Shown here in pieces: positions 1 through 64,000 of a stretch of DNA of 64,000 nt (positions are counted from its first letter, which is position 1; the number at the start of each line of letters is the position of its first letter). A model generated the notes under the pieces. It was not told where the DNA came from and searched no databases. It worked only from the letters and a program-made list of their open reading frames with translations. The DNA lies in NCBI GenBank assembly GCA_028287785.1, contig JAQBOZ010000028.1:62001-126000 (forward strand). The letters are read 5' to 3'. The translations under genes and the position numbers were made by a program. Source of the stretch: Chlorobiota bacterium. GTDB lineage: Bacteria > Bacteroidota > Ignavibacteria > OLB7.

Positions 1-28
1 CGGAGTACGGCGGACCCGGTTTGTTTCC

Positions 29-327
29 GGTACTGACTCAGTTCGAGATGATGCTCGAAATCATCCAATGCATCGGGACTGCGTCCTGACAGCCCCATCG
101 AGGCGAACCAGTTGTAGCAATGCCACAGCTTCCATGATCTCAAGCTCCATCGGAGCCTATTATCCTTCAAGAATGCGAAGATGGTTCACTCCTCTGGAGC
201 TTGAGCGGGAAACGGAAGTATCGTTGCTACAACCGGCGCGCTCCCATGTCGCTTGAAGAGCGACAAGCGGATCGATCATCGTTCAGCAGGCCCGAACCAG
301 AGCCCTGATGCAAATCGAGTCACTACC
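29..327. repeat. MITE-like element, copy 1
   Basis: Non-coding element of about 299 bp with imperfect terminal inverted repeats: GGTACTGACTCAGTTC at 29-44 and AAATCGAGTCACTACC at 312-327 (12 of 16 positions match when one is reversed). Inside, GTTGTAGCAATG (111-122) is echoed in inverse by TTGCTACAAC (224-233), and a CAAGCTCCATCGGAGC block lies near 140-155. About 120 bp from position 92 match copy 2 at 56620-56876 in the opposite orientation. No direct target duplication is obvious here. The right end lies 30 nt past the stop of the T9SS gene. Short open frames inside it are by-products of the repeat, not genes. Nothing else was seen in 1-356. Confidence 0.7.
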
Positions 328-356
328 CGTTGTTCGATTTCGCCACACCCCGCCGA

Positions 357-2111
357 TCAATGCACCACGGTCATCCTGATGATGCGGGAAACGGCATCGC
401 CGCCGACGGTCAGACGGGCCAGATAGACGCCCGCCGGCAGCGCCGAACCGTCGATGGTTACATCATGATCGCCGCCATCGAAATCCCCCTCGGCCGGCGT
501 CGCGACAACGCGGCCGAGCGCGTCGAGAAGCTCCAGCCGCGCATGGCGTCGCCACGGGAGGGAGAAGCGGAGCAGCGTGCGCCCGCCGAACGGATTGGGG
601 GCGTTTTGCGAAAGGAGCACCGCCGAGGCATCGGAGGCATTATCGACGGAGAAATTTTCGCCGGTCTGAAATGACCAGGTATCGGACCAGGGGCCGGCGC
701 CCCCGGCATTCTCCGCCCGCACGCGCCAGTAGTAGGATGTGTATGATCCCAGGGAGACAAACAGGCTGGTGGCGGTAAGCGTTGAATCGTCCAGAATGGG
801 GGAGGCGAGCCCGGAATCGGTTGAAAGCTGCAGATGATATCGCGGCGCTCCCGGAACACTGCTCCAGGAAAGGGTCAGGGAAACCGCCAGATCGTGTGCG
901 CCGGAGCCCGGCGATATAAGAGTGACCGCGGCGGGTGCCGCCACATTCTTTTTGATTTTCACCAGCATCATGTCGCCGTTGCCGCCGGTCTGGAGCGATG
1001 GCGAGTCGGTGCTGCCGCAGGCGATATATCCATCGGCCACCTCGATCACATCGTAACCGCCATCGCTGCCGCTGCCGCCGAATGTCTTTTCCCAGTCCAG
1101 CGTTCCATCGGAGAGCGTCTTCACCACATACATATCCTCGGCCCCTTTCGTATCGTGCGTGGTATAGCCGGCCATGATATATCCGCCATCGGAGGTCTGC
1201 CTGCCCGACCACGCAAATGAATCGGACAAGGGATCGCCGAAATGTTTATCGATGATGATATTTCCCAGCGTATCGATCACCAGCAGCCATATTCTTCCGG
1301 TATATGGGGATTTCGCGAGCGATGAGCCGCCGATGATGGCGTAATTTCCCTCCTTCGTCACGAACGCATGATAGGGGGAATCCTCGGTGGTATCGCTGCT
1401 GCTGAAGATTTTATCCCACTGTTTTGTCCCATTGGAATCGACCTTCACCACCCAGTATTTTTCCTTGTTTCCCACCGACGCATGGCCGGCCAGCAGGCAG
1501 CCGCCGTCGCGCGTTTCGGTGCCCCAGTGCGCGTGTTCGGAACCACCGTGACCGTACGTCTTTTCCCAGACGATATTTCTGGCGGAATCATAGCGGATAA
1601 GCCACATATCCCCCTGCGGATCGCCCTTCGATTCGGTATGCCCGCCGAAATAATATCCCCCTTCCTTCCGCTCGACGAAAAAGTGGAAATGGTCGCTGCT
1701 GCTGTAATCGATCTGAATATTCCAGTTGACCGCCCCGGTCGTATCGATCTTGTACATCAACGCCGATTCGGTTCCGGAGAACTGCACGCCGGTGAACCCT
1801 CCGAGCATGATTCCATGATCCCCCGTGGCGCCGGAGCCGAAGATCGTCTCCTGAATTCCGGCGGTGCCGTAACGTTTATCCCAGATTTTATTTCCATTGG
1901 CGTCGAACCGCGCGGCCCAGAAATCCTGATCGGTCTGCTGATTGCCGGTGGCGGTTCCTCCCGCGGTGATAAAGCCACCATCCGGTTCCGGGAAAATATT
2001 ATATCCGTAATCGGAAAATTTCCCTCCATAGGCCTTTATCCATTCCTGCCCGAATGCTCCGGAAATGGAAAAAATCATCAGACAGGCAATTGATATGATT
2101 GCTTTATTCAC
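357..2111 (-). CDS. Secreted beta-propeller-like protein with fibronectin III and T9SS type A sorting domain
   Basis: Predicted secreted or cell-surface protein of 584 residues. I chose the GTG start at 2111 because GGAG lies just upstream and it gives a clean signal peptide (NKAIISIACLMIF to FGQ). The body has repeated blades with motifs such as DGGxIxAGxT, WDKxYG and YDVIEVADG, typical of delta-60/Kelch-like propellers reporting 'actual versus expected' strings. A fibronectin-III-like module follows (SWSSVPGAPRYHLQLS, YYWRVRAENAGG). The last 90 residues form a type A sorting domain: NAPNPFGGRT, then LPAGVYLARLTVGG, then a basic strand. Such proteins are exported by Sec and cross the outer membrane through T9SS. 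The physiological role is unknown. It is a single gene; the GNAT upstream starts a separate unit. Confidence 0.85.
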   Translation of the reverse strand: MNKAIISIACLMIFSISGAFGQEWIKAYGGKFSDYGYNIFPEPDGGFITAGGTATGNQQTDQDFWAARFDANGNKIWDKRYGTAGIQETIFGSGATGDHGIMLGGFTGVQFSGTESALMYKIDTTGAVNWNIQIDYSSSDHFHFFVERKEGGYYFGGHTESKGDPQGDMWLIRYDSARNIVWEKTYGHGGSEHAHWGTETRDGGCLLAGHASVGNKEKYWVVKVDSNGTKQWDKIFSSSDTTEDSPYHAFVTKEGNYAIIGGSSLAKSPYTGRIWLLVIDTLGNIIIDKHFGDPLSDSFAWSGRQTSDGGYIMAGYTTHDTKGAEDMYVVKTLSDGTLDWEKTFGGSGSDGGYDVIEVADGYIACGSTDSPSLQTGGNGDMMLVKIKKNVAAPAAVTLISPGSGAHDLAVSLTLSWSSVPGAPRYHLQLSTDSGLASPILDDSTLTATSLFVSLGSYTSYYWRVRAENAGGAGPWSDTWSFQTGENFSVDNASDASAVLLSQNAPNPFGGRTLLRFSLPWRRHARLELLDALGRVVATPAEGDFDGGDHDVTIDGSALPAGVYLARLTVGGDAVSRIIRMTVVH

Positions 2112-2235
2112 GGCGTTCTCCGTTGTATAATTCAAGTGGAAATTCGGGCTGAAACGATGTCTCGCGGACACGGCGATACGTGGGGATTGTCACCGGATGA
2201 CGGATAATATGGCATAATCCGGGGAAGGATCATAA

Positions 2236-2760
2236 TCAGGCGGGAGATGCTTCGCCTGAGCAGAGATCCTTTTCCATGCTGTAAAAGTATTCTGTATTTC
2301 CCTCCTCGTACGGCTCGATATTGTAAAACCCGAGATGGTAGTATAACCTGTGCGCGGCGTGCAGTTTCTTGTTGCTCCCAAGCCTCATCTTCCTGTATCC
2401 GGCATCCCGCGCAAAATCGATCAGCGTTCTTGTGATGGTTGCGCCAAGCCCGGTGCCCTGATACTCGCGCAGCAGAAATACGCGCCGCAGCTCGCAGATC
2501 TCATCATCCATCCGGCCAACCGCGCCGGTCCCGACAACCCGCTCCCCATCCACGATCACCAGGAACGTTCCACCCACGCCATAGGCTGCGGGGATATCGT
2601 CCATATCGCGAAGCGTTTCGGGATCATCGAAATAATTGAGGACAAAATCGGTGACTTCCTCGGTGAGCATTATCTCATCGAATATCCCGCGCCACACGGT
2701 TCTGATTACCTCCTTTGCCGCCTCGGCCTCATCCGGTCTGATCGGACGGATCGTCGTCAT
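2236..2760 (-). CDS. GNAT family N-acetyltransferase
   Basis: Cytoplasmic 174-residue acyl-CoA-dependent acetyltransferase of unknown substrate. The ATG at 2760 follows AGGAG by a good distance and begins MTTIRPIRPDEAEAA, the usual GNAT N-terminus. Motif A is clear: the strand ELRRVFLLREYQGTGLGATI carries the Q-x-x-G-x-G/A acetyl-CoA pyrophosphate loop, and motif B ends with the strand ADFARDAGYRKMRLGSN followed by AHRLYYHLGFYN. Its start overlaps by about 30 bp the 3' end of the frameshifted GNAT upstream, which suggests a two-gene unit of related acetyltransferases. Substrate cannot be inferred. Confidence 0.85.
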   Translation of the reverse strand: MTTIRPIRPDEAEAAKEVIRTVWRGIFDEIMLTEEVTDFVLNYFDDPETLRDMDDIPAAYGVGGTFLVIVDGERVVGTGAVGRMDDEICELRRVFLLREYQGTGLGATITRTLIDFARDAGYRKMRLGSNKKLHAAHRLYYHLGFYNIEPYEEGNTEYFYSMEKDLCSGEASPA

Positions 2761-3195
2761 CGCCTGTTCTCCTGGAAATTTCCCGTTGAAGGATATGGTG
2801 TGTCCCGGTCCCGGCAATTTCCCGAAAACCGAGTCGCTCGTAGAGTTGTTTCGCGGGGCTCAGGCGGAGCACCCGCAGCCGCACCGGCATCGACCGGCGA
2901 TCCGCGTCTTCGATCACCATGCTGATGATCCGCGTCCCGATCCCCAGGTTTCTCCGGCCGGGCGCAAGGCTTATTGCCGCAGCAGCACGACCCCATCCTC
3001 CTCGGTCACCGAGAGCATCCCCACGTCGCAACCATCCACGACGATGACCCGGATGAGCGATGGATCGAACGTCCGCCGGAAGAAGGAGTCATCCCACTGA
3101 TAGATCTTCTCCACGTGCGGCCGCATGGAAAGCGTATGGAGCCGGTCCAGAGCATCGAGATCGTCAGCGACCGCCGGACGGAGGATGAGCTTCAT
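2729..3195 (-). pseudogene. GNAT acetyltransferase, frameshifted
   Basis: The first half (MKLILRPAVADDLDAL, then YQWDDSFFRRTF, then a strand ending GVVLLRQ) runs into a stop at 2971-2973. The second half continues in another frame at once (ISLAPGRRNLGIGTRII, then RLRVLRLSPAKQLYERLGF), giving a complete GNAT fold if one base is restored near 2975-2985 (CGGCAATAAGC reads through with one extra A). The acetyl-CoA loop of motif A (R-R-N-L-G-I-G) is in the second frame, so the shortened product would be inactive. Either a recent one-base deletion or a sequencing error. The ATG at 3195 lies 10 nt after the stop of the small membrane ORF upstream. Confidence 0.8.
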
Positions 3196-3205
3196 CAGAA
3201 CGGGT

Positions 3206-3397
3206 TCAATGGGGGGTGATAAATCCAAAGAATGCCTTGCAGAAGAACACGAAGAACAGCACCTGAAAGACAAAGGCGGGGAGGGTGATGGCTCCCGTGC
3301 GGCGCATCTGCTTCCGGGCATATGCCGATGCGTAATACGCCCTGGTTACCGCAAGCCGGTCTTCGCCTCCGGCGAAGGATGACAAGAGCGAGGGCAT
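3206..3397 (-). CDS. Small hypothetical protein with one membrane segment
   Basis: Unrecognised 63-residue ORF. The N-terminal half is polar (SFAGGEDRLAVTRAYYASAY), and the C-terminal half is one hydrophobic helix (LPAFVFQVLFFVFFCKAFFG) preceded by the basic patch RKQMRR, so an inner-membrane topology is plausible. Third codon positions are strongly G/C, as in the neighbouring real genes, which supports coding. It ends 10 nt before the start of the frameshifted GNAT and probably shares its transcript. No good ribosome site is visible, so the exact start is uncertain. Confidence 0.4.
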   Translation of the reverse strand: MPSLLSSFAGGEDRLAVTRAYYASAYARKQMRRTGAITLPAFVFQVLFFVFFCKAFFGFITPH

Positions 3398-3525
3398 CCG
3401 TACATGTATCTCAAGGATATCAGTGCCTTTCTTTTCGGTCAGATACTCCCTGAAAACGAAACGGCGCTCAACATACGTATGGAGCGCCGGAAGGACAAAT
3501 CGAATGTGCGGTCGTGAACAGGCCC

Positions 3526-4101
3526 CTATCCGAAGGCCACGCGGATGGTCCGGAGCGCCATGCGGAGCCGGGTCTTGGCGGTGCCGATCGGGATGCCGAG
3601 CCTTGTGGATGCCTCCACCTGCGTATACCCCTGAAAATAGACCAGCTCGATGATCTCCTTCAACCTCGGGTTCAGCGCGCCCACAAGTTCGCGGACCAGG
3701 ACCTTATCAGAATTGAAGGTGGTATTGCATTTCTGATCCACAATATGGAGCACGCTTCCGATCTCCTGATTCATCTGCCCCTCGCGGAAGCCCTTCGATT
3801 TCACCTTGTCGATCGCCAGATTCCGGGCGATGTTGATCATCCAGGTATAGAGTTTTCCACGTGATGGATCGAACTGCCCGGCATGAATCCATATCTTCAC
3901 AAACGCCTCCTGCAGAACATCCTCCGCGCACTCCCTGGTCCTCACAATCCGGATCACCGCGATATACAGCGCCGACGAATACCGATCGTAAAGGATGCCG
4001 AGCGCTTTTTTCTGGCGATTCCGTATCATTTCAATCAATTCCTCCTCGCCAAAAGACTGCTCGTCGTCCCAGACCATGGCCGGGCTCGGCAACACACTCA
4101 T
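3526..4101 (-). CDS. ECF-type RNA polymerase sigma factor
   Basis: Sigma-70 family group 4 factor of 191 residues from this start. Region 2 is seen in LYDRYSSALYIAVIRI and ECAEDVLQEAFVKIW, with the promoter-melting stretch RGKLYTWMINIARNLAID. Region 4 is a helix-turn-helix: LKEIIELVYFQGYTQVEAS followed by LGIPIGTAKTRLRMALRTIR. I chose the ATG at 4101 (MSVLPSPAMVW); an open frame continues upstream to 4266 but lacks sigma homology. The QGYTQVEAS/IPIGTAKTR pattern resembles SigK/RskA-linked ECFs, yet no anti-sigma gene follows: the next gene downstream is the 63-residue membrane ORF, so regulation is unclear. Confidence 0.88.
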   Translation of the reverse strand: MSVLPSPAMVWDDEQSFGEEELIEMIRNRQKKALGILYDRYSSALYIAVIRIVRTRECAEDVLQEAFVKIWIHAGQFDPSRGKLYTWMINIARNLAIDKVKSKGFREGQMNQEIGSVLHIVDQKCNTTFNSDKVLVRELVGALNPRLKEIIELVYFQGYTQVEASTRLGIPIGTAKTRLRMALRTIRVAFG

Positions 4102-4391
4102 CAGGCAGTCGGTATCGCTCGAGATAGTAAATGCGTTGTTGTTCCGGCGGGAGCCGGCTATGGATTCAGTAGGATTCACCACACGTCCATCCCTTTTCTT
4201 GCGTCGTTCGGCGTGATTGCGGGGAGCCAACTCCGTACCCGAAACTCGATCTGCTGTATGCTGCAATCATCCATTATTCGGGTTCAGGGGAATCTTCGAA
4301 CCAATTTCGTACCAATTACGGGCGCGGTGGTGGTGTGATGCTGAGCATGGTGATGGCACAGGGACCGGGCACGGCACGGCTCGCCGCCGGT

Positions 4392-5171
4392 TCAGACGTC
4401 GAACGGGGTCTCCTCCTCTTCCTCCATATCCTCATCGTCATCATCGCCGGAGCGACGGGAGATAACGACAAGCTGGCGGCCGACGCCGAAGAGGAGATAG
4501 AGCGCCATCAGCGGAAAGATTGCCCCGCCGCGGGTAACGGCGATAAGGATGATGCCGACAAGGAGCCCGATCGCCTTGGAGGGGTTTTTCCTGATCCCGC
4601 TCATGTTGAGCTTCGGGATGGTATCGTAGCGGATGGTGCTGACCATCAGCAGGGAGACGGCGATGGTGATGGCGACGAGAATCGCTGGCTTGGCCGGCTC
4701 GGGGATATAGGAGGCCGCGCCGGTCGGAAGATGGAAGAAGACGAGATAGCTTATCAGCACAAGGGCGGCCGAGGGAATCGGGAGGCCGCGGAAGTAATCC
4801 TTATCGAACCCGACGAGCTGGACGTTGAAACGGGCCAGACGGAGGGCGCCGCAGAGGGCCGGCAGCGATGCCAGAACCACGCCGACGGTGCTCCACTGGT
4901 GAAAGAACGCCTGATAGAGAATGAACGATGGAGCGGCTCCGAAGCTGACCACATCGGCAAGGGAGTCCAGCTCCACGCCGAACTCCGAGCTTGAATTGGT
5001 AAGCCGGGCCATGGCGCCATCCAGCGCGTCGAAAATGCCGCCGAGCACGATCAGCCACGCGGCCGCCGCGTAGTCCGCGTTGGCGGCCTTCACGATCGCA
5101 AAGAACCCACAGAAGAGGTTCATGCTGGTAAACAGGCTCGGGATCACCGAGCGCGTCACACGGATCGGCAC
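4392..5171 (-). CDS. pssA: CDP-diacylglycerol--serine O-phosphatidyltransferase
   Basis: Integral membrane enzyme (259 residues) transferring phosphatidate from CDP-diacylglycerol to serine to give phosphatidylserine. The CDP-alcohol phosphotransferase signature is complete: D51-G52, A55-R56, G65, D69, D73. The N-terminus (IPSLFTSMNLFCGFFAI) is typical of bacterial type II PssA, and about seven hydrophobic helices follow. An unusual tail of nearly all acidic residues (from about 240, DDDDEDMEEEEE) probably lies in the cytoplasm. psd is immediately upstream on the same strand (91 nt away), so the two steps to phosphatidylethanolamine are encoded together. Confidence 0.95.
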   Translation of the reverse strand: MPIRVTRSVIPSLFTSMNLFCGFFAIVKAANADYAAAAWLIVLGGIFDALDGAMARLTNSSSEFGVELDSLADVVSFGAAPSFILYQAFFHQWSTVGVVLASLPALCGALRLARFNVQLVGFDKDYFRGLPIPSAALVLISYLVFFHLPTGAASYIPEPAKPAILVAITIAVSLLMVSTIRYDTIPKLNMSGIRKNPSKAIGLLVGIILIAVTRGGAIFPLMALYLLFGVGRQLVVISRRSGDDDDEDMEEEEETPFDV

Positions 5172-5262
5172 AAATGTATGCGAATGATTGTTGAAAAGCG
5201 GGGATCACCGGCCAGCGGTGCAGGGACGCCCGGAGCGCCATCCGCGCGTTCTTCGGGGAACG

Positions 5263-5928
5263 TCAGTCGTTCGGAAGGCGACAGATGATCGTCTCCCCCC
5301 CCACCACGAGATCTCCCAGCTTCACCTCCATGATCATCTCGCGCGGCACCACGATATCCATCCTGCTGCCGAACTTGATCATCCCGAAGCGATCCCCCAC
5401 ATGGACCTTGTCCCCCACCGCGACATTGCAGACAATCCGGCGCGCCACCGCGCCCACGATCTGTTTGAAGAAGACGCGGACCCGCCCGTTGCTGATGCCG
5501 ATATGGGTCCGCTCGTTGACATCGGACGCCTTGTCGTCGAACGCCACGATATACTTCCCCTTGACATACTTGTAGTAATCGATGACGCCGGAGACCGGAA
5601 AGCGGTTCACATGGACGTTGAGGGGGGAGAGAAAGATCGAGATCTGCCGGGCCGGACCCTTGTGATACTCGTTATCGACCACGTCCTCGATCACCACAAC
5701 CTTGCCGTCGGCCGGGGAGATGATGATCCCCTCGTCCGCCGCGCCATCGGGGAGCGATCGGTCCGGGTCGCGAAAGAAGTAGAGGGTGAACGAGCCGAGG
5801 AAGGCCGCCAGTGCCACCAGCAGCGCCTTGAGCCAGATGGCGTCCACGTAGAGTCCAACCAGGACCAGACCGACCGTCAGGAGGGTCATCACGATCAGGA
5901 CGTCGTTTCCGTATCGAGTGAGTTTCAT
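5263..5928 (-). CDS. psd: Phosphatidylserine decarboxylase proenzyme
   Basis: Converts phosphatidylserine to phosphatidylethanolamine with a pyruvoyl cofactor made by self-cleavage. The 221-residue product is the short (PSD-A) form. An N-terminal hydrophobic hairpin (about residues 9-45) is followed by FFRDPDR, SPADGKVV and SPLNVHVNRFPVSG. The self-processing site is IKFGSR, with cleavage expected between G187 and S188. I preferred the ATG at 5928 over an in-frame TTG at 5955 because the hydrophobic segment starts right after it. Followed on the same strand by pssA. Confidence 0.94.
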   Translation of the reverse strand: MKLTRYGNDVLIVMTLLTVGLVLVGLYVDAIWLKALLVALAAFLGSFTLYFFRDPDRSLPDGAADEGIIISPADGKVVVIEDVVDNEYHKGPARQISIFLSPLNVHVNRFPVSGVIDYYKYVKGKYIVAFDDKASDVNERTHIGISNGRVRVFFKQIVGAVARRIVCNVAVGDKVHVGDRFGMIKFGSRMDIVVPREMIMEVKLGDLVVGGETIICRLPND

Positions 5929-5982
5929 AGAGAGTAACTTCTGTCTGAACTGCAATACTACGAAAAAAGGAGCGGCCCCCTA

Positions 5983-6714
5983 TCATTCCTCCTGCATCCC
6001 CGCCACCAGATCCGCGATCTCCCGCAGGCATGCCGCGAACCGTCCCTCCAGCTCCGCAGGTGAAAACCGGATGATGCGCCACCCCCCTATTCCCCCTGGC
6101 ATCCCCGGCTCCGCCGTTCTCCCTTCACCACATACGATGCCAAGTCCTCGATCGCCCTTGAAGATCGCAAAATCCACCTCCGTCATCATCTCGCCAACCC
6201 GCATGTAGAGCTTCCGCTCGGGCGCCATTCCCTCCTCCCGCAGCGAGCGCCAGAGCCGCTCCTCGGCGGGCGTGCCGACGATCAGATCGTTGATATCGCT
6301 CGCGCCGAACAGCCTGTCGCGCGTGGTGCGGAGAAATGTGATTCGCCGGGGACGATGGGAGATGATCGGGGAATCGAGGCGCTCCACGGCGCCGATGCTG
6401 ATAAGATAGTAGTCATCATCGGCGGCGGGATGGCGCGGCTCGTCCGGGATGATCAACCGGCGCGGGCGCAACCGGACCCCCTCGATCTCTCCCCACAGCT
6501 CCACCGCGCCCGGCAGCCCATCGCTGATCCCCGCCCCCTGATAGAGCGCCAGCACGCCGCTCCCCTCGATCGCCTCCCGTTTCAACGACCGCCCGACGGC
6601 GCGCGCCGGAATCCTGTACCATCGCTCATCGGCGTATCGGCGCAGGTCGATATCGTTGGTTACCACCCCTATCAGACAATCGCGTTCAATCCTCTCGGAA
6701 TCCATTCGGCTCAT
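5983..6714 (-). CDS. DUF559/Vsr-like nuclease-fold protein
   Basis: Protein of 243 residues. The ATG at 6714 follows GAAGGGA. The N-terminal half resembles the 'AbiEi antitoxin / type IV TA' style of helix-turn-helix plus effector region (RYADERWYRIPARAVG, VLALYQGAGISDG). The C-terminal half has the DUF559 (very short patch repair-like) pattern: ERKLYMRVGEMMTEVDFAIF, then a strand LGIVCGEG, then GWRIIRFSPAELEGR. In catalytic relatives the strand would read D-F-...-E/D-x-K/D-G; here D is present but the second acidic position is G-E-G, so nuclease activity is uncertain. Stands alone between psd and the lipoprotein operon. Confidence 0.55.
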   Translation of the reverse strand: MSRMDSERIERDCLIGVVTNDIDLRRYADERWYRIPARAVGRSLKREAIEGSGVLALYQGAGISDGLPGAVELWGEIEGVRLRPRRLIIPDEPRHPAADDDYYLISIGAVERLDSPIISHRPRRITFLRTTRDRLFGASDINDLIVGTPAEERLWRSLREEGMAPERKLYMRVGEMMTEVDFAIFKGDRGLGIVCGEGRTAEPGMPGGIGGWRIIRFSPAELEGRFAACLREIADLVAGMQEE

Positions 6715-6770
6715 GGCAGTTCCCTTCGCTGGTTGGTATGGTCGGGAGTTGTAGTAGCGATGGGAATATG

Positions 6771-6806
6771 CAAAAAGGGAAAGAGAGATGTTCTCCCTCT
6801 TTCCCT
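6771..6806 (-). terminator. Intrinsic terminator of the lipoprotein operon
   Basis: On the minus strand the stem AGGGAAAGAG/CTCTTTCCCT (6797-6806 with 6776-6785) has an 11-nt loop and is followed by TTTTTG. It lies 60 nt past the stop of the RDS-repeat lipoprotein. Confidence 0.75.
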
Positions 6807-6864
6807 GCCGGTCATCACAATGAATCAACGTTTTCCGTCGCCGGATTCCGGCGCGCCTGCGCGA

Positions 6865-7869
6865 TCAGTACCCGACCACGATCCGCACCGAATCGATCTT
6901 CAGCGTATCAGGCCGCGCGAACTCCGCGTGGAACTTCGAGTAGACGGTTCTCGCCACCGTATCGACCCTGTCCACCTGAAAGGTGGCGGCGTTGAGCGCG
7001 TTCGCCGTGGTCATCCAGATGGGCGACGGCGCGGCCCTGATATGCTGAAGCACCCCAAGCCCGGAGCCGAAGACCGGATCGCCGCTGACCCTGAGCAACC
7101 CCTGCCCGTTGGAGAGGCTGAGGCCCGGAACATCGAGATGCATCCAGTAGGGGGATGGCGACCGGAGCATCCCATCAACCCAGGGATCATCCGGCGGCCG
7201 GGCCATGAAATCGATTTTCATAAGGCTGAGAATCCCCGCCGTCCATCCCAGCGAGATCTTCGTGGTGGAATCCACCAGGAGCGTCCGGGAGGTGGAGCCG
7301 GTAGGATCGTGATAGTAGAGCGTCGCGAAGCGGACGAAGTTGGTATCGTACCGCCGGATCAGCGTATCCCGCCTGATGATCACCACCGAATCGTGCGTCT
7401 TCGTGACGACGGAATCCCTGGGAATGACCCTGATCGAGTCCCGTATCCGCGTGGAATCCTTGAACCGCGTCACCACCGAATCGTGGATCGTGATTCTGAG
7501 AGAATCCTTGTAGGCGATGATGACGGAATCGTGGGTGCGGAGGATAAGCGAATCGCGCAGCAGAAGGGAGTCGCGCCAGACGATGGAATCGCGGACGATC
7601 AGCGTATCGCGCCTGATAAGGGAATCGCGATAGATGGTCGTGTCCCTGCGGATGATGGAGTCGCGGTAGATGATCGAATCACGCACCCATGTGGAATCAT
7701 GCCCGGCGCGACGGGTTACGTTCGCGGTCTGGCTGTCCACCGGCGTCTCCCCGCAGGAGGCGGCGCCAAGCGCCATCAGCAGGAGCGCCCCGAGAAGGAA
7801 CAGCCCGCACCGGAGGGCGCCCGCGAGGACAGGGAAGGCTGGGTGAGGATATCGGAAGCGATCGGGCAT
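6865..7869 (-). CDS. Lipoprotein with RDS repeat tract
   Basis: Predicted lipoprotein of 334 residues. A basic N-terminus and hydrophobic stretch lead to a lipobox at C39 (GAASC). Residues 58-175 are almost pure repeat: first eight units of six residues (RDSIIY, RDSIIR, RDTTIY, RDSLIR and so on), then units of about eight (HDSVIIAY, KDSLRITI, HDSVVTRF). The alternating charged/beta-branched pattern suggests an extended beta structure. The C-terminal 150 residues (FVRFATLYYHDPTGS to IDSVRIVVGY) match the C-terminal domain of the lipoprotein encoded just upstream (IDSVAIQLGF), so the two are paralogs differing by the repeat insertion. Last gene of the ECF/anti-sigma operon. Function unknown. 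Confidence 0.75.
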   Translation of the reverse strand: MPDRFRYPHPAFPVLAGALRCGLFLLGALLLMALGAASCGETPVDSQTANVTRRAGHDSTWVRDSIIYRDSIIRRDTTIYRDSLIRRDTLIVRDSIVWRDSLLLRDSLILRTHDSVIIAYKDSLRITIHDSVVTRFKDSTRIRDSIRVIPRDSVVTKTHDSVVIIRRDTLIRRYDTNFVRFATLYYHDPTGSTSRTLLVDSTTKISLGWTAGILSLMKIDFMARPPDDPWVDGMLRSPSPYWMHLDVPGLSLSNGQGLLRVSGDPVFGSGLGVLQHIRAAPSPIWMTTANALNAATFQVDRVDTVARTVYSKFHAEFARPDTLKIDSVRIVVGY

Positions 7870-7920
7870 CGGGAGTCCGGACCTCGAAATGAAGTTGTTC
7901 GGAGATAGCTCTGGCTCCGG

Positions 7921-8583
7921 TCAGAAGCCGAGCTGGATAGCCACCGAATCGATCGGCAGCGCGGGGGATGTTCCAAGGGACGCGCTGAAGCTGGCGCGCA
8001 CCAGCCGTTCGCGCATCATGACCGTATCGATCTGGATATGGCCGTGATTCGGTCCCTCGGTGGTCAGCAGCGACTGGCTCCAGGGAAGCCGCGGCGAGAC
8101 GACAAGGCCGGTAAGATTGTTCCGGGGATCGGCCTCCAGCCCTCGTTCCCCTTTCAGCTTTTCGCTCAGCAGCACCTTGTCCACATTGAGATACATCCAG
8201 AACGGGAGCCCGTGCGCCACAAGATTCGGCCTGGTTCCCGGCACGCGCGCCATCATCCTGATCGCAACCTGTTTCGGAACTCCCGACTGCATCTGCACCA
8301 GCGCGTAGGTATAGAAATCGATTTCGAGCGGAAGGGAATCGACCACCGCCGTGCCGCCGTTCAGCTTGAAGTAGATCATCCCGCGCCGGTAGAGATCGCG
8401 CGGGATATCCACGGTGTCGATATGCGTGGAGTCGGCAATCCTGATGCTGTCGCGGATCACCACCGAATCGCGGAACGTCACGCTCGCGGTCCTGCTGTCC
8501 ACCGGCGTATCGCCGCAGGAGATGAGGAGAAGCCCGAGCAGGGCCAGCGCGAAGAGGATGGGGGATGTCCCGTTCATATGCAT
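7921..8583 (-). CDS. Lipoprotein, short paralog of the RDS-repeat lipoprotein
   Basis: Predicted lipoprotein of 220 residues with the lipobox LLISC followed by GDTPVDSRTASVT; the downstream paralog has CGETPVDSQTANVT at the same place. Only a vestige of the repeat is present (RDSVVIRDSIRIADS). The rest is a beta-rich domain with MARVPGTRPNLVAHGLPFWM and SPRLPWSQSLLTT, and the shared C-terminal ending DSVAIQLGF. It follows the anti-sigma/barrel gene by a few nucleotides and precedes the paralog by 51 nt. The operon context suggests envelope surveillance or outer-membrane structure, but no function is recognised. Confidence 0.7.
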   Translation of the reverse strand: MHMNGTSPILFALALLGLLLISCGDTPVDSRTASVTFRDSVVIRDSIRIADSTHIDTVDIPRDLYRRGMIYFKLNGGTAVVDSLPLEIDFYTYALVQMQSGVPKQVAIRMMARVPGTRPNLVAHGLPFWMYLNVDKVLLSEKLKGERGLEADPRNNLTGLVVSPRLPWSQSLLTTEGPNHGHIQIDTVMMRERLVRASFSASLGTSPALPIDSVAIQLGF

Positions 8584-8590
8584 CGTATCA

Positions 8591-10210
8591 TCACCAGAGC
8601 TTCATTTCCAGGCCGATGGTTGCTCCCCACCGCCCGGAGATGGCCGGATTGCCGTTTGAGGTGTAGATCAGGCCCGAGGTCTCGATCCCGCCGGTCATGG
8701 AGAAATCGTTGTTCCCGCCGCTGAAGTCATGGCGACCCCCGACACGGAAACGTCCAAGCGGACCCGCGCTCGTGGCGCCGATGGTCCACTGGGCGAACGG
8801 CTCCACCCCGATGGCGGTGATCGTGCCGAAATTGTATCGCGCGGCCAGCCCGCCCCATGCGTAGCTGGGACGCTGCTCCACCTTCGCGGTATCGCCGTTG
8901 CTGAAGTGGAGAACCTGATCGTATGGCTCCAGCCCTCCCTCCGCGCCGACCGCGAAATGGGTCCCGAGCTGCCAGTAGGCGCCGACCGCGAAATACTCCA
9001 GGGCTCGCGCCAGTCCCGAACCGTTGTTCAACGCATTTGTCTTGTTGAGCGAACTACCGGCCATCCCGCGCAGTTCGCCGATCACCCTGGCCGGATCGCC
9101 ATCACCGGCATCGAGCGGCGAAAGAGAAGAGGCGGGGAGCTGCTCCGGGGCCCGGCTGAACGCCGCCGCAGAGGTGTCGGCTATCGTCATCGGCACGCCG
9201 CGTGGCGTGACGGGCGTTATCAGCGCCATCTTCGGCGCCGATGCGCTCCCCTCCTGCGGCACGGCGGCGGAAGCGGTCTGACTCTTATCCGCGCCGCCAC
9301 TGTTGCTGGTGGACGAAGCGGCGGCGCTGCTGGAAGTCCCGCCGTTATCACCGCCGTTCCGAGTCGTGTTCGCCATCCGCGATCCGCCGTTGCCGTTCGC
9401 GCCGGAGGCGCCGTTTGAACCGGAGCGGCCAATCATGCTGGTCGTCCTGGACTGGAAGCGGCCCGCATTCAGCCCGGCATCATTCCGCGCGATCGTGCTC
9501 CGCGAAACAGTAGCGTGGCTGGCCGGGTTCCGCGCGATCGGCGTCCCCGAAGCGTTTGCACTCACAGAAGCATTTCCCGTGGCCAAAGCATTTCCAGCCC
9601 CCGAAGCATTTGCCGTAGCCGATCCAGCCGAGCCGCCCTGAGCCATCAACGGCGTCCCCGCGACAGAACCGCTGGTTCCATTCGCGGCCGGATTTCCGTT
9701 CGACGGCATCGTTCCGTTCACCGTCGGGTTTCCGTTCGGCGACATCGCCCCATGCGGCGCGGTGCCGGCGATCGTTCCATTTCCGTTTGCCGGCCCGTTG
9801 CTCCCCTGAGTGTTTCCCGCGATCACGGTCGCCCTGGAAGTGCCGTTCGCCATATAGACCGTGCCGCCGGCGAGCAGCGCGCCGAGAATGAACGACCCCA
9901 CCATCCCCCAGATCCGCCACCCGGAAAGCCCCAGCCTTGCCATCAGCCCCGCCCCGGCGGCACCGGTTGCCACGGCGGAGGCGATCGGCGGGATGCCGAG
10001 CCCCGAGAGGAGCGCATGCTCGACGTAGGCCGGAGGAGCGTACGCCTCCCGGTCCGCGTGCACGGCCTGGCCGATGCTGATGAACTGCCTCAGCGTCGAT
10101 CGGAGATCGGGCTGGCGCGCCATCGATTCGAACAGGTGCTGCTCGGCATCGTGGCCCAGCGTACCGTCGATATATTCCAGGATTGCTTCACTCTGTGTCA
10201 TGTCGCTCAC
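8591..10210 (-). CDS. Anti-sigma factor fused to an outer-membrane-type beta domain
   Basis: Protein of 539 residues with an unusual layout. Residues 1-95 are a cytoplasmic anti-sigma-like helical domain (EAILEYIDGTLGHDAEQHLF, the 'Y-x-D-G-x-L' start common in RskA/ZAS-type anti-sigmas, no zinc cysteines). Residues 98-120 are one membrane helix (WRIWGMVGSFILGALLAGG). Residues 125-380 are low-complexity Asn/Gly/Ala/Ser/Thr. Residues about 400-539 show alternating-pattern strands with aromatic girdles (AVGAYWQLG, SYAWGGLAARYNFG, VEPFAQWTIG) and end in MKLW, the terminal aromatic typical of outer-membrane barrels. The cognate ECF sigma gene is 39 nt upstream. This fits the dual-membrane-spanning anti-sigma type described in Bacteroides; that assignment is inference. 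Confidence 0.8.
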   Translation of the reverse strand: MSDMTQSEAILEYIDGTLGHDAEQHLFESMARQPDLRSTLRQFISIGQAVHADREAYAPPAYVEHALLSGLGIPPIASAVATGAAGAGLMARLGLSGWRIWGMVGSFILGALLAGGTVYMANGTSRATVIAGNTQGSNGPANGNGTIAGTAPHGAMSPNGNPTVNGTMPSNGNPAANGTSGSVAGTPLMAQGGSAGSATANASGAGNALATGNASVSANASGTPIARNPASHATVSRSTIARNDAGLNAGRFQSRTTSMIGRSGSNGASGANGNGGSRMANTTRNGGDNGGTSSSAAASSTSNSGGADKSQTASAAVPQEGSASAPKMALITPVTPRGVPMTIADTSAAAFSRAPEQLPASSLSPLDAGDGDPARVIGELRGMAGSSLNKTNALNNGSGLARALEYFAVGAYWQLGTHFAVGAEGGLEPYDQVLHFSNGDTAKVEQRPSYAWGGLAARYNFGTITAIGVEPFAQWTIGATSAGPLGRFRVGGRHDFSGGNNDFSMTGGIETSGLIYTSNGNPAISGRWGATIGLEMKLW

Positions 10211-10249
10211 ACCTCAAAAGAAGGTTCGGTCCAGAAAACCTCCATGATC

Positions 10250-10798
10250 TCATGCCTCTTCCAGATATGGGGAGAGGATCTTACGCAGCTTCTCCTTGGC
10301 CCTGAAGATATGCACCTTCACCGCGGCAAGGCTCTGCCCGGTGATGTCCGATATCTCCTGATAGCTCAGGCCATCATATTCCCGCAGGATAAACGCTTCC
10401 TTGTGATGTTGCGGAAGCAGCTCCAGCGACCGTTTCACCAGCTCCGCCAGCTCCAGATTCTCGTGGCTCGGCTGGAAGACGATCTCGTGATAATCCTCCA
10501 CGGCGGTCACCGGCTTGCTGTTGCGGATCGCGTTCAGACAGATGTTCCGGGCGGTCGTGAAGATGTACGCGGAAACGTTGCTCATCAGGCGTTCGTGATC
10601 GCGGCAGCGGTTGTAGATCCGGGTAAATGTCTCCTGGAACACATCGTTGGCGCGATCGCGATCCCCGAGCATCCGAAGTGCATACGCGTAGATCCGTCCA
10701 CGATAACGCGTATACAACTCGGCGAACGCCAGCTTGTCCCCCCCACTCATGAGGGTAAAAAGTTCTTCGTCGGTATGTCTGACGTACTGGCTGGCCAT
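10250..10798 (-). CDS. ECF-type RNA polymerase sigma factor with linked anti-sigma
   Basis: ECF sigma factor of 182 residues from the ATG at 10798 (MASQYVRHTDEELFTLM); an in-frame ATG at 10837 is also possible. Region 2: AELYTRYRGRIYAYALRML and RANDVFQETFTRIY, then YIFTTARNICLNAIR. Region 4: LPQHHKEAFILREYDGLSYQE, then ITGQSLAAVKVHIFRAKEKLRK. It is the first gene of a four-gene unit with the anti-sigma/barrel fusion and two lipoproteins, so its activity is probably held by the fusion protein and released by an envelope signal. A GTAACTT stretch about 10845-10855 on the minus strand could be part of its own -35 element, but I could not define a -10. Confidence 0.9.
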   Translation of the reverse strand: MASQYVRHTDEELFTLMSGGDKLAFAELYTRYRGRIYAYALRMLGDRDRANDVFQETFTRIYNRCRDHERLMSNVSAYIFTTARNICLNAIRNSKPVTAVEDYHEIVFQPSHENLELAELVKRSLELLPQHHKEAFILREYDGLSYQEISDITGQSLAAVKVHIFRAKEKLRKILSPYLEEA

Positions 10799-11077
10799 GA
10801 TAACGGATATGTCGGAGTCGGGAGTGGAACACTCCATTCACCGGGAAGTTACAGGCGCAAAGGGGATGAGAAGCTGAGGCTAGCGTTGCGTCGAGTTGGA
10901 CCTCGTGCGGGCAAATCTACGGGAAGAAATCCTTTTCCGGCACTATTTTTCCGGTTGTTGAAGGATGAGCGCGCCAACGGCCCCGGTCCGTCATCCATCG
11001 CTCGATGTATCGGATGGCATCCTCCGGCCCGATATCCCGGCCGGCAATCAATCGTTCCCGCAATTTCAAGGATCTCC

Positions 11078-11896
11078 ATGAGCAATCGCATCGCGCCCGC
11101 AAAATCCCCCCTCAAGCTCGCATCCATCGATCCCCGCGATACCAGCGGGTTGAACAAGGACGATGATAAACTGGCGGAGGAGATGGCAGAGCGGCAGAAG
11201 CAGATCTACGACCTCCACTACCTGATGTATGCCGACAACCGGCGGTCGCTCCTGATCATCCTCCAGGGGATCGACGCAAGCGGCAAGGATGGCGCGGTCC
11301 GCTATCTGGCCGGCGGGTTCAACCCGCAGGGGCTGACGATCCACTCCTTCAAGCGTCCGTCCGATCTCGAGCTGGACCACGATTATCTCTGGCGCGTCCA
11401 TCAGGCATGCCCCGGCCGTGGCGAGGTGGCGATCTTCAACCGCTCGCACTACGAGGAGGTGACGGTCGCGAAAATCCATCCGGAAATTCTCGCCGCGGAA
11501 TTCCTGCCGACGGAGATCGCGCGGCAGAAGGATCTCTTTCAGCAGCGTTACCGGCAGATCCGTGATTTCGAGCGGATGCTGGCCGAGAACGGGACTGTGG
11601 TGCTGAAGCTCTTCCTCCATATCTCCAGGGATGAGCAGGTGGAACGGCTCGAGGAACGGATGAAGGACCCGAGGAAGCACTGGAAATTTTCGCGGCAGGA
11701 TCTGGTGGAACGGGAGTTCTGGGATGATTACATGCGGGCGTTCGAGGAGATGATCGATGCAACCGGCACGGAGCATGCGCCGTGGTACATCATCCCGGCG
11801 GACCGGAAGTGGTACCGGAATCTGCTGATCGGGAGGATCGTGGCCGGGACGATGAAGGAGTTGAAGATGGAGTACCCGGCGCTGCCGAAGCAGTGA
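11078..11896 (+). CDS. ppk2: Polyphosphate kinase 2 family protein
   Basis: Soluble 272-residue enzyme transferring phosphate between polyphosphate and nucleotides (usually ADP, GDP or AMP). The ATG at 11078 follows AAGGA; the frame stays open upstream but that part is not PPK2-like. Walker A is GIDASGKDGAVR (64-75), the lid module includes FKRPSDLELDHDYLWRVHQ, and the second motif is IFNRSHYEEV (119-128). The C-terminal WKFSRQDLVEREFWDDYMRAFEEM with APWYIIPADRKWYRN matches the class I/III PPK2 pattern. Transcribed divergently from the ECF operon; no partner gene follows. Confidence 0.93.
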   Translation: MSNRIAPAKSPLKLASIDPRDTSGLNKDDDKLAEEMAERQKQIYDLHYLMYADNRRSLLIILQGIDASGKDGAVRYLAGGFNPQGLTIHSFKRPSDLELDHDYLWRVHQACPGRGEVAIFNRSHYEEVTVAKIHPEILAAEFLPTEIARQKDLFQQRYRQIRDFERMLAENGTVVLKLFLHISRDEQVERLEERMKDPRKHWKFSRQDLVEREFWDDYMRAFEEMIDATGTEHAPWYIIPADRKWYRNLLIGRIVAGTMKELKMEYPALPKQ

Positions 11897-11987
11897 ACGG
11901 CGGCCGCCGGGATGATCGTGCAGCAGATCGGAAACCGCATTCAAACTGCCCGATGCTCCGGCATCGCCGACATGAAGGATCATCCCT

Positions 11988-12782
11988 TCAATCGCCGGCA
12001 CGTGATTCCCCCGCCGCGTCGCCGGCCGTCGCTGGAACGGCGTCGACGCTCTGCGTCTCATCAAGCTCTATCCTGCCGTCCACAAGGTTGATCCGCCGCC
12101 GCGCCCGCGCCGCCAGCAGCGAATCGTGCGTGACGTAGATGATGGTCTGCCCTTCCCGGTTCAGCTCGTGCATCAGATCATATACCTGCTCCGTCGACTT
12201 CGTGTCGAGCGATCCGGTCGGCTCGTCCCCCAGCAGCAGGAGCGGTTTGTTGGCAAGGGCGCGGGCAACGGCAACGCGCTGCTGCTGGCCGCCGGAGAGC
12301 TGATTGGGACGGCTGCCGAGCTTCTCCTTCATCCCTACCTTCTCCAGAAGATACTCACCCCGTTCGCGCGCCTCCTTCCGCGCGGTCCCGGCCACGAGCA
12401 TCGGCATCGTCACATTTTCCAGGGCGCTGAACTCCGGCAGGAGAAAATGGAACTGGTAGATGAACCCCACCTTCCGGTTCCGCAGCTTCACCAGCCGATC
12501 CTCCTTCATCGCGGAGATCGTATCCCCGTCGAACACGATCGTTCCCGATGTGGGCAGATCGAGGCCCCCCATCATGTAGAGGAGCGTGCTCTTGCCGGAG
12601 CCGGAGGGCCCGGTGATGGTGACGAACTCCCCCGGCCTGATCGCGACGGAGAGATCCGGGATGATCGTCTGCGTTACCTCCTTCGAGGAGCGAAGATCCT
12701 TCCGCACATGATCCAGCCGGAGGATGGCACCGTTTCCATCCACCATCCCGCCATTGCCCGATTCGTTCCTGCTCTTGCTCAT
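11988..12782 (-). CDS. ABC transporter ATP-binding protein (LolD/MacB-type)
   Basis: ATPase subunit of 264 residues of an FtsX-type exporter. Walker A is GPSGSGKST, the signature is [15 protein letters not shown], Walker B is [14 protein letters not shown], and the switch is [15 protein letters not shown]. The insertion [17 protein letters not shown] is typical of the LolD/MacB group. I chose the ATG at 12782; a TTG at 12803 is in frame and even closer to the TolC stop. Last gene of the five-gene exporter operon (adaptor, two permeases, TolC, ATPase). Confidence 0.93.
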
Positions 12783-12825
12783 GCTTCCTGTTCGATATAT
12801 CAACCGACCGCCGTCATCCCGGCCA

Positions 12826-14169
12826 TCAGAAATCCCCCACCACCGCCTTCAGCTCGGCGTACGCTTCCAGAAACTGGAGCCTCAGCCGGTCCCCCGTCAT
12901 CTGCGCGTCAAGCACCCGCGACTGCGCGTTCTCCACGTCGATGATCCCGGCGCGCCCCTCCTTGTAGAGGATCATCGTGATCTCCACCGCCTTCCTCGCC
13001 TGGTCCAGGCTTGCCTCCTCGGCGACGATCTGCGCCTTCGCGCCGCGCATCTGAAGAAGAATCGATTCAAGCTGCACGGAATCGTTCTGATGAATCCGCG
13101 CGATCTCCAGATCCGCCTCCTGGACGCGCAGCTCGGCATCCTCCTGCTTCGGGTTTCCACGCCAGAGGTTGGAGATGGGATAGAGAGCGCTCAGCCCTAT
13201 CTGCGATGTCATCGCGAACTTCGCGTCGTCCGGCAGCACCGAGTTGCTCTGCCCCAGCCCCTGCACCCTGCCGACCGCGTCAAGCGTGGGATAGGCGCGA
13301 TACGTCTCCAGCCCCACGTTGGTCTGCGCGGCGGCCCGCTCCGCCTGCGCCAGCTTGAGCTGCGCGGAGTTGAGCCGCCCGATCGACGCGGTCAGATCCC
13401 CGCCGCTCGGCCCCGGCGATGTCGGTATGTCGAGCGATCCGACCACGTTCAGATTCTGATAATCCGGGATGTTCAACGTCCGGGCAAGGAGGAGGAGCGA
13501 CCCGAGATAATCGTAGTTGGCGCGCTCGGCATCGGCCCTGGCGCGGGCAACGGTAACGCCGGCGGTAAGCGTGTCCAGTGCCATCGCGCGCCCCCCCTTC
13601 CAGCGCGCCTGCGCCACGTCGAAATTCGCCATCGCGGTCTTCACCTGCTGTTCCCGCGCGCCGCGCTCGCTCTGCATATAGACGGCGCGATAGAACGCCT
13701 TCTCCACGTTCATCCGCACAAGCGCGCGCGCCACTTCGAGCTGTGCCCTGGAGACCTCGACGCCCGCCTCCGCCACCGTCTGCTGCATCCGGCGGATGGG
13801 ATCATAGAGGGGCTGCGTGATATTGAGCGTGAGCGTCGCGGACTGGCGGCTGCCGATCGGGAAGGCCTGCGTAACGCCGGTTTCGTTGAACGGCGTCCCC
13901 GGGGCCACGAAGAAGACGCCCCGTTGAATGCTGAACGCGTAGTCGGCTCCGGCGGAGACCTCCGGCAGATAGAGCCCGTGCGCCGCCCGTATCGCGATGG
14001 CCGATCGATCCAGCGCCATGCGCGCCTTCCGGATGTCCAGGCTCTGCTCATCGGCAAGCTGGAGCGCCTGCTCCAGCGTCAGCGAACGTGGCTGGGCACG
14101 GGCGCAGAGCGGAAGGGCGAGAAGGATGAGCGGAAGAAGCCGCGCCGCGCGGCATCGTGGATACGTCAT
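12826..14169 (-). CDS. TolC family outer-membrane efflux protein
   Basis: Outer-membrane channel of 447 residues. Signal peptide [17 protein letters not shown] ending CARAQ, then the TolC repeat: two long helical hairpins with [21 protein letters not shown] and the second-half [23 protein letters not shown], and strands such as [13 protein letters not shown]. Long Ala/Arg/Glu-rich coiled regions fit the periplasmic tunnel. It sits between the second FtsX permease (20 nt upstream) and the ATPase (43 nt downstream), so it is the exit duct of this exporter. Substrate unknown. Confidence 0.92.
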
Positions 14170-14188
14170 AGCTGATCCATTGCGATAA

Positions 14189-15460
14189 TTATTGCTCCCC
14201 CCGAAGAATCTCCACCGGTATCACCCCCGCGGCCGAACGCGCCGGGGCAACCGCCGCGATGGTGCTGACCACCAGAGTGCCGGCAACGGCCACCGCGAAA
14301 TACCACGGGCTCCATCCCATCTGCAACGTCGCCGTCTCGATCGGCGCAACCCCGCCGGTGCCGCCGCTCGGGATCATCCCCACCAGCCTGATCGCCACGG
14401 CCCCGACGCCGCAGCCGATGGCGCTTCCAACCAGCGCTACCACCATCCCCTGAATCAGATAGATCGACGTGAGCGATCCCGCCGAAAAGCCGAAAGATTT
14501 CATCACCGCGATATCCCGCTGCTTCTCCATCACCGAGGTTATCAGGATGTTCGCCACGCCGAAACCGCAGATCACGATCACAAACCCGACCACCACGTAG
14601 AAGAGAATCTGAAGGAACGTGAAGACCGTGATGATCCCCGCGTTCGTCTGCTGCCATGTCTCCGTCTTCCGCCCGGTCAGCCGCTCGATCATCTTCGCCA
14701 CGGCCGGCGCTTCCGTCACATCGTCAAGCTGGAAATCGATTCCGGTCGCGTCGCCGGGAAGCGCGCGGTCCAGCGCCTGCGCCAGCCGCAGGTTGACGAT
14801 CCCGGAGCGGTCCGCCGCCTCCACGCCGAGCCGGTAGACGCCGACGATCTGCACGTTGAAGACCTGCCCGCTCAGCGACACCAGCCGGATCCTGTCGCCG
14901 TAATCGACGCCGAGATCGGCGGCGGCCCTGGCGCCGATCAGCATGCCACCGCGCGATGCTTCGAGATGATCGATCGAGCCGCTTTTCAGGTACTTCGCAA
15001 GATCGTTGATCTTCGCCGCGCGTCGCGGGAAGACGCCGTTGACCTGAAGCGTGATATCGTTGGTGCCGTAGGCGGCCAGCGCCTGCGTCGAGAGAAACGG
15101 GGATGCCGCCGTCAGCCGTTCCCCCAGGGCACGCTCGATAACGCGGAGCACCGGCATCACGTTCCGCACGCGCGTCCGCTCCTCCTGCTCCATGTTCTTA
15201 TCGAGCTGCACGGCCGCCGGCGCGTTGTTCTCCCCCTCGACCAGCACATCCCCCTCGGCCCCGGCCGCCTTCCTGGCGGTCATCGTCACATGCGGGGCAA
15301 CGTCGAGGATCTTCTCCGTGAAGGAATCGAGCAGGCCGCCGAACAGGGAGATCGTCACCAGCAGCACGGTTACGCCGATCACCACGCCGGCGATAATCGC
15401 CAGCGCCTGCCGCCTGCGCGCCATCAACTGCCTGATCGCGACCAGCCAGATGAGCCTCAT
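14189..15460 (-). CDS. FtsX/MacB-type ABC transporter permease
   Basis: Inner-membrane permease of 423 residues. N-terminal helix RLIWLVAIRQLMARRRQALAI, a large periplasmic domain (VAPHVTMTARKA to ERLTGRKTETWQQ), then three C-terminal helices with the FtsX hallmark ITSVMEKQRDIAVMKSFGFS and PVEILRGE. An upstream ATG at 15493 is possible; I chose 15460 because it starts directly at the helix. Paralog of the next gene upstream; such pairs resemble the LolC/LolE or MacB-like heteromers. Confidence 0.92.
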   Translation of the reverse strand: MRLIWLVAIRQLMARRRQALAIIAGVVIGVTVLLVTISLFGGLLDSFTEKILDVAPHVTMTARKAAGAEGDVLVEGENNAPAAVQLDKNMEQEERTRVRNVMPVLRVIERALGERLTAASPFLSTQALAAYGTNDITLQVNGVFPRRAAKINDLAKYLKSGSIDHLEASRGGMLIGARAAADLGVDYGDRIRLVSLSGQVFNVQIVGVYRLGVEAADRSGIVNLRLAQALDRALPGDATGIDFQLDDVTEAPAVAKMIERLTGRKTETWQQTNAGIITVFTFLQILFYVVVGFVIVICGFGVANILITSVMEKQRDIAVMKSFGFSAGSLTSIYLIQGMVVALVGSAIGCGVGAVAIRLVGMIPSGGTGGVAPIETATLQMGWSPWYFAVAVAGTLVVSTIAAVAPARSAAGVIPVEILRGEQ

Positions 15461-15526
15461 GGGGAGAAGATTCGGAAATCGGACATGGAACAACGTAAAC
15501 TGATGGAACCGGGAGCGGCGCGCAAT

Positions 15527-16795
15527 CTACACCTCGCCGCGAATGACGCGCACCGGCGCGAACTTCGCCGCCCGCCGCGCCGGGAGAATGCTGGCGATCA
15601 TCGCCATCAGCACCGAGAACCCGAACGTGAACAGATAGATGCCGAAATCGAGCGACACCGGAAACCGGTCGAACCGGACATAGGAGGAGCTGGTCTTCGG
15701 AACCAGGTTGAGCGATCCGAAGAGCCGAGCAAGCCCGTAGCCGAGCAGGGCGGCCAGCAGCCCGCCGATACACCCGATGATCATCCCCTCCAGCAGAAAG
15801 ATCGCCACCACGCCCCCGCGCGAGACGCCGAACGATTTCATCACCGCGATATCCTGTTTCTTCTGCAGGACGATCGCCACAAGCGTGTTGGAGATCCCGA
15901 ACGCCGCGGTCACGAAGACGAAGACCACCAGGATGCGGGAGGTGATCCCCTGCCGTCCCTGAAACTCCAGGATCTGCGCGTTCGTTTCCTCCCACGTCTC
16001 CGCCTTGTAGCCGGTCAGCCTCTCCACGATCTCCTTCACCCGCGCGGCGCCGGCGATATCGCGCAGCTCGATGCTCAGCCCCGTCACGGAATTGCGCGGA
16101 AGATCGCGCAGCGTCTGCCCCAGCGACAGGTTGATATAGCCCTGCCGGTCATCGGCATTCGCCACGCCGCTCTCGTAGATCGCGGCAATCTTCAGCGGCT
16201 GGATGGCGCCGGTCGGGGTCACGAAGCTGATGTCATCCCCAATCCGCACGTTCAGTTTGGCTGCAAGGCCGCTGCCGATCACCGCCCCGTTCGGCAGCTC
16301 CGAAAGCGCGCTCAGCCTCCCCTGCCGGATATCCCTCGCCAGCTTCCCGATATTCTTCTCCCGCTCCGGATCAACCCCGCGCACCGTCACCGTCTGGTAG
16401 CGCGTGCCGTTGCGGAACACCCCCTGGAGCAGCACGTAGGGCGCCACCGCTATCACATCGAATGTCGATTTCTCCACCTTCGCCTGCACCTCCGTGTACG
16501 GCTTCACCTCCTTCCGCGTGCTGGGGGGAACGTTCCGCCGGAGCTCGACAAACCCCTGTTCGTGATCGAGAAGGTTCTGCGACACGACCGGCTTCAGGCG
16601 ATCGGATGTGAGGATGATATGCGGGGAGATATCGATAATCTTGTCGCGGAGAAACCCCGACTGCCCCTCGGTGATCGCCACCATCAGCGCGAATATCCCG
16701 CCGCCGATCACGATGCCGAGCGTCGCGAGGATCGTCTGGCGCCGCCGCGAGCGGAGATGCCGGAGCGCAATCTGTAGGGCAAGGCGGAATGTCAT
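15527..16795 (-). CDS. FtsX/MacB-type ABC transporter permease
   Basis: Inner-membrane permease of 422 residues, paralog of the gene just downstream. N-terminal helix LALQIALRHLRSRRRQTILA then GIVIGGGIFALMVAI; periplasmic core with IDISPHIILTSDRL and RLTGYKAETWEE; C-terminal helices with IVLQKKQDIAVMKSFGVS and APVRVIRGEV. It follows the adaptor gene by about 90 nt. With the adaptor, TolC and ATPase it forms a complete tripartite MacAB-TolC-like pump for a peptide, lipid or drug; which cannot be told from sequence. Confidence 0.92.
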   Translation of the reverse strand: MTFRLALQIALRHLRSRRRQTILATLGIVIGGGIFALMVAITEGQSGFLRDKIIDISPHIILTSDRLKPVVSQNLLDHEQGFVELRRNVPPSTRKEVKPYTEVQAKVEKSTFDVIAVAPYVLLQGVFRNGTRYQTVTVRGVDPEREKNIGKLARDIRQGRLSALSELPNGAVIGSGLAAKLNVRIGDDISFVTPTGAIQPLKIAAIYESGVANADDRQGYINLSLGQTLRDLPRNSVTGLSIELRDIAGAARVKEIVERLTGYKAETWEETNAQILEFQGRQGITSRILVVFVFVTAAFGISNTLVAIVLQKKQDIAVMKSFGVSRGGVVAIFLLEGMIIGCIGGLLAALLGYGLARLFGSLNLVPKTSSSYVRFDRFPVSLDFGIYLFTFGFSVLMAMIASILPARRAAKFAPVRVIRGEV

Positions 16796-16888
16796 GTACG
16801 GCGCGAATCTCCCGATGTGGAATGTTGCTGCATCGACCGGCGTCCCTGAAAGCTCGTGATGGAATGGCCCTTCCGGGGCATCCCGTTA

Positions 16889-17980
16889 TCAGCTCGTCTT
16901 CTTCACTTTCTCACGCATCTTCTCCTTGTCCAGCTCCACCTCGTCCCCCGCCTTCCACGTCTGGTCGGGATTCAGCGCCACCCGCTCATCCTCGCGCAGC
17001 CCCTGGGTCACTTCCACATACTCCTCGCCGCGCACGCCGATGCTCACCTCCCGCTTCTCCAGCTTGTTATGCTCGGTCACCAGGAAGATCGTCGCCTTGC
17101 CGTTCTTCTCCGAGAGGATCGCGGTGCTTGGGATGGTGAGCGCGTTCGGCCGCCGCTCCTGCACGATGTTGACGGTCGCGGTAAGCCCGTCGGAGAGGTT
17201 GGGGACGCTTTCGAGGAGATTGAGGATCACCGGCAGGGTCTTGGTCACTTCGTCGGCCTGCGGGATGATCCGCTCGACGCGCGCCTTGAACCGGGAGCGG
17301 GGCATCGACTCGAAGGAGATCACGGCCTCCTGTCCGGGGCGGATGCGGTTGATATCGAGCTCGTCGATCTCCGCGTAGATCTTGAACGAAAAAGGGTCGA
17401 TGATGGTGACGGCCTCCGTGTTGGCCGGGACGATATCGCCGGCGTTCACATTGACCTTGGTGACGATGCCGGTGATCGGCGAAATCATCTTCCCCTTTCC
17501 GGTGAGCGATTTTCTGGTGGCGAGCGTGGCCCTGACGGTCTTCAGAAACGCGGCGGCGCGGTCGTACGCGGCCTTCGCCTTATCCACGGCCTCCTGCGTG
17601 CTGGCCCCCTGCGCCAGCAGATCGGTCTCCCGCTGAAGATTGGTCTCCGCCTCCGAGACCGTCACCGAGGCCTCCCGCACGCGCGCCGTCTGCTCGCTGA
17701 CCGCGTCCTCCTGCTCCTGCGCCTCCACCTCCATCACCAGCTCTCCCTGACGGATCTCCTCCCCCACTTTCGCGATAAGCTGAAGCACCTTCCCGCCAAG
17801 CTCCGGGCGGAGCCGGGCTATCTGCTCCGCCTTTACCGAGCCGGTGGCGTAGATCGCGCGGATAGCCTCGCGACGTTCCGGCGCCGCCACTTCCACCTTT
17901 TTGACACCGATCGCGCCATACGCCCAGAATCCGATTCCGACGAGCGCACCCGCAATCAACAAACCAATCAACCACTTCAT
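16889..17980 (-). CDS. Efflux periplasmic adaptor subunit (HlyD/MacA type)
   Basis: Membrane-fusion protein of 363 residues. The ATG at 17980 begins the anchor helix MKWLIGLLIAGALVGIGFWA. A lipoyl/barrel-sandwich half (VKAEQIARLRPELGGKVLQL) leads to a coiled hairpin (EEIRQGELVMEVEAQEQED then VREASVTVSEAETNLQRE) and back to ISPITGIVTKVNVNAGDIV. The beta-barrel RPGQEAVISFESMPRSRF and a membrane-proximal domain (LTIPSTAILSEKNGKATIF) follow. The C-terminus is lysine-rich (MREKVKKTS). First gene of the exporter operon; the promoter should lie in 17981-18100. Confidence 0.92.
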   Translation of the reverse strand: MKWLIGLLIAGALVGIGFWAYGAIGVKKVEVAAPERREAIRAIYATGSVKAEQIARLRPELGGKVLQLIAKVGEEIRQGELVMEVEAQEQEDAVSEQTARVREASVTVSEAETNLQRETDLLAQGASTQEAVDKAKAAYDRAAAFLKTVRATLATRKSLTGKGKMISPITGIVTKVNVNAGDIVPANTEAVTIIDPFSFKIYAEIDELDINRIRPGQEAVISFESMPRSRFKARVERIIPQADEVTKTLPVILNLLESVPNLSDGLTATVNIVQERRPNALTIPSTAILSEKNGKATIFLVTEHNKLEKREVSIGVRGEEYVEVTQGLREDERVALNPDQTWKAGDEVELDKEKMREKVKKTS

Positions 17981-18134
17981 AAGGTATATCTGGTAAACTC
18001 CCCGGAGCAGCGATCCACCATCATGCACAATTCCCCGTGAGCCGGGAACGGAGACCCAGAAATTAACGATTGCGGCGATTCGCCGAACACCGGCGGCCGT
18101 TATTTTCCTTCATGTACGGCAGAAGATTGCCACA

Positions 18135-18383
18135 TCATATCATCGGAACCGTTACCGGGCGGCCGGGCAGGAGGGGGATGCCGGGACACGACGGACGACG
18201 GAACACCACGGGCTGGACGGATACGGGAAGGCCGCTGCCGCGTCGCGCCAGCCACAGGCGATACGGAATAGCCGATTTCACGGCGTAATCGGGGAAATTT
18301 TCTTCCCCTTCCACGGGAACATAATCCGGAATCGGGAAGTATTCATTGATGAAGCCGCCGGGACACCAATTCCGGCCCTTCAT
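18135..18383 (-). CDS. Possible small hypothetical protein
   Basis: Unrecognised 82-residue ORF. It begins MKGRNWCPGGFINEYFPIPD and ends PVTVPMI, is rich in Pro, Gly and aromatic residues, and has no signal peptide or membrane helix. Third codon positions are mostly G/C, as in real genes here, which is the only positive evidence. There is no clear ribosome-binding site. The frame stays open upstream through the hairpin at 18387-18427, where the sequence is not coding-like. Could equally be chance. Confidence 0.3.
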   Translation of the reverse strand: MKGRNWCPGGFINEYFPIPDYVPVEGEENFPDYAVKSAIPYRLWLARRGSGLPVSVQPVVFRRPSCPGIPLLPGRPVTVPMI

Positions 18384-18386
18384 ATG

Positions 18387-18427
18387 AGAGCTGCGCGGTA
18401 TGGGGTGAGCCGCGCGGCTCTTTTTTT
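18387..18427 (+). terminator. Intrinsic terminator without an assigned upstream gene
   Basis: Stem AGAGCTGCGCGG (18387-18398) pairs with CCGCGCGGCTCT (18410-18421), with one G-U pair and an 11-nt loop, and runs into T7. A canonical factor-independent terminator on the plus strand, about 125 nt before gatC. Nothing recognisable on the plus strand ends here, so it may end an unannotated small RNA or act as an attenuator in the gatC leader. Confidence 0.75.
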
Positions 18428-18552
18428 CCCGCCGCCGAAATTCTCCACCACCCGCTTGCACAGATTCCCGCAAATCGTAGATTGGCTGCCGGCTCCTTTC
18501 CGCGCCCGATTCCCGGACGCATTCCGGGGGAAGCCGCTCAATCCCGCATATC

Positions 18553-18858
18553 ATGGCATCGACGATAACCTCCGATCAGATCGCGCATATCGCCCGTCTG
18601 GCCCGCCTCCGCTTTACACCGGAGGAGCTTACCGGCTTCACCGAGCAGTTCAACCAGATCGTCGCGTACGTGGAGCAGTTGAACATGGCCGATACCGAGG
18701 GGGTGGAACCGATGGCGAATCTCTCCGAGGCCACGGATCGGCTGCGGGAGGATATCCCCGGCCCGATGCTCCCGCAGGCGGAGGCCCTGAGCAATGCGCC
18801 CCGCAGGAACGAGGGCTTCTTCAGCGTGCCGAAGGTGATCGGCAACATGGCGGAGTAG
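18553..18858 (+). CDS. gatC: Asp/Glu-tRNA(Asn/Gln) amidotransferase subunit C
   Basis: Small subunit of the GatCAB complex, which amidates misacylated Glu-tRNA(Gln) and Asp-tRNA(Asn). Full length at 101 residues: ITSDQIAHIARLARLRFTPE, then FNQIVAYVEQLNMADTEGV with the conserved P-M-A/S pattern (VEPMANLSEATDRLREDIP), and the C-terminal RRNEGFFSVPKVI that binds GatA. gatA and gatB are not in this window. kdsB starts 57 nt downstream and may be co-transcribed. Confidence 0.95.
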   Translation: MASTITSDQIAHIARLARLRFTPEELTGFTEQFNQIVAYVEQLNMADTEGVEPMANLSEATDRLREDIPGPMLPQAEALSNAPRRNEGFFSVPKVIGNMAE

Positions 18859-18915
18859 AAGAGTACGGCGGCGGAGCCGGATCATACATCAGCACAAGAC
18901 TACGACAACAGCATT

Positions 18916-19662
18916 ATGGGAAGCGTCATCGCCATGATCCCGGCTCGATACGCATCGAGCAGATTACCTGGAAAACCGCTTGTGGAGATATCGGGCAAGC
19001 CGATGATCCAGCATGTCTACGAGCGCACGCGGGCGGCACGGCGGATCGACCGCGTGGTGGTCGCCACCGATGATGAGCGGATCATGGCAATGGTCGCCGG
19101 CTTCGGCGGCGAGGCGGTGATGACATCGCTGGAGCATGTCTCCGGGACCGATCGGATTGCGGCGGCATCGCGCGGGATCGGCGGGATCGACATGATCGTA
19201 AATATCCAGGGGGATGAGCCGTTGATCGAGCCATCGGTGATCGATACGCTGGTGGAGGCGCTGGAGGCCACCGACTGCGAGTGCGCCACGCCGATCGGCA
19301 GAATAACATCGGCGCGCGATCTGTTCGATACCAACGTGGTGAAGGTCGTGGTCCGGAAGGATTTCGCCCCCCTCTATTTCTCCCGCAGCCCCATCCCCTG
19401 CATCCGCGATCTGCCGCCGGAGGAGTGGGTGGACGCGCACCCGTTCTATCGCCATATCGGCCTGTACGCGTATCGGCCCGACGCCCTGGAGAAGTTTGTG
19501 ACCGCGGCGGCGACCCCTCTGGAATCGTGCGAGCAGCTCGAACAGCTCAGGATGCTCGATCTGGGCATCTCGATGTTCTGCGTGGAAACCGATTACACGG
19601 GGCATGCCGTCGACACGCCGGAGGATGTGATGAAGGTGGAACGGATAATGCGGGATCTGTAG
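18916..19662 (+). CDS. kdsB: 3-deoxy-manno-octulosonate cytidylyltransferase
   Basis: Activates Kdo as CMP-Kdo for lipopolysaccharide inner core synthesis in the cytoplasm. Full length at 248 residues. The nucleotide-binding signature is IPARYASSRLPGKPL, followed by MIQHVYERT, VVVATDDERI, TSLEHVSGTDRIAAA and IVNIQGDEPLIEP. The C-terminal half keeps HIGLYAYR and LEQLRMLDLG. Its presence shows that the organism makes Kdo-containing LPS. Confidence 0.96.
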   Translation: MGSVIAMIPARYASSRLPGKPLVEISGKPMIQHVYERTRAARRIDRVVVATDDERIMAMVAGFGGEAVMTSLEHVSGTDRIAAASRGIGGIDMIVNIQGDEPLIEPSVIDTLVEALEATDCECATPIGRITSARDLFDTNVVKVVVRKDFAPLYFSRSPIPCIRDLPPEEWVDAHPFYRHIGLYAYRPDALEKFVTAAATPLESCEQLEQLRMLDLGISMFCVETDYTGHAVDTPEDVMKVERIMRDL

Positions 19663-20027
19663 ACAGGGGGACGTTTTATGTCAGGGGACGTTTGAAACGT
19701 CCCCCAACAACATCTAACACGCTTCGGACCGGTTTCTTCTTATTATCGCGCTGCGTTCGGCGAAGCTCCGGGGGAGCTTCCGGTGCATCGGGAACCGAAA
19801 GGTTGTGATTGCTGGTTGGCGATATGAAGATCGTCTGTATTTTTCGCACCGATCGCGCAGCTCCATCCGCCCGCGAGCAGTCTTCCTGCTGTCGGCTCGA
19901 TATCAACGTTCCCGGATATCAGATTTCCAGTATGGCGTCCGTGATCCCGGCCCTGTAAGGGGATGCCGGAACGCGGAGACGCGGGCCTGTCGTTTTCAAG
20001 CGTTGGCAATTATCAGGAGAATATCCA
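19663..20027. other. Intergenic region with nested hairpins
   Basis: Holds GGGGGACGTTT (19666-19676) and GGGGACGTTT (19684-19693), both able to pair with AAACGTCCCCC (19695-19705), and a second hairpin GAAGCTCC/GGAGCTTC (19762-19769 with 19773-19780). The first may help terminate kdsB, though no T-run follows. The 3' end carries the ribosome site for the next gene (AGGAGA near 20015). No other gene was seen. Confidence 0.6.
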
Positions 20028-22472
20028 TTGGCTGATCTCTTTCAAAAATGTCGTGACTTCACCCGCGCCGATGATGTGAAGGAGGCGGGTTACTATCCAT
20101 ATTTCCGCGCCATCGAGGAGAACGAGGGGCCGGTGGTCCGCATCGAGGGGCGCGAGATCATCATGGCCGGCTCCAACAACTATCTGGGGCTTACCGCCGA
20201 TCCCCGCGTGAAGGAGGCCGCAATCAAGGCCACCGAGCAGTTCGGCACCGGCTGCTCCGGCTCCCGCTACCTTACCGGCACTGTCCGGCTCCATGAGGAG
20301 ATGGAGGCGGAGATGGCGGACTTCATGGGAAAGGAGGCGTGCCTCCTCTTCTCCACCGGATACCAGACGGCTCAGGGGGTGATCCCCACCCTCGTCAACC
20401 GCGGCGATTACGTGATCTCCGACAAGGACAATCACGCCTGTATCGTCGCCGGAAATCTGATGGCGAAGGGGGCCTTCGGCGATGTGGCGAGGTACAAGCA
20501 CAACGACATGGCCGATCTCGAACGCCAGCTCTCCCGCCTCCCCGAAAACTCCGGCAAGCTGATCGTGACCGATGGCGTCTTCTCCACCTCCGGCGAGCTG
20601 GTGGAGCTTCCGCGGATGATCGAGCTGGCAAAGCAGTACGGCGCGCGCGTGATGGTGGACGATGCCCACGGCCTTGGCGTGATCGGCGCCGGCGGACGGG
20701 GAACGGCGAGCCATTTCGGGCTGGATGCCGAAACCGATATGACGATGGGGACGTTCTCCAAATCGCTCGCGTCGCTCGGCGGCTGGGTGGTCGGCGAGGA
20801 ACGGGTCATCAATTTCATCAAGCATACCTCCCCGGCCCTGATCTTCTCCGCCTCCCCGACCCCCGCGTCGGTGGCGGCGGCGCTTACCGCGCTCCGCATC
20901 ATGCGGAATGAGCCGGAGCGGATCGACAGGCTGATCTCCAACGCGGATTATCTGCGCGATGGCTTCACCGCGATGGGCTTTGAGATCATCCGCTCGCAGA
21001 CCGGCATCGTCCCGGTGATCATCGGCGACGACACGCTGACGTTCATCTTCTGGCGCCGCCTGTTCGATGCCGGCGTCTTCGTCAACGCGTTTATCTCGCC
21101 GGGCGTGATGCCGGGCATGCAGATGATGCGGACATCGGTGATGGCGACGCACGAGAAACACCATCTCGATAGAATCCTTGAGCTGTTCGAGGATATCGGC
21201 ACCGAGATGGGGCTGCTGGAGAGGGATACCCCCGCCACCGCCGCCGAGCAGTTCGAGGACGTGATCGGCGGCGAGGGGATGAGCGAGTTCACCGAGGAGA
21301 TCGGGATTGCCGTGCCGACGGTGCTGCCGACGACCGGAACGGTGAGGATTCGACCGGCCGCGACCCGCAAGGAGCGGCTGGAGTTCATCAGGATGCCGTG
21401 GGAGCTGTACAAGGGAGATCCGAACTGGGTGGCGCCGCTGGAGATGGACAGGATGCGGCTGATCGACACGGAGAAGAACCCATTCTACAAGCACGCCCGC
21501 CTGGCGCTCTTCATCGCCGAGCGGAACGGAAAGGCCGTGGGAAGGATCGGCGCCATCATCAACGATTCCCACACCGCCATCCATAACGATCGGACCGGCT
21601 TCTTCGGGTTCTTCGAGTCGATCAACGACCAGGATGTGGCGAACACGCTGCTGAACGAGGCCGGCGCATGGCTTCGCGAGCAGGGGATGACCGCGATGCG
21701 CGGGCCGATATCCCCGTCGATGAACGATGAGATAGGGCTGCTGGTGGATGGCTTCGACATGCCGGCGATGATCCAGATGCCCTACAACCATCAGTACTAC
21801 ATGGAGCTGTTCGAGCGCGCCGGGCTTGCCAAGGCCACCGATCTGCTTGCGTGGAAGGTGGTCTACCCGGAGTGCATGACCGACAAGCTGCAACGGGTGA
21901 CGGATATCCTGAAGCAGCGCGGCAAGGCGAACATCCGCCCGCTCTCGATGAAGCGATTCCCGGAGGAAGTGGACCGTATCAAACGGATCTACAACGAGGC
22001 GTGGCAGCCGAACTGGGGGTTTGTCCCGATGACCGACGAGGAGATGAACCTGATGGCCTACGAGCTGAAGCAGATCATCGATCCGGAGTTCGTCCTCTTC
22101 GCCGAAAAGGATGGGGAAACCGTCGGCTTTGCCCTGGCGGTGCCGGATATCAACCAGGCGTTCAAGGCAGGCTCGGCCATCCCGCCGGGGGCCAAGAATC
22201 TCCCCACCGCCATCATGAACCTGATGACCAAGAAGAAGCAGATCAAGCAGGTGCGTATCATCACCCTTGGCGTGCTTCCGAAGTATCAGGGGCAGGGGAT
22301 CGACGCGCTGCTCTATCGGGAGATCATGGAGCGCGCGGTGAAGAAGGGGATCAACGTGGGAGAGGCGTCGTGGGTGCTGGAGGATAACACGATGATGAAC
22401 CGTGCCGCCGAGATGATGCAGGCCAGCCCGTACAAGCGCTACAGAATCTATCAGAAGGATATCACGGTCTAA
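20028..22472 (+). CDS. Serine palmitoyltransferase fused to a GNAT acyltransferase (possible ceramide synthase)
   Basis: Fusion of 814 residues. The TTG start at 20028 is backed by AGGAGA 8 nt upstream. Residues 1-405 are an alpha-oxoamine synthase of the serine palmitoyltransferase group: [34 protein letters not shown] stacking His, [12 protein letters not shown], and the PLP lysine in [13 protein letters not shown]. This would condense serine with acyl-CoA/ACP to a 3-keto long-chain base. Residues 445-814 are a GNAT-superfamily domain with [34 protein letters not shown], and the cofactor loop [13 protein letters not shown]. This second type is the one identified in Caulobacter as bacterial ceramide synthase (N-acylation of the base). 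That equation is inference. Confidence 0.88.
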
Positions 22473-22500
22473 CTCCCACCGGACCCGGAATTGTTTCGTA

Positions 22501-22534
22501 CGAGGCATGGAGCCGCAGCGGTTTCCATGCCTCG
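22501..22534 (+). terminator. Probable terminator hairpin after the SPT fusion
   Basis: Perfect 11-bp stem CGAGGCATGGA/TCCATGCCTCG with a 12-nt loop, 29 nt past the stop. No T-run follows, so it may need Rho or act as an RNA 3' end stabiliser. Confidence 0.55.
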
Positions 22535-22696
22535 CCGTTTCCGCCCCGCTCATGACATACGGATACACCCGCTCGCCCCGTTCTTCGTAACTTCATTTCA
22601 GCCGGACCCGCCGCGGAACTAGACGTTCCGGCGCCCCCGGCCGTCAATACCTGACCCGCCCGTCCGGGCATCTACCAGTGACGTTGATCATACCGA

Positions 22697-24544
22697 ATGA
22701 ACCCGACAATCTCCCAGCGACTGCAGACCGGCCCCATCGTCATCGATGGGTCGATGGAAGCCGTGCTTCGCTCCCGCGGGCACAACGAGAGCCCGGTCGA
22801 AATCTACAACCTCACGAACCCGGCGCTGATCGAGCGCATCCACGATGAGTTCATCGAGGCCGGGGCGGAGATCATCCAGTCCAACACCCGCTGCGCCAAC
22901 GGCATCACCCTGAACCCCTTCAAGCTGAAGGAGCGGGTCTACGAGATCAACCGCAAGGGGGTCTGGCTGGCGCGCACCGCGGCTGTGAACCGCGCGTATG
23001 TGGCCGGAACGGTCGGGCCGATCGGGAAGTTTCTGACGCCGATAGGCAAGCTGAGGCCGGAGGATGCGCGCGAAGCGTTTATGACGCAGATCCATGCGCT
23101 GCTCGATGGCAATGTGGATCTGCTGCTGCTGAAATCGTTTATCGATATCGATGAGCTGGAGATCGCGCTGGAGGTGGCGCGGCATATCTCGCGCGATATC
23201 CCGATCATCGCCCAGAGGACCTTCCCGGAGGATAGCACCGTCCTCTCCACCGACTTCCCCCGCGAAGTGGCCCGCCGGCTGAACCTGCCCGGCGTGATCG
23301 CCATCGGCAGCAACGGCACGGTGGGGCCGAACCGGATGCTCACCATCGTCCGCTCCCTGTACGGCACCACGAATGCGATTCTCTCCGCGCAGCCGGACAT
23401 CGGAATCCCGACGCTTGTGGACGGACAGCCGATCTACAACGCGACCATCGAGTATGTGGCCGGCTCCGTCCGCGCGCTGGTGGAGCAGGGAGTGACGATC
23501 ATCGGCGTGGATGGGGGCGGGATGCCGGAGCATGTCCGCGCCATCCGCCAGGCTATCGACGGGATGGCCGTGGGAACGCCGGAGGTGAAAGTGAAGAAGA
23601 TGAAGGCGCCGCTGAACGATGAGGCGGAAGAGCAGACGGCGCCGAGCAGATTTCTGGAGAATCTGGGAAAGCGATTTCTCGTCACCGCGGAGCTTGATAT
23701 CCCCCGCGGGCTTGATATGACCGAGGTGTTCGAGGGGGCGGAATATCTGAAACGCCACGGCATCGACGCCGTGAACATCTCCGATGGCGCGCGCGCGCGG
23801 CTCAGGATGAGCTCCATCACGATCAGCCATCTGATTACGCAGCGGACGGGAATGGAGTGCATCACGCATCTGGCCTGTCGCGACCGGAACATGGTGGGAC
23901 TTCAGTCGGAGCTGCTGGGGGCGCACGCGCTCGGCGTGCGGAACATCCTGGCCGTCACCGGCGATCCCGCGCAGATCGGCGACTACCCGTACGCCACCTC
24001 CGTGTACGATGTCGATGCGATCGGCCTGATACGGGCGCTGAAGCGGATGAATGCCGGGCTGGATCTGATGGGAAACCCTGTCGGCAAGCGAACGAACTTC
24101 CTGATAGCCTGCGCCTGCAACCCTGTTGCCGATGACATGGATCGCGAGATCTCCCGGCTGGAACGGAAGGTGGCCGAGGGGGCTCAGGTGGCGTTTACGC
24201 AGCCGCTCTTCGAGGCGGCATCGCTCCGCCGGTTTCTGGACCGGACGGAACATCTGCCGATCAGGATCATGCTTGGGGTGATTCCCCTGCGGACCGCGCG
24301 CCACGCGGAGTTCCTGCATCACGAGGTTCCCGGCATGAAGATCCCGGAGGCCATCCAGCGGCGGATGCGGGAATCCGCCAACGCGACAGCCGAGGGTGTT
24401 TCGATCGCCGTGGATTTTCTGGAGAGCACCGCCGATGTGCGCGACCGGATCGTGGGGCTGTACATCATGCCGCCGCTGCGGAGGAACGATATGATCGTGG
24501 AGATCCTGGAAAAGGCGGGGCTTCATCGCGAGGTGACGGCATGA
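22697..24544 (+). CDS. Homocysteine S-methyltransferase-like / methylenetetrahydrofolate reductase fusion lacking zinc cysteines
   Basis: Fusion of 615 residues. Residues 325-615 are methylenetetrahydrofolate reductase (FAD, folate): VTAELDIPRGLD, THLACRDRNMVGLQSELLG, NILAVTGDP, ACNPVADDMDREISRLERK and GAQVAFTQPLFE are all in place. Residues 1-290 have the homocysteine/betaine-type methyltransferase barrel, including a degenerate DGSM start and SNTRCANG. The three zinc ligands are gone: the N-C loop reads GSNG (G207 for Cys) and the GGCCGT loop reads GVDGGGMP (D272-G273 for Cys-Cys). The reductase half should work; the methyltransferase half is probably inactive or repurposed. Bifunctional relatives exist in Bacillus (YitJ) with intact cysteines. 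Confidence 0.9.
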   Translation: MNPTISQRLQTGPIVIDGSMEAVLRSRGHNESPVEIYNLTNPALIERIHDEFIEAGAEIIQSNTRCANGITLNPFKLKERVYEINRKGVWLARTAAVNRAYVAGTVGPIGKFLTPIGKLRPEDAREAFMTQIHALLDGNVDLLLLKSFIDIDELEIALEVARHISRDIPIIAQRTFPEDSTVLSTDFPREVARRLNLPGVIAIGSNGTVGPNRMLTIVRSLYGTTNAILSAQPDIGIPTLVDGQPIYNATIEYVAGSVRALVEQGVTIIGVDGGGMPEHVRAIRQAIDGMAVGTPEVKVKKMKAPLNDEAEEQTAPSRFLENLGKRFLVTAELDIPRGLDMTEVFEGAEYLKRHGIDAVNISDGARARLRMSSITISHLITQRTGMECITHLACRDRNMVGLQSELLGAHALGVRNILAVTGDPAQIGDYPYATSVYDVDAIGLIRALKRMNAGLDLMGNPVGKRTNFLIACACNPVADDMDREISRLERKVAEGAQVAFTQPLFEAASLRRFLDRTEHLPIRIMLGVIPLRTARHAEFLHHEVPGMKIPEAIQRRMRESANATAEGVSIAVDFLESTADVRDRIVGLYIMPPLRRNDMIVEILEKAGLHREVTA

Positions 24545-24566
24545 TCGCAATCACGGCCGCCGAACG

Positions 24567-25910
24567 GTGAGCCGCGGGGAGTCCACGTCCCCCCCGGTGA
24601 TCATCGGCGGGGGAATGGCCGGCATCGCGGCGGCCGTCGCGCTGGCGGAACGGGGATTGCGCCCCGTGCTTCTGGAATCGCGCCCCTACCTGGGGGGTCG
24701 GGTTCGCTCGTTCATCCACGCCGGCACCGGCGATGAGATCGACAACGGCCAGCATCTGATGATGGGCTGCTATCGCTCCACCTTCCGCCTTCTCGAAACG
24801 CTCGGCACGCGCGGCCTTGTCGCAATCGATCCGACGCTCCGCGTGGAGTTCCGCGATGCCGATGGATCGGTCGATATCCTTTCAGCCCCCACCTCCCTTC
24901 CATCACCTCTCGATGTCCTGACCGGCATGCTCCGCCTGAAAAAGCTCTCCGTGGCCGAGCGGCTTGCGCTTGCCCGGCTTGGCGCCCGCCTCGCGATCTC
25001 ATCGCCGATGGAACGCGAGACCGTGAGCGTCTATCTTCGTCGTCTCGGCCAGTCGGAACGGGCGTGCGCGCGGCTGTGGGACCCGATCGTCATCGCCACG
25101 CTCAACACGCCTCCGGGGATCGCATCGGCACGGCTTTTCGCGACGGTGATGCGCCGTGCCTTTCTCGGCCGCGGCGATGACTCCCATCTGGCGTTTCCGC
25201 TGACCGGCCTGTCGCGACTGATAGAACCGGCGGAACGCTATATCACCGAACGCGGCGGAAGAGTGATCACCGGCGCGACCGTGGAGAGGGTTCAGGGTGA
25301 GGCGGGTGCATTCCGAATCCGGTTGAAGGATGATGAGATGCTTGCGACCGGCCATCTTATCGTCGCCGTCCCCGCGCGCGCCATCCCGAGGATCATGGGG
25401 GATATCCCCGTCGCCATCGCCGCCGCGGGGGAAGCCCTGGCCTCCGCGCCGATCGTCTCGCTCTATCTCTGGTACGATACCCCGCTCGCCCACCTGCCGA
25501 AATTCGCGGCGCTGATCGGGACCAATGTGCAGTGGATGTTCAACAGACGGCGGATCACCGGCGAACGGAACGATCGCCACCCCGGGCTTCTCTCCTGCAC
25601 CATCAGCGCTGCGTTCGAGGAGAGCGCCGCCGTCGGCGAGGATATCGCGGTCATGGCCGATCGTGAGCTGCGCGGCGCGTTCCCGGAGATCGGCCCGGCG
25701 CGTCTGCTGGATACGCTTGTGATCAAGGAGAAGCATGCAACCTTCGCCGCCACGCCTGACGCGGAAGCTTTGCGACCGACCGCGCGCACGGCGTTGCCGG
25801 GGCTCTATCTGGCGGGCGACTGGACCGCGACATCGCTGCCGGCGACGATCGAGGGAGCGGCGCAGAGCGGATATGCCGCCGCCGATTCGCTGCTGGCCGA
25901 CATCGGGTGA
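24567..25910 (+). CDS. hpnE: Squalene-associated FAD-dependent desaturase (HpnE-like)
   Basis: FAD-dependent amine-oxidase/phytoene-desaturase family protein of 447 residues. Dinucleotide fold VIIGGGMAGIAAAVALAERG, then ESRPYLGGRVRSF, and the family signature DNGQHLMMGCYRSTFRLL. Later motifs are SERACARLWDPIVIATLN and the FAD-closing GLYLAGDWTATSLPATIEGA. HpnE-type enzymes turn hydroxysqualene into squalene for hopanoids or carotenoids. The companion hpnC/hpnD genes are not in the window. The start is a GTG 22 nt after the MTHFR fusion stop, so the two are probably co-transcribed. Confidence 0.85.
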   Translation: MSRGESTSPPVIIGGGMAGIAAAVALAERGLRPVLLESRPYLGGRVRSFIHAGTGDEIDNGQHLMMGCYRSTFRLLETLGTRGLVAIDPTLRVEFRDADGSVDILSAPTSLPSPLDVLTGMLRLKKLSVAERLALARLGARLAISSPMERETVSVYLRRLGQSERACARLWDPIVIATLNTPPGIASARLFATVMRRAFLGRGDDSHLAFPLTGLSRLIEPAERYITERGGRVITGATVERVQGEAGAFRIRLKDDEMLATGHLIVAVPARAIPRIMGDIPVAIAAAGEALASAPIVSLYLWYDTPLAHLPKFAALIGTNVQWMFNRRRITGERNDRHPGLLSCTISAAFEESAAVGEDIAVMADRELRGAFPEIGPARLLDTLVIKEKHATFAATPDAEALRPTARTALPGLYLAGDWTATSLPATIEGAAQSGYAAADSLLADIG

Positions 25911-25964
25911 TGTGCGTGAATTGCACACCACGATGTGGCGGACATCGCCAGAGCATTCAACGCG

Positions 25965-25998
25965 GCGGCGGCTCCCACCGGATAGTGGGAGCCGCCGC
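25965..25998. terminator. Bidirectional terminator between convergent genes
   Basis: Perfect 14-bp stem GCGGCGGCTCCCAC/GTGGGAGCCGCCGC with a 6-nt loop, between hpnE (plus) and the truncated outer-membrane paralog (minus). Confidence 0.75.
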
Positions 25999-26029
25999 TG
26001 TTATCGTACCATCATCATTGCCACGCCCG

Positions 26030-26431
26030 TTAGAACGCGTGACGGAAATCGACCTGAAAGAGGAGCGAGTTCAGGTGCCAGTCCTCGTTCCTGGTCACAT
26101 GGATCAGGCCGAGATCGTAGAACGCGCCCGGATACATTCCCCAATGGCTTCCACCGACGTATTCGGCGGTCAACCCGGCCAGATAGCCGAAGCCGGAGCC
26201 CTGGGCGAACTTCGGGCAGTCCGCCTCGCTGATGGTGCGGAACCCGCCGCTGTGGAAATTTCTGTTGGCGCCGACGCGGGGTCCGATCAGAAACCTGGCC
26301 CGGAGCGGGATTGGCTCGATCGGTGTTGATGTTGTTTCCGCCGTTTCATCGCTCCGCTGTGCGGTTGCCGTTACGGGGAGCGCCAGCAGAACGGCGCAGA
26401 TGAACGCGCGCCACGAGAAGATCGTGTTCAT
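26030..26431 (-). CDS. Outer-membrane protein paralog with internal deletion
   Basis: Paralog (133 residues) of the outer-membrane protein encoded next upstream. Residues 1-98 match the other's N-terminus (FRTISEADCPKFAQGSGFGY, LAGLTAEYVGG), then jump at WG|MYPGAFYDLGLIHV to its last 35 residues. The 144 residues in between (101-244 of the long copy) are missing exactly in frame, which leaves no room for a barrel. The signal peptide (MNTIFSWRAFICAVLL, TATAQ) is intact. Also intact is the DNA similarity around both ends. Either a duplicated gene that then lost its middle, or a gene now serving a small-protein role. Confidence 0.75.
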   Translation of the reverse strand: MNTIFSWRAFICAVLLALPVTATAQRSDETAETTSTPIEPIPLRARFLIGPRVGANRNFHSGGFRTISEADCPKFAQGSGFGYLAGLTAEYVGGSHWGMYPGAFYDLGLIHVTRNEDWHLNSLLFQVDFRHAF

Positions 26432-26563
26432 GGGAAGGTTCCTCCACTATGGATACTGACATATGGATATGGGAATGCCGGAGGAATAATCTCAAGGATA
26501 CAGCGATGGCGATATTCAGGAACGGGCCGGAGCGCATGTGGTTGCAGCCGGCCGCTGCAAACG

Positions 26564-26597
26564 GAAGCGGCTCTCATCGAGAGATAAGAGCCGCTTC
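26564..26597 (-). terminator. Terminator hairpin of the outer-membrane protein gene
   Basis: Stem GAAGCGGCTCT/AGAGCCGCTTC (11 bp) with a 12-nt loop, about 30 nt past the stop on the minus strand. A short T stretch (CCGTTT) follows. Confidence 0.65.
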
Positions 26598-26629
26598 GGA
26601 TATCAAGCAAACGAGCTACCGGAAACGCA

Positions 26630-27469
26630 TCAGAATGCGTGACGGAAATCGACCTGGAAGAGAAGCGAGTTCAGGTTCCAGTCCTCATTCTTGGTTACAT
26701 GGATCAGGCCGAGATCGTAGAACGCGCCCGGATACATGATGATCTGGTTGTGGAACAGACCGATCTCCAACTGAAGGCCCCCCTTCAGCGAAGCGCGGAA
26801 GCCATTACGACCGGGGATCTCGGCATCCTTCGAGAACACCAGACGGCGACCATTCCGCTCGGTGACAAGACCGGTCGGGTTCAGGAAGCGCGCATTCAAC
26901 GGCTCATTGAGATCCTGCACCTGCGTGATCTTTCCGCCGAGGACGATCGCGGCGGCGGGGCCGGCGGCAACCGAAACACGGAACGACTTGTTGAAGGCGA
27001 ACTCGTACTTGTAAAGCACTTCCATGTTCACCATCTGGTACGTGATATCCGAAGAGGTCGAGATGGTCTGATTCACCGGCTCCGGGAAATCGGCGAGCAG
27101 CACCTTGACGTCGGGCAGTTGCTGCGTGAAGCTTCCGGGACGCGACTCATACGTCACCGCCGGGATAATCCCCCAGTTTGCTCCGCCGACATACTCGGCT
27201 GTAAGGCCGGCGAGGTAGCCGAACCCGGATCCCTGATCGAACTTCGGGCAGTTCGACTCGCTGATGGTGCGGAACCCGCCGCTATGGAAGTTTCTATTGC
27301 CGCCGAAACGGGGTCCAAGCAGGAACTTCGGCCGGAGGGGCTTGAAGTTGAGCGGGTCCGAGGTATCATCCGCGGTCTGACCGCTTTCCTGCGCGATCGC
27401 CACCAGAGGCAACGCCAGCAAAGCTGCGCAGACGACGGCAAACCAAGTGAATGAGAAGACCTTGTTCAT
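26630..27469 (-). CDS. Outer-membrane beta-barrel protein
   Basis: Protein of 279 residues with a signal peptide (MNKVFSFTWFAVVCAALLAL, VAIAQ). After a short linker come alternating strands (FLLGPRFGGNRNFH, FGYLAGLTAEYVGG, VNMEVLYKYEFAFN, FRASLKGGLQLEIGLFHN) and a terminal ...LLFQVDFRHAF ending in Phe, as in OmpW/PorT-like FCB barrels. Specific cargo or role is not recognised. The downstream neighbour is its internally deleted paralog, so the pair arose by tandem duplication. Confidence 0.8.
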   Translation of the reverse strand: MNKVFSFTWFAVVCAALLALPLVAIAQESGQTADDTSDPLNFKPLRPKFLLGPRFGGNRNFHSGGFRTISESNCPKFDQGSGFGYLAGLTAEYVGGANWGIIPAVTYESRPGSFTQQLPDVKVLLADFPEPVNQTISTSSDITYQMVNMEVLYKYEFAFNKSFRVSVAAGPAAAIVLGGKITQVQDLNEPLNARFLNPTGLVTERNGRRLVFSKDAEIPGRNGFRASLKGGLQLEIGLFHNQIIMYPGAFYDLGLIHVTKNEDWNLNSLLFQVDFRHAF

Positions 27470-27597
27470 AGAGAGGGATCCTCCAAAAATCAGAGTATAT
27501 GAAAAATGAATCAGTAACGCTTCTGTAAGAGTGCCTGAGATCCGTATCGGACGGGCGCTGCGGGCCCGCTTGGTCGCGGCCCTTCCAGGGCGGTTTG

Positions 27598-30500
27598 TTA
27601 TTTGGTTATCACCATCTGCCGGATTGCGCCAAATGGCCCGGAGGAGAGACGGTAGTAGTATAGCCCGCTCGGGAACTGGTGAAGATCGATCGGTACCGCG
27701 TAGTCTCCCGCCGTAAGCGTTCCATCCACAAGCACGCGCACAAGTTGTCCGTTGTTCGAGAAGAGTTCAAGGGTTGTCGGAGCATCCATGCCGAGCGTGA
27801 ACTCGATTTCCGTTTTCCCGTTCGACGGGTTCGGCGTGTTCTGCTTCAGCGCATAGGCGCTCCCCGTATACTCGAAGAGGCGATAGTTCAGGCCGCAGAC
27901 GCTGTCCAGCCTGTAGGGAGCCATCGCGGAGCATGAAGGAGTACACGGGCCGTCGATGGCCGTCATCGTGATCCTGATCGTATCCTGCCGGTTGTTCCCG
28001 AGGAAGCTCTGGAAGGGGAACGACATGAACATCACGGAATCGAGCGGAAGCGGAGCAGCCTGCCACGGATCGCCGTTGCCCGGACGGAATTCCATCTTCA
28101 CCATGCCGGGCTTTTCCAGCACCGGCCTGCCGAACGGCCGCCACGATGAGCGTGTGGTATCGGACTGCTGCGCCCAGGCCGCCGAATCGAACCGGGCGAT
28201 GGTCGGGTTGTACTCCAGCCGGAGCGCGACGCTCTCCTGCGGAAGATTCGCCCAGAACATCGTATCGATCCTCACGGTCAGATCGAACTTCTTTCCAAGG
28301 CCGATCGGTGATGGAACGCCGGCGAGGATCGAATACTGCTGTGCCCTGCTCTCCATCGAGAACCGCCGGTGGATGGTATCGGGCAGTTCCACGAAGCTCC
28401 AGGAAATATCACCCGTCACCGTTCCGGTATTGCCGAGAAAATCGACGGGAAAATCCATCACCAGGGAGTCGCCGATGTTGATCAACTGCCGGAACCCCGG
28501 CACGCTTGCTGAATCGAACCCGAGCGATGTCCTGAAGCTGATACCGGAGATCGTAAGCGGCGTGTTTCCGTCGTTGAAGATCGTGAGCCTGACGGTGCGC
28601 GCCGCGCAGGAATATGCCAATGAACTGTCGAATTCGAGACGATCGCTCGCCATCGCCACAAGGCCGAAGCCCTGAAGCACGGAGTCGATGATCGGCTCCT
28701 CACGCGATGAGGTGCCGCCGTAGATCATGCAGCCACGCAATCCGGGAAGCAGCGGCCGGAAGGAGACCATCACCGGTATCGAATCTCCGACGGGGATAGT
28801 GGTCGGGCCGGGAAGCGGATCGACGTTGAAATCACCGATATCCCCCTCACCGATCCAGATGCTGTCGATCAGGATGGGGGATGCGCCGCGATTGCGGACA
28901 TAGATCACCGAATCATGCGTGGTCCCCACCCAGCGCTCCTTCCAGTCGCATCCGTCGATCATTGCCCGGAGCATGTAACCGCTGCCGAGAAGATTGTTCG
29001 ATGCTTCGAGCCCGTCCTTGTTCTCCAGCAGAATTCCGGAGGAATACCTCTGCTCGCCAAGCGGCGCGAAGCAGATGGGAAGCCAGATGGTATCGCCCGC
29101 CGGAATAAGGCGGGGGAAGAACGCCGGATCGGGAAGGAACGCGGTCGGATCGGTCAGCGTGATGCCGGTGACATGGGCCGTATCCTGTCCGATGTTCGTC
29201 AGCGGAATGGTTGTACAGAGCGTATCGCCAACCTGTCGACGACCGAAATCGTAGCCGCCGATCGAGAGACGCGGGTAGATGCCGACGCCGTGAACTGCCG
29301 CGGTTACGCTGCTGTCCGCGTTGCTGAAGAATTGCACGGTGCCGTGAAAGTCGCCGATCTGCGTCGGGGTGAAGCAGATGTTCACCGTGGTATCGGTATT
29401 CGGCGGAAGGAGGATCGGTCCCTTCAACGGAAGAGGCATCGCGAAGCCGGCCCCCTTGAGCACCGCGCTATCCAGCCTGAGCGTATCCCCTCCGGTGCTC
29501 CTGACGTGGACATCGAGGCAGCGGGTCTTTCCAACGCGGAGCGAGTCATATTCCCGATCCGCGGTCGCGATCATCGGGAAGCTGATCACCGCGCGCATCG
29601 GGACATGGTAGAACTGGCAGTTGCTCCTGATGACCATCGTGTCGTAGGCCGGCTTCCGCACGATGGTGGCAAAGAGCACCTTCACCTCCATGCTGTCCCC
29701 CGGCGGGATCGACACGGCGGAGGTATAGGTTCCGTCCAGCACGAACTCCTTCCGGCGCATGCAGACCACGCTATCGATGACCAGCGGCGCGGGATTCGGA
29801 TTCTTGACAAAGAACGATTGTCCGTAGGTCCGGTTCACCTGTACGCTGCCGAACAGCACCTCACGCTCGCCGAATGCGGGAGGCGTCGCGGGCTGAAGAT
29901 CGACGAGGATCGTATCGATATTATGAGCAAGATCCTCGGCGATAAACCTGGCGCGTCCCGGCAACAGCGGATCGGCAAGGGTTACGCGCCCTATGGAGAG
30001 CTCATCCCCCCGGATCAGCATGGAGCGCTCGAAATTCACGTTCTGCGACCAGGTGGAATCGAACCAGGCATTGAGAAGCCCGCTCTCGAAAGGACCGCTC
30101 TCGCTGGCGGTGACATTGCAGCCGCCGCAGTCCCTGATCGCCGCCATCACGGGGGCTTTGGTATCGGGGACATCGAACTTTCTGAGCCCGGAGCCTATCG
30201 GCCATCCGTAGGCATCGTATTCCCCCAGACCATAGACATAACCACCGAAGAGAGCATCCCCCGCAAGGACATGAGCGCTCCCATCGCTTACCCTCATCGA
30301 TGCCCACATCAGATTGGTATTCGGAATGATGCCGCTGGCATACTCCGGCTGCCCCGTAAGTGAAGCCCCATCCAGCATGATGGTCTCGAAGTTCTTCCGC
30401 TCGGAGATCAGCGTGATATAATGGGTCGAATACTGTGCATGCTCCGGGTAGAGCTCATCGGTATTCGGCATCGTCTGAAAGATGGCGCCGTTGACGAACT

Positions 30501-31620
30501 GTTCCTGCGGCGTAATGACCACCATGTAGGGATCGAAGTTCGACACCGTATGATTCGGGATATTCCGCGGATCGGCGAACTGCGATTTCGAATACTGCGC
30601 CACCAGCACCGGCCGGTCGGCCGTGATCGTCGAGACATCCTGAAGATCGAACTCGGCGAACGATCCGAGCGCCGGCAACACCTGCGTCACCGAGTTGGTC
30701 GATGTCCTGAAGGTGACCGATGTCGGCGACGGATCGGACGAGACAACTCTGACAACATCCCCTCCCAGACGACCGCCGAATGGAACGACGGCATAGACTT
30801 TCCCAAGCTCGTTTCGCGGAGGGATCATCTCGACAAGATGATTCTTCGTCTCCTGAACGATCGGAATGCCGGTGCGGACATGGCCGCTCAGAACCCCCAC
30901 CGGCTTGTTCGCCACGATCTGCGATCCGGTGATATCGGTTTTTCCCCGCACCGTCCCGCCATCCTGAACTTCCAGAACATCGCCGCGCATCAGGGTCCGG
31001 GTAAACATCGCCCGGTTGCCTCCCAGCGTCAGCGTGGCGGGATAGACATTGACCTGCGTGTTGTCCTCGGCGGCGAGGACCGCGAACTCCCCACCCCTGG
31101 GCTCATCGGAACATGGGTCCCGGAGATCGAACTGATAATAATCGAGGGGATAGTTCACCGTCACATACTCGGTTCCCCACGAATCCACCGGCAATGCCAG
31201 ATACCCATCCGACGTTTTATACTTGCTGCTGTAGGAATAGACGCTGATCGGCTTATCCGATCGCAGCTCGATTGCTCTACGCATTACCCGCTCGCCGGCA
31301 CATTCGATACTCAGATCATTGCTGACATACGATTTCACCTCGAACGGCTTCAGCGTATAGTTGATGACCTGCCCGCCCGGAAGCGTCATCGCCACGGTTG
31401 TGGCAAACCGGGAGGCAAATGAAAGCCGTAACTGGGGATACTGTGGTACTCCGCATGCGCGTGTCTCGTTCTGCATAAACGTGACAAAGAAGTGGGTTCC
31501 CTCGGCGTTGGACCCCAGCAACTGGCGTCGTTCTCCGCGCTTATCCACCGTCTGCCCGTGCAGGCGCGTGCACGCACCACCCAGGCAGGAGAGCAAAAGC
31601 AGTAGCAATACGGCTTTCAT
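27598..31620 (-). CDS. Large secreted protein: IgGFc-binding-like, choice-of-anchor D repeats, T9SS domain
   Basis: Surface protein of 1340 residues with an N-terminal hydrophobic export signal. The first third is IgGFc-binding-like (EGTHFFVTFMQNE, KPISVYSYSSKYKTSDGYLA, DSWGTEYVTVNYPLDYYQ and LAAEDNTQVNVYPATL). The middle carries about five Hydin/ASPM-type 'choice-of-anchor D' Ig-like modules (QSFFVKNPNPAPLVIDS, GFAMPLPLKGPILLPP, DTVNICFTPTQIGDFHG, CTTIPLTNIGQDTAHV). The last 85 residues are a type A sorting domain: QNTPNPSNGKTEIEFTLG, then FPSGLYYYRLSSG and MVITK. Probably secreted through T9SS and involved in adhesion or structure. No neighbour suggests more. Confidence 0.85.
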   Translation of the reverse strand: MKAVLLLLLLSCLGGACTRLHGQTVDKRGERRQLLGSNAEGTHFFVTFMQNETRACGVPQYPQLRLSFASRFATTVAMTLPGGQVINYTLKPFEVKSYVSNDLSIECAGERVMRRAIELRSDKPISVYSYSSKYKTSDGYLALPVDSWGTEYVTVNYPLDYYQFDLRDPCSDEPRGGEFAVLAAEDNTQVNVYPATLTLGGNRAMFTRTLMRGDVLEVQDGGTVRGKTDITGSQIVANKPVGVLSGHVRTGIPIVQETKNHLVEMIPPRNELGKVYAVVPFGGRLGGDVVRVVSSDPSPTSVTFRTSTNSVTQVLPALGSFAEFDLQDVSTITADRPVLVAQYSKSQFADPRNIPNHTVSNFDPYMVVITPQEQFVNGAIFQTMPNTDELYPEHAQYSTHYITLISERKNFETIMLDGASLTGQPEYASGIIPNTNLMWASMRVSDGSAHVLAGDALFGGYVYGLGEYDAYGWPIGSGLRKFDVPDTKAPVMAAIRDCGGCNVTASESGPFESGLLNAWFDSTWSQNVNFERSMLIRGDELSIGRVTLADPLLPGRARFIAEDLAHNIDTILVDLQPATPPAFGEREVLFGSVQVNRTYGQSFFVKNPNPAPLVIDSVVCMRRKEFVLDGTYTSAVSIPPGDSMEVKVLFATIVRKPAYDTMVIRSNCQFYHVPMRAVISFPMIATADREYDSLRVGKTRCLDVHVRSTGGDTLRLDSAVLKGAGFAMPLPLKGPILLPPNTDTTVNICFTPTQIGDFHGTVQFFSNADSSVTAAVHGVGIYPRLSIGGYDFGRRQVGDTLCTTIPLTNIGQDTAHVTGITLTDPTAFLPDPAFFPRLIPAGDTIWLPICFAPLGEQRYSSGILLENKDGLEASNNLLGSGYMLRAMIDGCDWKERWVGTTHDSVIYVRNRGASPILIDSIWIGEGDIGDFNVDPLPGPTTIPVGDSIPVMVSFRPLLPGLRGCMIYGGTSSREEPIIDSVLQGFGLVAMASDRLEFDSSLAYSCAARTVRLTIFNDGNTPLTISGISFRTSLGFDSASVPGFRQLINIGDSLVMDFPVDFLGNTGTVTGDISWSFVELPDTIHRRFSMESRAQQYSILAGVPSPIGLGKKFDLTVRIDTMFWANLPQESVALRLEYNPTIARFDSAAWAQQSDTTRSSWRPFGRPVLEKPGMVKMEFRPGNGDPWQAAPLPLDSVMFMSFPFQSFLGNNRQDTIRITMTAIDGPCTPSCSAMAPYRLDSVCGLNYRLFEYTGSAYALKQNTPNPSNGKTEIEFTLGMDAPTTLELFSNNGQLVRVLVDGTLTAGDYAVPIDLHQFPSGLYYYRLSSGPFGAIRQMVITK

Positions 31621-32137
31621 ACGCAGAACGATCGGTGAAAGAGCTATCGAAATACGATTTCGAGCACCCTTTGTGGAAGAGTTACGCTACCGAGACGGGC
31701 ACAGGGGCCAGCGGAGCTGAGACGAGCAGTAGTAGCAGCGAATGAACAATGCAGGAAAGTAAGCTACGGTCGATAGATGTCTCTCGGTTCATTCGTGTGT
31801 ACAAAGTCGCAGTGTGCTGACCATTGCCGCCTCGTTTCCAGATATCCGGCCTCGGCCCAACGACTCGCCGGAAGAGAAAAATCCGGGGAGTGAATATACG
31901 CAACTCACATTTGGATACAAGCCTCCTGATCAGGGATACGCGTTCTTCCAACAGACTAGGAGTTAAGACCCGCGGCGTCACGTAATGTCGCAGACATTCG
32001 CATGGGGGCCGATAGATTTCCCGGATCATCCCGCGATTCCAGGCCGGCCACTCCCTGAGAAATGAATGCGCCCGTTCCTGTCACGGAAGAACGGGCGCAT
32101 GTCAATGTCAATAACTCGGCACGTACGCTTCTTCCCG
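31621..32137. other. Intergenic region upstream of the large T9SS protein
   Basis: Between two minus-strand genes. It holds the terminator of the OmpA/PD40 gene (32066-32100). I see no coding pattern, RNA gene or repeat in 31621-32065; it presumably carries the promoter of the large T9SS protein. Confidence 0.5.
32066..32100 (-). terminator. Terminator of the PD40/OmpA gene
   Basis: Stem ATGCGCCCGTTC/GAACGGGCGCAT (12 bp) with an 11-nt loop, 38 nt past the stop. Confidence 0.7.
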
Positions 32138-34666
32138 TTACTGTGCTACACCGGACGGTGTTGTGATTTTAACCTGCACGGTACGATTATAGAATCGTCC
32201 TTCGGGAAGCTCGTTCGGATAGAGGGCATCAAGCTCGCCAACCCCCTTGCCATCCAGATGGGCGAATACACCAGACTTCACGTTCTTCCGGATTCCATCG
32301 GTCACAGTCTTGGCGCGCGCCTGGGAGAGCCTCAGGTTGGCGTCGTCCAGGCCGACAACGTCCGTATGTCCGATAACCTCGATTCGTGCGCCCGGACGAA
32401 CATCGTTGTAGATAAACTCCCGGAGGATACGATCGTTCAGCGGGCCGGCCTCGGGGCTGTTGAACTTGAAGAGCACCAGCGAGTAGATATCGCGCGTGGA
32501 GTCCACCAGACGCTCCCTCCGCTTCTCCTCGTTCGTCACGATCTCGACAGGGATCTGGATTTCGGCCGAACGGCACTCCTTTCCATCCTGGCTGTACACC
32601 ACCAGCTGCGCGGTGTACGGGGTCTCGTTGTTCGGAATCGAATCGGGATCATCGGCCTTGCCCCAGCTATACGAAGGCGAGACAACGTCGGTCTTGCCAA
32701 CATTGTTCATCACGTGCCAGATCTCTCCGTTGCGCTTGATCTCGATTGCGCGGCGGGCGATAAGGCCGTCGTTGATGCCGTTCTTCATCTGGAAGTGCAT
32801 CGTGTCAGGCTGCGGGAACCGACGGAAGTCGATGTTGACGATCGGCTTCACCACGTCCCAGTCATCCGAACGGATCTCGGTGCGACGGTTCTCCACGATA
32901 CCGAGCGGATCGTTCGGGTTCGACTTCGCCTCGGGAAGTCCTCTCGGCGGAAGGAGCTTGATGCGGCTTGGATCGATCTTCCAGATATTGATCAGATAAT
33001 CGTACACCGTCTGCCCGCGCTTGCCGGAAACATCCATCACCTCGCCGATGGCCGCCTGCTCGGAGTTGCATCCCACGATCTGGATCTTCGTCTCGGGATG
33101 CGTCGTCATCCGGTAGCCGACGATATTGAGCATGTGATAATACTTCTGGAGCGTGCCGCCAGGGATGGTGGTATCGCTGAACCCGGCCGTCTGCGACGGA
33201 TCGGTGAAGAGCACATAACGATCGGGAATCTTGGCGCTTCCCGAATCGAAGAAGACGTACGTGAGAAGCGGATAGAGCTCCTTCACCAGCACCTCCTCGA
33301 TCAGCAGGCCGCGGAAATCGCGATACTTGGCCGGGGCGCTCGGCGGAAGGTTCTGGATGTACGGCGCAATCTGATAGGTCGCGCTCAGCACCGGCTGCTC
33401 GCCCAGCGGGAAGTTCTTCTTGATCTCCAGGTACTTGTCGGTGGCGGGGACGGTAATGGTATCGTTGATGCCCGGATATCCGGCGCTGCGACCGATTACG
33501 CGGATCGTCATCGCCTTGCCGCCGACGGTTACAAATGAGAACTGTCCGGTGGAGGTGTTGGTCTTGGAGACGTTCAGCGTATCTCCGGTCCCCTCGTTGA
33601 TGAACACCAGATCGGCGGGAAGATTTCCCTGCGTGCACTGATCGAACACACGGCCGGCGACAAGCACGTTGATGATCCTCGGCGGCAGAAGGCCGACGAA
33701 CAGATCGAGTTTTCCGGCGTTGTCAAGATCGGTTCGCTCCGATGAGAAGTAGACGATATCGCCCGCGGCCGGAAGCGTGATAAAACGCTCATCCTTCGAC
33801 GTGTTGAACGGAGGGCCGAGGTTCTCCGGCTTCGAGAAGGTGCCGTCGGGCATCCGCTTGGACACGAAGAAGTCCAGGCCGCCCTCGCCGCCATGACCTG
33901 CCGACGAGAAATAGAGCGCGCCGCTGCCGGCGATGATAAATGGGCTGTCCTCCCGCTCCGGCGTATTGATCGGCTCACCGAGATTCTTCGGCGCGGACCA
34001 GCGTCCGTCGGCGCCAAGCGTGGAAACGTAGATGTCGGCATCGCCGTCGCCACCAAGGGCGCCAGGACGATTCGACACGAAGTAGAGGGTTTTGCCGTCG
34101 GAGGAGATCGATGGCTGCGAATCCCAGTACGGGGAGTTGATCTCCGAAACGTTACGGACGTTCTTCCACTCGCTTCCATCAAGCTCCGCCTCGTAGAGAT
34201 CGCAATCACCAAGACCATCGGGGCGATTACATCCGGTGAAGAAGATGGTCTGTCCGTCCGCCGCGATCGATGCAACGCCCTCGTTCAACTCAGTATTGAC
34301 AGGCTTTCCCAGATTGACCGGCGTGGAATACACCGAATCGAGCCGCTCCTTTTTGGTGGTAAACCAGAAGTCATGCCCACCTACACCCCCTGCCCTGTTC
34401 GACACGAAGTAGAGCGTCCGGCCATCGGCAGTGATGGTGGGAGCATACTCCAGTTCCTTCGTGTTGACCACAAAGCCGACATTCCGAATCTTGAACTTGC
34501 TCAGATTGGAGTCGGGGCTTGCGGGAGCCGGTGAGGGGTTCTCCGGCTGGGCCAGAAGAGTAGTGCTATGAAAAGCAAGCACTATCAACGTGGCGAACAG
34601 CGCAAGCGTCCATCGTACGCCTGGCACGGATGCCATGCGAGAGTCTGGGGAAGCATTTTTCTTCAT
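32138..34666 (-). CDS. PD40-repeat and tandem OmpA-domain outer-membrane protein
   Basis: Protein of 842 residues; the ATG at 34666 starts the signal peptide (to TTLLAQ). Residues about 65-310 hold PD40/WD40-like blades: EYAPTITADGRTLYFVSNR, ASIAADGQTIFFTG, SQPSISSDGKTLYFVSNR and DSPFIIAGSGALYFSS. A carboxypeptidase-regulatory-like module follows (VAGRVFDQCTQGNLPADLVF). The end is an OmpA peptidoglycan-binding domain with IEVIGHTDVVGLDDANLRLS and ARAKTV. A second OmpA-like domain sits before it (FFDSGSAKIPDRY, QTVYDYLINI, ENRRTEI), but there GHTD reads GCNS, so the Asp that binds diaminopimelate is missing. PorE/OmpA-type anchoring to the cell wall is likely. Confidence 0.88.
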   Translation of the reverse strand: MKKNASPDSRMASVPGVRWTLALFATLIVLAFHSTTLLAQPENPSPAPASPDSNLSKFKIRNVGFVVNTKELEYAPTITADGRTLYFVSNRAGGVGGHDFWFTTKKERLDSVYSTPVNLGKPVNTELNEGVASIAADGQTIFFTGCNRPDGLGDCDLYEAELDGSEWKNVRNVSEINSPYWDSQPSISSDGKTLYFVSNRPGALGGDGDADIYVSTLGADGRWSAPKNLGEPINTPEREDSPFIIAGSGALYFSSAGHGGEGGLDFFVSKRMPDGTFSKPENLGPPFNTSKDERFITLPAAGDIVYFSSERTDLDNAGKLDLFVGLLPPRIINVLVAGRVFDQCTQGNLPADLVFINEGTGDTLNVSKTNTSTGQFSFVTVGGKAMTIRVIGRSAGYPGINDTITVPATDKYLEIKKNFPLGEQPVLSATYQIAPYIQNLPPSAPAKYRDFRGLLIEEVLVKELYPLLTYVFFDSGSAKIPDRYVLFTDPSQTAGFSDTTIPGGTLQKYYHMLNIVGYRMTTHPETKIQIVGCNSEQAAIGEVMDVSGKRGQTVYDYLINIWKIDPSRIKLLPPRGLPEAKSNPNDPLGIVENRRTEIRSDDWDVVKPIVNIDFRRFPQPDTMHFQMKNGINDGLIARRAIEIKRNGEIWHVMNNVGKTDVVSPSYSWGKADDPDSIPNNETPYTAQLVVYSQDGKECRSAEIQIPVEIVTNEEKRRERLVDSTRDIYSLVLFKFNSPEAGPLNDRILREFIYNDVRPGARIEVIGHTDVVGLDDANLRLSQARAKTVTDGIRKNVKSGVFAHLDGKGVGELDALYPNELPEGRFYNRTVQVKITTPSGVAQ

Positions 34667-34988
34667 CGACAATGTAGAGAAAGGTTAAAACAACGGGAGG
34701 AACTCTGAGCGCCCAGGTGAGCTTGATTTGCGCGGAGTTGTAACAGTCGTTGAATTTATATCCTATCCGTAGAAAAGACAACTTGTTTCTCCAACGACAG
34801 CCCATCTTTCTTTTCGTAAGACGCTCCGGCAAGGCGTAATGTCTCAGCACCTCATGTAAAATCTTCAGAGGTGAGCAAGGAAAACTGCGAGGATGCAGCC
34901 GCTATCGCGGCGGGGAGGTGAATCCCGGACATCAACGGTCCGGGATCGGATCGAACACAGGATCGGCATCCGGGGGATGGATGCGGTG
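34667..34988. other. Intergenic region
   Basis: Holds the terminator hairpin of the first DUF1573 gene (34922-34946) and, upstream of the PD40/OmpA gene, a stretch with no recognised feature that must contain its promoter. Confidence 0.5.
34922..34946 (-). terminator. Terminator hairpin after DUF1573 gene 1
   Basis: Stem ATCCCGGAC/GTCCGGGAT (9 bp) with a 7-nt loop, 43 nt past the stop; no long T-run. Confidence 0.55.
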
Positions 34989-35759
34989 CTACTTCTGCGA
35001 GTGGATCGGCGCCTTCGCGGGCGCGACGGCCGTCGGGGCCGGTGGTGCTACCGGGGCAAGCGTGCCGGAAATGGTGAGGTCCACCGTGGGATATTCCGGA
35101 TCAGTAGTCTTCAGCTTCACGATTCCCGAAATGCTTTCCTTATCCAGCGGTGTAATATACGCCTTCAATTCCAGTTCCTCTCCCACTTTCAATTCTTTCT
35201 TTCCAGTCATGTCGAAACGGACCCTCACGTTCCCCTTTTCAAGCGTCGGAGGGAAGACCGTGAAGGCGGAATCGCCGCTGTTGGTGATACGCACCGTCGT
35301 GGCCGGCATCTCCACCCCGACCTTGCCATCGATCAGCGTGAAATACTGCGACGGGGTGAACATGATGGATTGTTTGATGTTCGCCCTCAGCCTCAGCACT
35401 TTCACCGCGCTGGTGGGATCGCTCGATGCGATGGTGATCGTCTTTTCGACCAGGCCACGCTTGTTCGCCGCGTCCACCGTGATGCTGATCTTCCCTGTCT
35501 CTCCCGGTTGCAGAACCTTCTTGTCGATCGGCGAGGCAGTGCAGCTGCAGCTTGGATGAACATCGGTGATGTTCAGCTCACCCGCTCCGATATTCTTCAC
35601 CTGAACAACCGCCGTCAGCTTCCCCGGCGCAACGGTCCCCCAGTCGTGGATATCCCCACCGATGATCTCCAGCTTCCCCTGGGCGCGGGCAGCAGTGGTG
35701 ATGCATGCCGCAACCAGGACGGCGGAACAGAATATGCGAAACGGTCGAACGTGGTTCAT
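34989..35759 (-). CDS. DUF1573 domain protein 1
   Basis: Secreted or periplasmic protein of 256 residues. The ATG at 35759 follows AGGAG. Signal peptide MNHVRPFRIFCSAVLVA to ARAQ, then the DUF1573 Ig-like fold: IIGGDIHDWGTVAPGKL, AVVQVKNIGAGELNITDV, the cysteine motif HPSCSCTASPIDKKVL, and KISITVDAANKRG. The C-terminal half is a second Ig-like sandwich, and the tail is Pro/Ala-rich. The motif HP-x-C-x-C-T is shared by all three tandem paralogs. Function unknown; the fold is related to Hydin/MSP-like domains. Confidence 0.88.
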   Translation of the reverse strand: MNHVRPFRIFCSAVLVAACITTAARAQGKLEIIGGDIHDWGTVAPGKLTAVVQVKNIGAGELNITDVHPSCSCTASPIDKKVLQPGETGKISITVDAANKRGLVEKTITIASSDPTSAVKVLRLRANIKQSIMFTPSQYFTLIDGKVGVEMPATTVRITNSGDSAFTVFPPTLEKGNVRVRFDMTGKKELKVGEELELKAYITPLDKESISGIVKLKTTDPEYPTVDLTISGTLAPVAPPAPTAVAPAKAPIHSQK

Positions 35760-36095
35760 CGTTGATCTCTCCTGCGTGAGTCTTGAATAGTGATAACGTG
35801 ATAATTGCATCAATGGATAGATCCGCTCCCTCGCGGGACGGAGGGAAGGCGTCCGGCAAATATCTCTCCCCGAAGCTCCCGGCGCAAGCACAAGCGCCAT
35901 CCCATCCGCTGCTCCGGGTACCTGGCGAAGTGACGCTGACGGCGCGCCGGATATTTGCTGACGCGATGTGCCGGGCCCGCCGTATCCCGCGTGGCGCCGC
36001 GCCGTTCGGAGCGCACGATGGCCACGTAACGAAAAGCGCCGGAGGCCCATGCAAAGGTCCTCCGGCGCCTGAAATCTACCGCTGACGATAGCCGG
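35760..36095. other. Intergenic region between DUF1573 genes
   Basis: Contains the terminator of DUF1573 gene 2 at 36036-36068. No gene or RNA was recognised in the rest, which must hold the promoter of DUF1573 gene 1. Confidence 0.5.
36036..36068 (-). terminator. Terminator of DUF1573 gene 2
   Basis: Stem GCGCCGGAGG/CCTCCGGCGC (10 bp), 13-nt loop, followed on the minus strand by TTTTC; 28 nt past the stop. Confidence 0.75.
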
Positions 36096-36866
36096 TTACT
36101 TCGACGAATGGGTCGGTGTCGGCGCGGTCTGAGCGTTCTGCTGCGGCTCGCGCGCCATGGTGCCGGTGACGTTCATATCCAGCCAGGGGCTCTCCTCGGA
36201 GGTCGTCTTCATCTTGAAGCCGCCCTGCACGAAGCTCTTCTCGTTCGGCGTGACATAGGCCTTCAGCTCAAGCTCCTCGCCCGGCTTCAACTCCTTCTTC
36301 TGCTTCATATCAAACCGGAGCTTCGCGTTTCCACGGGTCGAATCGGGCGGGAAGATGGTGAATGCCTTGTCGCCGGTGTTCTTGATGTGGATCGACGAAG
36401 AGGTGGACTCGCTGCCGACCTTTCCCTCGGTCACCGTCAGATAGGCGGCGGGCGAGATGGTGATCGCGCGCTTGATGTTCGCGGTCAGGCGGAGCATGTG
36501 ATTGGCATCGGTGCTATCGCTTGTCTTGATCGTGACGACCTTGGTGATCGGTCCCGACGGATAGGTGGCGACGTTGATGGAAACATCGAACTTCCCGATC
36601 TCCCCCGGCTTCAGCGTCTTCTTGTCGATGCCGTGGGTGAGCGTGCAACCGCAGCCGGGGTGAACATCGGTGATGTTCAGATCGCCCGTGCCGATGTTCT
36701 TCACCTCGATCACCGCGGAGAGCGTGCTCGGGGGAACCGTGCCCCAGTCGTGGGTGTCGCCACCAACAATCTCCATCTTTCCATTCTGTGCGTGTGCCGA
36801 CATTACGGCGCCGAACGCGACAAGCCCCATTGCAAGGACCCCGCGAAGCAGAAAAGCAGGTTTCAT
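36096..36866 (-). CDS. DUF1573 domain protein 2
   Basis: Secreted or periplasmic protein of 256 residues, close paralog of its two neighbours. Signal peptide MKPAFLLRGVLAMGLVAFGA to SAHAQ, then VGGDTHDWGTVPPSTLSAVI, the motif HPGCGCTLTHGIDKKTL and DVSINVATYPSGPITKVV. The C-terminal Ig-like half keeps SSIHIKNTGDKAFTIFPP and ends QNAQTAPTPTHSSK, a Thr/Gln-rich tail. It is a separate unit with its own terminator, so the paralogs are probably transcribed independently. Confidence 0.88.
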   Translation of the reverse strand: MKPAFLLRGVLAMGLVAFGAVMSAHAQNGKMEIVGGDTHDWGTVPPSTLSAVIEVKNIGTGDLNITDVHPGCGCTLTHGIDKKTLKPGEIGKFDVSINVATYPSGPITKVVTIKTSDSTDANHMLRLTANIKRAITISPAAYLTVTEGKVGSESTSSSIHIKNTGDKAFTIFPPDSTRGNAKLRFDMKQKKELKPGEELELKAYVTPNEKSFVQGGFKMKTTSEESPWLDMNVTGTMAREPQQNAQTAPTPTHSSK

Positions 36867-36991
36867 GGTATTTCCCTCACTGATACTGATATGAATGAAT
36901 AGGTACTATGTATACGGAACTCGAAATAGCGCTCATCAATCGGCTGGAACGTGGGAGATAGTGGTTCGGGACGTGATGTAGTGTCATCAGG

Positions 36992-37022
36992 GGCGCCCTC
37001 CCGACGATTGCGAGAGGGCGCC
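36992..37022 (-). terminator. Terminator-like hairpin after DUF1573 gene 3
   Basis: Stem GGCGCCCTC/GAGGGCGCC (9 bp) with a 13-nt loop, about 120 nt past the stop; no T-run. Confidence 0.45.
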
Positions 37023-37142
37023 TGGCATTGCAGGCAACGGGGTGTTCATGGGCCCTGTTCGGGCACCTCGTTCATGAATTATGACATACAACTCTACCAC
37101 TACTCGATCGCCTGCCGGCAGGCATGGGCGCCATATCTCTGT

Positions 37143-37898
37143 TTAGTGCGATACCTGCGGACTTGCCGGCACGTTCACCTGGGCGGCCGGCGCCATTGTG
37201 CCGGTGATGCTCAACTGCACGCTGGGATCATCCTTGCTCGATGTCTTCATGGTGATTGCGCCGTACAGGCTCTCCTTCTCTTTCGGCGTAACATACGCCT
37301 TGAGCTCGAAATCCTCCCCCGGCTTCACTTCCTTCTTCCCCTTCATATCGAAGCGGACCGTCACGTTTCCATTGGAGAACTCCGGCGGGAAGAAGGTAAG
37401 CGGCGCATCGCCGGTGTTCTTGATGCGGACCGAGGCGACCGATTCCACACCCTGCCTGGCATCGTTGATGATAAGCCACGTGGATGGCGCCACCGCATAG
37501 CCGCGCTTGATATTTGCCGCGAGCTGCACCACATGGATGCTGTCTGCGGGATCGCTCGATGTGATCCTCACGATCTTGGAGATCGGGCCGGCCGGATAGG
37601 TGCTGACGTTGATGGAGACATCGAACTTCCCGATCTCCCCCGGCTTCAACACCTTCTTATCGATCCCGTGCGTCACGGTGCATCCACAACCCGGATGGAC
37701 ATCGGAGACCGTGAGATCCCCCGTGCCGACGTTTTTCACCTGGATGATCGCCTTGAGTGTGTCCGGCTTCACCGTCCCCCAGTCGTGCGTGTTTCCACCA
37801 ACGATCTCGATCTTTCCCTGAGCATGCGCGGCGCTTCCAGCCATGGTCGCGAACAGAGCCGCCGCAAATGCCCCACGAAGCAGGTATGCATATTTCAT
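37143..37898 (-). CDS. DUF1573 domain protein 3
   Basis: Secreted or periplasmic protein of 251 residues, third paralog in the tandem array. Signal peptide MKYAYLLRGAFAAALFATMAG to AHAQ, then VGGNTHDWGTVKPDTLKAII, HPGCGCTVTHGIDKKVL and DVSINVSTYPAGPISKIV. The N-terminal half is nearer to protein 2 than to protein 1 (the THGIDKK stretch is shared), so the duplication order was probably 1 first, then 2 and 3. The C-terminal tail is Pro/Ala-rich. Confidence 0.88.
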   Translation of the reverse strand: MKYAYLLRGAFAAALFATMAGSAAHAQGKIEIVGGNTHDWGTVKPDTLKAIIQVKNVGTGDLTVSDVHPGCGCTVTHGIDKKVLKPGEIGKFDVSINVSTYPAGPISKIVRITSSDPADSIHVVQLAANIKRGYAVAPSTWLIINDARQGVESVASVRIKNTGDAPLTFFPPEFSNGNVTVRFDMKGKKEVKPGEDFELKAYVTPKEKESLYGAITMKTSSKDDPSVQLSITGTMAPAAQVNVPASPQVSH

Positions 37899-38229
37899 GA
37901 AAATGCCCTACAGGTTGATGTATTGATTGCTGCTATTGTGACTGAGCATGGGGACCGGCACGGAACATATCGGGAGCACGTGCCCCACAAATATGGTATA
38001 AGTTCGGAACGATAGCAATCCCCGATCTCATCAATAAGGAGGAATGCCGCCGTGATCGCTACCCCTGGTTTTTCGATACTGACTCCACTCCGACCGGAAA
38101 ACTGGCGGCTGGTTGAACCCCGTCATCCGATTTCATCCTCTCCTACGACGCTTCACTCCGCCGTCGCGTGTAAAAAAAGAAGGCCCGCTGACGGGCCTTC
38201 TCGCTATGCATCCTCATCGCTGGCCGATC
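37899..38229. other. Intergenic region
   Basis: Carries the strong terminator of the TPR gene (38172-38200) and otherwise nothing recognisable; the promoter of DUF1573 gene 3 should lie within 100 nt of 37898. Confidence 0.5.
38172..38200 (-). terminator. Intrinsic terminator of the TPR gene
   Basis: Stem GAAGGCCCG/CGGGCCTTC (9 bp) with a 4-nt loop, followed on the minus strand by seven Ts. It lies 30 nt past the stop. Confidence 0.88.
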
Positions 38230-39960
38230 CTATTCCGTGCAGCCGATCGACTTCATATTCTTCCTGGCCTCCGCGTTCTTCGAATCGTATTTCAGCGTCA
38301 GCTTGTAGTACCTGCACGCGTTATCCCTGTCGTTCAGCGACTGGTAGGCGAACGCAAGGTAGAGATAGGTCTGGGAGTTCTCGGAGTTCAGCTTCAACGC
38401 CCGTTCGAACTCCGCAATCGCCCCCTTGTAGTCCTTTGCCTGGAACTTCTCGGTTCCACCGAAGAAGTAACCCGTCGAGACCTCCTTCGGATCGGTCTTG
38501 TCCATGCCGCGATCAGCCATCAGACGGCCAACGGCGGCGGCCTTGCCAAGCTGCTTCTGCGAGGCATACGCGTTCATCAGCCAGAAGTACGGCTGCGATA
38601 ATGAACTGTCAGCGGCGATGGAACCGTTGAGCGCCTCGATCGCCTTGTCGTACCGCTTCTGCGTGAAATGCGACAGGCCGATATAGAGATATGGCGTCGA
38701 CTTCGGGGCGTCCGGGCAGGAGGCCATGCGCCTGGTGAAGACATCGATCACCGCGTCGTAACGCTTCATCTTGTAGAGAAGCTGGCCGAGCGATGAGCTG
38801 AGATCGCAATCCTGCGGGTTGGCATCCACAAGCTTACGGTAGATATCGATGGCCCGTATCGTATCACCCCCTGAAAGGAGCATGCTCGACGCGTAGTACT
38901 TGGTTCCCTCGATGCTCATCATCGAGTCCCTCACCAGCCCGTACATGTCGCGCGCCTTGGCGTACTCCTTCACGGCGTAGTAGCTCTTGGCGATCATCAT
39001 ATGCGCGCTGTCGGCAAAGGCCCTGGAGACGGAATCGGACTTGCTCAGCACGCGCTCCAGCGGGTCCACGGCCTGTTTGAAGTAGTTGCCGAGGAACGCG
39101 GCGCGTCCCAGCATCACATCGCCACGCGGGTCCTCGGGACGGAGCTTGACATACTGCTCGAACGATCGCCCGGCCTTCTCGTAGTCATGAGCCAGCATGA
39201 AGATCTCCCCCTGCTCGTACCATGCGCGAGCGTACTTCGGCGAGATCTCCGTGATCTTGTTGAACTGCCGGAGCGATTTGTTGTAGAGATCGTTTGCCTC
39301 TTCCGGCTCGGCGCGCTTGGCAAGCTCGCGATAGGTCCGTCCCAGAAGCATGCGCGGCTCCACGAGCGATTCATCGAGCGTGATCGCCTCCTCATACTTC
39401 TCCTGCGCCAACTGGTAGATCTGCCGGGCGTAGTAGAGATCGCCAAGCGCCACCGCGACGCTTGCCGACGACGGGAATTTCTGCGATGCCTTCTGGAACG
39501 TCAGCTCCGCCTTGCTCAGCGAATCGTTGCCGCTGGCGATATAGGCACGTCCCAGCGCCAGATAGTTCTCAACCGATTTGTCATCGTACTTCAGGGCCGC
39601 CTGGAGCGCTTCGATTGCCCTGGCGTTGTCATGAAGGGCGGAGAGGGCAAGGCCGTACCTGCGGTTGGCGCCGGAGTTCTTCGAATCGATCTGCAGGGCC
39701 TGCTGGAAGATCTCGCGGGCACGGGGGGCATCATCCACCTCCATCGCCACATCTCCGGCCTCCAGCAGTACATCCATATCCTTTGGGGATTCCTTTACCG
39801 CCAGACGATACAGCGAATCGGCGGTCTTGTAGTCCCGTTCAGCCGCGGCGACCTTTGCCCGGTCCCGCGTGTTCTGCGCGAAGGCCGACGCCGTGCAAAT
39901 GAATGCAAAGCCGACAAGCAACGCGGTAAGGTTCGCAGCCCGGCTCATGAGTGTTTGCAT
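38230..39960 (-). CDS. Tetratricopeptide repeat protein
   Basis: Exported protein of 576 residues with a signal peptide (MQTLMSRAANLTALLVGFAF to AFAQ). Almost all the rest is TPR-like helix pairs: RDYKTADSLYRLAVKES, NARAIEALQAALKYDDKSVE, YARAWYEQGEIFMLAHDYEK, AIDIYRKLVDANPQDCDL and DNACRYYKLTLKYDSKNAEA. Probably a periplasmic or outer-membrane scaffold that assembles an envelope complex. The upstream neighbour is the PstS-like lipoprotein, 159 nt away. The exact start (39960 or ATG 39948) is uncertain. Confidence 0.85.
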   Translation of the reverse strand: MQTLMSRAANLTALLVGFAFICTASAFAQNTRDRAKVAAAERDYKTADSLYRLAVKESPKDMDVLLEAGDVAMEVDDAPRAREIFQQALQIDSKNSGANRRYGLALSALHDNARAIEALQAALKYDDKSVENYLALGRAYIASGNDSLSKAELTFQKASQKFPSSASVAVALGDLYYARQIYQLAQEKYEEAITLDESLVEPRMLLGRTYRELAKRAEPEEANDLYNKSLRQFNKITEISPKYARAWYEQGEIFMLAHDYEKAGRSFEQYVKLRPEDPRGDVMLGRAAFLGNYFKQAVDPLERVLSKSDSVSRAFADSAHMMIAKSYYAVKEYAKARDMYGLVRDSMMSIEGTKYYASSMLLSGGDTIRAIDIYRKLVDANPQDCDLSSSLGQLLYKMKRYDAVIDVFTRRMASCPDAPKSTPYLYIGLSHFTQKRYDKAIEALNGSIAADSSLSQPYFWLMNAYASQKQLGKAAAVGRLMADRGMDKTDPKEVSTGYFFGGTEKFQAKDYKGAIAEFERALKLNSENSQTYLYLAFAYQSLNDRDNACRYYKLTLKYDSKNAEARKNMKSIGCTE

Positions 39961-40119
39961 AGAAATTTCAGATGAGATAAGATTTGCAAGAGAATCGACC
40001 AGAAGGATGACGCTCGATCCGATCAGATTAACGTCGGGATAAATTCGCAAAATGTGACAGCCCGATCACCGTTCGGCTTGATCAACTGCCAGGAGTTTTT
40101 GTAACGCCGCGTAACGCGC

Positions 40120-41091
40120 CTAGGGGCCCTCCTCCGGCATGCTGATCCGGAGCTTGATATTTTCCCCCTGCAGGCCGTGGTTCACCAGATAGGATTGCGC
40201 GTCCTGGCTCTTGGAAAGCCATGCGAGAAAGCCGACCGCCAGCGAATGACTGGAGGCGAACGTATACCCCACCAGCGGCTGCTTCATGGGATAGATCCCC
40301 GTCACCAGCGATGCGGGATGGATGATGGCGGGAGGATGCATCGTCCGCGTCGAATCGGTGAACCCGATCGCGAGCGTCCTGACAGCGGCGCTGTCGCGAT
40401 GGGCAGCGAACCAGCCCAGCAGGCCGATCCCATCGCCCGCGGCCACGCGCTTCAGCAGCGAATCGCTCGTTGAGATGTACTGCGCCGGAGCTGTAACGTT
40501 GGAGTCGTGCAGAAGCACGCTCCGCATGAATGCAAAGGCCGAGGAGTTCTGATCGGTCAGGAGAAACCGCACGGCTCCGCCGGCGCCGGCGCTGTCAAGC
40601 CCGGCGGGGCCGCCCCCCGAAAGCGCGGCGCGGAGACGCTCCATGGTTGTTGTGTGGAGCGGCGATCCGTTCGGCACCACCACCGCGAATCCATCGTAGC
40701 CTATCACATACTCGTTCACCTCGAAGCCTCCCCGCAGCGACGCCTGCTGCTCATCCGGGAAGAGCTTCCGCCCGATGACGATCGCGGTGGTCGCCATCGT
40801 ATCGGCCCCCGTTGTATCATGTACCGGAGAATCAAAAAGGCTCTGCACTCCCTTCCGCGCCGAGAGAGGTCGAACCTCCACCCTGGCGTTCGGGCTTTTC
40901 ACCATGAAGGTATCGGCCAGCGCCCGGATCAGCGGAGCATAGATCTCGTCGGCATAGACGATCAGCTTTCCGCTGGTCGGAGAGCTGCCGCCGGGATTCG
41001 ATGGGCCGCAGCCGGCCACAAGCGCGGCCAGGGCAATCATGAACAGGAAGACTGAAGAACGCATGCCGTCTCCGTGATTGATCGATTTCAT
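40120..41091 (-). CDS. PstS-like substrate-binding lipoprotein
   Basis: Predicted lipoprotein of 323 residues. Signal peptide with lipobox LVAGC. Body of the PBP-like (phosphate/molybdate) fold: KLIVYADEIYAPLIRALADTFM, GADTMATTAIVIGRKLF, GYDGFAVVVPNGSPL, the ligand-loop FLLTDQNSSAFAFM and SLVTGIYPMKQPLVGYTF. No permease or ATPase gene is near, so it may act as a sensor rather than in transport. Starts at 41091, overlapping the upstream gene stop (TAATG), with GGGAG at a good distance; an ATG at 41064 with GGAG is the alternative. Confidence 0.78.
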   Translation of the reverse strand: MKSINHGDGMRSSVFLFMIALAALVAGCGPSNPGGSSPTSGKLIVYADEIYAPLIRALADTFMVKSPNARVEVRPLSARKGVQSLFDSPVHDTTGADTMATTAIVIGRKLFPDEQQASLRGGFEVNEYVIGYDGFAVVVPNGSPLHTTTMERLRAALSGGGPAGLDSAGAGGAVRFLLTDQNSSAFAFMRSVLLHDSNVTAPAQYISTSDSLLKRVAAGDGIGLLGWFAAHRDSAAVRTLAIGFTDSTRTMHPPAIIHPASLVTGIYPMKQPLVGYTFASSHSLAVGFLAWLSKSQDAQSYLVNHGLQGENIKLRISMPEEGP

Positions 41092-41303
41092 TATTCCCGC
41101 TCCCCCCGACGCCGCTGCGTGAAGGTAACGGCCAGACGATAGATGCCGAAGAGGATCATGATGATCCCGAACACCGTTCGGAGCATCGAGGTATCCATCC
41201 GTCCGTCTCCCGGAAAGGTGAAGTACCCCGCCAGAATCAGAATGCCCATGATCACCATCAGCCCGCCAAGGGCACAGCGGAACCAGAAGATACCCGGACT
41301 CAT
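41091..41303 (-). CDS. Small two-helix membrane protein
   Basis: Unrecognised 70-residue protein. The ATG at 41303 follows GGAG by 8 nt (an upstream ATG is possible but not supported). Two hydrophobic helices, WFRCALGGLMVIMGILILAG and MLRTVFGIIMILFGIYRLAV, separated by a short FPGDGRM loop, with a basic tail RRRGERE, suggest a hairpin in the inner membrane with both ends inside. It is translationally coupled (TAATG) to the PstS-like lipoprotein, so the two probably act together. Confidence 0.6.
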   Translation of the reverse strand: MSPGIFWFRCALGGLMVIMGILILAGYFTFPGDGRMDTSMLRTVFGIIMILFGIYRLAVTFTQRRRGERE

Positions 41304-41465
41304 GGTTAAAGCTCCCATTATAAGATTATCGGGCCGGACGCGAAATTCAACCGCGCGTAATATCCGGCATTCATTCACTCCTCCCGGAGTTGGCGGCGGG
41401 ACGCGGGCTATTCCATTAGCCCCTCCCGGCAACGTATGCGCCAGCGGGACATCGGTTACAGGGAC

Positions 41466-42239
41466 CTACTGCAGCCTGAAGTCTATCGGAATCTGCACCC
41501 AGACCGTGACAGGCGTTCCATTCTGGGTGGCCGGCGTAAAGTGCGTGCCACGGATCGCGTCGACCGCCGCGGGAGTCAGCAGCGGGTTGTCACTGCTGTC
41601 GACATGGATATCCGTCACCTGGCCTGTCTTGTTCACCAGCGCGCGTACCACCACCCGACCCTCGATGTTGTTCCTCTGGGCCATGGGCGGATATACAATG
41701 CGTCGCTGCAGATCCGCCTGATCCCAGTTCGGGTCCGTCTCGGGACCATACTGCATGGCGGTTGATGTGCCGGAAGAAGCCGGAGGGCGTCCTCCGCCGG
41801 CATCAGGGACGGCCATAGTCCCCCCGGTTATCAAATCCTGGCGGACTTCGACGCGACCAACACGCTTTCCGCGAATGGAGTCGAGCCGGAAGATGACCTC
41901 GTAGCGTTGCTCATTAACCGAAGCATTGTCAGACGTTCCAATGGGGAGCTTCGGGTAGGCGGCGCGCAGTCCCCGCTGAACCGCGTCAGTGAGAAGCGCG
42001 CTGCTCCCGGGCGATATCACCACATGCTCCGGGCCGGCATGTTGCGCGGGGAACCAGCGCACAAATACACTCCCTGAAAACCCGTATTTCAACGCATCCT
42101 TCGGATAGGCGATGCGACGTTGAAGCCGGCTCGTTTCCAGGCCGATCACCGGCTTCCTGAAACCATGCTGGGATTTTCCCTGAGCGTAACCCGCCAGGAG
42201 CAGAACGCCACAGAGAGGGAGGAGATGTGAATACTTCAT
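41466..42239 (-). CDS. Unanchored tandem TonB-C domain protein 1
   Basis: Exported protein of 257 residues. The signal segment ends VLLLAGYAQGKS, where the lipobox Cys of a sister gene is Tyr. Two TonB C-terminal-type domains follow: a divergent one (LQRRIAYPKDALKYGFSGSV, LLTDAVQRGLRAAYP) and a typical one (DLQRRIVYPPMAQRNNIEGR, LLTPAAVDAIRGTHFTPA, PVTVWVQIPIDFRL). There is no cytoplasmic membrane helix of the TonB type and no proline-rich spacer. First of three similar tandem paralogs; the typical domain is closest to the anchored TonB proteins upstream. Confidence 0.82.
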   Translation of the reverse strand: MKYSHLLPLCGVLLLAGYAQGKSQHGFRKPVIGLETSRLQRRIAYPKDALKYGFSGSVFVRWFPAQHAGPEHVVISPGSSALLTDAVQRGLRAAYPKLPIGTSDNASVNEQRYEVIFRLDSIRGKRVGRVEVRQDLITGGTMAVPDAGGGRPPASSGTSTAMQYGPETDPNWDQADLQRRIVYPPMAQRNNIEGRVVVRALVNKTGQVTDIHVDSSDNPLLTPAAVDAIRGTHFTPATQNGTPVTVWVQIPIDFRLQ

Positions 42240-42345
42240 ATAACGATTGAGTTTGTCGGAGTCACCATACAGCAGGGCGGTTCCGGCTCGGGAATATCGA
42301 TACGATCCATCTCACGATCACCATCTCCATTCTTCAATCCCAGAC

Positions 42346-43113
42346 TCAGGGGGACAACTTGAAGGTGACCGGAATCTGCACCCAGACCGCGACAGGCGTT
42401 CCCCCCTGACTGGCCGGCGTAAAGCGCGTACCACGAACCGCATCGACCGCCGCAGGAGTCAGTAGCGGGTTGTCGCTGTGGTCGACATGGATATCAGCCA
42501 CCTGCCCTGTCTTGCTCACCAGCGCGCGTAGCACGACCCGCCCCTGAATGTTGTTCCTCTGGGCCTCGACCGGATACACCATCCGCCGCTGAAGGTCCAC
42601 CTGATCCCACTGCGGATCATTCTCCACCGTAATGAATTCATCGGGCCCCTCCTGCTTCACGATGTTACCGGGCGGCGCGCTTTCGGGTGTGGCAACAGTG
42701 ATCTCCGCCGACGGGACGGCAACAGCAATACTGCCGACGATGTTCCCTCGCGTGGAATCCAGCCGGAACGTAACGTCATACATCCTCTCAGGCAAAGCAT
42801 TGGAGGTATCCACGATGGAGATCGCGGGATCGTAGGCCCGCAGCCCGCGCCGGACAGCATCGACCAGGGCCGCCTGTTTCCCCCCTATGATCGCCGCGGG
42901 AACCGGATGTTTCTGATCCGCCGGAAACCATAGCACATGCACCCCTCCCGCAAGCCCCCCTTTCAGCGCCTCCTCCGGATATTCGATACGCTGCTGAAGC
43001 TCCACGATATCCAGGCCGGCCGATGATTGTTTCGGATCGTTCCGGGATCTCCCGTGCGCGCATCCGGCCAGAAGCAGAGCGCCGCAGAGAACAAGGGAAT
43101 GTGAATATCTCAT
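42346..43113 (-). CDS. Lipoprotein with tandem TonB-C domains
   Basis: Lipoprotein of 255 residues (lipobox LLAGC). Domain 1: LQQRIEYPEEALKGGLAGGV then ALVDAVRRGLRAYDPAISIV. Domain 2: DLQRRMVYPVEAQRNNIQGR, HVDHSDNPLLTPAAVD, TRFTPASQGGTPVAVWVQ. It is the paralog that keeps the lipid-attachment cysteine, so it would be anchored to a membrane by lipid rather than through a helix. The middle linker (TVATPESAPPGNIVKQ) differs from its neighbours. Possible roles are an outer-membrane receptor partner or a decoy for the Ton motor; neither is shown. Confidence 0.82.
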   Translation of the reverse strand: MRYSHSLVLCGALLLAGCAHGRSRNDPKQSSAGLDIVELQQRIEYPEEALKGGLAGGVHVLWFPADQKHPVPAAIIGGKQAALVDAVRRGLRAYDPAISIVDTSNALPERMYDVTFRLDSTRGNIVGSIAVAVPSAEITVATPESAPPGNIVKQEGPDEFITVENDPQWDQVDLQRRMVYPVEAQRNNIQGRVVLRALVSKTGQVADIHVDHSDNPLLTPAAVDAVRGTRFTPASQGGTPVAVWVQIPVTFKLSP

Positions 43114-43209
43114 AGGAAGTTTGAGTTTGCCGGAATTATAACCACTGAATCCACCGTTCCGATGCCGCTGCTACAATCCATCTCACTGTCACTCTCTTCA
43201 ATTACCATA

Positions 43210-43962
43210 TCAGCGGGATAGTCTGAACGTAACCGGGATCTGCACCCAGACAGCAACCGGCTTCCCATCATGCATCGCAGGGGTGAACACGGTTTCCGTC
43301 ACTGCCTTGAGCGCCGATGGCGTAAGCAGCGGATGATCGCTCCTGTCGACGTGCGAATTGACCACGCGACCGTGACTGTCGATCAGAATGCGAATAATGA
43401 CCGTTCCCTCGATATTATTCCGCTGCGCAATTTCGGGATATGTGATCCGGTGCTGAAGTTCGCCGGCGTCCCACGTCGGCTCTTTCTCCGTCGTGACGAA
43501 TTCATCCATGGCGGGATAGTGCTCCGTGGCGCTGATGCCGGATGATTCAAGCTCGGGCGTCGCAACAGCTATCTCAGAAAAGACCTCGATGCGGCCGACG
43601 CGCTTTCCCTTCGTGGAATCCACCTGGAATGAGACCTCGTACATCCACGCATCACCCGAGGCACTGTCCGTGATGGCGAGCTTGCCATCGTACGCATGCA
43701 GCCCGCGCCGGACGGCATCGGCGAAGATCATGCTGCTGCCCGGTACGACCACCGCATGGGCCGGATTTTTCCCGGTCGCGGGAAACCATTTCACGCTGAT
43801 CATTCCCGAAAGCCCCCGCTTCAGCGCCTCCTTCGGATAAATGATAAGACGTTGAAGCCGGTAGCCCTTCAAGCCGACCGATGGCTGCTGCTGAGATTTT
43901 CCCCGCGCGTAACCCGCCAGAAGCAGAACACCGCAGAGAGCGAGGATGTGTGAATATTTCAT
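43210..43962 (-). CDS. Unanchored tandem TonB-C domain protein 3
   Basis: Exported protein of 250 residues; the ATG at 43962 starts MKYSHILALCGVLLLAGYARGKS, again with Tyr where a lipobox Cys would be. Domain 1: LQRLIIYPKEALKRGLSGM, IFADAVRRGLHAYDGKL. Domain 2: GELQHRITYPEIAQRNNIEGT, HVDRSDHPLLTPSALKAV, PVAVWVQIPVTFRL. The frame upstream of 43962 is open but not TonB-like. The three tandem genes arose by repeated duplication; they lie downstream of a decayed TonB copy. Confidence 0.82.
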   Translation of the reverse strand: MKYSHILALCGVLLLAGYARGKSQQQPSVGLKGYRLQRLIIYPKEALKRGLSGMISVKWFPATGKNPAHAVVVPGSSMIFADAVRRGLHAYDGKLAITDSASGDAWMYEVSFQVDSTKGKRVGRIEVFSEIAVATPELESSGISATEHYPAMDEFVTTEKEPTWDAGELQHRITYPEIAQRNNIEGTVIIRILIDSHGRVVNSHVDRSDHPLLTPSALKAVTETVFTPAMHDGKPVAVWVQIPVTFRLSR

Positions 43963-44084
43963 ATGAAGATTGGGTTCGCCGGGATCATGAAGATTGAACG
44001 CGCGATTCCGGCACCGGCATGAGATATCAGTTCCGGTACACCTGTTTTCGATTGCCATCCCATACGTTACTGCACGCACCCCGG

Positions 44085-44398
44085 CTAAACCGGCAAAGCT
44101 ACAACTGCCACGGAATTGATCGCATCGATTTCGAGAACAGGCCGATAATCACTCCTTCCCTCGATCCTGTGCCGCCGGACGATTTCAGGATGGATGATCC
44201 TTCGCCGGAACTCCGCCGTATCGTAACGCGGCATGGCACCGATTGCATCATCTACATCCAATTCCGCATATGGGAACGCAACGCCACTGTATCGAACGCC
44301 TGATGCTCCCTCTCCACCGGCTGCGCCCGCATGGGAAGGAGGGCAAGCACCAGAAACGGCACGATCACAAGAGACCGATACCCCGATTCCATCCGCAT
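44085..44398 (-). pseudogene. Decayed TonB-C paralog
   Basis: The reading frame from the ATG at 44398 gives a signal peptide (LVIVPFLVLALLPMRAQ) and ends at an early stop near 44260. In another frame, which stays open to the stop at 44085-44087, the TonB-C fingerprint is still readable: AEFRRRIIHPEIVRRHRIEG, to be compared with GELQHRITYPEIAQRNNIEG in the next gene downstream. The length (314 nt) is not a multiple of three, so there is a frameshift. The region 43963-44449 holds nothing else recognisable. Confidence 0.65.
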
Positions 44399-44449
44399 GC
44401 TGTATTCGCTCATCGACAGGCCCCGGTTGAACAGATGGTTATCGCACGG

Positions 44450-45220
44450 TCAGTTGAGCTTGAACGTCACGGGGATCTGGACCCAGACAGCCGTCGGGAT
44501 CTTGTTCTGGATGGCGGCGGTGAACCGGGTCTGCCTGATGGCGTCGAGCGCCGCATCCGTCAGCATACTGTTATCCGAACGATCCACGTGCATGTCGGCC
44601 ACGCGCCCATCCTCATCGATCAGCACGCGCACAACCACGAGTCCCTGAATGTTGTTTCTGGCGGCGATATCGGGATATGTGATATGACGCTGGAGATCGG
44701 CCGGGTCCCACACCGGCTCCTTCTCGACCGAAACAAACTCCTCCATATCGGGATGATGTTTTGGCGTCTCCATGAGAGGCGCAAATGATCTTCCGGTGTC
44801 GTTGCGAAGCGTGCAGGTGCTTCCGCCCCCCATGGATATCTCCGCGCCTGCCGGCAGATCTCCGCCGGGAGTCATGATATCCGGCGTCATGGCCGCGATC
44901 AGGCTGGTATCGTCGGACGCGATCGGCATTCCACCGATGCTCCTGGCCCGAAGCATGCCATTCCCCATGAGGCTCCGTCCCCCACCCGATGTCCCGCCGG
45001 GGGGAGCCGGAGCGGGTGGATGAACATAATCGATGACAGTGCGGGGATGATCGCCATCGATCGTGATCGGCTCGGCGCGACCGATGTTGACGCAGAGGAG
45101 ATACAGAGCGACGATCCCCGCGTGGAAAGCGATTGAAAGCACCAGCGCGGTGCCGAGATTGCGATTGTACACGCGCTTCAGATCGACCGCGCCATAGTGT
45201 AATGATTCCCTGGTTCCCAT
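44450..45220 (-). CDS. tonB: Energy transducer TonB
   Basis: Protein of 256 residues. N-terminal cytoplasmic stretch (SLHYGAVDLKRVYNRNLG), one inner-membrane helix (TALVLSIAFHAGIVALYLL) with the His that TonB uses in its helix (the S-x-x-x-H pattern reads SIAFH), then a flexible periplasmic segment (PPAPAPPGGTSGGG), and a TonB-C domain (DLQRHITYPDIAARNNIQG, LTDAALDAIRQTRFTAA, AVWVQIPVTFKLN). Transduces proton-motive-force energy from ExbBD to outer-membrane receptors. Separated from the next TonB by a decayed ExbD. Confidence 0.9.
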   Translation of the reverse strand: MGTRESLHYGAVDLKRVYNRNLGTALVLSIAFHAGIVALYLLCVNIGRAEPITIDGDHPRTVIDYVHPPAPAPPGGTSGGGRSLMGNGMLRARSIGGMPIASDDTSLIAAMTPDIMTPGGDLPAGAEISMGGGSTCTLRNDTGRSFAPLMETPKHHPDMEEFVSVEKEPVWDPADLQRHITYPDIAARNNIQGLVVVRVLIDEDGRVADMHVDRSDNSMLTDAALDAIRQTRFTAAIQNKIPTAVWVQIPVTFKLN

Positions 45221-45325
45221 ATCCGCTCCTCCTGTTCAGTGGTTTCGCGTTATCCCGGCATTTCCCCGATCACAGAATCATATCGTTCTTTTTTTTCGCC
45301 ATTTACATCGCTCTTAAAACGCGCA

Positions 45326-45556
45326 TTATTTCCCTGGCCGGCGCGACACGATCCATCGGATTTCACCCCTTCCGATGGAACGTCCGCCCGCAACGCTGTG
45401 CAAAGAGCATGGCAATTCCCTCTCCTGAACGATTGCGTCAGTGAGCCGGGGATCTACCGAAAGTTCCATGACATGCTGTTGTGTCATGGTGGTTGAGAAG
45501 ATGCACATCATCGACGGCCGCGCTGCCACTGCCGTACTGCCGGCGGGGTTATCCAC
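45326..45556 (-). pseudogene. Decayed ExbD remnant
   Basis: This frame reads MCIFSTTMTQQHVMELSVDP, to be compared with FFMFATTMAQPQIMEISVPP in the intact ExbD at 46627-47181. After that the two align without gaps for about 25 more residues (LTDAIVQERELPCSLHSV, GGR against PIDVAESNLLTIMVRGDGR). The membrane helix before it has lost its hydrophobic character (VAARPSM for FLLLTFF). So a third ExbD once lay between the two TonB genes. The rest of 45221-45700 holds nothing recognisable. Confidence 0.6.
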
Positions 45557-45700
45557 GGGAAGGGTTCCCGTCGCCTCCGCATTCCAGGCTCATTGTCGCG
45601 GGATGAATGATCTCCCCGCGCGATGAGCATTCGCATTCATATCGTCCCTATCCCGTGGTGCAACGGGGCCGATTCCAGCGCTTCCTGTCCCCCTCTTGCG

Positions 45701-45728
45701 CCAGTGCCCTCCGGAGGGAGGGCACTGG
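45701..45728 (-). terminator. Terminator hairpin after TonB
   Basis: Perfect 12-bp stem CCAGTGCCCTCC/GGAGGGCACTGG with a 4-nt loop, 22 nt past the stop of the 45750-46547 gene. The T-stretch lies on the plus-strand side (GGGTTTTC), so its direction is uncertain. Confidence 0.6.
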
Positions 45729-45749
45729 GCGGGTTTTCATCGGCTTCGA

Positions 45750-46547
45750 TCAATTCGAGATCTTGAACTTCACCGGGATCTGCACCCAGACGGCCACAGG
45801 GCTGTGGTTCTGCGTGGCGGGGGTAAAGGTGGTGGCCTTCACCGCATCCACCGCCGCCGGCGTCAGCAGAGAGTTATCGCTCCTGTCCACCATCGTCTTC
45901 GCGACCTTCCCGTGCGTGTCCACCAGGGCGCGAATAACAACCGTTCCCTCGATGTTGTTCCGCTGCGCGATCTCCGGATACTTGATCCGGCGCTGCAGCT
46001 CGGACTGATCCCACTGGGGCTCATTCTCCGCCTCGACAAACTCATCAGGTTCCGGCAGCTTCTCCTTGTCCTTGACTTCCACCGGCTTGTCGACCGGGAT
46101 TGCAGTACCAAGCCCCTCACCATCGGTCTTCGGGCCGAAGCCGGTGCCATCGCCACCCTCCGGGGTAGCCACGGCAAGCTCCGTGGTGTTCGCGAACTCC
46201 TTCACGTCCGGGGAGATCAGCGCGTCGGGGACTGCTACCGGCGTTCCGGCGCGGCTGGCAACGCCACCACCACCGCCACCACCGGTCTGCAACTGCGGCG
46301 GGATCATCGGGGGAGGCGTGGGAGGGGGAGCATCCTCGACCGGAGGAGGCGCAACCGTCGTCAACTTGATCTTGGCGACCGGAGCGGCCTTGCCGACCGT
46401 ATCAGCCTGAACATTGGTGACGATGACATAAAGGAAGATCAGCGCCAGGTGAAAGGCGATCGATATTCCAAGCGCGGTGCTGAGATTGCGGGTGTAGACC
46501 CGCTTCAGTTCGGCAGCACCATACCGTAGTGATTCCTGGATACTCAT
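45750..46547 (-). CDS. tonB: Energy transducer TonB
   Basis: Protein of 265 residues. N-terminus SLRYGAAELKRVYTRNLS, membrane helix TALGISIAFHLALIFLYVIV with the same S-x-x-x-H pattern, then a proline-rich spacer (VAPPPVEDAPPPTPPPMIPP), a Gly stretch, and a TonB-C domain (ELQRRIKYPEIAQRNNIEGT, DRSDNSLLTPAAVDAVK, PVAVWVQIPVKFKI). Proton-motive-force transducer of the cluster. It follows the ExbD gene (46627-47181) by 79 nt and probably belongs to the exbB-exbD-exbD-tonB unit. Confidence 0.92.
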   Translation of the reverse strand: MSIQESLRYGAAELKRVYTRNLSTALGISIAFHLALIFLYVIVTNVQADTVGKAAPVAKIKLTTVAPPPVEDAPPPTPPPMIPPQLQTGGGGGGGVASRAGTPVAVPDALISPDVKEFANTTELAVATPEGGDGTGFGPKTDGEGLGTAIPVDKPVEVKDKEKLPEPDEFVEAENEPQWDQSELQRRIKYPEIAQRNNIEGTVVIRALVDTHGKVAKTMVDRSDNSLLTPAAVDAVKATTFTPATQNHSPVAVWVQIPVKFKISN

Positions 46548-46626
46548 CTATCTGCTCCTGTCTAGTTGTTCTCGCCTGACGCTATCCTGTCGTTCCCGCG
46601 CCGGGGCGCGTCCCGTTCACTCATCG

Positions 46627-47181
46627 CTACAGCGCCGTAAGCGCCGCCTTGTCATCCGGGGTCATCGCGACAATCGCAAATTTCCGTTCGCGCTTTCCGC
46701 TCTCGATCCCCTGCTGCTTGTACTTGGTGGTCAGCTCCCCCTCGGCGATGTTCAGCTCATCAAGAACCTTCACTAGCTGCGAGTACTTCGCCGTGGGATC
46801 CACCTTCAACGTCGTGATCAGCGCATTTCCCTTCTCAGCATTTGCCTGCACCGCGAAGGTTCTCACCTCTTCCGGCTTCAGCGGCTGGATGGGGTTGGTG
46901 CCGGCGCCTCGCTGGTAGAAGACCCTTCCATCGCCCCGGACCATGATGGTCAGAAGATTGGACTCCGCGACATCGATCGGCACCTCGAGATTCGGCGGCA
47001 CCGAGATCTCCATGATCTGCGGCTGCGCCATCGTCGTGGCGAACATGAAGAACGTCAACAGCAGGAACGCCACGTCCACAAGCGGGGTCATGTCCAGGGC
47101 GAAACCGATGCGCTTCGGCTTCTTTACGCCGCCAGCCTTTTTGTGACTCCGTCCGCCGCCACCTAAATCGACTGAACCCAT
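46627..47181 (-). CDS. exbD: Biopolymer transporter ExbD (1)
   Basis: Inner-membrane protein of 184 residues. After a basic N-terminus (RSHKKAGGVKKPKR) comes the ExbD signature DMTPLVDVAFLLLTFFMF with the essential Asp of the proton path, then ATTMAQPQIMEISVPPNLEV and a periplasmic domain (LTIMVRGDGRVFYQRGAG, FAVQANAEKGNALITTLKV). Works with ExbB as the motor of the Ton system. The second ExbD upstream probably forms a heterodimer or serves another receptor set. Confidence 0.93.
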   Translation of the reverse strand: MGSVDLGGGGRSHKKAGGVKKPKRIGFALDMTPLVDVAFLLLTFFMFATTMAQPQIMEISVPPNLEVPIDVAESNLLTIMVRGDGRVFYQRGAGTNPIQPLKPEEVRTFAVQANAEKGNALITTLKVDPTAKYSQLVKVLDELNIAEGELTTKYKQQGIESGKRERKFAIVAMTPDDKAALTAL

Positions 47182-47298
47182 TGTTGCTACCTCTTATAAT
47201 CTAAATCAGTAATCGTTTATCCCGACCCCCTCCCTTTACCGGAGGGGGCCTGTGCGGAATCAACATCGGTCATCGGGAAATCTCATCCGGCAATGCCG

Positions 47299-47841
47299 TT
47301 ACCCGGCCTTGTCGTCCTTCGGGGCATCGGCGCCGCTGACGGTGACGAAGTTGAAGATCGTGGCCCCCTGCGAGCGGAAGGCATCCATCACGGTCTGGAT
47401 TCGTCCGTAGCTTACCCGCCGGTCGGCATCGATCGCGAACTTGATCTTGGGGTCCTGACGACGGGTTGCCAGCACCAGGGTCTTCAGCTTGTTCGTGTCG
47501 TCCTTGGCCAGCTCAAGCTGCGCCCGGTGGAGTGCATCCCCTCCAATCCCCTCCACGGCGCCGTAGATCCCCGAACGATCCTTCTCGTTGCTCACCGCAT
47601 AGGCAAGCACCGTATCGTTCGTCTTCGGATCGATGCCGATCTTGACGATCGCCGTCCCCGCATCGGGGAGCCGCGTGGTATCAGCCGAGGCCGTCGGACG
47701 CTTGATCTCGTACTTCTGCTCGTTCTCGGCGTCGGATTTGAACTTCGCCGTGAACATGAAGAAGGTCAGCAGCAGGAACGCGACGTCCACAAGAGGCGTC
47801 ATATCCAGCTTGAAGCCGACCCGTTTCGGTTTATGTGCCAT
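47299..47841 (-). CDS. exbD: Biopolymer transporter ExbD (2)
   Basis: Inner-membrane protein of 180 residues, paralog of the next gene. MAHKPKRVGFKLDMTPLVD, FLLLTFFMFTAKFKSDAENE, and a periplasmic region containing VAISIGIDPK-like and TLVLATRRQDPKIKFAID (the 'peptidoglycan/TonB-facing' half). It keeps the same proton-path Asp. exbB lies 51 nt upstream, so exbB-exbD2-exbD1 is the order of transcription. Confidence 0.93.
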   Translation of the reverse strand: MAHKPKRVGFKLDMTPLVDVAFLLLTFFMFTAKFKSDAENEQKYEIKRPTASADTTRLPDAGTAIVKIGIDPKTNDTVLAYAVSNEKDRSGIYGAVEGIGGDALHRAQLELAKDDTNKLKTLVLATRRQDPKIKFAIDADRRVSYGRIQTVMDAFRSQGATIFNFVTVSGADAPKDDKAG

Positions 47842-47892
47842 GCGTCGTTTCTCTCAATAACGTGTTTGAAATGCCGGACGGAACCGTTCAGC

Positions 47893-48675
47893 TTACTTGG
47901 TTTTGACCGTCAGGATTTCCATCATCGACAGGGTAGCTTCCTCGATCATGTAGACGAAGTTGTCCACCCGGTTCGTGAAGTAGTTATAGGCAACGATCGA
48001 GAGAATTGCGGCCATAAGACCACCTGCCGTGTTGATGAGCGCCTCCGAGATACCAACCGAAAGCTGCACCGCCGATGCCGCCTGACCAGCCTTCGCAAGA
48101 GCCTGGAAGGCGCGGATCATGCCGAGCGTGGTTCCAAGAAGCCCGATCATCGTGGAGATCGAGGCGATGGTCGAGAGGGCCACAAGGTTCTTTTCGAGAA
48201 GCGGCGTCTCAAGGCCGGTGGACTCATCCACGGCGCGCTTCACCTCGGCGAGCTTCTTGTCGGTATCGTACGTGCTGTCGTTGCGAACCTGCTGGTAGCG
48301 CTCAAGGCCGGAGCGGAGGATGTTGGCGGCCGAACCACGCTGCTTGTTGCACTCGTCGATGGCGGCATCCACGTTCCCCTGCATCAACTGATCCTGTACC
48401 CGCTTGATGAAGCGCGGAAGGCTGCCGCGACCCTGTGCCTTCGTCAGCGAGAGAAGACGCTCGATGATGAAGGTGATGACCATCAGCGTCAGGCCCAGAA
48501 GGATCGCCACAAGATATCCACCGGTGTACACGGAACCGATGAGATCGCCCGGCTTCGGCTCGGTCTTGTCGGCGTTGTTGAAGTGGCTCGGGTCGCCAAA
48601 GACGAACTTGTAGATGATGAACGCGACCAGAAGGCAGGTGATAACCACGCCGATGACGAAGAACTTGCTTTTCAT
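47893..48675 (-). CDS. exbB: MotA/TolQ/ExbB proton channel family protein
   Basis: Inner-membrane protein of 260 residues, first gene of the Ton motor unit. Helix 1 is KFFVIGVVITCLLVAFIIYKF, helix 2 GYLVAILLGLTLMVITFIIER, then a long cytoplasmic region and helices 3-4 (VALSTIASISTMIGLLGTTLG with the TIA/GLLGT pore motif, and EALINTAGGLMAAILSIVAYN). The helix after it, VDNFVYMIEEATLSMMEILT, ends the protein. Forms a pentamer with ExbD around the proton pore. Confidence 0.94.
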   Translation of the reverse strand: MKSKFFVIGVVITCLLVAFIIYKFVFGDPSHFNNADKTEPKPGDLIGSVYTGGYLVAILLGLTLMVITFIIERLLSLTKAQGRGSLPRFIKRVQDQLMQGNVDAAIDECNKQRGSAANILRSGLERYQQVRNDSTYDTDKKLAEVKRAVDESTGLETPLLEKNLVALSTIASISTMIGLLGTTLGMIRAFQALAKAGQAASAVQLSVGISEALINTAGGLMAAILSIVAYNYFTNRVDNFVYMIEEATLSMMEILTVKTK

Positions 48676-48768
48676 AAATCTCCCAATGAGTTGGAATAAG
48701 GTTAAGGATTTTGAATAGTCGATTGTCGGTACGATCGCTGCGAAGCTACCCGCGAGCGGTCCCGGCGG

Positions 48769-49128
48769 TTACTTTCCGGCCGCTGCCATCTGCGCCACAC
48801 CCTCTTCACGAGTCGAGTAGATGTTGAAGACCAGCGTGAGCTTCGTGATCACGAAGATGTTCTCGATGTTCTTCGAAACATTGCAAAGACCGATCGACCC
48901 TCCCCGCTTCGAGAAGTTCGTGTGCCCTGCGATCAGCACACCGAGCGCGGTCGAGTTGAGATAGGTCGCTCCGGCAAGATCGATGAGCAGCTTCTTCGTC
49001 TCATCCTTGCTTTCTTGCGCCAGGGCGTCGCGCAGATCCTCGGTCTCCTTCCCCCCGATGAACTCCCCCTGTAGAGCAAGGATGGTCACATCTCCCTGTG
49101 TTGTCAGCTTTACCTTGGGTCCCAGCAT
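48769..49128 (-). CDS. STAS domain anti-sigma factor antagonist
   Basis: Single-domain cytoplasmic protein of 119 residues of the SpoIIAA/RsbV type. Motifs: KLTTQGDVTILALQGEFIGG, LIDLAGATYLNSTALGVLI with the phosphorylatable Ser of NST, and ISFGLCN-like SIGLCNVSKNIENIF. Binding partners (a kinase/anti-sigma such as RsbW) are not in the window, and neither ECF sigma here is expected to be its target. Lies upstream of exbB on the same strand with a 93-nt gap. Confidence 0.85.
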   Translation of the reverse strand: MLGPKVKLTTQGDVTILALQGEFIGGKETEDLRDALAQESKDETKKLLIDLAGATYLNSTALGVLIAGHTNFSKRGGSIGLCNVSKNIENIFVITKLTLVFNIYSTREEGVAQMAAAGK

Positions 49129-49272
49129 TATCGTCCTGCTTTGTTTATGTGTATATAGAATACCGTACCAAGATCGAATCCGCGAAATTGAAGAAATAAA
49201 AGATATTCCTTCTCAACGGGTACTGCAAGAAACCAATTGGTCACGTTTGACCCCTGCATTTTGCAGGAGTTT

Positions 49273-49989
49273 CTACCGCCGCCCCAGCTCCGCCCTCCCC
49301 CATTCGGCCGATCCCTTCCCCGTCAACCCGCGGAATTTCTCCTCGAAGCCCCCCGATGAGCCGACCGAGCCAAGAAAGGAAAGCACGCTCCCCTGTCCCA
49401 CGGACTCGATCAGCCGCGAGGCCAGCCTCCGCGCCGTCCCGTATGCCGATCGGATCGTGGGCTGAAGGCGGGCGCCGGCCAGCGAATCCTCCAGCCTGTC
49501 CAGCCGGACAAATGTGATCCGCTCCGGCTGCATCTCCCCTGCCACCATCATCGCCATCCCCTCGTTCAGCCACCGTGGAAGCCCTCTGCGGGCCGCCTCC
49601 GCCAGCGCAACGTGCGTCAGCTCGTGCCGGAGCGCCCGCGTCAGCTCGCCGCGCCGCAGCAGCACCGACATCGGCTGCAACTCTATCCTGGCGCCGACGG
49701 CGGCCGCCAGATTGAACCGGGCCACGCCGGCCGCGATCGCAAAATCCGCGGTGGAGCCGTGGGAGCGCGCCTCCACCCTGGCCGGCATCCGCAGCCCGTA
49801 CCGCTGAACATCGCGATAGGCCGATTCCAGCTCATCGAGCAGCCTCCCAACGTCGCCGCCGGCCGGAGCGGTCAGGATGAAGTGGGCGGATTGATATCGC
49901 GCGGTCCGCTGCGCGGGAGCAGCGGAGAGCATCCCCCGCGCAAACGGAAGAAACGGCAAAAGTAGCAGAAGCGCGCGGAACCGGCGCAT
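49273..49989 (-). CDS. Gluzincin-type metallopeptidase-like protein
   Basis: Exported protein of 238 residues (signal peptide RFRALLLLLPFLPFA to AAPAQ). The zinc motif HELTH is followed about 20 residues later by the NEGMAMMV segment (third ligand Glu), the arrangement of peptidase MA-like/gluzincin proteins. The context before it is LTRALRHELTHVALAEAARR. The C-terminal half is Ser/Gly-rich. Substrate unknown. Its start overlaps the dtd stop by one base (TGATG), so it is coupled to dtd, although the two have no known shared role. Confidence 0.7.
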   Translation of the reverse strand: MRRFRALLLLLPFLPFARGMLSAAPAQRTARYQSAHFILTAPAGGDVGRLLDELESAYRDVQRYGLRMPARVEARSHGSTADFAIAAGVARFNLAAAVGARIELQPMSVLLRRGELTRALRHELTHVALAEAARRGLPRWLNEGMAMMVAGEMQPERITFVRLDRLEDSLAGARLQPTIRSAYGTARRLASRLIESVGQGSVLSFLGSVGSSGGFEEKFRGLTGKGSAEWGRAELGRR

Positions 49990-50438
49990 CAGATTTTCGA
50001 CTCCAGCAGAAGAGTGAACGGCCCCTCGTTGACAAACGCCACATCCATCATCACCCTGAACCGACCCGTGGCAACGCGATCGGCGCCGATCAGCCCCCGT
50101 AATTCCGCCACAAACCGCTCATATAACGGCTCCGCCACCTCCGGCGGCGCGGCGTTGATGTAGCTTGGACGATTCCCCTTCCGGGTGTCGCCAAGCAGCG
50201 TGAACTGGCTTACCACAAGCGCGGAAAATCCGGTATCGAGCAGCGAGAGATTGGGCACGTCCCCGGCATCCGGGAAAAGTCGGAGCGCGGCAACCTTCCG
50301 CGCAAGCATCGCCGCGTGCGCGGGATCGTCCTGGCGCGACACGCCAAGCAGCACCACCATCCCGCGATCGATTGCCCCCACCACCTCGCCGCCGACCGTC
50401 ACCGACGCGTTCCTGGCGCGCTGTACCACAGCTTTCAT
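49989..50438 (-). CDS. dtd: D-aminoacyl-tRNA deacylase
   Basis: Removes D-amino acids (and Gly from tRNA-Ala) mischarged on tRNA. Full length (149 residues): MKAVVQRARNASVTVGGEVV, then LLGVSRQDDP, KVAALRLFPDA, the catalytic SQFTLLGDTRKGNRPSY, and FVNEGPFTLLL (the GPxT motif reads GPFT). In the prmC-dtd-peptidase cluster; prmC stops 28 nt upstream. Confidence 0.95.
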   Translation of the reverse strand: MKAVVQRARNASVTVGGEVVGAIDRGMVVLLGVSRQDDPAHAAMLARKVAALRLFPDAGDVPNLSLLDTGFSALVVSQFTLLGDTRKGNRPSYINAAPPEVAEPLYERFVAELRGLIGADRVATGRFRVMMDVAFVNEGPFTLLLESKI

Positions 50439-50466
50439 GGATGTCCCGGTTGATCGAAGGGATGTC

Positions 50467-51333
50467 TCATTGCTTCTCCGCCCAGAGTATCCGCTCGATC
50501 CTGTCCAGGTCCGTGAGGACGCTGACCGTGAACCCGGAGCGCTGGAACAGATCGCGCAGCCGCTCCGCCTGGCCGTAGCCGATCTCCAGAAAGAAGCTCG
50601 ACCCATCGCGCAGGAGCCTGGGGGCCAGCTCGGCGAACCGCCGGTAGAAACGATATCCGTCGCCACCATCGGTCAACGCCTCCACCGGCTCGTGATCGCG
50701 CACCTCCGGTTGAAGCGTCGCGATATCGGCGACGGGGACATAGGGGGGATTGCTGATCACAAGATCGAAGGAGCCAAGCTCCCGCACCACCGCATCGTCG
50801 AAGATGTCAACCTGCCGGAAGGTGATGTTCCGGGCGCCGAGCCGTTCCGCGTTGCGTGCCGCAACCTCCAGCGCCTCCGCCGAAACATCGATCGCGATCA
50901 CCTCCGTCTCCGACCGCTCCAGCGCGATCGTGATCCCGATGCATCCCGAGCCGGTCCCCACATCCAGACAGCGGAGCGAGTGGGGATGCCGCCGCAGCGC
51001 CTCCTCCACCAGCAGTTCCGTCTCCGGCCGGGGAATCAGCACAGCCGGGGCAACCTCGAACACGCGCCGGTAGAAATGCGATTCACCAAGGATATACTGG
51101 AGCGGCTCGTGCGCCACGCGACGCTTCACCATCGCCCGAAGCTCATCCAGCTCGGTATCCTTCAACGGACGGTCGAACTGAAGATAGAGCTCGAACCGGG
51201 TGAGCTTCAGCACATGCGCCAGCATAAGCTCGATCGTCAGCCGCGGGGAATCGATCCTCTTCTGCTTGAAATAATCCGCGCCCCAGTTGATAAGGCGAAG
51301 CGTCGTCCAGATCTCGATCTGCTTTGGGTTCAT
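50467..51333 (-). CDS. prmC: Peptide chain release factor N5-glutamine methyltransferase
   Basis: Methylates the GGQ glutamine of release factors 1 and 2 with S-adenosylmethionine. 288 residues: N-terminal helical domain (QIEIWTTLRLINWGADYFKQ), the SAM loop LDVGTGSGCIGITIALE, VIAIDVSAEALEVAARNAE and the signature FDLVISNPPYVPVADIATL. The end is ELAPRLLRDGSSFFLEIGYG. It is followed by dtd on the same transcript. Confidence 0.95.
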   Translation of the reverse strand: MNPKQIEIWTTLRLINWGADYFKQKRIDSPRLTIELMLAHVLKLTRFELYLQFDRPLKDTELDELRAMVKRRVAHEPLQYILGESHFYRRVFEVAPAVLIPRPETELLVEEALRRHPHSLRCLDVGTGSGCIGITIALERSETEVIAIDVSAEALEVAARNAERLGARNITFRQVDIFDDAVVRELGSFDLVISNPPYVPVADIATLQPEVRDHEPVEALTDGGDGYRFYRRFAELAPRLLRDGSSFFLEIGYGQAERLRDLFQRSGFTVSVLTDLDRIERILWAEKQ

Positions 51334-51390
51334 ATCCGCAAAAGTACGAGTAGGAACGGCAATAGATGAATTGCCATCATCGCCCCGGCA

Positions 51391-52551
51391 TTACGCCGGG
51401 GTGATATCGAAGTGGACGCCGGCCGTCGCCAGCTCTTTCATCATCAGTTCGAAGAGCGGAGCGGTCACGATCCCGTCGGCATAGTGAAGGCCGGTGGCGG
51501 AGATATCGCCGCGACCGATCATCCTGGCGACGATGGCGCCGGTGAAGGCGGTGGTCCGCGCCATCGAGGTAAAGCCGAGCGCGCGATCGTAGCGGTCCAC
51601 CATGTCGGCACGATGCAGCGTCCGCACCCCATCCTTCATGCCGATCACCTCGACGCGGAAGAGGGTGATATCCCCCTCGCCATCCTTCAGCTCGACCGAT
51701 GGATAGAGAAGCGTATCGACAAGCTGCTTCGGGATCACATCCACGCCGTTGACGCTGACCGGCGTCCGTCCGAGAAGGCCCAGATCGAGAAGCACCGTGG
51801 CCTTCGCGGCATAGCCGGGCCAGCGAAGCGTCTTCTGCGTCCCCTCGGTCAGCGCGGCGAATTCCGGAAGATCGAGCAGCCACGGCATCATCCCCTCATG
51901 CCATCCCTCCACCTCGCCGACCCCATCGAAGCCGGTCAGCTCGTGGCCGGAGTAGCGGCGCGCCATGAACGGCCGGCCCCCTTCCACCACAAGCGCGTCG
52001 ATATCGCGCAGCGGAAGCTGCCTGCCACCGAAGACGATCTTGTAGCCGAGCGGCCCGGAAGGGGCCTCGGGGATGCCGCCGCACTTGATATGAAGCTCCT
52101 GCACGGAATCCAGACGGAGGGCCAGATAACGGGCCATGATCTCCGTCAGCCCCGGCTCCAGCCCGCATCCCAGGGCGATCAACACCCCATGCTCCCCGGC
52201 GGCCCGGCGCAGCTCGGGAAGATGCTCATCCTCGGGAATGGCGAGATCGACGATCGGCCGGCCGGCGTGAACCGCGGCATCGAACGCAAGACGGCTTGCC
52301 GACCATGGCAGCGCCGCAAGGATCACATCGTGTCCTGAGAAAAGGGTGATGGCGGCATCGCGATCGGAGAGATCGAGCTGCCGGGTGACGATCTTGTCAC
52401 CACCCGGCAGCGGGGCCAGCTTCCGCCGGGCCGCATCGAGTTGCGCGGCATCGATATCCGCGAGCGTTACCGTGGCGACGCCGGGATCGGACATCGCGTT
52501 GTAGGCGGCCGCGGGGCCCATCAGGCCGCTGCCGACGATCAATATCTTCAT
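51391..52551 (-). CDS. Saccharopine dehydrogenase family protein
   Basis: NAD(P)-dependent protein of 386 residues, from the ATG at 52551 (MKILIVGSGLMGPAAAYNA), preceded by GGGAA. Rossmann fold GSGLMG, then LADIDAAQLDAARRKL, VILAALPWSAS and LIALGCGLEPGLTEIMARYL, which marks the saccharopine/lysine dehydrogenase group. The C-terminal half (GFDGVGEVEGWHEGMMPWL and HRADMVDRYDRALGFTSMAR) is the catalytic domain. It could act on lysine (6-dehydrogenase) or saccharopine; no pathway partner is nearby. Confidence 0.85.
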   Translation of the reverse strand: MKILIVGSGLMGPAAAYNAMSDPGVATVTLADIDAAQLDAARRKLAPLPGGDKIVTRQLDLSDRDAAITLFSGHDVILAALPWSASRLAFDAAVHAGRPIVDLAIPEDEHLPELRRAAGEHGVLIALGCGLEPGLTEIMARYLALRLDSVQELHIKCGGIPEAPSGPLGYKIVFGGRQLPLRDIDALVVEGGRPFMARRYSGHELTGFDGVGEVEGWHEGMMPWLLDLPEFAALTEGTQKTLRWPGYAAKATVLLDLGLLGRTPVSVNGVDVIPKQLVDTLLYPSVELKDGEGDITLFRVEVIGMKDGVRTLHRADMVDRYDRALGFTSMARTTAFTGAIVARMIGRGDISATGLHYADGIVTAPLFELMMKELATAGVHFDITPA

Positions 52552-52670
52552 GAAAGCTGTTCCCAGGATGAATCTGTCAGGTTCCCGGCGCACCGGACGG
52601 GCGCGGGATGGAGCGGCAAATCTAAAACGTTCCCGCGATATGCTCCATCATCGGCGAACGCGCGTGAGTT

Positions 52671-53609
52671 TTAGAGCGCGGCGTCCATGCCGTCCAGGAT
52701 CGAGGAGATTGTTCCGCGATATATCCCCAGAGTCTCGCCACGCCGAAAGCCGGCGCGGAGAAGCGCCGCCGCCGCCGGATGATTCTCTACATCAGTATCG
52801 GCAATCACCCTCTCGATCCCATGCTCCGCAAGCCGGGCGATGCCACGCCGGAGCAGATCGTCCACATATCCCCCGCCGCGATGGCGCGGCGCCACGCCGA
52901 TATAATTGAGCGCCCCCTTTTCCGGCGTAAACCGTTGCGGGACAATCAACCCCACGAAATCATCATCCCGATACGCCAGTTCCCACCAGTCGGGATTGTG
53001 GTCGATCGAAACGAGAGCATTGTAGAATTCACGGGCGGCGGCGGCCGGCCCCGCGGCGGCAACATCCATCCGATGGAGAGTATCCAGCGTGCCGGCCGTC
53101 ACCTCCGCGATCGCCGCGATAAACTCCTCCTCGCCGGCCTGACGCAGCGTCCGGAAGACAAGCCGGTCACGACCCTGTGCGGGCGGCACGGCGGGTTCCA
53201 GCAGGAAGCGTGCCTTCCGCTGCGAAAGCGGCAGCCCGATCGACTCCAGAAGCATGGCCCGCTCACGGGCGTTGGGGGTCGTCTTCATTGGCAGATGATG
53301 TTCGATCATGGCCGCTCCACGATCCATCATGGCGGCAAGACCATCGCGAAGCAATCCCCGCCCGATCCCCGGATAATCGCCATCCCACGGAAGAGCAAGC
53401 CCGAAGATCAACAGATCATGCCTGATGGTTCCGAGCGTCAGGAATCCCACTCTGCCGATCGGCCGTCCCTCCTCCTCGGCGATAAAGCACCACTCCGGGC
53501 GGCTCTCCCCGGCCGACCAGATCGCTCTGATACGCTCCGGCGTGGAGGCGGCGCCTCCGGCGATCGCAAAAAGCCCTGCCTCATCCGCGGTGATTGAACG
53601 TACGGTCAT
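52671..53609 (-). CDS. Double-domain GNAT acetyltransferase
   Basis: Cytoplasmic protein of 312 residues with two GNAT-like halves. Half 1 (residues 1-150): CFIAEEEGRPIGRVGFLTLG then ALPWDGDYPGIGRGLLRDGL. Half 2 (165-312): WELAYRDDDFVGLIVPQRF, then GALNYIGVAPRHRGGGYVDD with the acetyl-CoA loop RHRGGGYVDDLL, and VENHPAAAALLRAGFRRGE. Only half 2 has a complete cofactor loop; half 1 has G-D-Y-P-G-I-G. Function unknown. Confidence 0.85.
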   Translation of the reverse strand: MTVRSITADEAGLFAIAGGAASTPERIRAIWSAGESRPEWCFIAEEEGRPIGRVGFLTLGTIRHDLLIFGLALPWDGDYPGIGRGLLRDGLAAMMDRGAAMIEHHLPMKTTPNARERAMLLESIGLPLSQRKARFLLEPAVPPAQGRDRLVFRTLRQAGEEEFIAAIAEVTAGTLDTLHRMDVAAAGPAAAAREFYNALVSIDHNPDWWELAYRDDDFVGLIVPQRFTPEKGALNYIGVAPRHRGGGYVDDLLRRGIARLAEHGIERVIADTDVENHPAAAALLRAGFRRGETLGIYRGTISSILDGMDAAL

Positions 53610-54067
53610 CGTTACTCCGGCTGGTCAGCAAGCATTGTGGCTCCGAAGATACGGCGGTGGGGGATCAATCAGGGAAGATCGCTACCGCGCATGGAATTCG
53701 ATATGTCATGGAGTAAGGAGCAGATGATGATTGAGCGGAGCGATATGCCCCAGGCATGCCCGCCGGCAGAGATTGAAACGATTCAAGTGAAAAAAAGAAC
53801 TCCCGAGCCGACAATGCGGCCGGCAAAAACCCCTTCAGGAGATAAAAACAACGGGCTGCAATATTTTTTTCTCTGTGGTGCCCGCGCCACTAGCACCAAA
53901 GATCGCGGCGTTATATATTTGCGGCTGTGTCGGCGTTGGTCTAGAACGGCGACACATGACGAGAGCCAGTTACTGGTCCGAGCCTCGGAGCCTGCTATTC
54001 GGCCATGCAACTCCACAATCCATGCTCGACCTCGTCATTTCACAGGCATTTTTCCAGGGTCCATACA
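53610..54067. other. Intergenic region without recognised features
   Basis: Between the double GNAT (minus) and the small membrane protein (plus). It is lower in G/C than its surroundings near 53795-53880 (poly-A and poly-T stretches), as expected for a divergent promoter region. I looked for tRNA or RNA hairpins and found none. Confidence 0.45.
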
Positions 54068-54286
54068 ATGGAAATCGCACACGGTCGCATCTCTGTTCCC
54101 CAGTGGGAACGTCCTGAAGAGAGCTTCAGCCATTCCTCCATCATCGAGGCAAATCCCTCTTTCGATTATCTCGAGAACTTTTCGCGTGGCTACAACACCG
54201 GTCGGCACGACGGCACCATCGCCGGGCTGCTCATCGGTTCGGTCAGTGGAGCCGTCATGGCGCTGCTGGTCTGCCTGCTGTTCTGA
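54068..54286 (+). CDS. Small membrane protein
   Basis: Unrecognised 72-residue protein. An N-terminal polar half (MEIAHGRISVPQWERPEESF, then FDYLENFSRGYNTGRHDG) and a C-terminal glycine-rich membrane helix (TIAGLLIGSVSGAVMALLVC). This is like YtxH/glycine-zipper helices. The ATG at 54068 has AGGG 9 nt upstream; an upstream ATG at 54005 is in frame but its extension is not convincing. Isolated on the plus strand. Confidence 0.55.
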   Translation: MEIAHGRISVPQWERPEESFSHSSIIEANPSFDYLENFSRGYNTGRHDGTIAGLLIGSVSGAVMALLVCLLF

Positions 54287-54393
54287 GAACCGGCATCAGA
54301 GGAAATCCGTACTGGATTCGATAGCAATTCCCCACGTGAATGCGTTTTCCGGGAAGGCGCTTTATCGTATGGGGACCGCACGACTATAATCAT

Positions 54394-54455
54394 ATATCTG
54401 GTGCACAGGGTGATGCTCTGTGCACCAGATATTGCGCCCCTCCGGGGCTTGGGAC
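54394..54455. repeat. Perfect inverted repeat with a second small hairpin
   Basis: Arms ATATCTGGTGCACAG (54394-54408) and CTGTGCACCAGATAT (54418-54432) are 15 bp, perfect, with a 9-nt spacer; directly after comes GCCCC/GGGGC (54436-54440 with 54444-54448). It lies between the ends of two convergent genes, the small membrane protein (plus) and kynurenine monooxygenase (minus), and may serve as a terminator for both or as a protein-binding site. Nothing else was seen in 54287-54542. Confidence 0.65.
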
Positions 54456-54542
54456 GATGCTTCCGCCAATGCGGCGGATAACGTTGTTCGGCATACTTCG
54501 AAGATGCAGACTGTTCCGCATTCAGCGTCCTTCAACAGTCTG

Positions 54543-55892
54543 CTAGGCGGGAACCTCGTTCCAGAGCACCTCACGCACCTTCTCCGGGCCTTCCTCCAGA
54601 GCTGACTCCACGGCATCCACGCCGATTCTGTCGAGCAGCGCGTCCTGCTCCCCCGCGCGGCGAAGCGCCTCGGCATACGGGATGATCGTGAAGGTGACCA
54701 TCGTATAGAGCGGAATCCAGCGCTCGGGGAACATCCCGTGCAGCCGCGCCTCGATCTTCTTCTTGCGGAGAAAATCGGGATCGACCACCTTCGAACGCAT
54801 CTCCAGGAAGTTTGCCACGGCAAGCCGCGCAATCGCGTCCGCGTTCGGCTTCCGCAGCTCGTGAAACCGCCGCATGATCATCCCCCAGTCCTCCGATTCC
54901 TCCGCCAGCAGCGAGTCCAGCACATGACAGTCCTCGAAGCAGCAGTTCATCCCCTGCCCGTAGAACGGAACAATGGCGTGCGCCGCGTCGCCGATCAGGA
55001 AGGCCCAGTCATCGACATGCCACGGGGAGCAGAAGACGGTGCCGAGCCGGGAGGTGGGGTTTGCGCGCCAGTCATCGAGAAGGGTCGGCATCATCGGAAC
55101 GGCGTCGGGGAAATGGGTCTTGAAGTAGGCGAGGATATCGTCATCGCCGGCGCCGATCGAGTCGAAGCCGTTCGGCCCCTCGTACGGCGCGAAGAGCGTG
55201 CAGGTGAAGGTGGCGTTGGGATTCGGCAGGGCGATCATCATGAAATCGTGCCGGGGCCAGATATGCAGGGCGTGGCGCTCCATCATGAAGGAGCCATCGG
55301 GGCCGGGGGGAATCTCCAGCTCCTTGTAGGCGTGGTCCAGCCACTCGGTGGCTGCCGTGAAGCCGGGCATCCCCTCCATCGACGCGCGGAGCGAGGAGTT
55401 TGCGCCATCGGCGGCGATCAGCAGATCGGCGACAAAACTCCGCTCGGCCCCCGTTTCATCGTCGCGCACGGTGACGGTGCGGGTGCCCAGATCAACGCCC
55501 GTGCAGCGGGCGCTGAAGTGGATGGTCACGTTCGGCTCGCGCTCCGCCCTGTCGAGCAGCAGCATATTCAGCCCGGCGCGGGAGACGGAGTTGATCGCCT
55601 GAGCCTCCGTGCCGTATGGCTGGAGGCTCAGGTTCCCCTCAAGATCGTGAATCATCCGTCCGGGCATCGCGATCGCGTCCGCCAGCACCTCCTGGTCGAT
55701 CCCCACGCCGGCCAGCGCGTGAAGCCCGCGCGTGGAAAGCGCCAGGTTGATCGATCGCCCGCCGCCGATATCGCGCACCCGCATATCGGGGCGGCGCTCG
55801 TAGAGATCCACGGCATGGCCGCGACGCGCCAGATAGATTGCAAGAAGCGGCCCGGTAAGCCCGGCGCCGAGAAGAGTGATATGTCGGGACAT
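54543..55892 (-). CDS. kmo: Kynurenine 3-monooxygenase
   Basis: FAD- and NADPH-dependent hydroxylase turning L-kynurenine into 3-hydroxykynurenine (tryptophan catabolism, quinolinate-NAD route). 449 residues. FAD site TLLGAGLTGPLLAIYLARRG, then GGGRSINLALSTRGLHAL (the kynurenine-monooxygenase fingerprint), IAADGANSSLRASM and FLIGDAAHAIVPFYGQGMN; the C-terminal half carries the membrane/aryl part (WIPLYTMVTFTIIPYAEA). Starts with TAATG, overlapping the HD gene stop by one base, so it is translationally coupled to it. The other kynurenine enzymes are outside the window. Confidence 0.93.
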   Translation of the reverse strand: MSRHITLLGAGLTGPLLAIYLARRGHAVDLYERRPDMRVRDIGGGRSINLALSTRGLHALAGVGIDQEVLADAIAMPGRMIHDLEGNLSLQPYGTEAQAINSVSRAGLNMLLLDRAEREPNVTIHFSARCTGVDLGTRTVTVRDDETGAERSFVADLLIAADGANSSLRASMEGMPGFTAATEWLDHAYKELEIPPGPDGSFMMERHALHIWPRHDFMMIALPNPNATFTCTLFAPYEGPNGFDSIGAGDDDILAYFKTHFPDAVPMMPTLLDDWRANPTSRLGTVFCSPWHVDDWAFLIGDAAHAIVPFYGQGMNCCFEDCHVLDSLLAEESEDWGMIMRRFHELRKPNADAIARLAVANFLEMRSKVVDPDFLRKKKIEARLHGMFPERWIPLYTMVTFTIIPYAEALRRAGEQDALLDRIGVDAVESALEEGPEKVREVLWNEVPA

Positions 55893-56575
55893 TATATGCT
55901 TCCGCTGTTGAGTTCGTGCTCTGAACCATCCTGTCGATCGGGCTCCCGCAACTCCGCCGCGATATTGGCGCGGGCCGCCCTCTCATACCGGGCAAACATA
56001 CTTCCGGTCCGATAAATTCGCTCACGCAGCAGAAATTTTTCAAGGATCTCCCCTCTCGCGGCGCGATACATTCCCTCCTCCACCCACCCATATTCATCGC
56101 GGATCGCGCGACTGTACTCGCGGTAACACTCCCCGGATGCCCCCAGGATCGCCAGATCGGCATCCAGGAAGAGGAGAGCATCGGCGTCATCGGCCGGGGC
56201 AGCGTGATCGTGGGTGGAGAGGATCAGCTCCGCGACGCGTTCCACAAGAGGCTCGGGAGCATCGAGACGATGGAGCGCATCGCGCGCATACAGGGCGCTT
56301 CGCTCCTCGTTGTCCCCGCGATGCGTATCGTAGACAACATCATGAAACCAGGCGGCGAACTCCAGCGCCTCCGGCTGGCTGATTTCCCCCCGATGCCGGT
56401 CCAGCTCCCGAAGCAGCGAATCGATATGAGCCATCGTGTGATAATGCCGCGCCGGCTCCGCGTAGGCGCCGGCAATCTCCCCCCAGACCGCGGCAATCGC
56501 ATCGCCCGGCGCGCCCAGGCGAACCCCATGCAACGTCCAGCGTTCGAACATCGTTACGTCGTTGGAATTATTCAT
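55892..56575 (-). CDS. HD-domain metal-dependent phosphohydrolase-like protein
   Basis: Predicted metal-dependent hydrolase of 227 residues. The ATG at 56575 has GGAG upstream. Metal motif: HYHTMAHIDSLL (first His), then LEFAAWFHDVVYDTHRGDNE (the HD pair), RVAELILSTHDHAAP and LLFLDADLAILG. This is the small 'predicted HD superfamily' group often annotated without known substrate. It is coupled to kmo through TAATG. Confidence 0.85.
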   Translation of the reverse strand: MNNSNDVTMFERWTLHGVRLGAPGDAIAAVWGEIAGAYAEPARHYHTMAHIDSLLRELDRHRGEISQPEALEFAAWFHDVVYDTHRGDNEERSALYARDALHRLDAPEPLVERVAELILSTHDHAAPADDADALLFLDADLAILGASGECYREYSRAIRDEYGWVEEGMYRAARGEILEKFLLRERIYRTGSMFARYERAARANIAAELREPDRQDGSEHELNSGSI

Positions 56576-56619
56576 ACCCAAAGGATCTCCATTTCCCGGC
56601 GGGCCGATCCGCCGATCAT

Positions 56620-56876
56620 GGTAATGACTCAGTTTGAATCCACTCTTCCGTCTGCTGGACAATCATCGAGCGGCAATCCCTTCTTCACTCTTCAAGCTCC
56701 ATCGGAGCGAACCATCCCCGCATCGATGAAGAATGGTACGCTCCGATGGAGCTTGAGAACATGCAAGACGTGGCATTGCTACAACCGGTACGCCCCGATG
56801 GGGCTGGAAGGAGAGATGCCGAATGCCATCCATGAGTCCAAACAGCATGAGCCTTATCCCAACCTGAGTCACTACC
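56620..56876. repeat. MITE-like element, copy 2, with target duplication
   Basis: Non-coding 257-bp element. Terminal inverted repeats GGTAATGACTCAGTTT (56620-56635) and AACCTGAGTCACTACC (56861-56876), 14 of 16 matching. It is flanked on both sides by GATCAT (56614-56619 and 56877-56882), a 6-bp target duplication. Inside is a perfect 16-bp inverted repeat: CAAGCTCCATCGGAGC (56693-56708) and GCTCCGATGGAGCTTG (56740-56755). It matches copy 1 (29-327) over about 120 bp, in the opposite orientation. It lies 44 nt past the ECF42 sigma stop and has no transposase. Confidence 0.8.
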
Positions 56877-56919
56877 GATCATTCTCCGCTGAACGTTTCA
56901 CCCGATTTCCGGATCAGCC

Positions 56920-58122
56920 CTACTGCACCTCGCGCGCAACCTCGGCCAGCCGCCGCTCCAGAAACCGGCGCTCCGCCTCGTTGGTCACCAGCGCCAGCGC
57001 CTCCCGGTACCCGGCGGCGGCTTCGACGAAACGGTTCAGGCGGCGCAACAGATCGGCGCGCACGGCGGGGAGGAGATGATATCCCGGCAGATCGATGGCA
57101 TCGAGCAGCACCAGCCCCTTCTCGCACCCCTCCGCCATCGCAATTGCAACAACGCGATTGAGCTCGATCACGGGTGAGGGCTGAAGCCGCGCCAGCATTC
57201 CGTACAGGGATGCGATCTGCGCCCAGTCGGTCTCCTCCACGGAGGCGGCCCGCGAGTGGAGCGCGGTAATCGCGGCCTGAATGGCGTACCTCCCCGGTGT
57301 CCCCCCACGCAGCGCCCGCTCCAGCAGCCCCAATCCCTCCGCGATCTTCCCATGATCCCACCGCGAACGGTCCTGATCCTCCAGCACCACGATGGCCCCC
57401 GTGTCATCGGTCCGGGTTGCGCGACGTGCATCGTTGAACAGCATCAGCGCCAGAAGCGCCCGCGCCTCCCGCTCGGCGGGGAGAAGCGCCACAAGCTCCC
57501 GACCCAGCCGGAGCGCCTCGACGCAGAGATCGGCGCGGACAAGGTCGCTGCCGAAGCTGGCGGCATAGCCCTCGTTGAAGACCAGATAGACCACCGCGAG
57601 CGCGGTATCGAGCCGTCCGGCAAGCTCCTCATCGGCCGGCACTTCGTAGGGGATGCGCGCCAGTCTGATCTTGGCTTTGGCGCGGACAAGCCGCTGCGCC
57701 AGCGTGGGCACCGGCACAAGAAACGCGCGCGCGATCTCCTCGGTGCTCAGCCCGCAGATAGTACGGAGCGTCAGTGCAACCTGTGCCTCGGGCGCGAGCG
57801 CCGGGTGGCAGCAGGTGAAGATCAGACGGAGCGAGTCGAGCGGGACGGGCGTATCTTCCTCGGGCATGATCGCGGCAGCCATATCCTCTCGTTTTCCCTC
57901 GGCCAGCACGCGACGGCGGATCTGATCGATCGCCTTGTTCCGTGCCGTCGTCATCAGCCAGGCCACCGGGTTCAGCGGCGGCCCCTTCTCCGGCCACTGT
58001 TCCAGCGCGGCGGCAAACGCCTCCTGCAATGAATCCTCCGCAAGCGTGATATCCCGGACCACGCGAATAAGGCTGGCGAGGATGCGACCGTATTCGCGAC
58101 GGTGAAGTTCGCCAAGGTTCAT
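56920..58122 (-). CDS. ECF42-type RNA polymerase sigma factor
   Basis: Sigma factor of 400 residues with a C-terminal extension, the ECF42 form (DUF6596). Region 2: LASLIRVVRDITLAEDSLQE, AWLMTTARNKAIDQIRRR. Region 4: LTLRTICGLSTEEIARAFLV then PTLAQRLVRAKAKIRLA. The extension (from about 180) has YLVFNEGYAAS, LALMLFNDARRATRTDD and TPR-like helices (NRFVEAAAGYREALALV), which in this group replaces an anti-sigma and controls activity. Start overlaps the YCII stop upstream (ATGA). With the three promoters at 59117-60963 this is probably a self-regulating unit. Confidence 0.92.
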   Translation of the reverse strand: MNLGELHRREYGRILASLIRVVRDITLAEDSLQEAFAAALEQWPEKGPPLNPVAWLMTTARNKAIDQIRRRVLAEGKREDMAAAIMPEEDTPVPLDSLRLIFTCCHPALAPEAQVALTLRTICGLSTEEIARAFLVPVPTLAQRLVRAKAKIRLARIPYEVPADEELAGRLDTALAVVYLVFNEGYAASFGSDLVRADLCVEALRLGRELVALLPAEREARALLALMLFNDARRATRTDDTGAIVVLEDQDRSRWDHGKIAEGLGLLERALRGGTPGRYAIQAAITALHSRAASVEETDWAQIASLYGMLARLQPSPVIELNRVVAIAMAEGCEKGLVLLDAIDLPGYHLLPAVRADLLRRLNRFVEAAAGYREALALVTNEAERRFLERRLAEVAREVQ

Positions 58123-58469
58123 TGCGGCATCACCGGCCGCACTTCCATGGAGAACCCGGCGCGAAGGGCCGGGAACCGCGCCGCGATGGCGATGGCCTCA
58201 TCCAGATTACTGCACTCGACCATCTGATAGCCTCCCAGCATTTCGCCGGCCTCGGCAAACGGGCCATCGGTGATCACCAACTGACCGTCCTTCCGGCGCA
58301 GAGTGGTTGCGGTGGAGGCCGGGTGGAGGCCCGCCATCCCGCGAAGATGGCCGCTCTTCACCAGCTCCTGCGCCCAGATATCGCGCGCGTCGTCCAGCCG
58401 CGCGGCCTCATCGCCCGGCAGTTCCTCCCAGAGCCTGTCATCTCCATATACCAGCAGCATGTATTGCAT
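58119..58469 (-). CDS. YCII/DGPF domain protein (1)
   Basis: Small cytoplasmic protein of 116 residues. MQYMLLVYGDDRLWEELPGD, then LVITDGPFAEAGEMLGGYQM with the DGPF motif, and FSMEVRPVMPQ. Proteins of this type sit next to ECF42 factors in many genomes and are proposed to act with them, the exact chemistry being unknown. It ends in the ATGA that starts the sigma gene, so it is coupled to it. Confidence 0.9.
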   Translation of the reverse strand: MQYMLLVYGDDRLWEELPGDEAARLDDARDIWAQELVKSGHLRGMAGLHPASTATTLRRKDGQLVITDGPFAEAGEMLGGYQMVECSNLDEAIAIAARFPALRAGFSMEVRPVMPQ

Positions 58470-58572
58470 GGAATCACCTTGTGTGCTGAAAACTCACTTG
58501 ATCGGCATGAGAACGGCCGTGCAATCGAACGGCCGGCCCACGCATGGACCGGCGCTCCGACTATCCCGGACA

Positions 58573-58644
58573 GCTATCACAATGATAGCCTTTCATGGAA
58601 CGGGCCGTTGAATTACTTCCAGTCCACGGACTGTTGGACAGTCC
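58573..58644. repeat. Two short perfect hairpins
   Basis: GCTATCA/TGATAGC (58573-58579 with 58583-58589) and GGACTGT/ACAGTCC (58628-58634 with 58638-58644), each 7 bp with a 3-nt loop. They lie between two YCII genes on the minus strand. The second is 32 nt past the stop of YCII (2); there is no T-run. Possibly RNA hairpins or operators. Confidence 0.5.
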
Positions 58645-58675
58645 GGGAAAGGCGGCCCCGACGCGCTTTCCGGTA

Positions 58676-59041
58676 TCAGCTCTTGGGGAAATCATCGTCC
58701 GGCCCCATGATCTGCCGGATCTCCCCCTGGCCGTCCCCCGCGACCGCGAAGAAGCGCCTGCTTACCTCGATTGCCTCCTCCTTCGAGCCCACCTCCACCA
58801 TCGCGAACCCGGCGATCACCTCCTTCGCCTCGGTGAACGGCCCGTCGGTTACGGCAAACTTTCCACCGGAGGATGTCACGTGGGCGCCTCCCATCGAGAC
58901 CGGCAGCAGCCCGCCGGTCGCCAGCAGCACGCCGTTGTTCGTCATCTCCTCGATCAGCTTCCCCATCTCGGCCATCATCTCCATGCTGGGAGGAACCCCG
59001 GCCAGCTCCGGAGCCGGTGTGGAAATCATCAGAAATTTCAT
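58676..59041 (-). CDS. YCII/DGPF domain protein (2)
   Basis: Protein of 121 residues. MKFLMISTPAPELAGVPPSM, LIEEMTNNGVLLATGGLLPV, and FAVTDGPFTEAKEVIAGFAM with the DGPF motif. It is directly preceded (76-107 nt) by the promoter box at 59117-59148 and followed by YCII (1) and the sigma factor, so this is the promoter nearest to the sigma gene. Confidence 0.9.
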   Translation of the reverse strand: MKFLMISTPAPELAGVPPSMEMMAEMGKLIEEMTNNGVLLATGGLLPVSMGGAHVTSSGGKFAVTDGPFTEAKEVIAGFAMVEVGSKEEAIEVSRRFFAVAGDGQGEIRQIMGPDDDFPKS

Positions 59042-59116
59042 CGCACGCTCTTGTCGTTTGTTTTGAATGAAGTCGGCATCGCGCGGGCGGATCTGCCCGG
59101 CACCCGCCCGTTGTAC

Positions 59117-59148
59117 TCTATGTCGAACGGGGCTCGGCGAAATCGACA
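59117..59148 (-). promoter_or_regulatory. ECF42-type promoter, copy A
   Basis: On the minus strand TGTCGA (59143-59148) is followed after exactly 17 nt by CGACA (59121-59125). The same boxes with the same spacing occur at 60803-60830 and 60936-60963. TGTCGA in the -35 region and CGA in the -10 region are the known ECF42 preference. 76 nt upstream of the YCII (2) start. Confidence 0.8.
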
Positions 59149-59182
59149 GGGTTGAATGATTTCTTCTTCTCCGGCGCGCCGC

Positions 59183-59695
59183 TCAGCCTGCGGCACTCCC
59201 TTCCCGCAGTTCGGCGATGGCCTTGTCGATGCGCCGCCGCCGCGTCTCGGCCGTTTTGGCGCCATCGACCAAAAGCACGTATCGGAGCCTGTTGCTGTAG
59301 GAAAGGCCATCGAACCGCTTCCTGGCGTCCGCGTCGCGATCGAGCGCATCCGAAAAGTCGGACGGAACCATCACTTCGCGCGGCGTGGTATCGAGTTCCA
59401 GATCGATCTCCAGGTCATCACCGGCGGCAACCCCGGCTCCCGCCCGATGCTCCGCGCTTACGCCGAGCATGAAGACTCCCCCCATCACCGCCACCGTGCT
59501 GCGGTAGGTGTAGCCGTTGATCGTTACGCGAACCGGCGGCCGCTTCCCCTTTCCAAGGCTCGCGACAACTTCCTCCGGAACCTGAATGCCCGTCGCGGTC
59601 TTCCCCTCCCGCCGGAGCGTGGCGCGAAACCTCACATGACCGGGAGCTTCGCCGCCACCGGAGCCGGCGCCCCCCTCCGATGCCGATTTTTTCAT
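59183..59695 (-). CDS. YdeI/DUF1905-like protein
   Basis: Protein of 170 residues. The ATG at 59695 follows GAGG. N-terminal half of DUF1905 type: HVRFRATLRREGKTATGIQV, then EVVASLGKGKRPPVRVTING; later VPSDFSDALDRDADARKRFD and LSYSNRLRYVLLVDGAKTAE (the YdeI/OmpD-associated C-terminal domain), followed by RRRRIDKAIAELREG. Function unknown; relatives accompany stress or ECF-linked gene sets. Part of the ECF42 locus, downstream of DoxX. Confidence 0.82.
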   Translation of the reverse strand: MKKSASEGGAGSGGGEAPGHVRFRATLRREGKTATGIQVPEEVVASLGKGKRPPVRVTINGYTYRSTVAVMGGVFMLGVSAEHRAGAGVAAGDDLEIDLELDTTPREVMVPSDFSDALDRDADARKRFDGLSYSNRLRYVLLVDGAKTAETRRRRIDKAIAELREGSAAG

Positions 59696-59726
59696 CCGAT
59701 ATTCCTCGCGATAATAAACGGTCAGG

Positions 59727-60131
59727 TCAGCGCCTCGTCGCCAGAAGCAGGCGGAGCCGGCCATCGCTCAGATATAATCCTCCCCAGATCAGCAGGCCGA
59801 AATAGATCGGGAAGAGCGTGTGGCTGAAGAGCGGAGCGTCCATGCGGGCGTGCGTGGCAACAGCGCCTCCGAGATAGCCCGTCAGCAGGATGGCGCCGAG
59901 AACCGATGTGCGCGGAACCGCATAGAACACCAGACAGACAAGCTGCACGATCCCAAGCGCCACCACAATGCTCGCGGGATACCCAAGCTGCATGGTCCCC
60001 TCCACCGATGGAGCTGTCTTCAGCACCTTCATGCCGGCATCGAGAAGAAAGAACAGTATGACGATGCCGCTGATGATGCGTCCGGCCCAGAGCTTCTTCG
60101 ATCCCGGAACATTCTGAATATCCGATCCCAT
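59727..60131 (-). CDS. DoxX-like membrane protein
   Basis: Inner-membrane protein of 134 residues from the ATG at 60131 (GAGG upstream). Four hydrophobic helices: WAGRIISGIVILFFLLDAGM, YPASIVVALGIVQLVCLVFY, SVLGAILLTGYLGGAVATHA and LFPIYFGLLIWGGLYL, with the family pattern KVLKTAPSVEGTMQLGYP. DoxX-like proteins often accompany ECF42/YCII sets and redox stress genes. Role here unknown. Confidence 0.85.
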   Translation of the reverse strand: MGSDIQNVPGSKKLWAGRIISGIVILFFLLDAGMKVLKTAPSVEGTMQLGYPASIVVALGIVQLVCLVFYAVPRTSVLGAILLTGYLGGAVATHARMDAPLFSHTLFPIYFGLLIWGGLYLSDGRLRLLLATRR

Positions 60132-60314
60132 GTGTCTGCCTCTTTGATTTTCAATGGAACATTGTTCAAGTCGCGGATGGGAGATGCCGACCATTCACAG
60201 CGTCCGGCGTACATGTGCGCGCATCGTGCCGACGGTCCGCCGGGGGCCCCGGTTACGGGGCACCCGGCCCTGGTCATATCGCCGGCGCCATGACACCGCG
60301 GCGAAGTCGCTCGA

Positions 60315-60743
60315 TTATTGATAGTTCGCCGTCGACTGCGCGCGCAACCGCTCCTCCTGCGCCCTGAGTTCCGGCGTCAGCTCCGCGCCGAAATCATCGG
60401 CCTCGAACACCTGCCGAATCTCGATCTCGCTTTCGGAATCACCAGAGACGGGGCAACGCTTCACCAGCTCGATCGCCTCCTCCATCGATTTCACCTTCCA
60501 GATCCAGAAGCCCGCGATCAGCTCCTTCGCCTCGGTAAACGGCCCGTCGATCACGGTTCTGGTCGCTCCCGAGAATCTGACGCGCGCCCCTTTCGAGCTG
60601 GCCTGGAGCCCTTCGCCCGCGATCATGACGCCGGAATCGACCAGCTCCTGATTGAACGCCATCATATCCGTGAGAAGCTTCTCGCTTGGAAGAACGCCAG
60701 CTTCACTGTTCTTGTCCGCCTTGATGATCACCATGACTCGCAT
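60315..60743 (-). CDS. YCII/DGPF domain protein (3)
   Basis: Protein of 142 residues. MRVMVIIKADKNSEAGVLPS, QELVDSGVMIAGEGLQASSK, and RTVIDGPFTEAKELIAGFWI with the DGPF motif, then an extended acidic C-terminus (VFEADDFGAELTPELRAQ). It is the first gene of the ECF42 unit, with two promoter boxes (60803-60830 and 60936-60963) before it. Confidence 0.9.
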   Translation of the reverse strand: MRVMVIIKADKNSEAGVLPSEKLLTDMMAFNQELVDSGVMIAGEGLQASSKGARVRFSGATRTVIDGPFTEAKELIAGFWIWKVKSMEEAIELVKRCPVSGDSESEIEIRQVFEADDFGAELTPELRAQEERLRAQSTANYQ

Positions 60744-60802
60744 TGTCGTATCTCCGTTTGGTTTCAGGTTGGAAAATGGGCTTGAACCCTTGTTCTACTC
60801 CA

Positions 60803-60830
60803 TGTCGAACCGGGGGGCATGAAATCGACA
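60803..60830 (-). promoter_or_regulatory. ECF42-type promoter, copy B
   Basis: TGTCGA (60825-60830) and CGACA (60803-60807) on the minus strand, 17 nt apart. 60 nt upstream of YCII (3). The sequence around it repeats copy C: both have TTTCGGCC-free but similar GAAATCGACA on the plus strand and the CTCCATGTCGAACCGG block. Confidence 0.8.
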
Positions 60831-60935
60831 GGGGCGAAAAACTTTTTTTCGCGGGCCGCCGCCGTCTCCCGGAATGCCAATGAACGCGGGGTTTTCGACG
60901 AAACCCGGCTGGGCGCAATCCCCTGCTTTACTCCA

Positions 60936-60963
60936 TGTCGAACCGGACAACGCGAAATCGACA
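60936..60963 (-). promoter_or_regulatory. ECF42-type promoter, copy C
   Basis: TGTCGA (60958-60963) and CGACA (60936-60940) on the minus strand, 17 nt apart. It is about 130 bp upstream of copy B, so YCII (3) would have two tandem starts. A plus-strand shared block CTCCATGTCGAACCGG covers the -10 side of both B and C. Confidence 0.75.
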
Positions 60964-61264
60964 ATGGCCGGAAATTTTTTTCGGGTTGTTCTCAGCGTCC
61001 CGGACGGGGTGCCGAACAGCGGAGGGCGGGGAGGCAGCGTCCAACAGCCATGCCCGCAAGGGGATATCGCGCATCATCCTCAGCCGCGGGCAAACATACT
61101 GACCGGCCTGATAACTCCGACCGGTCCATCCCTTCAATTTCCCGTGATCCGTAGTGGCGCGCTTCCGCCGGATGCGCCCCGCAGCCCTTCGGGTCTTCGC
61201 GGCCAGCTCACGATGACAATGGCGAGGGCATTCGTGCATGGGGCTCAGGTAAGTCAGTACCAGC

Positions 61265-61300
61265 AAAAAGGGGACGGGGAGCTCTGTGCTCCCCGTCCCC
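61265..61300 (-). terminator. Intrinsic terminator of the 3'-end T9SS gene
   Basis: Stem GGGGACGGGGAGC/GCTCCCCGTCCCC (13 bp) with a 5-nt loop and T5 on the minus strand, about 28 nt past the stop of the gene at 61329. Confidence 0.88.
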
Positions 61301-61328
61301 GTACATCACGTCCATCCGGTTGCCGGTG

Positions 61329-64000
61329 TTACTTCGTCAGCTCCACGCGGAGCACCGACGGAACGCCGTTGACCCGGAGTGACACAAGGTAGGTGCCGCT
61401 TGGCACCGACCCGAGATCAACGCTGCGATGATACTGGCCGGCGAGGAGATGCTCGCCGCTGATCACCGTCGCCACCCTCGTGCCGCGTGCGTCCATCAGT
61501 TCCAGCTCGACCGTCGCTGCCGACGGCAGCGTGAAGCCAAGATCGCAACGGCCCGATGTCGGATTCGGTTGCGCCGTGAGCGCCCCCATCACCGCGGCGA
61601 TACGATCGTTGCCGCTCAGGCCGGAGATGGCCTGGCTTGGCGGATCGCCACCCGTCACATCCACGTTATCGTTGCCGACCTCCTGGCCGTTCTCATCGTA
61701 ATAGATGATCTCGGCGGTCGGATTTTCGGCGTTGGTGGCGTTGTAGACCACCGTTATGATCGGATCGTTCTGATTGCTCCGGTCATCGAGATCGCGACGC
61801 AGGTCGATCATCATCGTGCGGTCCCTGACATGAACCGACTCGAAGATATCGTTGCAGTTCCCCTGTTCGGCGTTATCGACATCGCACGGATACGTGGCCC
61901 CGGTGACCGCAACGATCGCGGTTACCGGATCGCTGTATTTGATCGCGATGGAGCGGATGTGCTTGTCGGCCGCATCCGCGCGCGAGAACGTCAGGCTGTT
62001 CATATGCAGGGTTGCGCGGTCAGGAACGTCCGTGGCCGAGCCAACGCTGAGCGTCCCCTTCTTCGAGGCATCCCACGGCCCGTAGCGCATCGTGCAGCTT
62101 GTGCCATCGCAGTGGTCCACGGTCACCACCACATTCCCTATCCAGCCCAGACCGAAGTCCACGCCAAGATCGAACTGCACCATGGTATTGGCCGGAAGCC
62201 CGTGCGCTCCGGTTATCTGCGTATACCCGGCGGAGCTGCTGTACGGCCACGACTGCGGAGTGCCGTCGACAACAAGGTTGCTGCCATGGAGCCCGCTTCC
62301 CGGCGGCGGCGGCGTGACGCTGATCTTCACATCACAGATCGGCGACGTCGGCGCCTTCAGGTTGTAGATCGTGAAGGTGCGGGTGCTGAGATTCATGTTC
62401 GGATACGCCCTCACCATCATCGAATCGCACCGATCCTGCGGGGCCGGATCGCAATGGAAGCAGATGGTGTCGCTGCATTCGATCTCCGTCCCGTCCTTCT
62501 GGACGATCGTCGCGATCAACTCAACGCAGACCAGGCCGCTGGCGGTGGTGCTGGTGGCATGGATCTGCACATCGAGCGGGCTGGGGCAGGGCGGGCCGAA
62601 GAAGAGCGAACCGCTTGTGGTCCCGGGAAGGCTGGCCGGGATGGTGGAGCTTGGAGTGCATGGCGATGTCACCACGCTCTGCACCACGCCACCCGGAGTG
62701 GTGCCACCGCCGACCGGCAGCACGTTGTACTGGAGTTGCGAGATGTTCCCCAGCGTGTTCAGGATATGCGTCGTGAACGTGCAGCACTCGCTGATCTGGG
62801 TATCACCCCAGATCGAATCGCACGCGTCCCCATCCGGCGGGATCACCGTCACGCAGGCCGGGGTGGACTCCGCCTTGATGCAGGAGGTGCTGCCGTACGG
62901 CTTCACCTCGATGCCATAGGAGTTGCAGGCGATCTGGCCGACCGCCGCGGTGGTCGGAACCGTTCCGGTGAAGTAGAAATCCTGCGTGCCGCCCGGCGCA
63001 AGCATCGCCGGCGAGCCCTGGATCTGGAACGAGTACGTTGATACGAACGCGGGCACGAACACTCCCGGCGTCACCGGCGGCGCGACCGGATTGGGGGTTG
63101 TGCATGCGAAGAAGGCCGACCGCGACGGGTTCTGCGATGGCCCCGGCGGGTTGGTGTTGTACCTGTAAGCGTAACCGGTCACCGCGGTAATCGGCAACGT
63201 GATGGGAAGATCGTACATGCTTCCGCGTGTCGCGTATGGCGGCAGCACGGAGATATCGCCGACATGCGGAAGGATATCGAGCAGATTGATATTCGCCAGC
63301 GTCAGGATGCCGGTGTTCATCAGCCTGATCCTGTACTCCGCCTGTCCCCCCGGCTGCACGTTCGCGCTCGGCCCGAAGAGGGTGCCGGTGATCTTCTGCC
63401 GCACATCCTTGGCGATCTGAAGCTGCGCGTAACCGTTGATGGTCACTTCCGCCGGGTTGGAAACCACCGGCGTCGGCAGATTACCGGCCGAGAAGGTGAA
63501 CGTGTTGAAGTAGTTGTCCGGCGGGATCGTCGGATTATCATCGGCCTTGGTGTCGAACTCGATCACCAGATAATCAACCGCGCCGCTGCAGTTGGACGGC
63601 AGCGTCGGGAATGTCCAGGTGAGGCTGGTTGCCCCGACGGACGGAGACGTCAGGCCGCCGATCACCGTTGGAGGGGTGGCGCTCAGCGTGCAGCACGCCG
63701 GGTTGTTGTCGGTGGCCCAGACGATCGGGCCGTAGTAGTAGGTCGGGTTGCCGACGTAGGAGAATCCGGGCGGAAGCGCATCGGTGATGGTGCACGGCGT
63801 CGCGGTTGCGCTGCCGACGTTAGCAACCACCATGCGCCAGCGGACGACATCGCCGGGATAGAACGGACCGGCGGTCGACGGGGCGCAGCCGGGCATGCAG
63901 GAGCCGGCCTTTCCCTCGAAGAACTTCGCCGCCAGGATATTCGGCGCGGTCGGCGTTACGATATCGTGCGTCGTCGCGCAAAGCCCGGCCGGCACGCTGG
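61329..64000 (-). CDS. T9SS cargo protein with DUF11-like repeats (5' part beyond the window)
   Basis: Partial: the frame runs off the right edge (the GTG at 63995 is an internal codon at best). About 888 residues are seen. Ig-like 'DUF11'/isopeptide-type repeats occur in the first part (RWRMVVANVGSATATPCTIT, LPPGFSYVGNPTYYYGPI, YRIRLMNTGILTLANINLLD), several Cys-containing domains follow (QISECCTFTTHILNTLGN, ECSDTICFHCDPAPQDRCDS), and a dockerin-free C-terminus carries the T9SS type A domain (AQPNPTSGRCDLGFTLPSA, VPSGTYLVSLRVNG, RVELTK). A large surface or secreted structural protein. Confidence 0.85.
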   Translation of the reverse strand, partial: SVPAGLCATTHDIVTPTAPNILAAKFFEGKAGSCMPGCAPSTAGPFYPGDVVRWRMVVANVGSATATPCTITDALPPGFSYVGNPTYYYGPIVWATDNNPACCTLSATPPTVIGGLTSPSVGATSLTWTFPTLPSNCSGAVDYLVIEFDTKADDNPTIPPDNYFNTFTFSAGNLPTPVVSNPAEVTINGYAQLQIAKDVRQKITGTLFGPSANVQPGGQAEYRIRLMNTGILTLANINLLDILPHVGDISVLPPYATRGSMYDLPITLPITAVTGYAYRYNTNPPGPSQNPSRSAFFACTTPNPVAPPVTPGVFVPAFVSTYSFQIQGSPAMLAPGGTQDFYFTGTVPTTAAVGQIACNSYGIEVKPYGSTSCIKAESTPACVTVIPPDGDACDSIWGDTQISECCTFTTHILNTLGNISQLQYNVLPVGGGTTPGGVVQSVVTSPCTPSSTIPASLPGTTSGSLFFGPPCPSPLDVQIHATSTTASGLVCVELIATIVQKDGTEIECSDTICFHCDPAPQDRCDSMMVRAYPNMNLSTRTFTIYNLKAPTSPICDVKISVTPPPPGSGLHGSNLVVDGTPQSWPYSSSAGYTQITGAHGLPANTMVQFDLGVDFGLGWIGNVVVTVDHCDGTSCTMRYGPWDASKKGTLSVGSATDVPDRATLHMNSLTFSRADAADKHIRSIAIKYSDPVTAIVAVTGATYPCDVDNAEQGNCNDIFESVHVRDRTMMIDLRRDLDDRSNQNDPIITVVYNATNAENPTAEIIYYDENGQEVGNDNVDVTGGDPPSQAISGLSGNDRIAAVMGALTAQPNPTSGRCDLGFTLPSAATVELELMDARGTRVATVISGEHLLAGQYHRSVDLGSVPSGTYLVSLRVNGVPSVLRVELTK

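Follow-up and report, generated by a model that had tools for sequence, protein, structure and literature searches.

A predicted envelope-spanning anti-sigma factor with lipoprotein partners in a class of Bacteroidota

INTRODUCTION

The closest described systems are the Dma1-3 proteins of Bacteroides, dual membrane-spanning anti-sigma factors that are paired with the Das sigma factors of group ECF21 and whose family has been described as occurring solely in Bacteroidota (PMC13088901). It is a trait of this family that loss of the protein raises outer-membrane vesicle production, and for Dma1 and Dma2 of B. thetaiotaomicron the deletion of the anti-sigma works via its sigma factor and strongly induces its own operon (PMC13088901). 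In the same organism loss of the genes 3′ of dma2, including BT_1557, left vesiculation unchanged, and the DUF4943 protein is given as of unknown function only (PMC13088901). Our search of a limited collection of papers found no envelope-spanning anti-sigmas outside Bacteroides.

In FecIRA-type TonB-dependent signalling the outer-membrane receptor and the anti-sigma are separate proteins. Among anti-sigmas with class I domains, we know of no outer-membrane barrel in any of MucA, RsiW, ChrR and RslA.

Here we describe an operon for a sigma factor, an anti-sigma factor and lipoproteins in the window, by which we mean the whole 64,000-nucleotide stretch of Chlorobiota bacterium DNA that was analysed. 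We put the probability that its anti-sigma spans the whole envelope, with the inferred sensing and cleavage steps included, at roughly 0.78.

RESULTS

The ECF sigma gene, the anti-sigma gene and the two downstream lipoprotein genes lie at the open reading frames to which a first-pass annotation of the letters had assigned them, separated by gaps of 39, 7 and 51 nt (sigma/anti-sigma, anti-sigma/lipoprotein 1 and lipoprotein 1/lipoprotein 2, respectively). In minus-strand order the features are:

10853-10828 (minus): ECF-type promoter TGTAACTT-N13-GTGTT, about 30 nt 5′ of the sigma start codon and the sole conserved block there
10798-10250 (minus): ECF sigma factor, 182 aa (Pfam Sigma70_r2 and Sigma70_r4_2; tree position)
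10210-8591 (minus): anti-sigma with a predicted outer-membrane-type barrel, 539 aa from GTG (homologues and alignments)
10210-10001 (minus): predicted anti-sigma domain, residues 1-70, four helices (AlphaFold2; PDB fold matches)
9916-9833 (minus): predicted inner-membrane helix, residues 99-126 (hydropathy; helix in the model)
9832-9092 (minus): putative low-complexity periplasmic tether, residues 127-373 (composition; variable length and low identity)
9091-8594 (minus): predicted 8-stranded outer-membrane-type beta-barrel, residues 374-539, with a C-terminal W (AlphaFold2, Foldseek, strand alternation)
8583-7921 (minus): lipoprotein 1, 220 aa, mature N-terminus CGDTPVDSRTASV (lipobox; position 7 nt past the anti-sigma stop; motif)
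7869-6865 (minus): lipoprotein 2, 334 aa, mature N-terminus CGETPVDSQTANV, with RDSxxx repeats (phmmer similarity to lipoprotein 1; repeat spacing)

Divergent from the operon is a PPK2-like polyphosphate kinase gene (window 11079-11896), and beyond it (11988-16795) are genes for an ABC ATPase, a TolC-like protein and two MacB/LolC-like permeases, all named by eye; the ABC genes and the kinase gene adjoin the sigma operon in the genus-level relative (L075) too. Two more sigma-70 family genes of the window (3526-4266 and 56920-58122, both minus strand) have no barrel-type anti-sigma downstream.

For the sigma factor the start at 10798 is favoured over that at 10837, because the conserved promoter overlaps the longer start. 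Alignments show that the relatives of the anti-sigma begin at the codon that aligns with ATG 10201, three codons inside GTG 10210, so the window protein is probably 536 residues long. Across four genomes of the family TGTAACTT-N13-GTGTT is the only block conserved 5′ of the sigma gene (its first base is C in two of the four), and the exact sequence has one match in the own genome and one in the genus-level relative, each 5′ of a window-type sigma gene. A promoter that is both unique and conserved at this position fits, and suggests, autoregulation of the operon, a counterpart to the strong self-induction reported for Dma2. A wider regulon drawn from the promoter pattern was dropped, as matches with one mismatch were at the level of a reversed-pattern control, and the claim is limited to the operon. 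A similar promoter, TGAAACTT-N13-GTGTT, is found elsewhere in the own genome (L201, G000:C23:57739-57764) just 5′ of another ECF sigma gene with a short anti-sigma, and the genus-level relative has a near-identical site of the TGAAACTT type (G001:C8:146537).

The proposed cytoplasmic anti-sigma domain and single inner-membrane helix are both borne out. AlphaFold2 modelled residues 1-135 as four helices plus a long helix at 99-126, within which hydropathy places one membrane helix at residues 100-122, and the top 9 of the 13 PDB fold matches of the N-terminal domain are anti-sigma domains (MucA, RsiW, ChrR and RslA). The Foldseek E-values of these matches are weak (0.13 and up), yet the matches are consistent in kind, which is unlikely to have arisen by chance. 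The predicted N-terminal domain therefore has its fold in common with class I anti-sigma domains, and the model and fold matches also give the class I arrangement of a helical domain followed by a transmembrane helix. Searched against Pfam and NCBIfam, the window anti-sigma had no significant family, anti-sigma families included.

At the other end of the chain an outer-membrane-like beta domain had been claimed, with a soluble fold named as the outcome that would speak against it; modelling favoured the claim. Modelled by AlphaFold2 with 23 class members, residues 373-539 form an eight-stranded barrel (pLDDT 88.8, pTM 0.81), whose best matches among 350,542 PDB chains in Foldseek are nearly all outer-membrane barrels (OmpA, NspA, FadL, OprF, OmpW, OprH and Ail), at moderate TM-scores of ∼0.5 (0.64 to OprF by target length). 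Hydrophobicity alternates between inward and outward positions along the strands more than in within-strand shuffles (p = 0.0008), and most family members terminate in an aromatic residue; eight antiparallel strands, alternating faces and a C-terminal aromatic are the features of the OmpA/OmpX/OmpW fold, and the predicted barrel has all of them. The window protein has no match among the Pfam barrel families and its barrel is known from a predicted structure, which leaves room for another reading: a soluble barrel or beta-sandwich in the periplasm, sensing a ligand there, in a protein anchored only in the inner membrane. We hold this to be very improbable, as the folds matched are those of outer-membrane barrels and not of lipocalin-like proteins, and as the aromatic chain end is accompanied by one strand face, the inner one in the model, that is charged and Gly-rich (E, R, Q, T and G), a pattern shared with small outer-membrane barrels.

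Between helix and barrel, residues 123-380 are rich in A/G/S/T/N, in keeping with the spacer of ∼250 Asn/Gly/Ala/Ser residues that had been described. In the family this tether is 95-248 aa long and is the least conserved part of the protein, with a mean pairwise identity of 14% as compared to 40% for the anti-sigma domain and 33% for the barrel. Its composition and its lack of conservation over 95-248 aa are those of a long disordered tether as in Dma, and at ∼0.35 nm per extended residue we infer that even the shortest could span a periplasm of ∼20-25 nm.

The first-pass annotation had likened the protein to the dual-membrane-spanning anti-sigmas known in Bacteroides, and these are the Dma proteins (PMC13088901). 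Dma and the window system agree in how the chain is laid out (anti-sigma domain, single helix, tether, C-terminal barrel) and in the upstream sigma gene, the single transmembrane helix being given here by hydropathy and the model, and the beta-barrel by the model. Both occur in Bacteroidota as GTDB defines the phylum, and the Dma2 operon has its DUF4943 lipoprotein in the same place as the window lipoprotein. Phylum, layout and lipoprotein position would fit a true Dma by descent that has diverged past sequence recognition. We recovered true Dma2 operons through DUF4943 and ∼30 Dma-like loci, some of them Dma3-like sigma fusions, and hhalign of the window protein against Dma alignments (25 and 29 sequences) detected no homology for either the anti-sigma domain (probability 11.7%) or the barrel (13.0%, out of register). 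The sigma factors likewise fall in different clades: that of the window lies within a clade of 24 sigmas, all 24 preceding barrel-type anti-sigmas, and outside the clade of sigmas that adjoin Bacteroides Dma genes, and a joint window/Dma clade is rejected (p-AU 0.026). By this clade position and p-AU value the adjacent sigma is probably not an ECF21 sigma of the Dma kind. We hold descent from Dma to be a real possibility but less likely than not, and as far as the sequences tell, the window system is a Dma-like parallel and not Dma by descent.

Four Bacteroides-family ORFs of 554-573 aa (L165, L168, L171 and L172) have a sigma fused ahead of a barrel anti-sigma and are Dma3-like, and the DUF4943 protein encoded in the Dma2 operon (L141 5139-5666 and L142 4962-5486) carries a lipoprotein signal, SCTSC or TGC. 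Loci of the NCBIfam family sigma_PG0214 were rejected as a way to Dma, as the anti-sigmas that go with such sigmas in other classes are short and ordinary.

Homologues of the window anti-sigma are present in 37 of 99 relatives and in 17 of 54 genera. In a set of 392 genomes from the phylum we scored the top few candidates of each genome. Within this scope, matches that take in both ends of the protein are, provisionally, confined to the window's own class, where they span at least ten family-level groups; other classes yielded, again among these top candidates, the N-terminal part alone, in short ORFs. The phylum is Bacteroidota in the GTDB sense and includes genomes with the green sulfur bacterial FMO protein as well as genomes with the Dma2 operon; the class to which the window belongs lies outside both Chlorobia and Bacteroidia. 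Its close named relatives have been deposited as Bacteroidetes and Chlorobiota MAGs. One contig deposited as part of an Armatimonadetes MAG (L077, JADZEY010000003.1) has a gene order nearly identical to that of a Chlorobiota MAG (L076) and is probably mislabelled.

The survey of synteny in related genomes that had been proposed found the ECF sigma directly upstream in every homologous locus checked, and a lipoprotein gene downstream in most loci. Region-2 sigma matches number 37 in the own genome, and inspection of downstream genes suggests that this genome has nine anti-sigmas with barrel-like C-termini, the window copy included; the barrel-like assignment was made by eye for L046, L051, L064, L065 and L068. 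Since sigma and anti-sigma occur together in ten or more groups at family level, with several copies per genome, this is not a chance fusion, and mis-annotation is likewise rejected on the conservation of the architecture across the class. The expectation of a case in a distant FCB lineage understated the extent of the system, which is widespread and multi-copy across the class. Over 22 loci the pairwise distances of sigma, anti-sigma domain and barrel are correlated (r = 0.85-0.88, p = 0.0001; Mantel r = 0.87 for the anti-sigma domain against the upstream sigma), correlations that may arise simply from the shared ancestry of the operon.

The lipoprotein gene lies directly 3′ of most barrel-type anti-sigma genes, and in several families the mature N-terminus of its product is C-x-S-P-L-D-x-D-x-x-R, with the variant C-x-x-x-P-V-D-x-x-T in the window's own family. 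A degenerate DNA search for the C-x-S-P-L-D-x-D-x-x-R tag gave 15 matches in 13 genomes. Four (G037, G000:C19, G042:C1 and G060) contain a stop codon or do not code for Ser-Pro-Leu; the remaining 11, by their coordinates, each lie directly behind a barrel-type anti-sigma gene. The body behind the tag varies, being a VWA domain, an ASH/HYDIN Ig-like domain, DUF6252 or, in the window, RDSxxx repeats. Since the tag is constant and the body changes, we read the tag as docking and the body as sensing, a division of roles that these sequences suggest.

In two loci of one family of the class (L027 and L028, family f2) the partner lipoprotein has a von Willebrand A domain (Pfam VWA, E ∼1e-13), suggestive of a metal-dependent adhesion-type sensor, and in L020 an ASH/HYDIN Ig-like domain lies behind the tag CTSPTDVDAAR. 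The window lipoproteins have nothing significant in Pfam or NCBIfam and are paralogous to each other by phmmer. The genus-level relative has one lipoprotein gene as opposed to two in the window, and the second gene looks like a tandem duplicate; of the two attached lipoproteins of unknown role that had been described, the lipoprotein as such is thus a conserved component and the second copy is probably local. Residues 57-170 of lipoprotein 2 hold [RKH]D[ST] units at a spacing of 6 and then mostly 8, and may form a length-variable repeat stalk, whereas lipoprotein 1 has only two such units.

DISCUSSION

We propose that at rest the N-terminal domain would sequester the sigma factor while the barrel, inserted by BAM, would report on the outer membrane, and that the tagged lipoprotein would dock on the barrel or the nearby tether, carrying a sensing domain that differs between loci. 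If barrel insertion failed, the barrel were displaced or the lipoprotein partner changed state, the tether or helix would be cut and the freed sigma would first transcribe its own operon. Genes for an M50 site-2 protease and Omp85/BamA-like proteins are present, and no site-1 protease was identified. FecIRA-type signalling relays the state of the outer membrane to an ECF sigma via an anti-sigma, as the window system would too; unlike FecIRA, the window system has one chain, a small barrel and an operon without a TonB-dependent receptor.

A barrel, a tether and an anti-sigma domain suffice for a device in which the barrel is a mere anchor or a membrane-damage fuse that reports BAM function or envelope spacing, the lipoprotein being co-regulated and not a sensor. 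Most Bacteroides Dma loci are without a downstream lipoprotein, and deletion of BT_1557 had no vesiculation phenotype (PMC13088901), both of which are in line with such a device. Few Bacteroides Dma loci have one, but most loci of the window's class are followed by a tagged lipoprotein. A binding role is suggested by the tag itself, which is specific to barrel-type anti-sigma operons in 13 genomes and is kept where other parts of the lipoprotein have been swapped. We consider the anchor or fuse a real possibility, if one somewhat short of even.

Just as tentatively, we suggest that envelope-spanning anti-sigmas arose at least twice in Bacteroidota from unrelated anti-sigma domains and barrels, and that in the window's class they may have become receptors of three parts, with a lipoprotein that bears the C-x-S-P-L-D-x-D-x-x-R tag docking at the barrel and supplying a sensing domain that can be swapped (VWA, Ig-like or repeat stalk). 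If this is true, each cell has several parallel surface-to-sigma channels, and the tag is a handle for finding the input signal.

Bacteroides Dma has so far been the model for how the cytoplasm can learn of events at the outer membrane when no series of separate proteins passes them on. A second and apparently unrelated build in another class, with as many as about nine copies per genome and a signature lipoprotein, would show the one-chain solution to be a general design. Through one such predicted envelope-spanning protein, the condition of the outer surface could be sensed by the cell directly.
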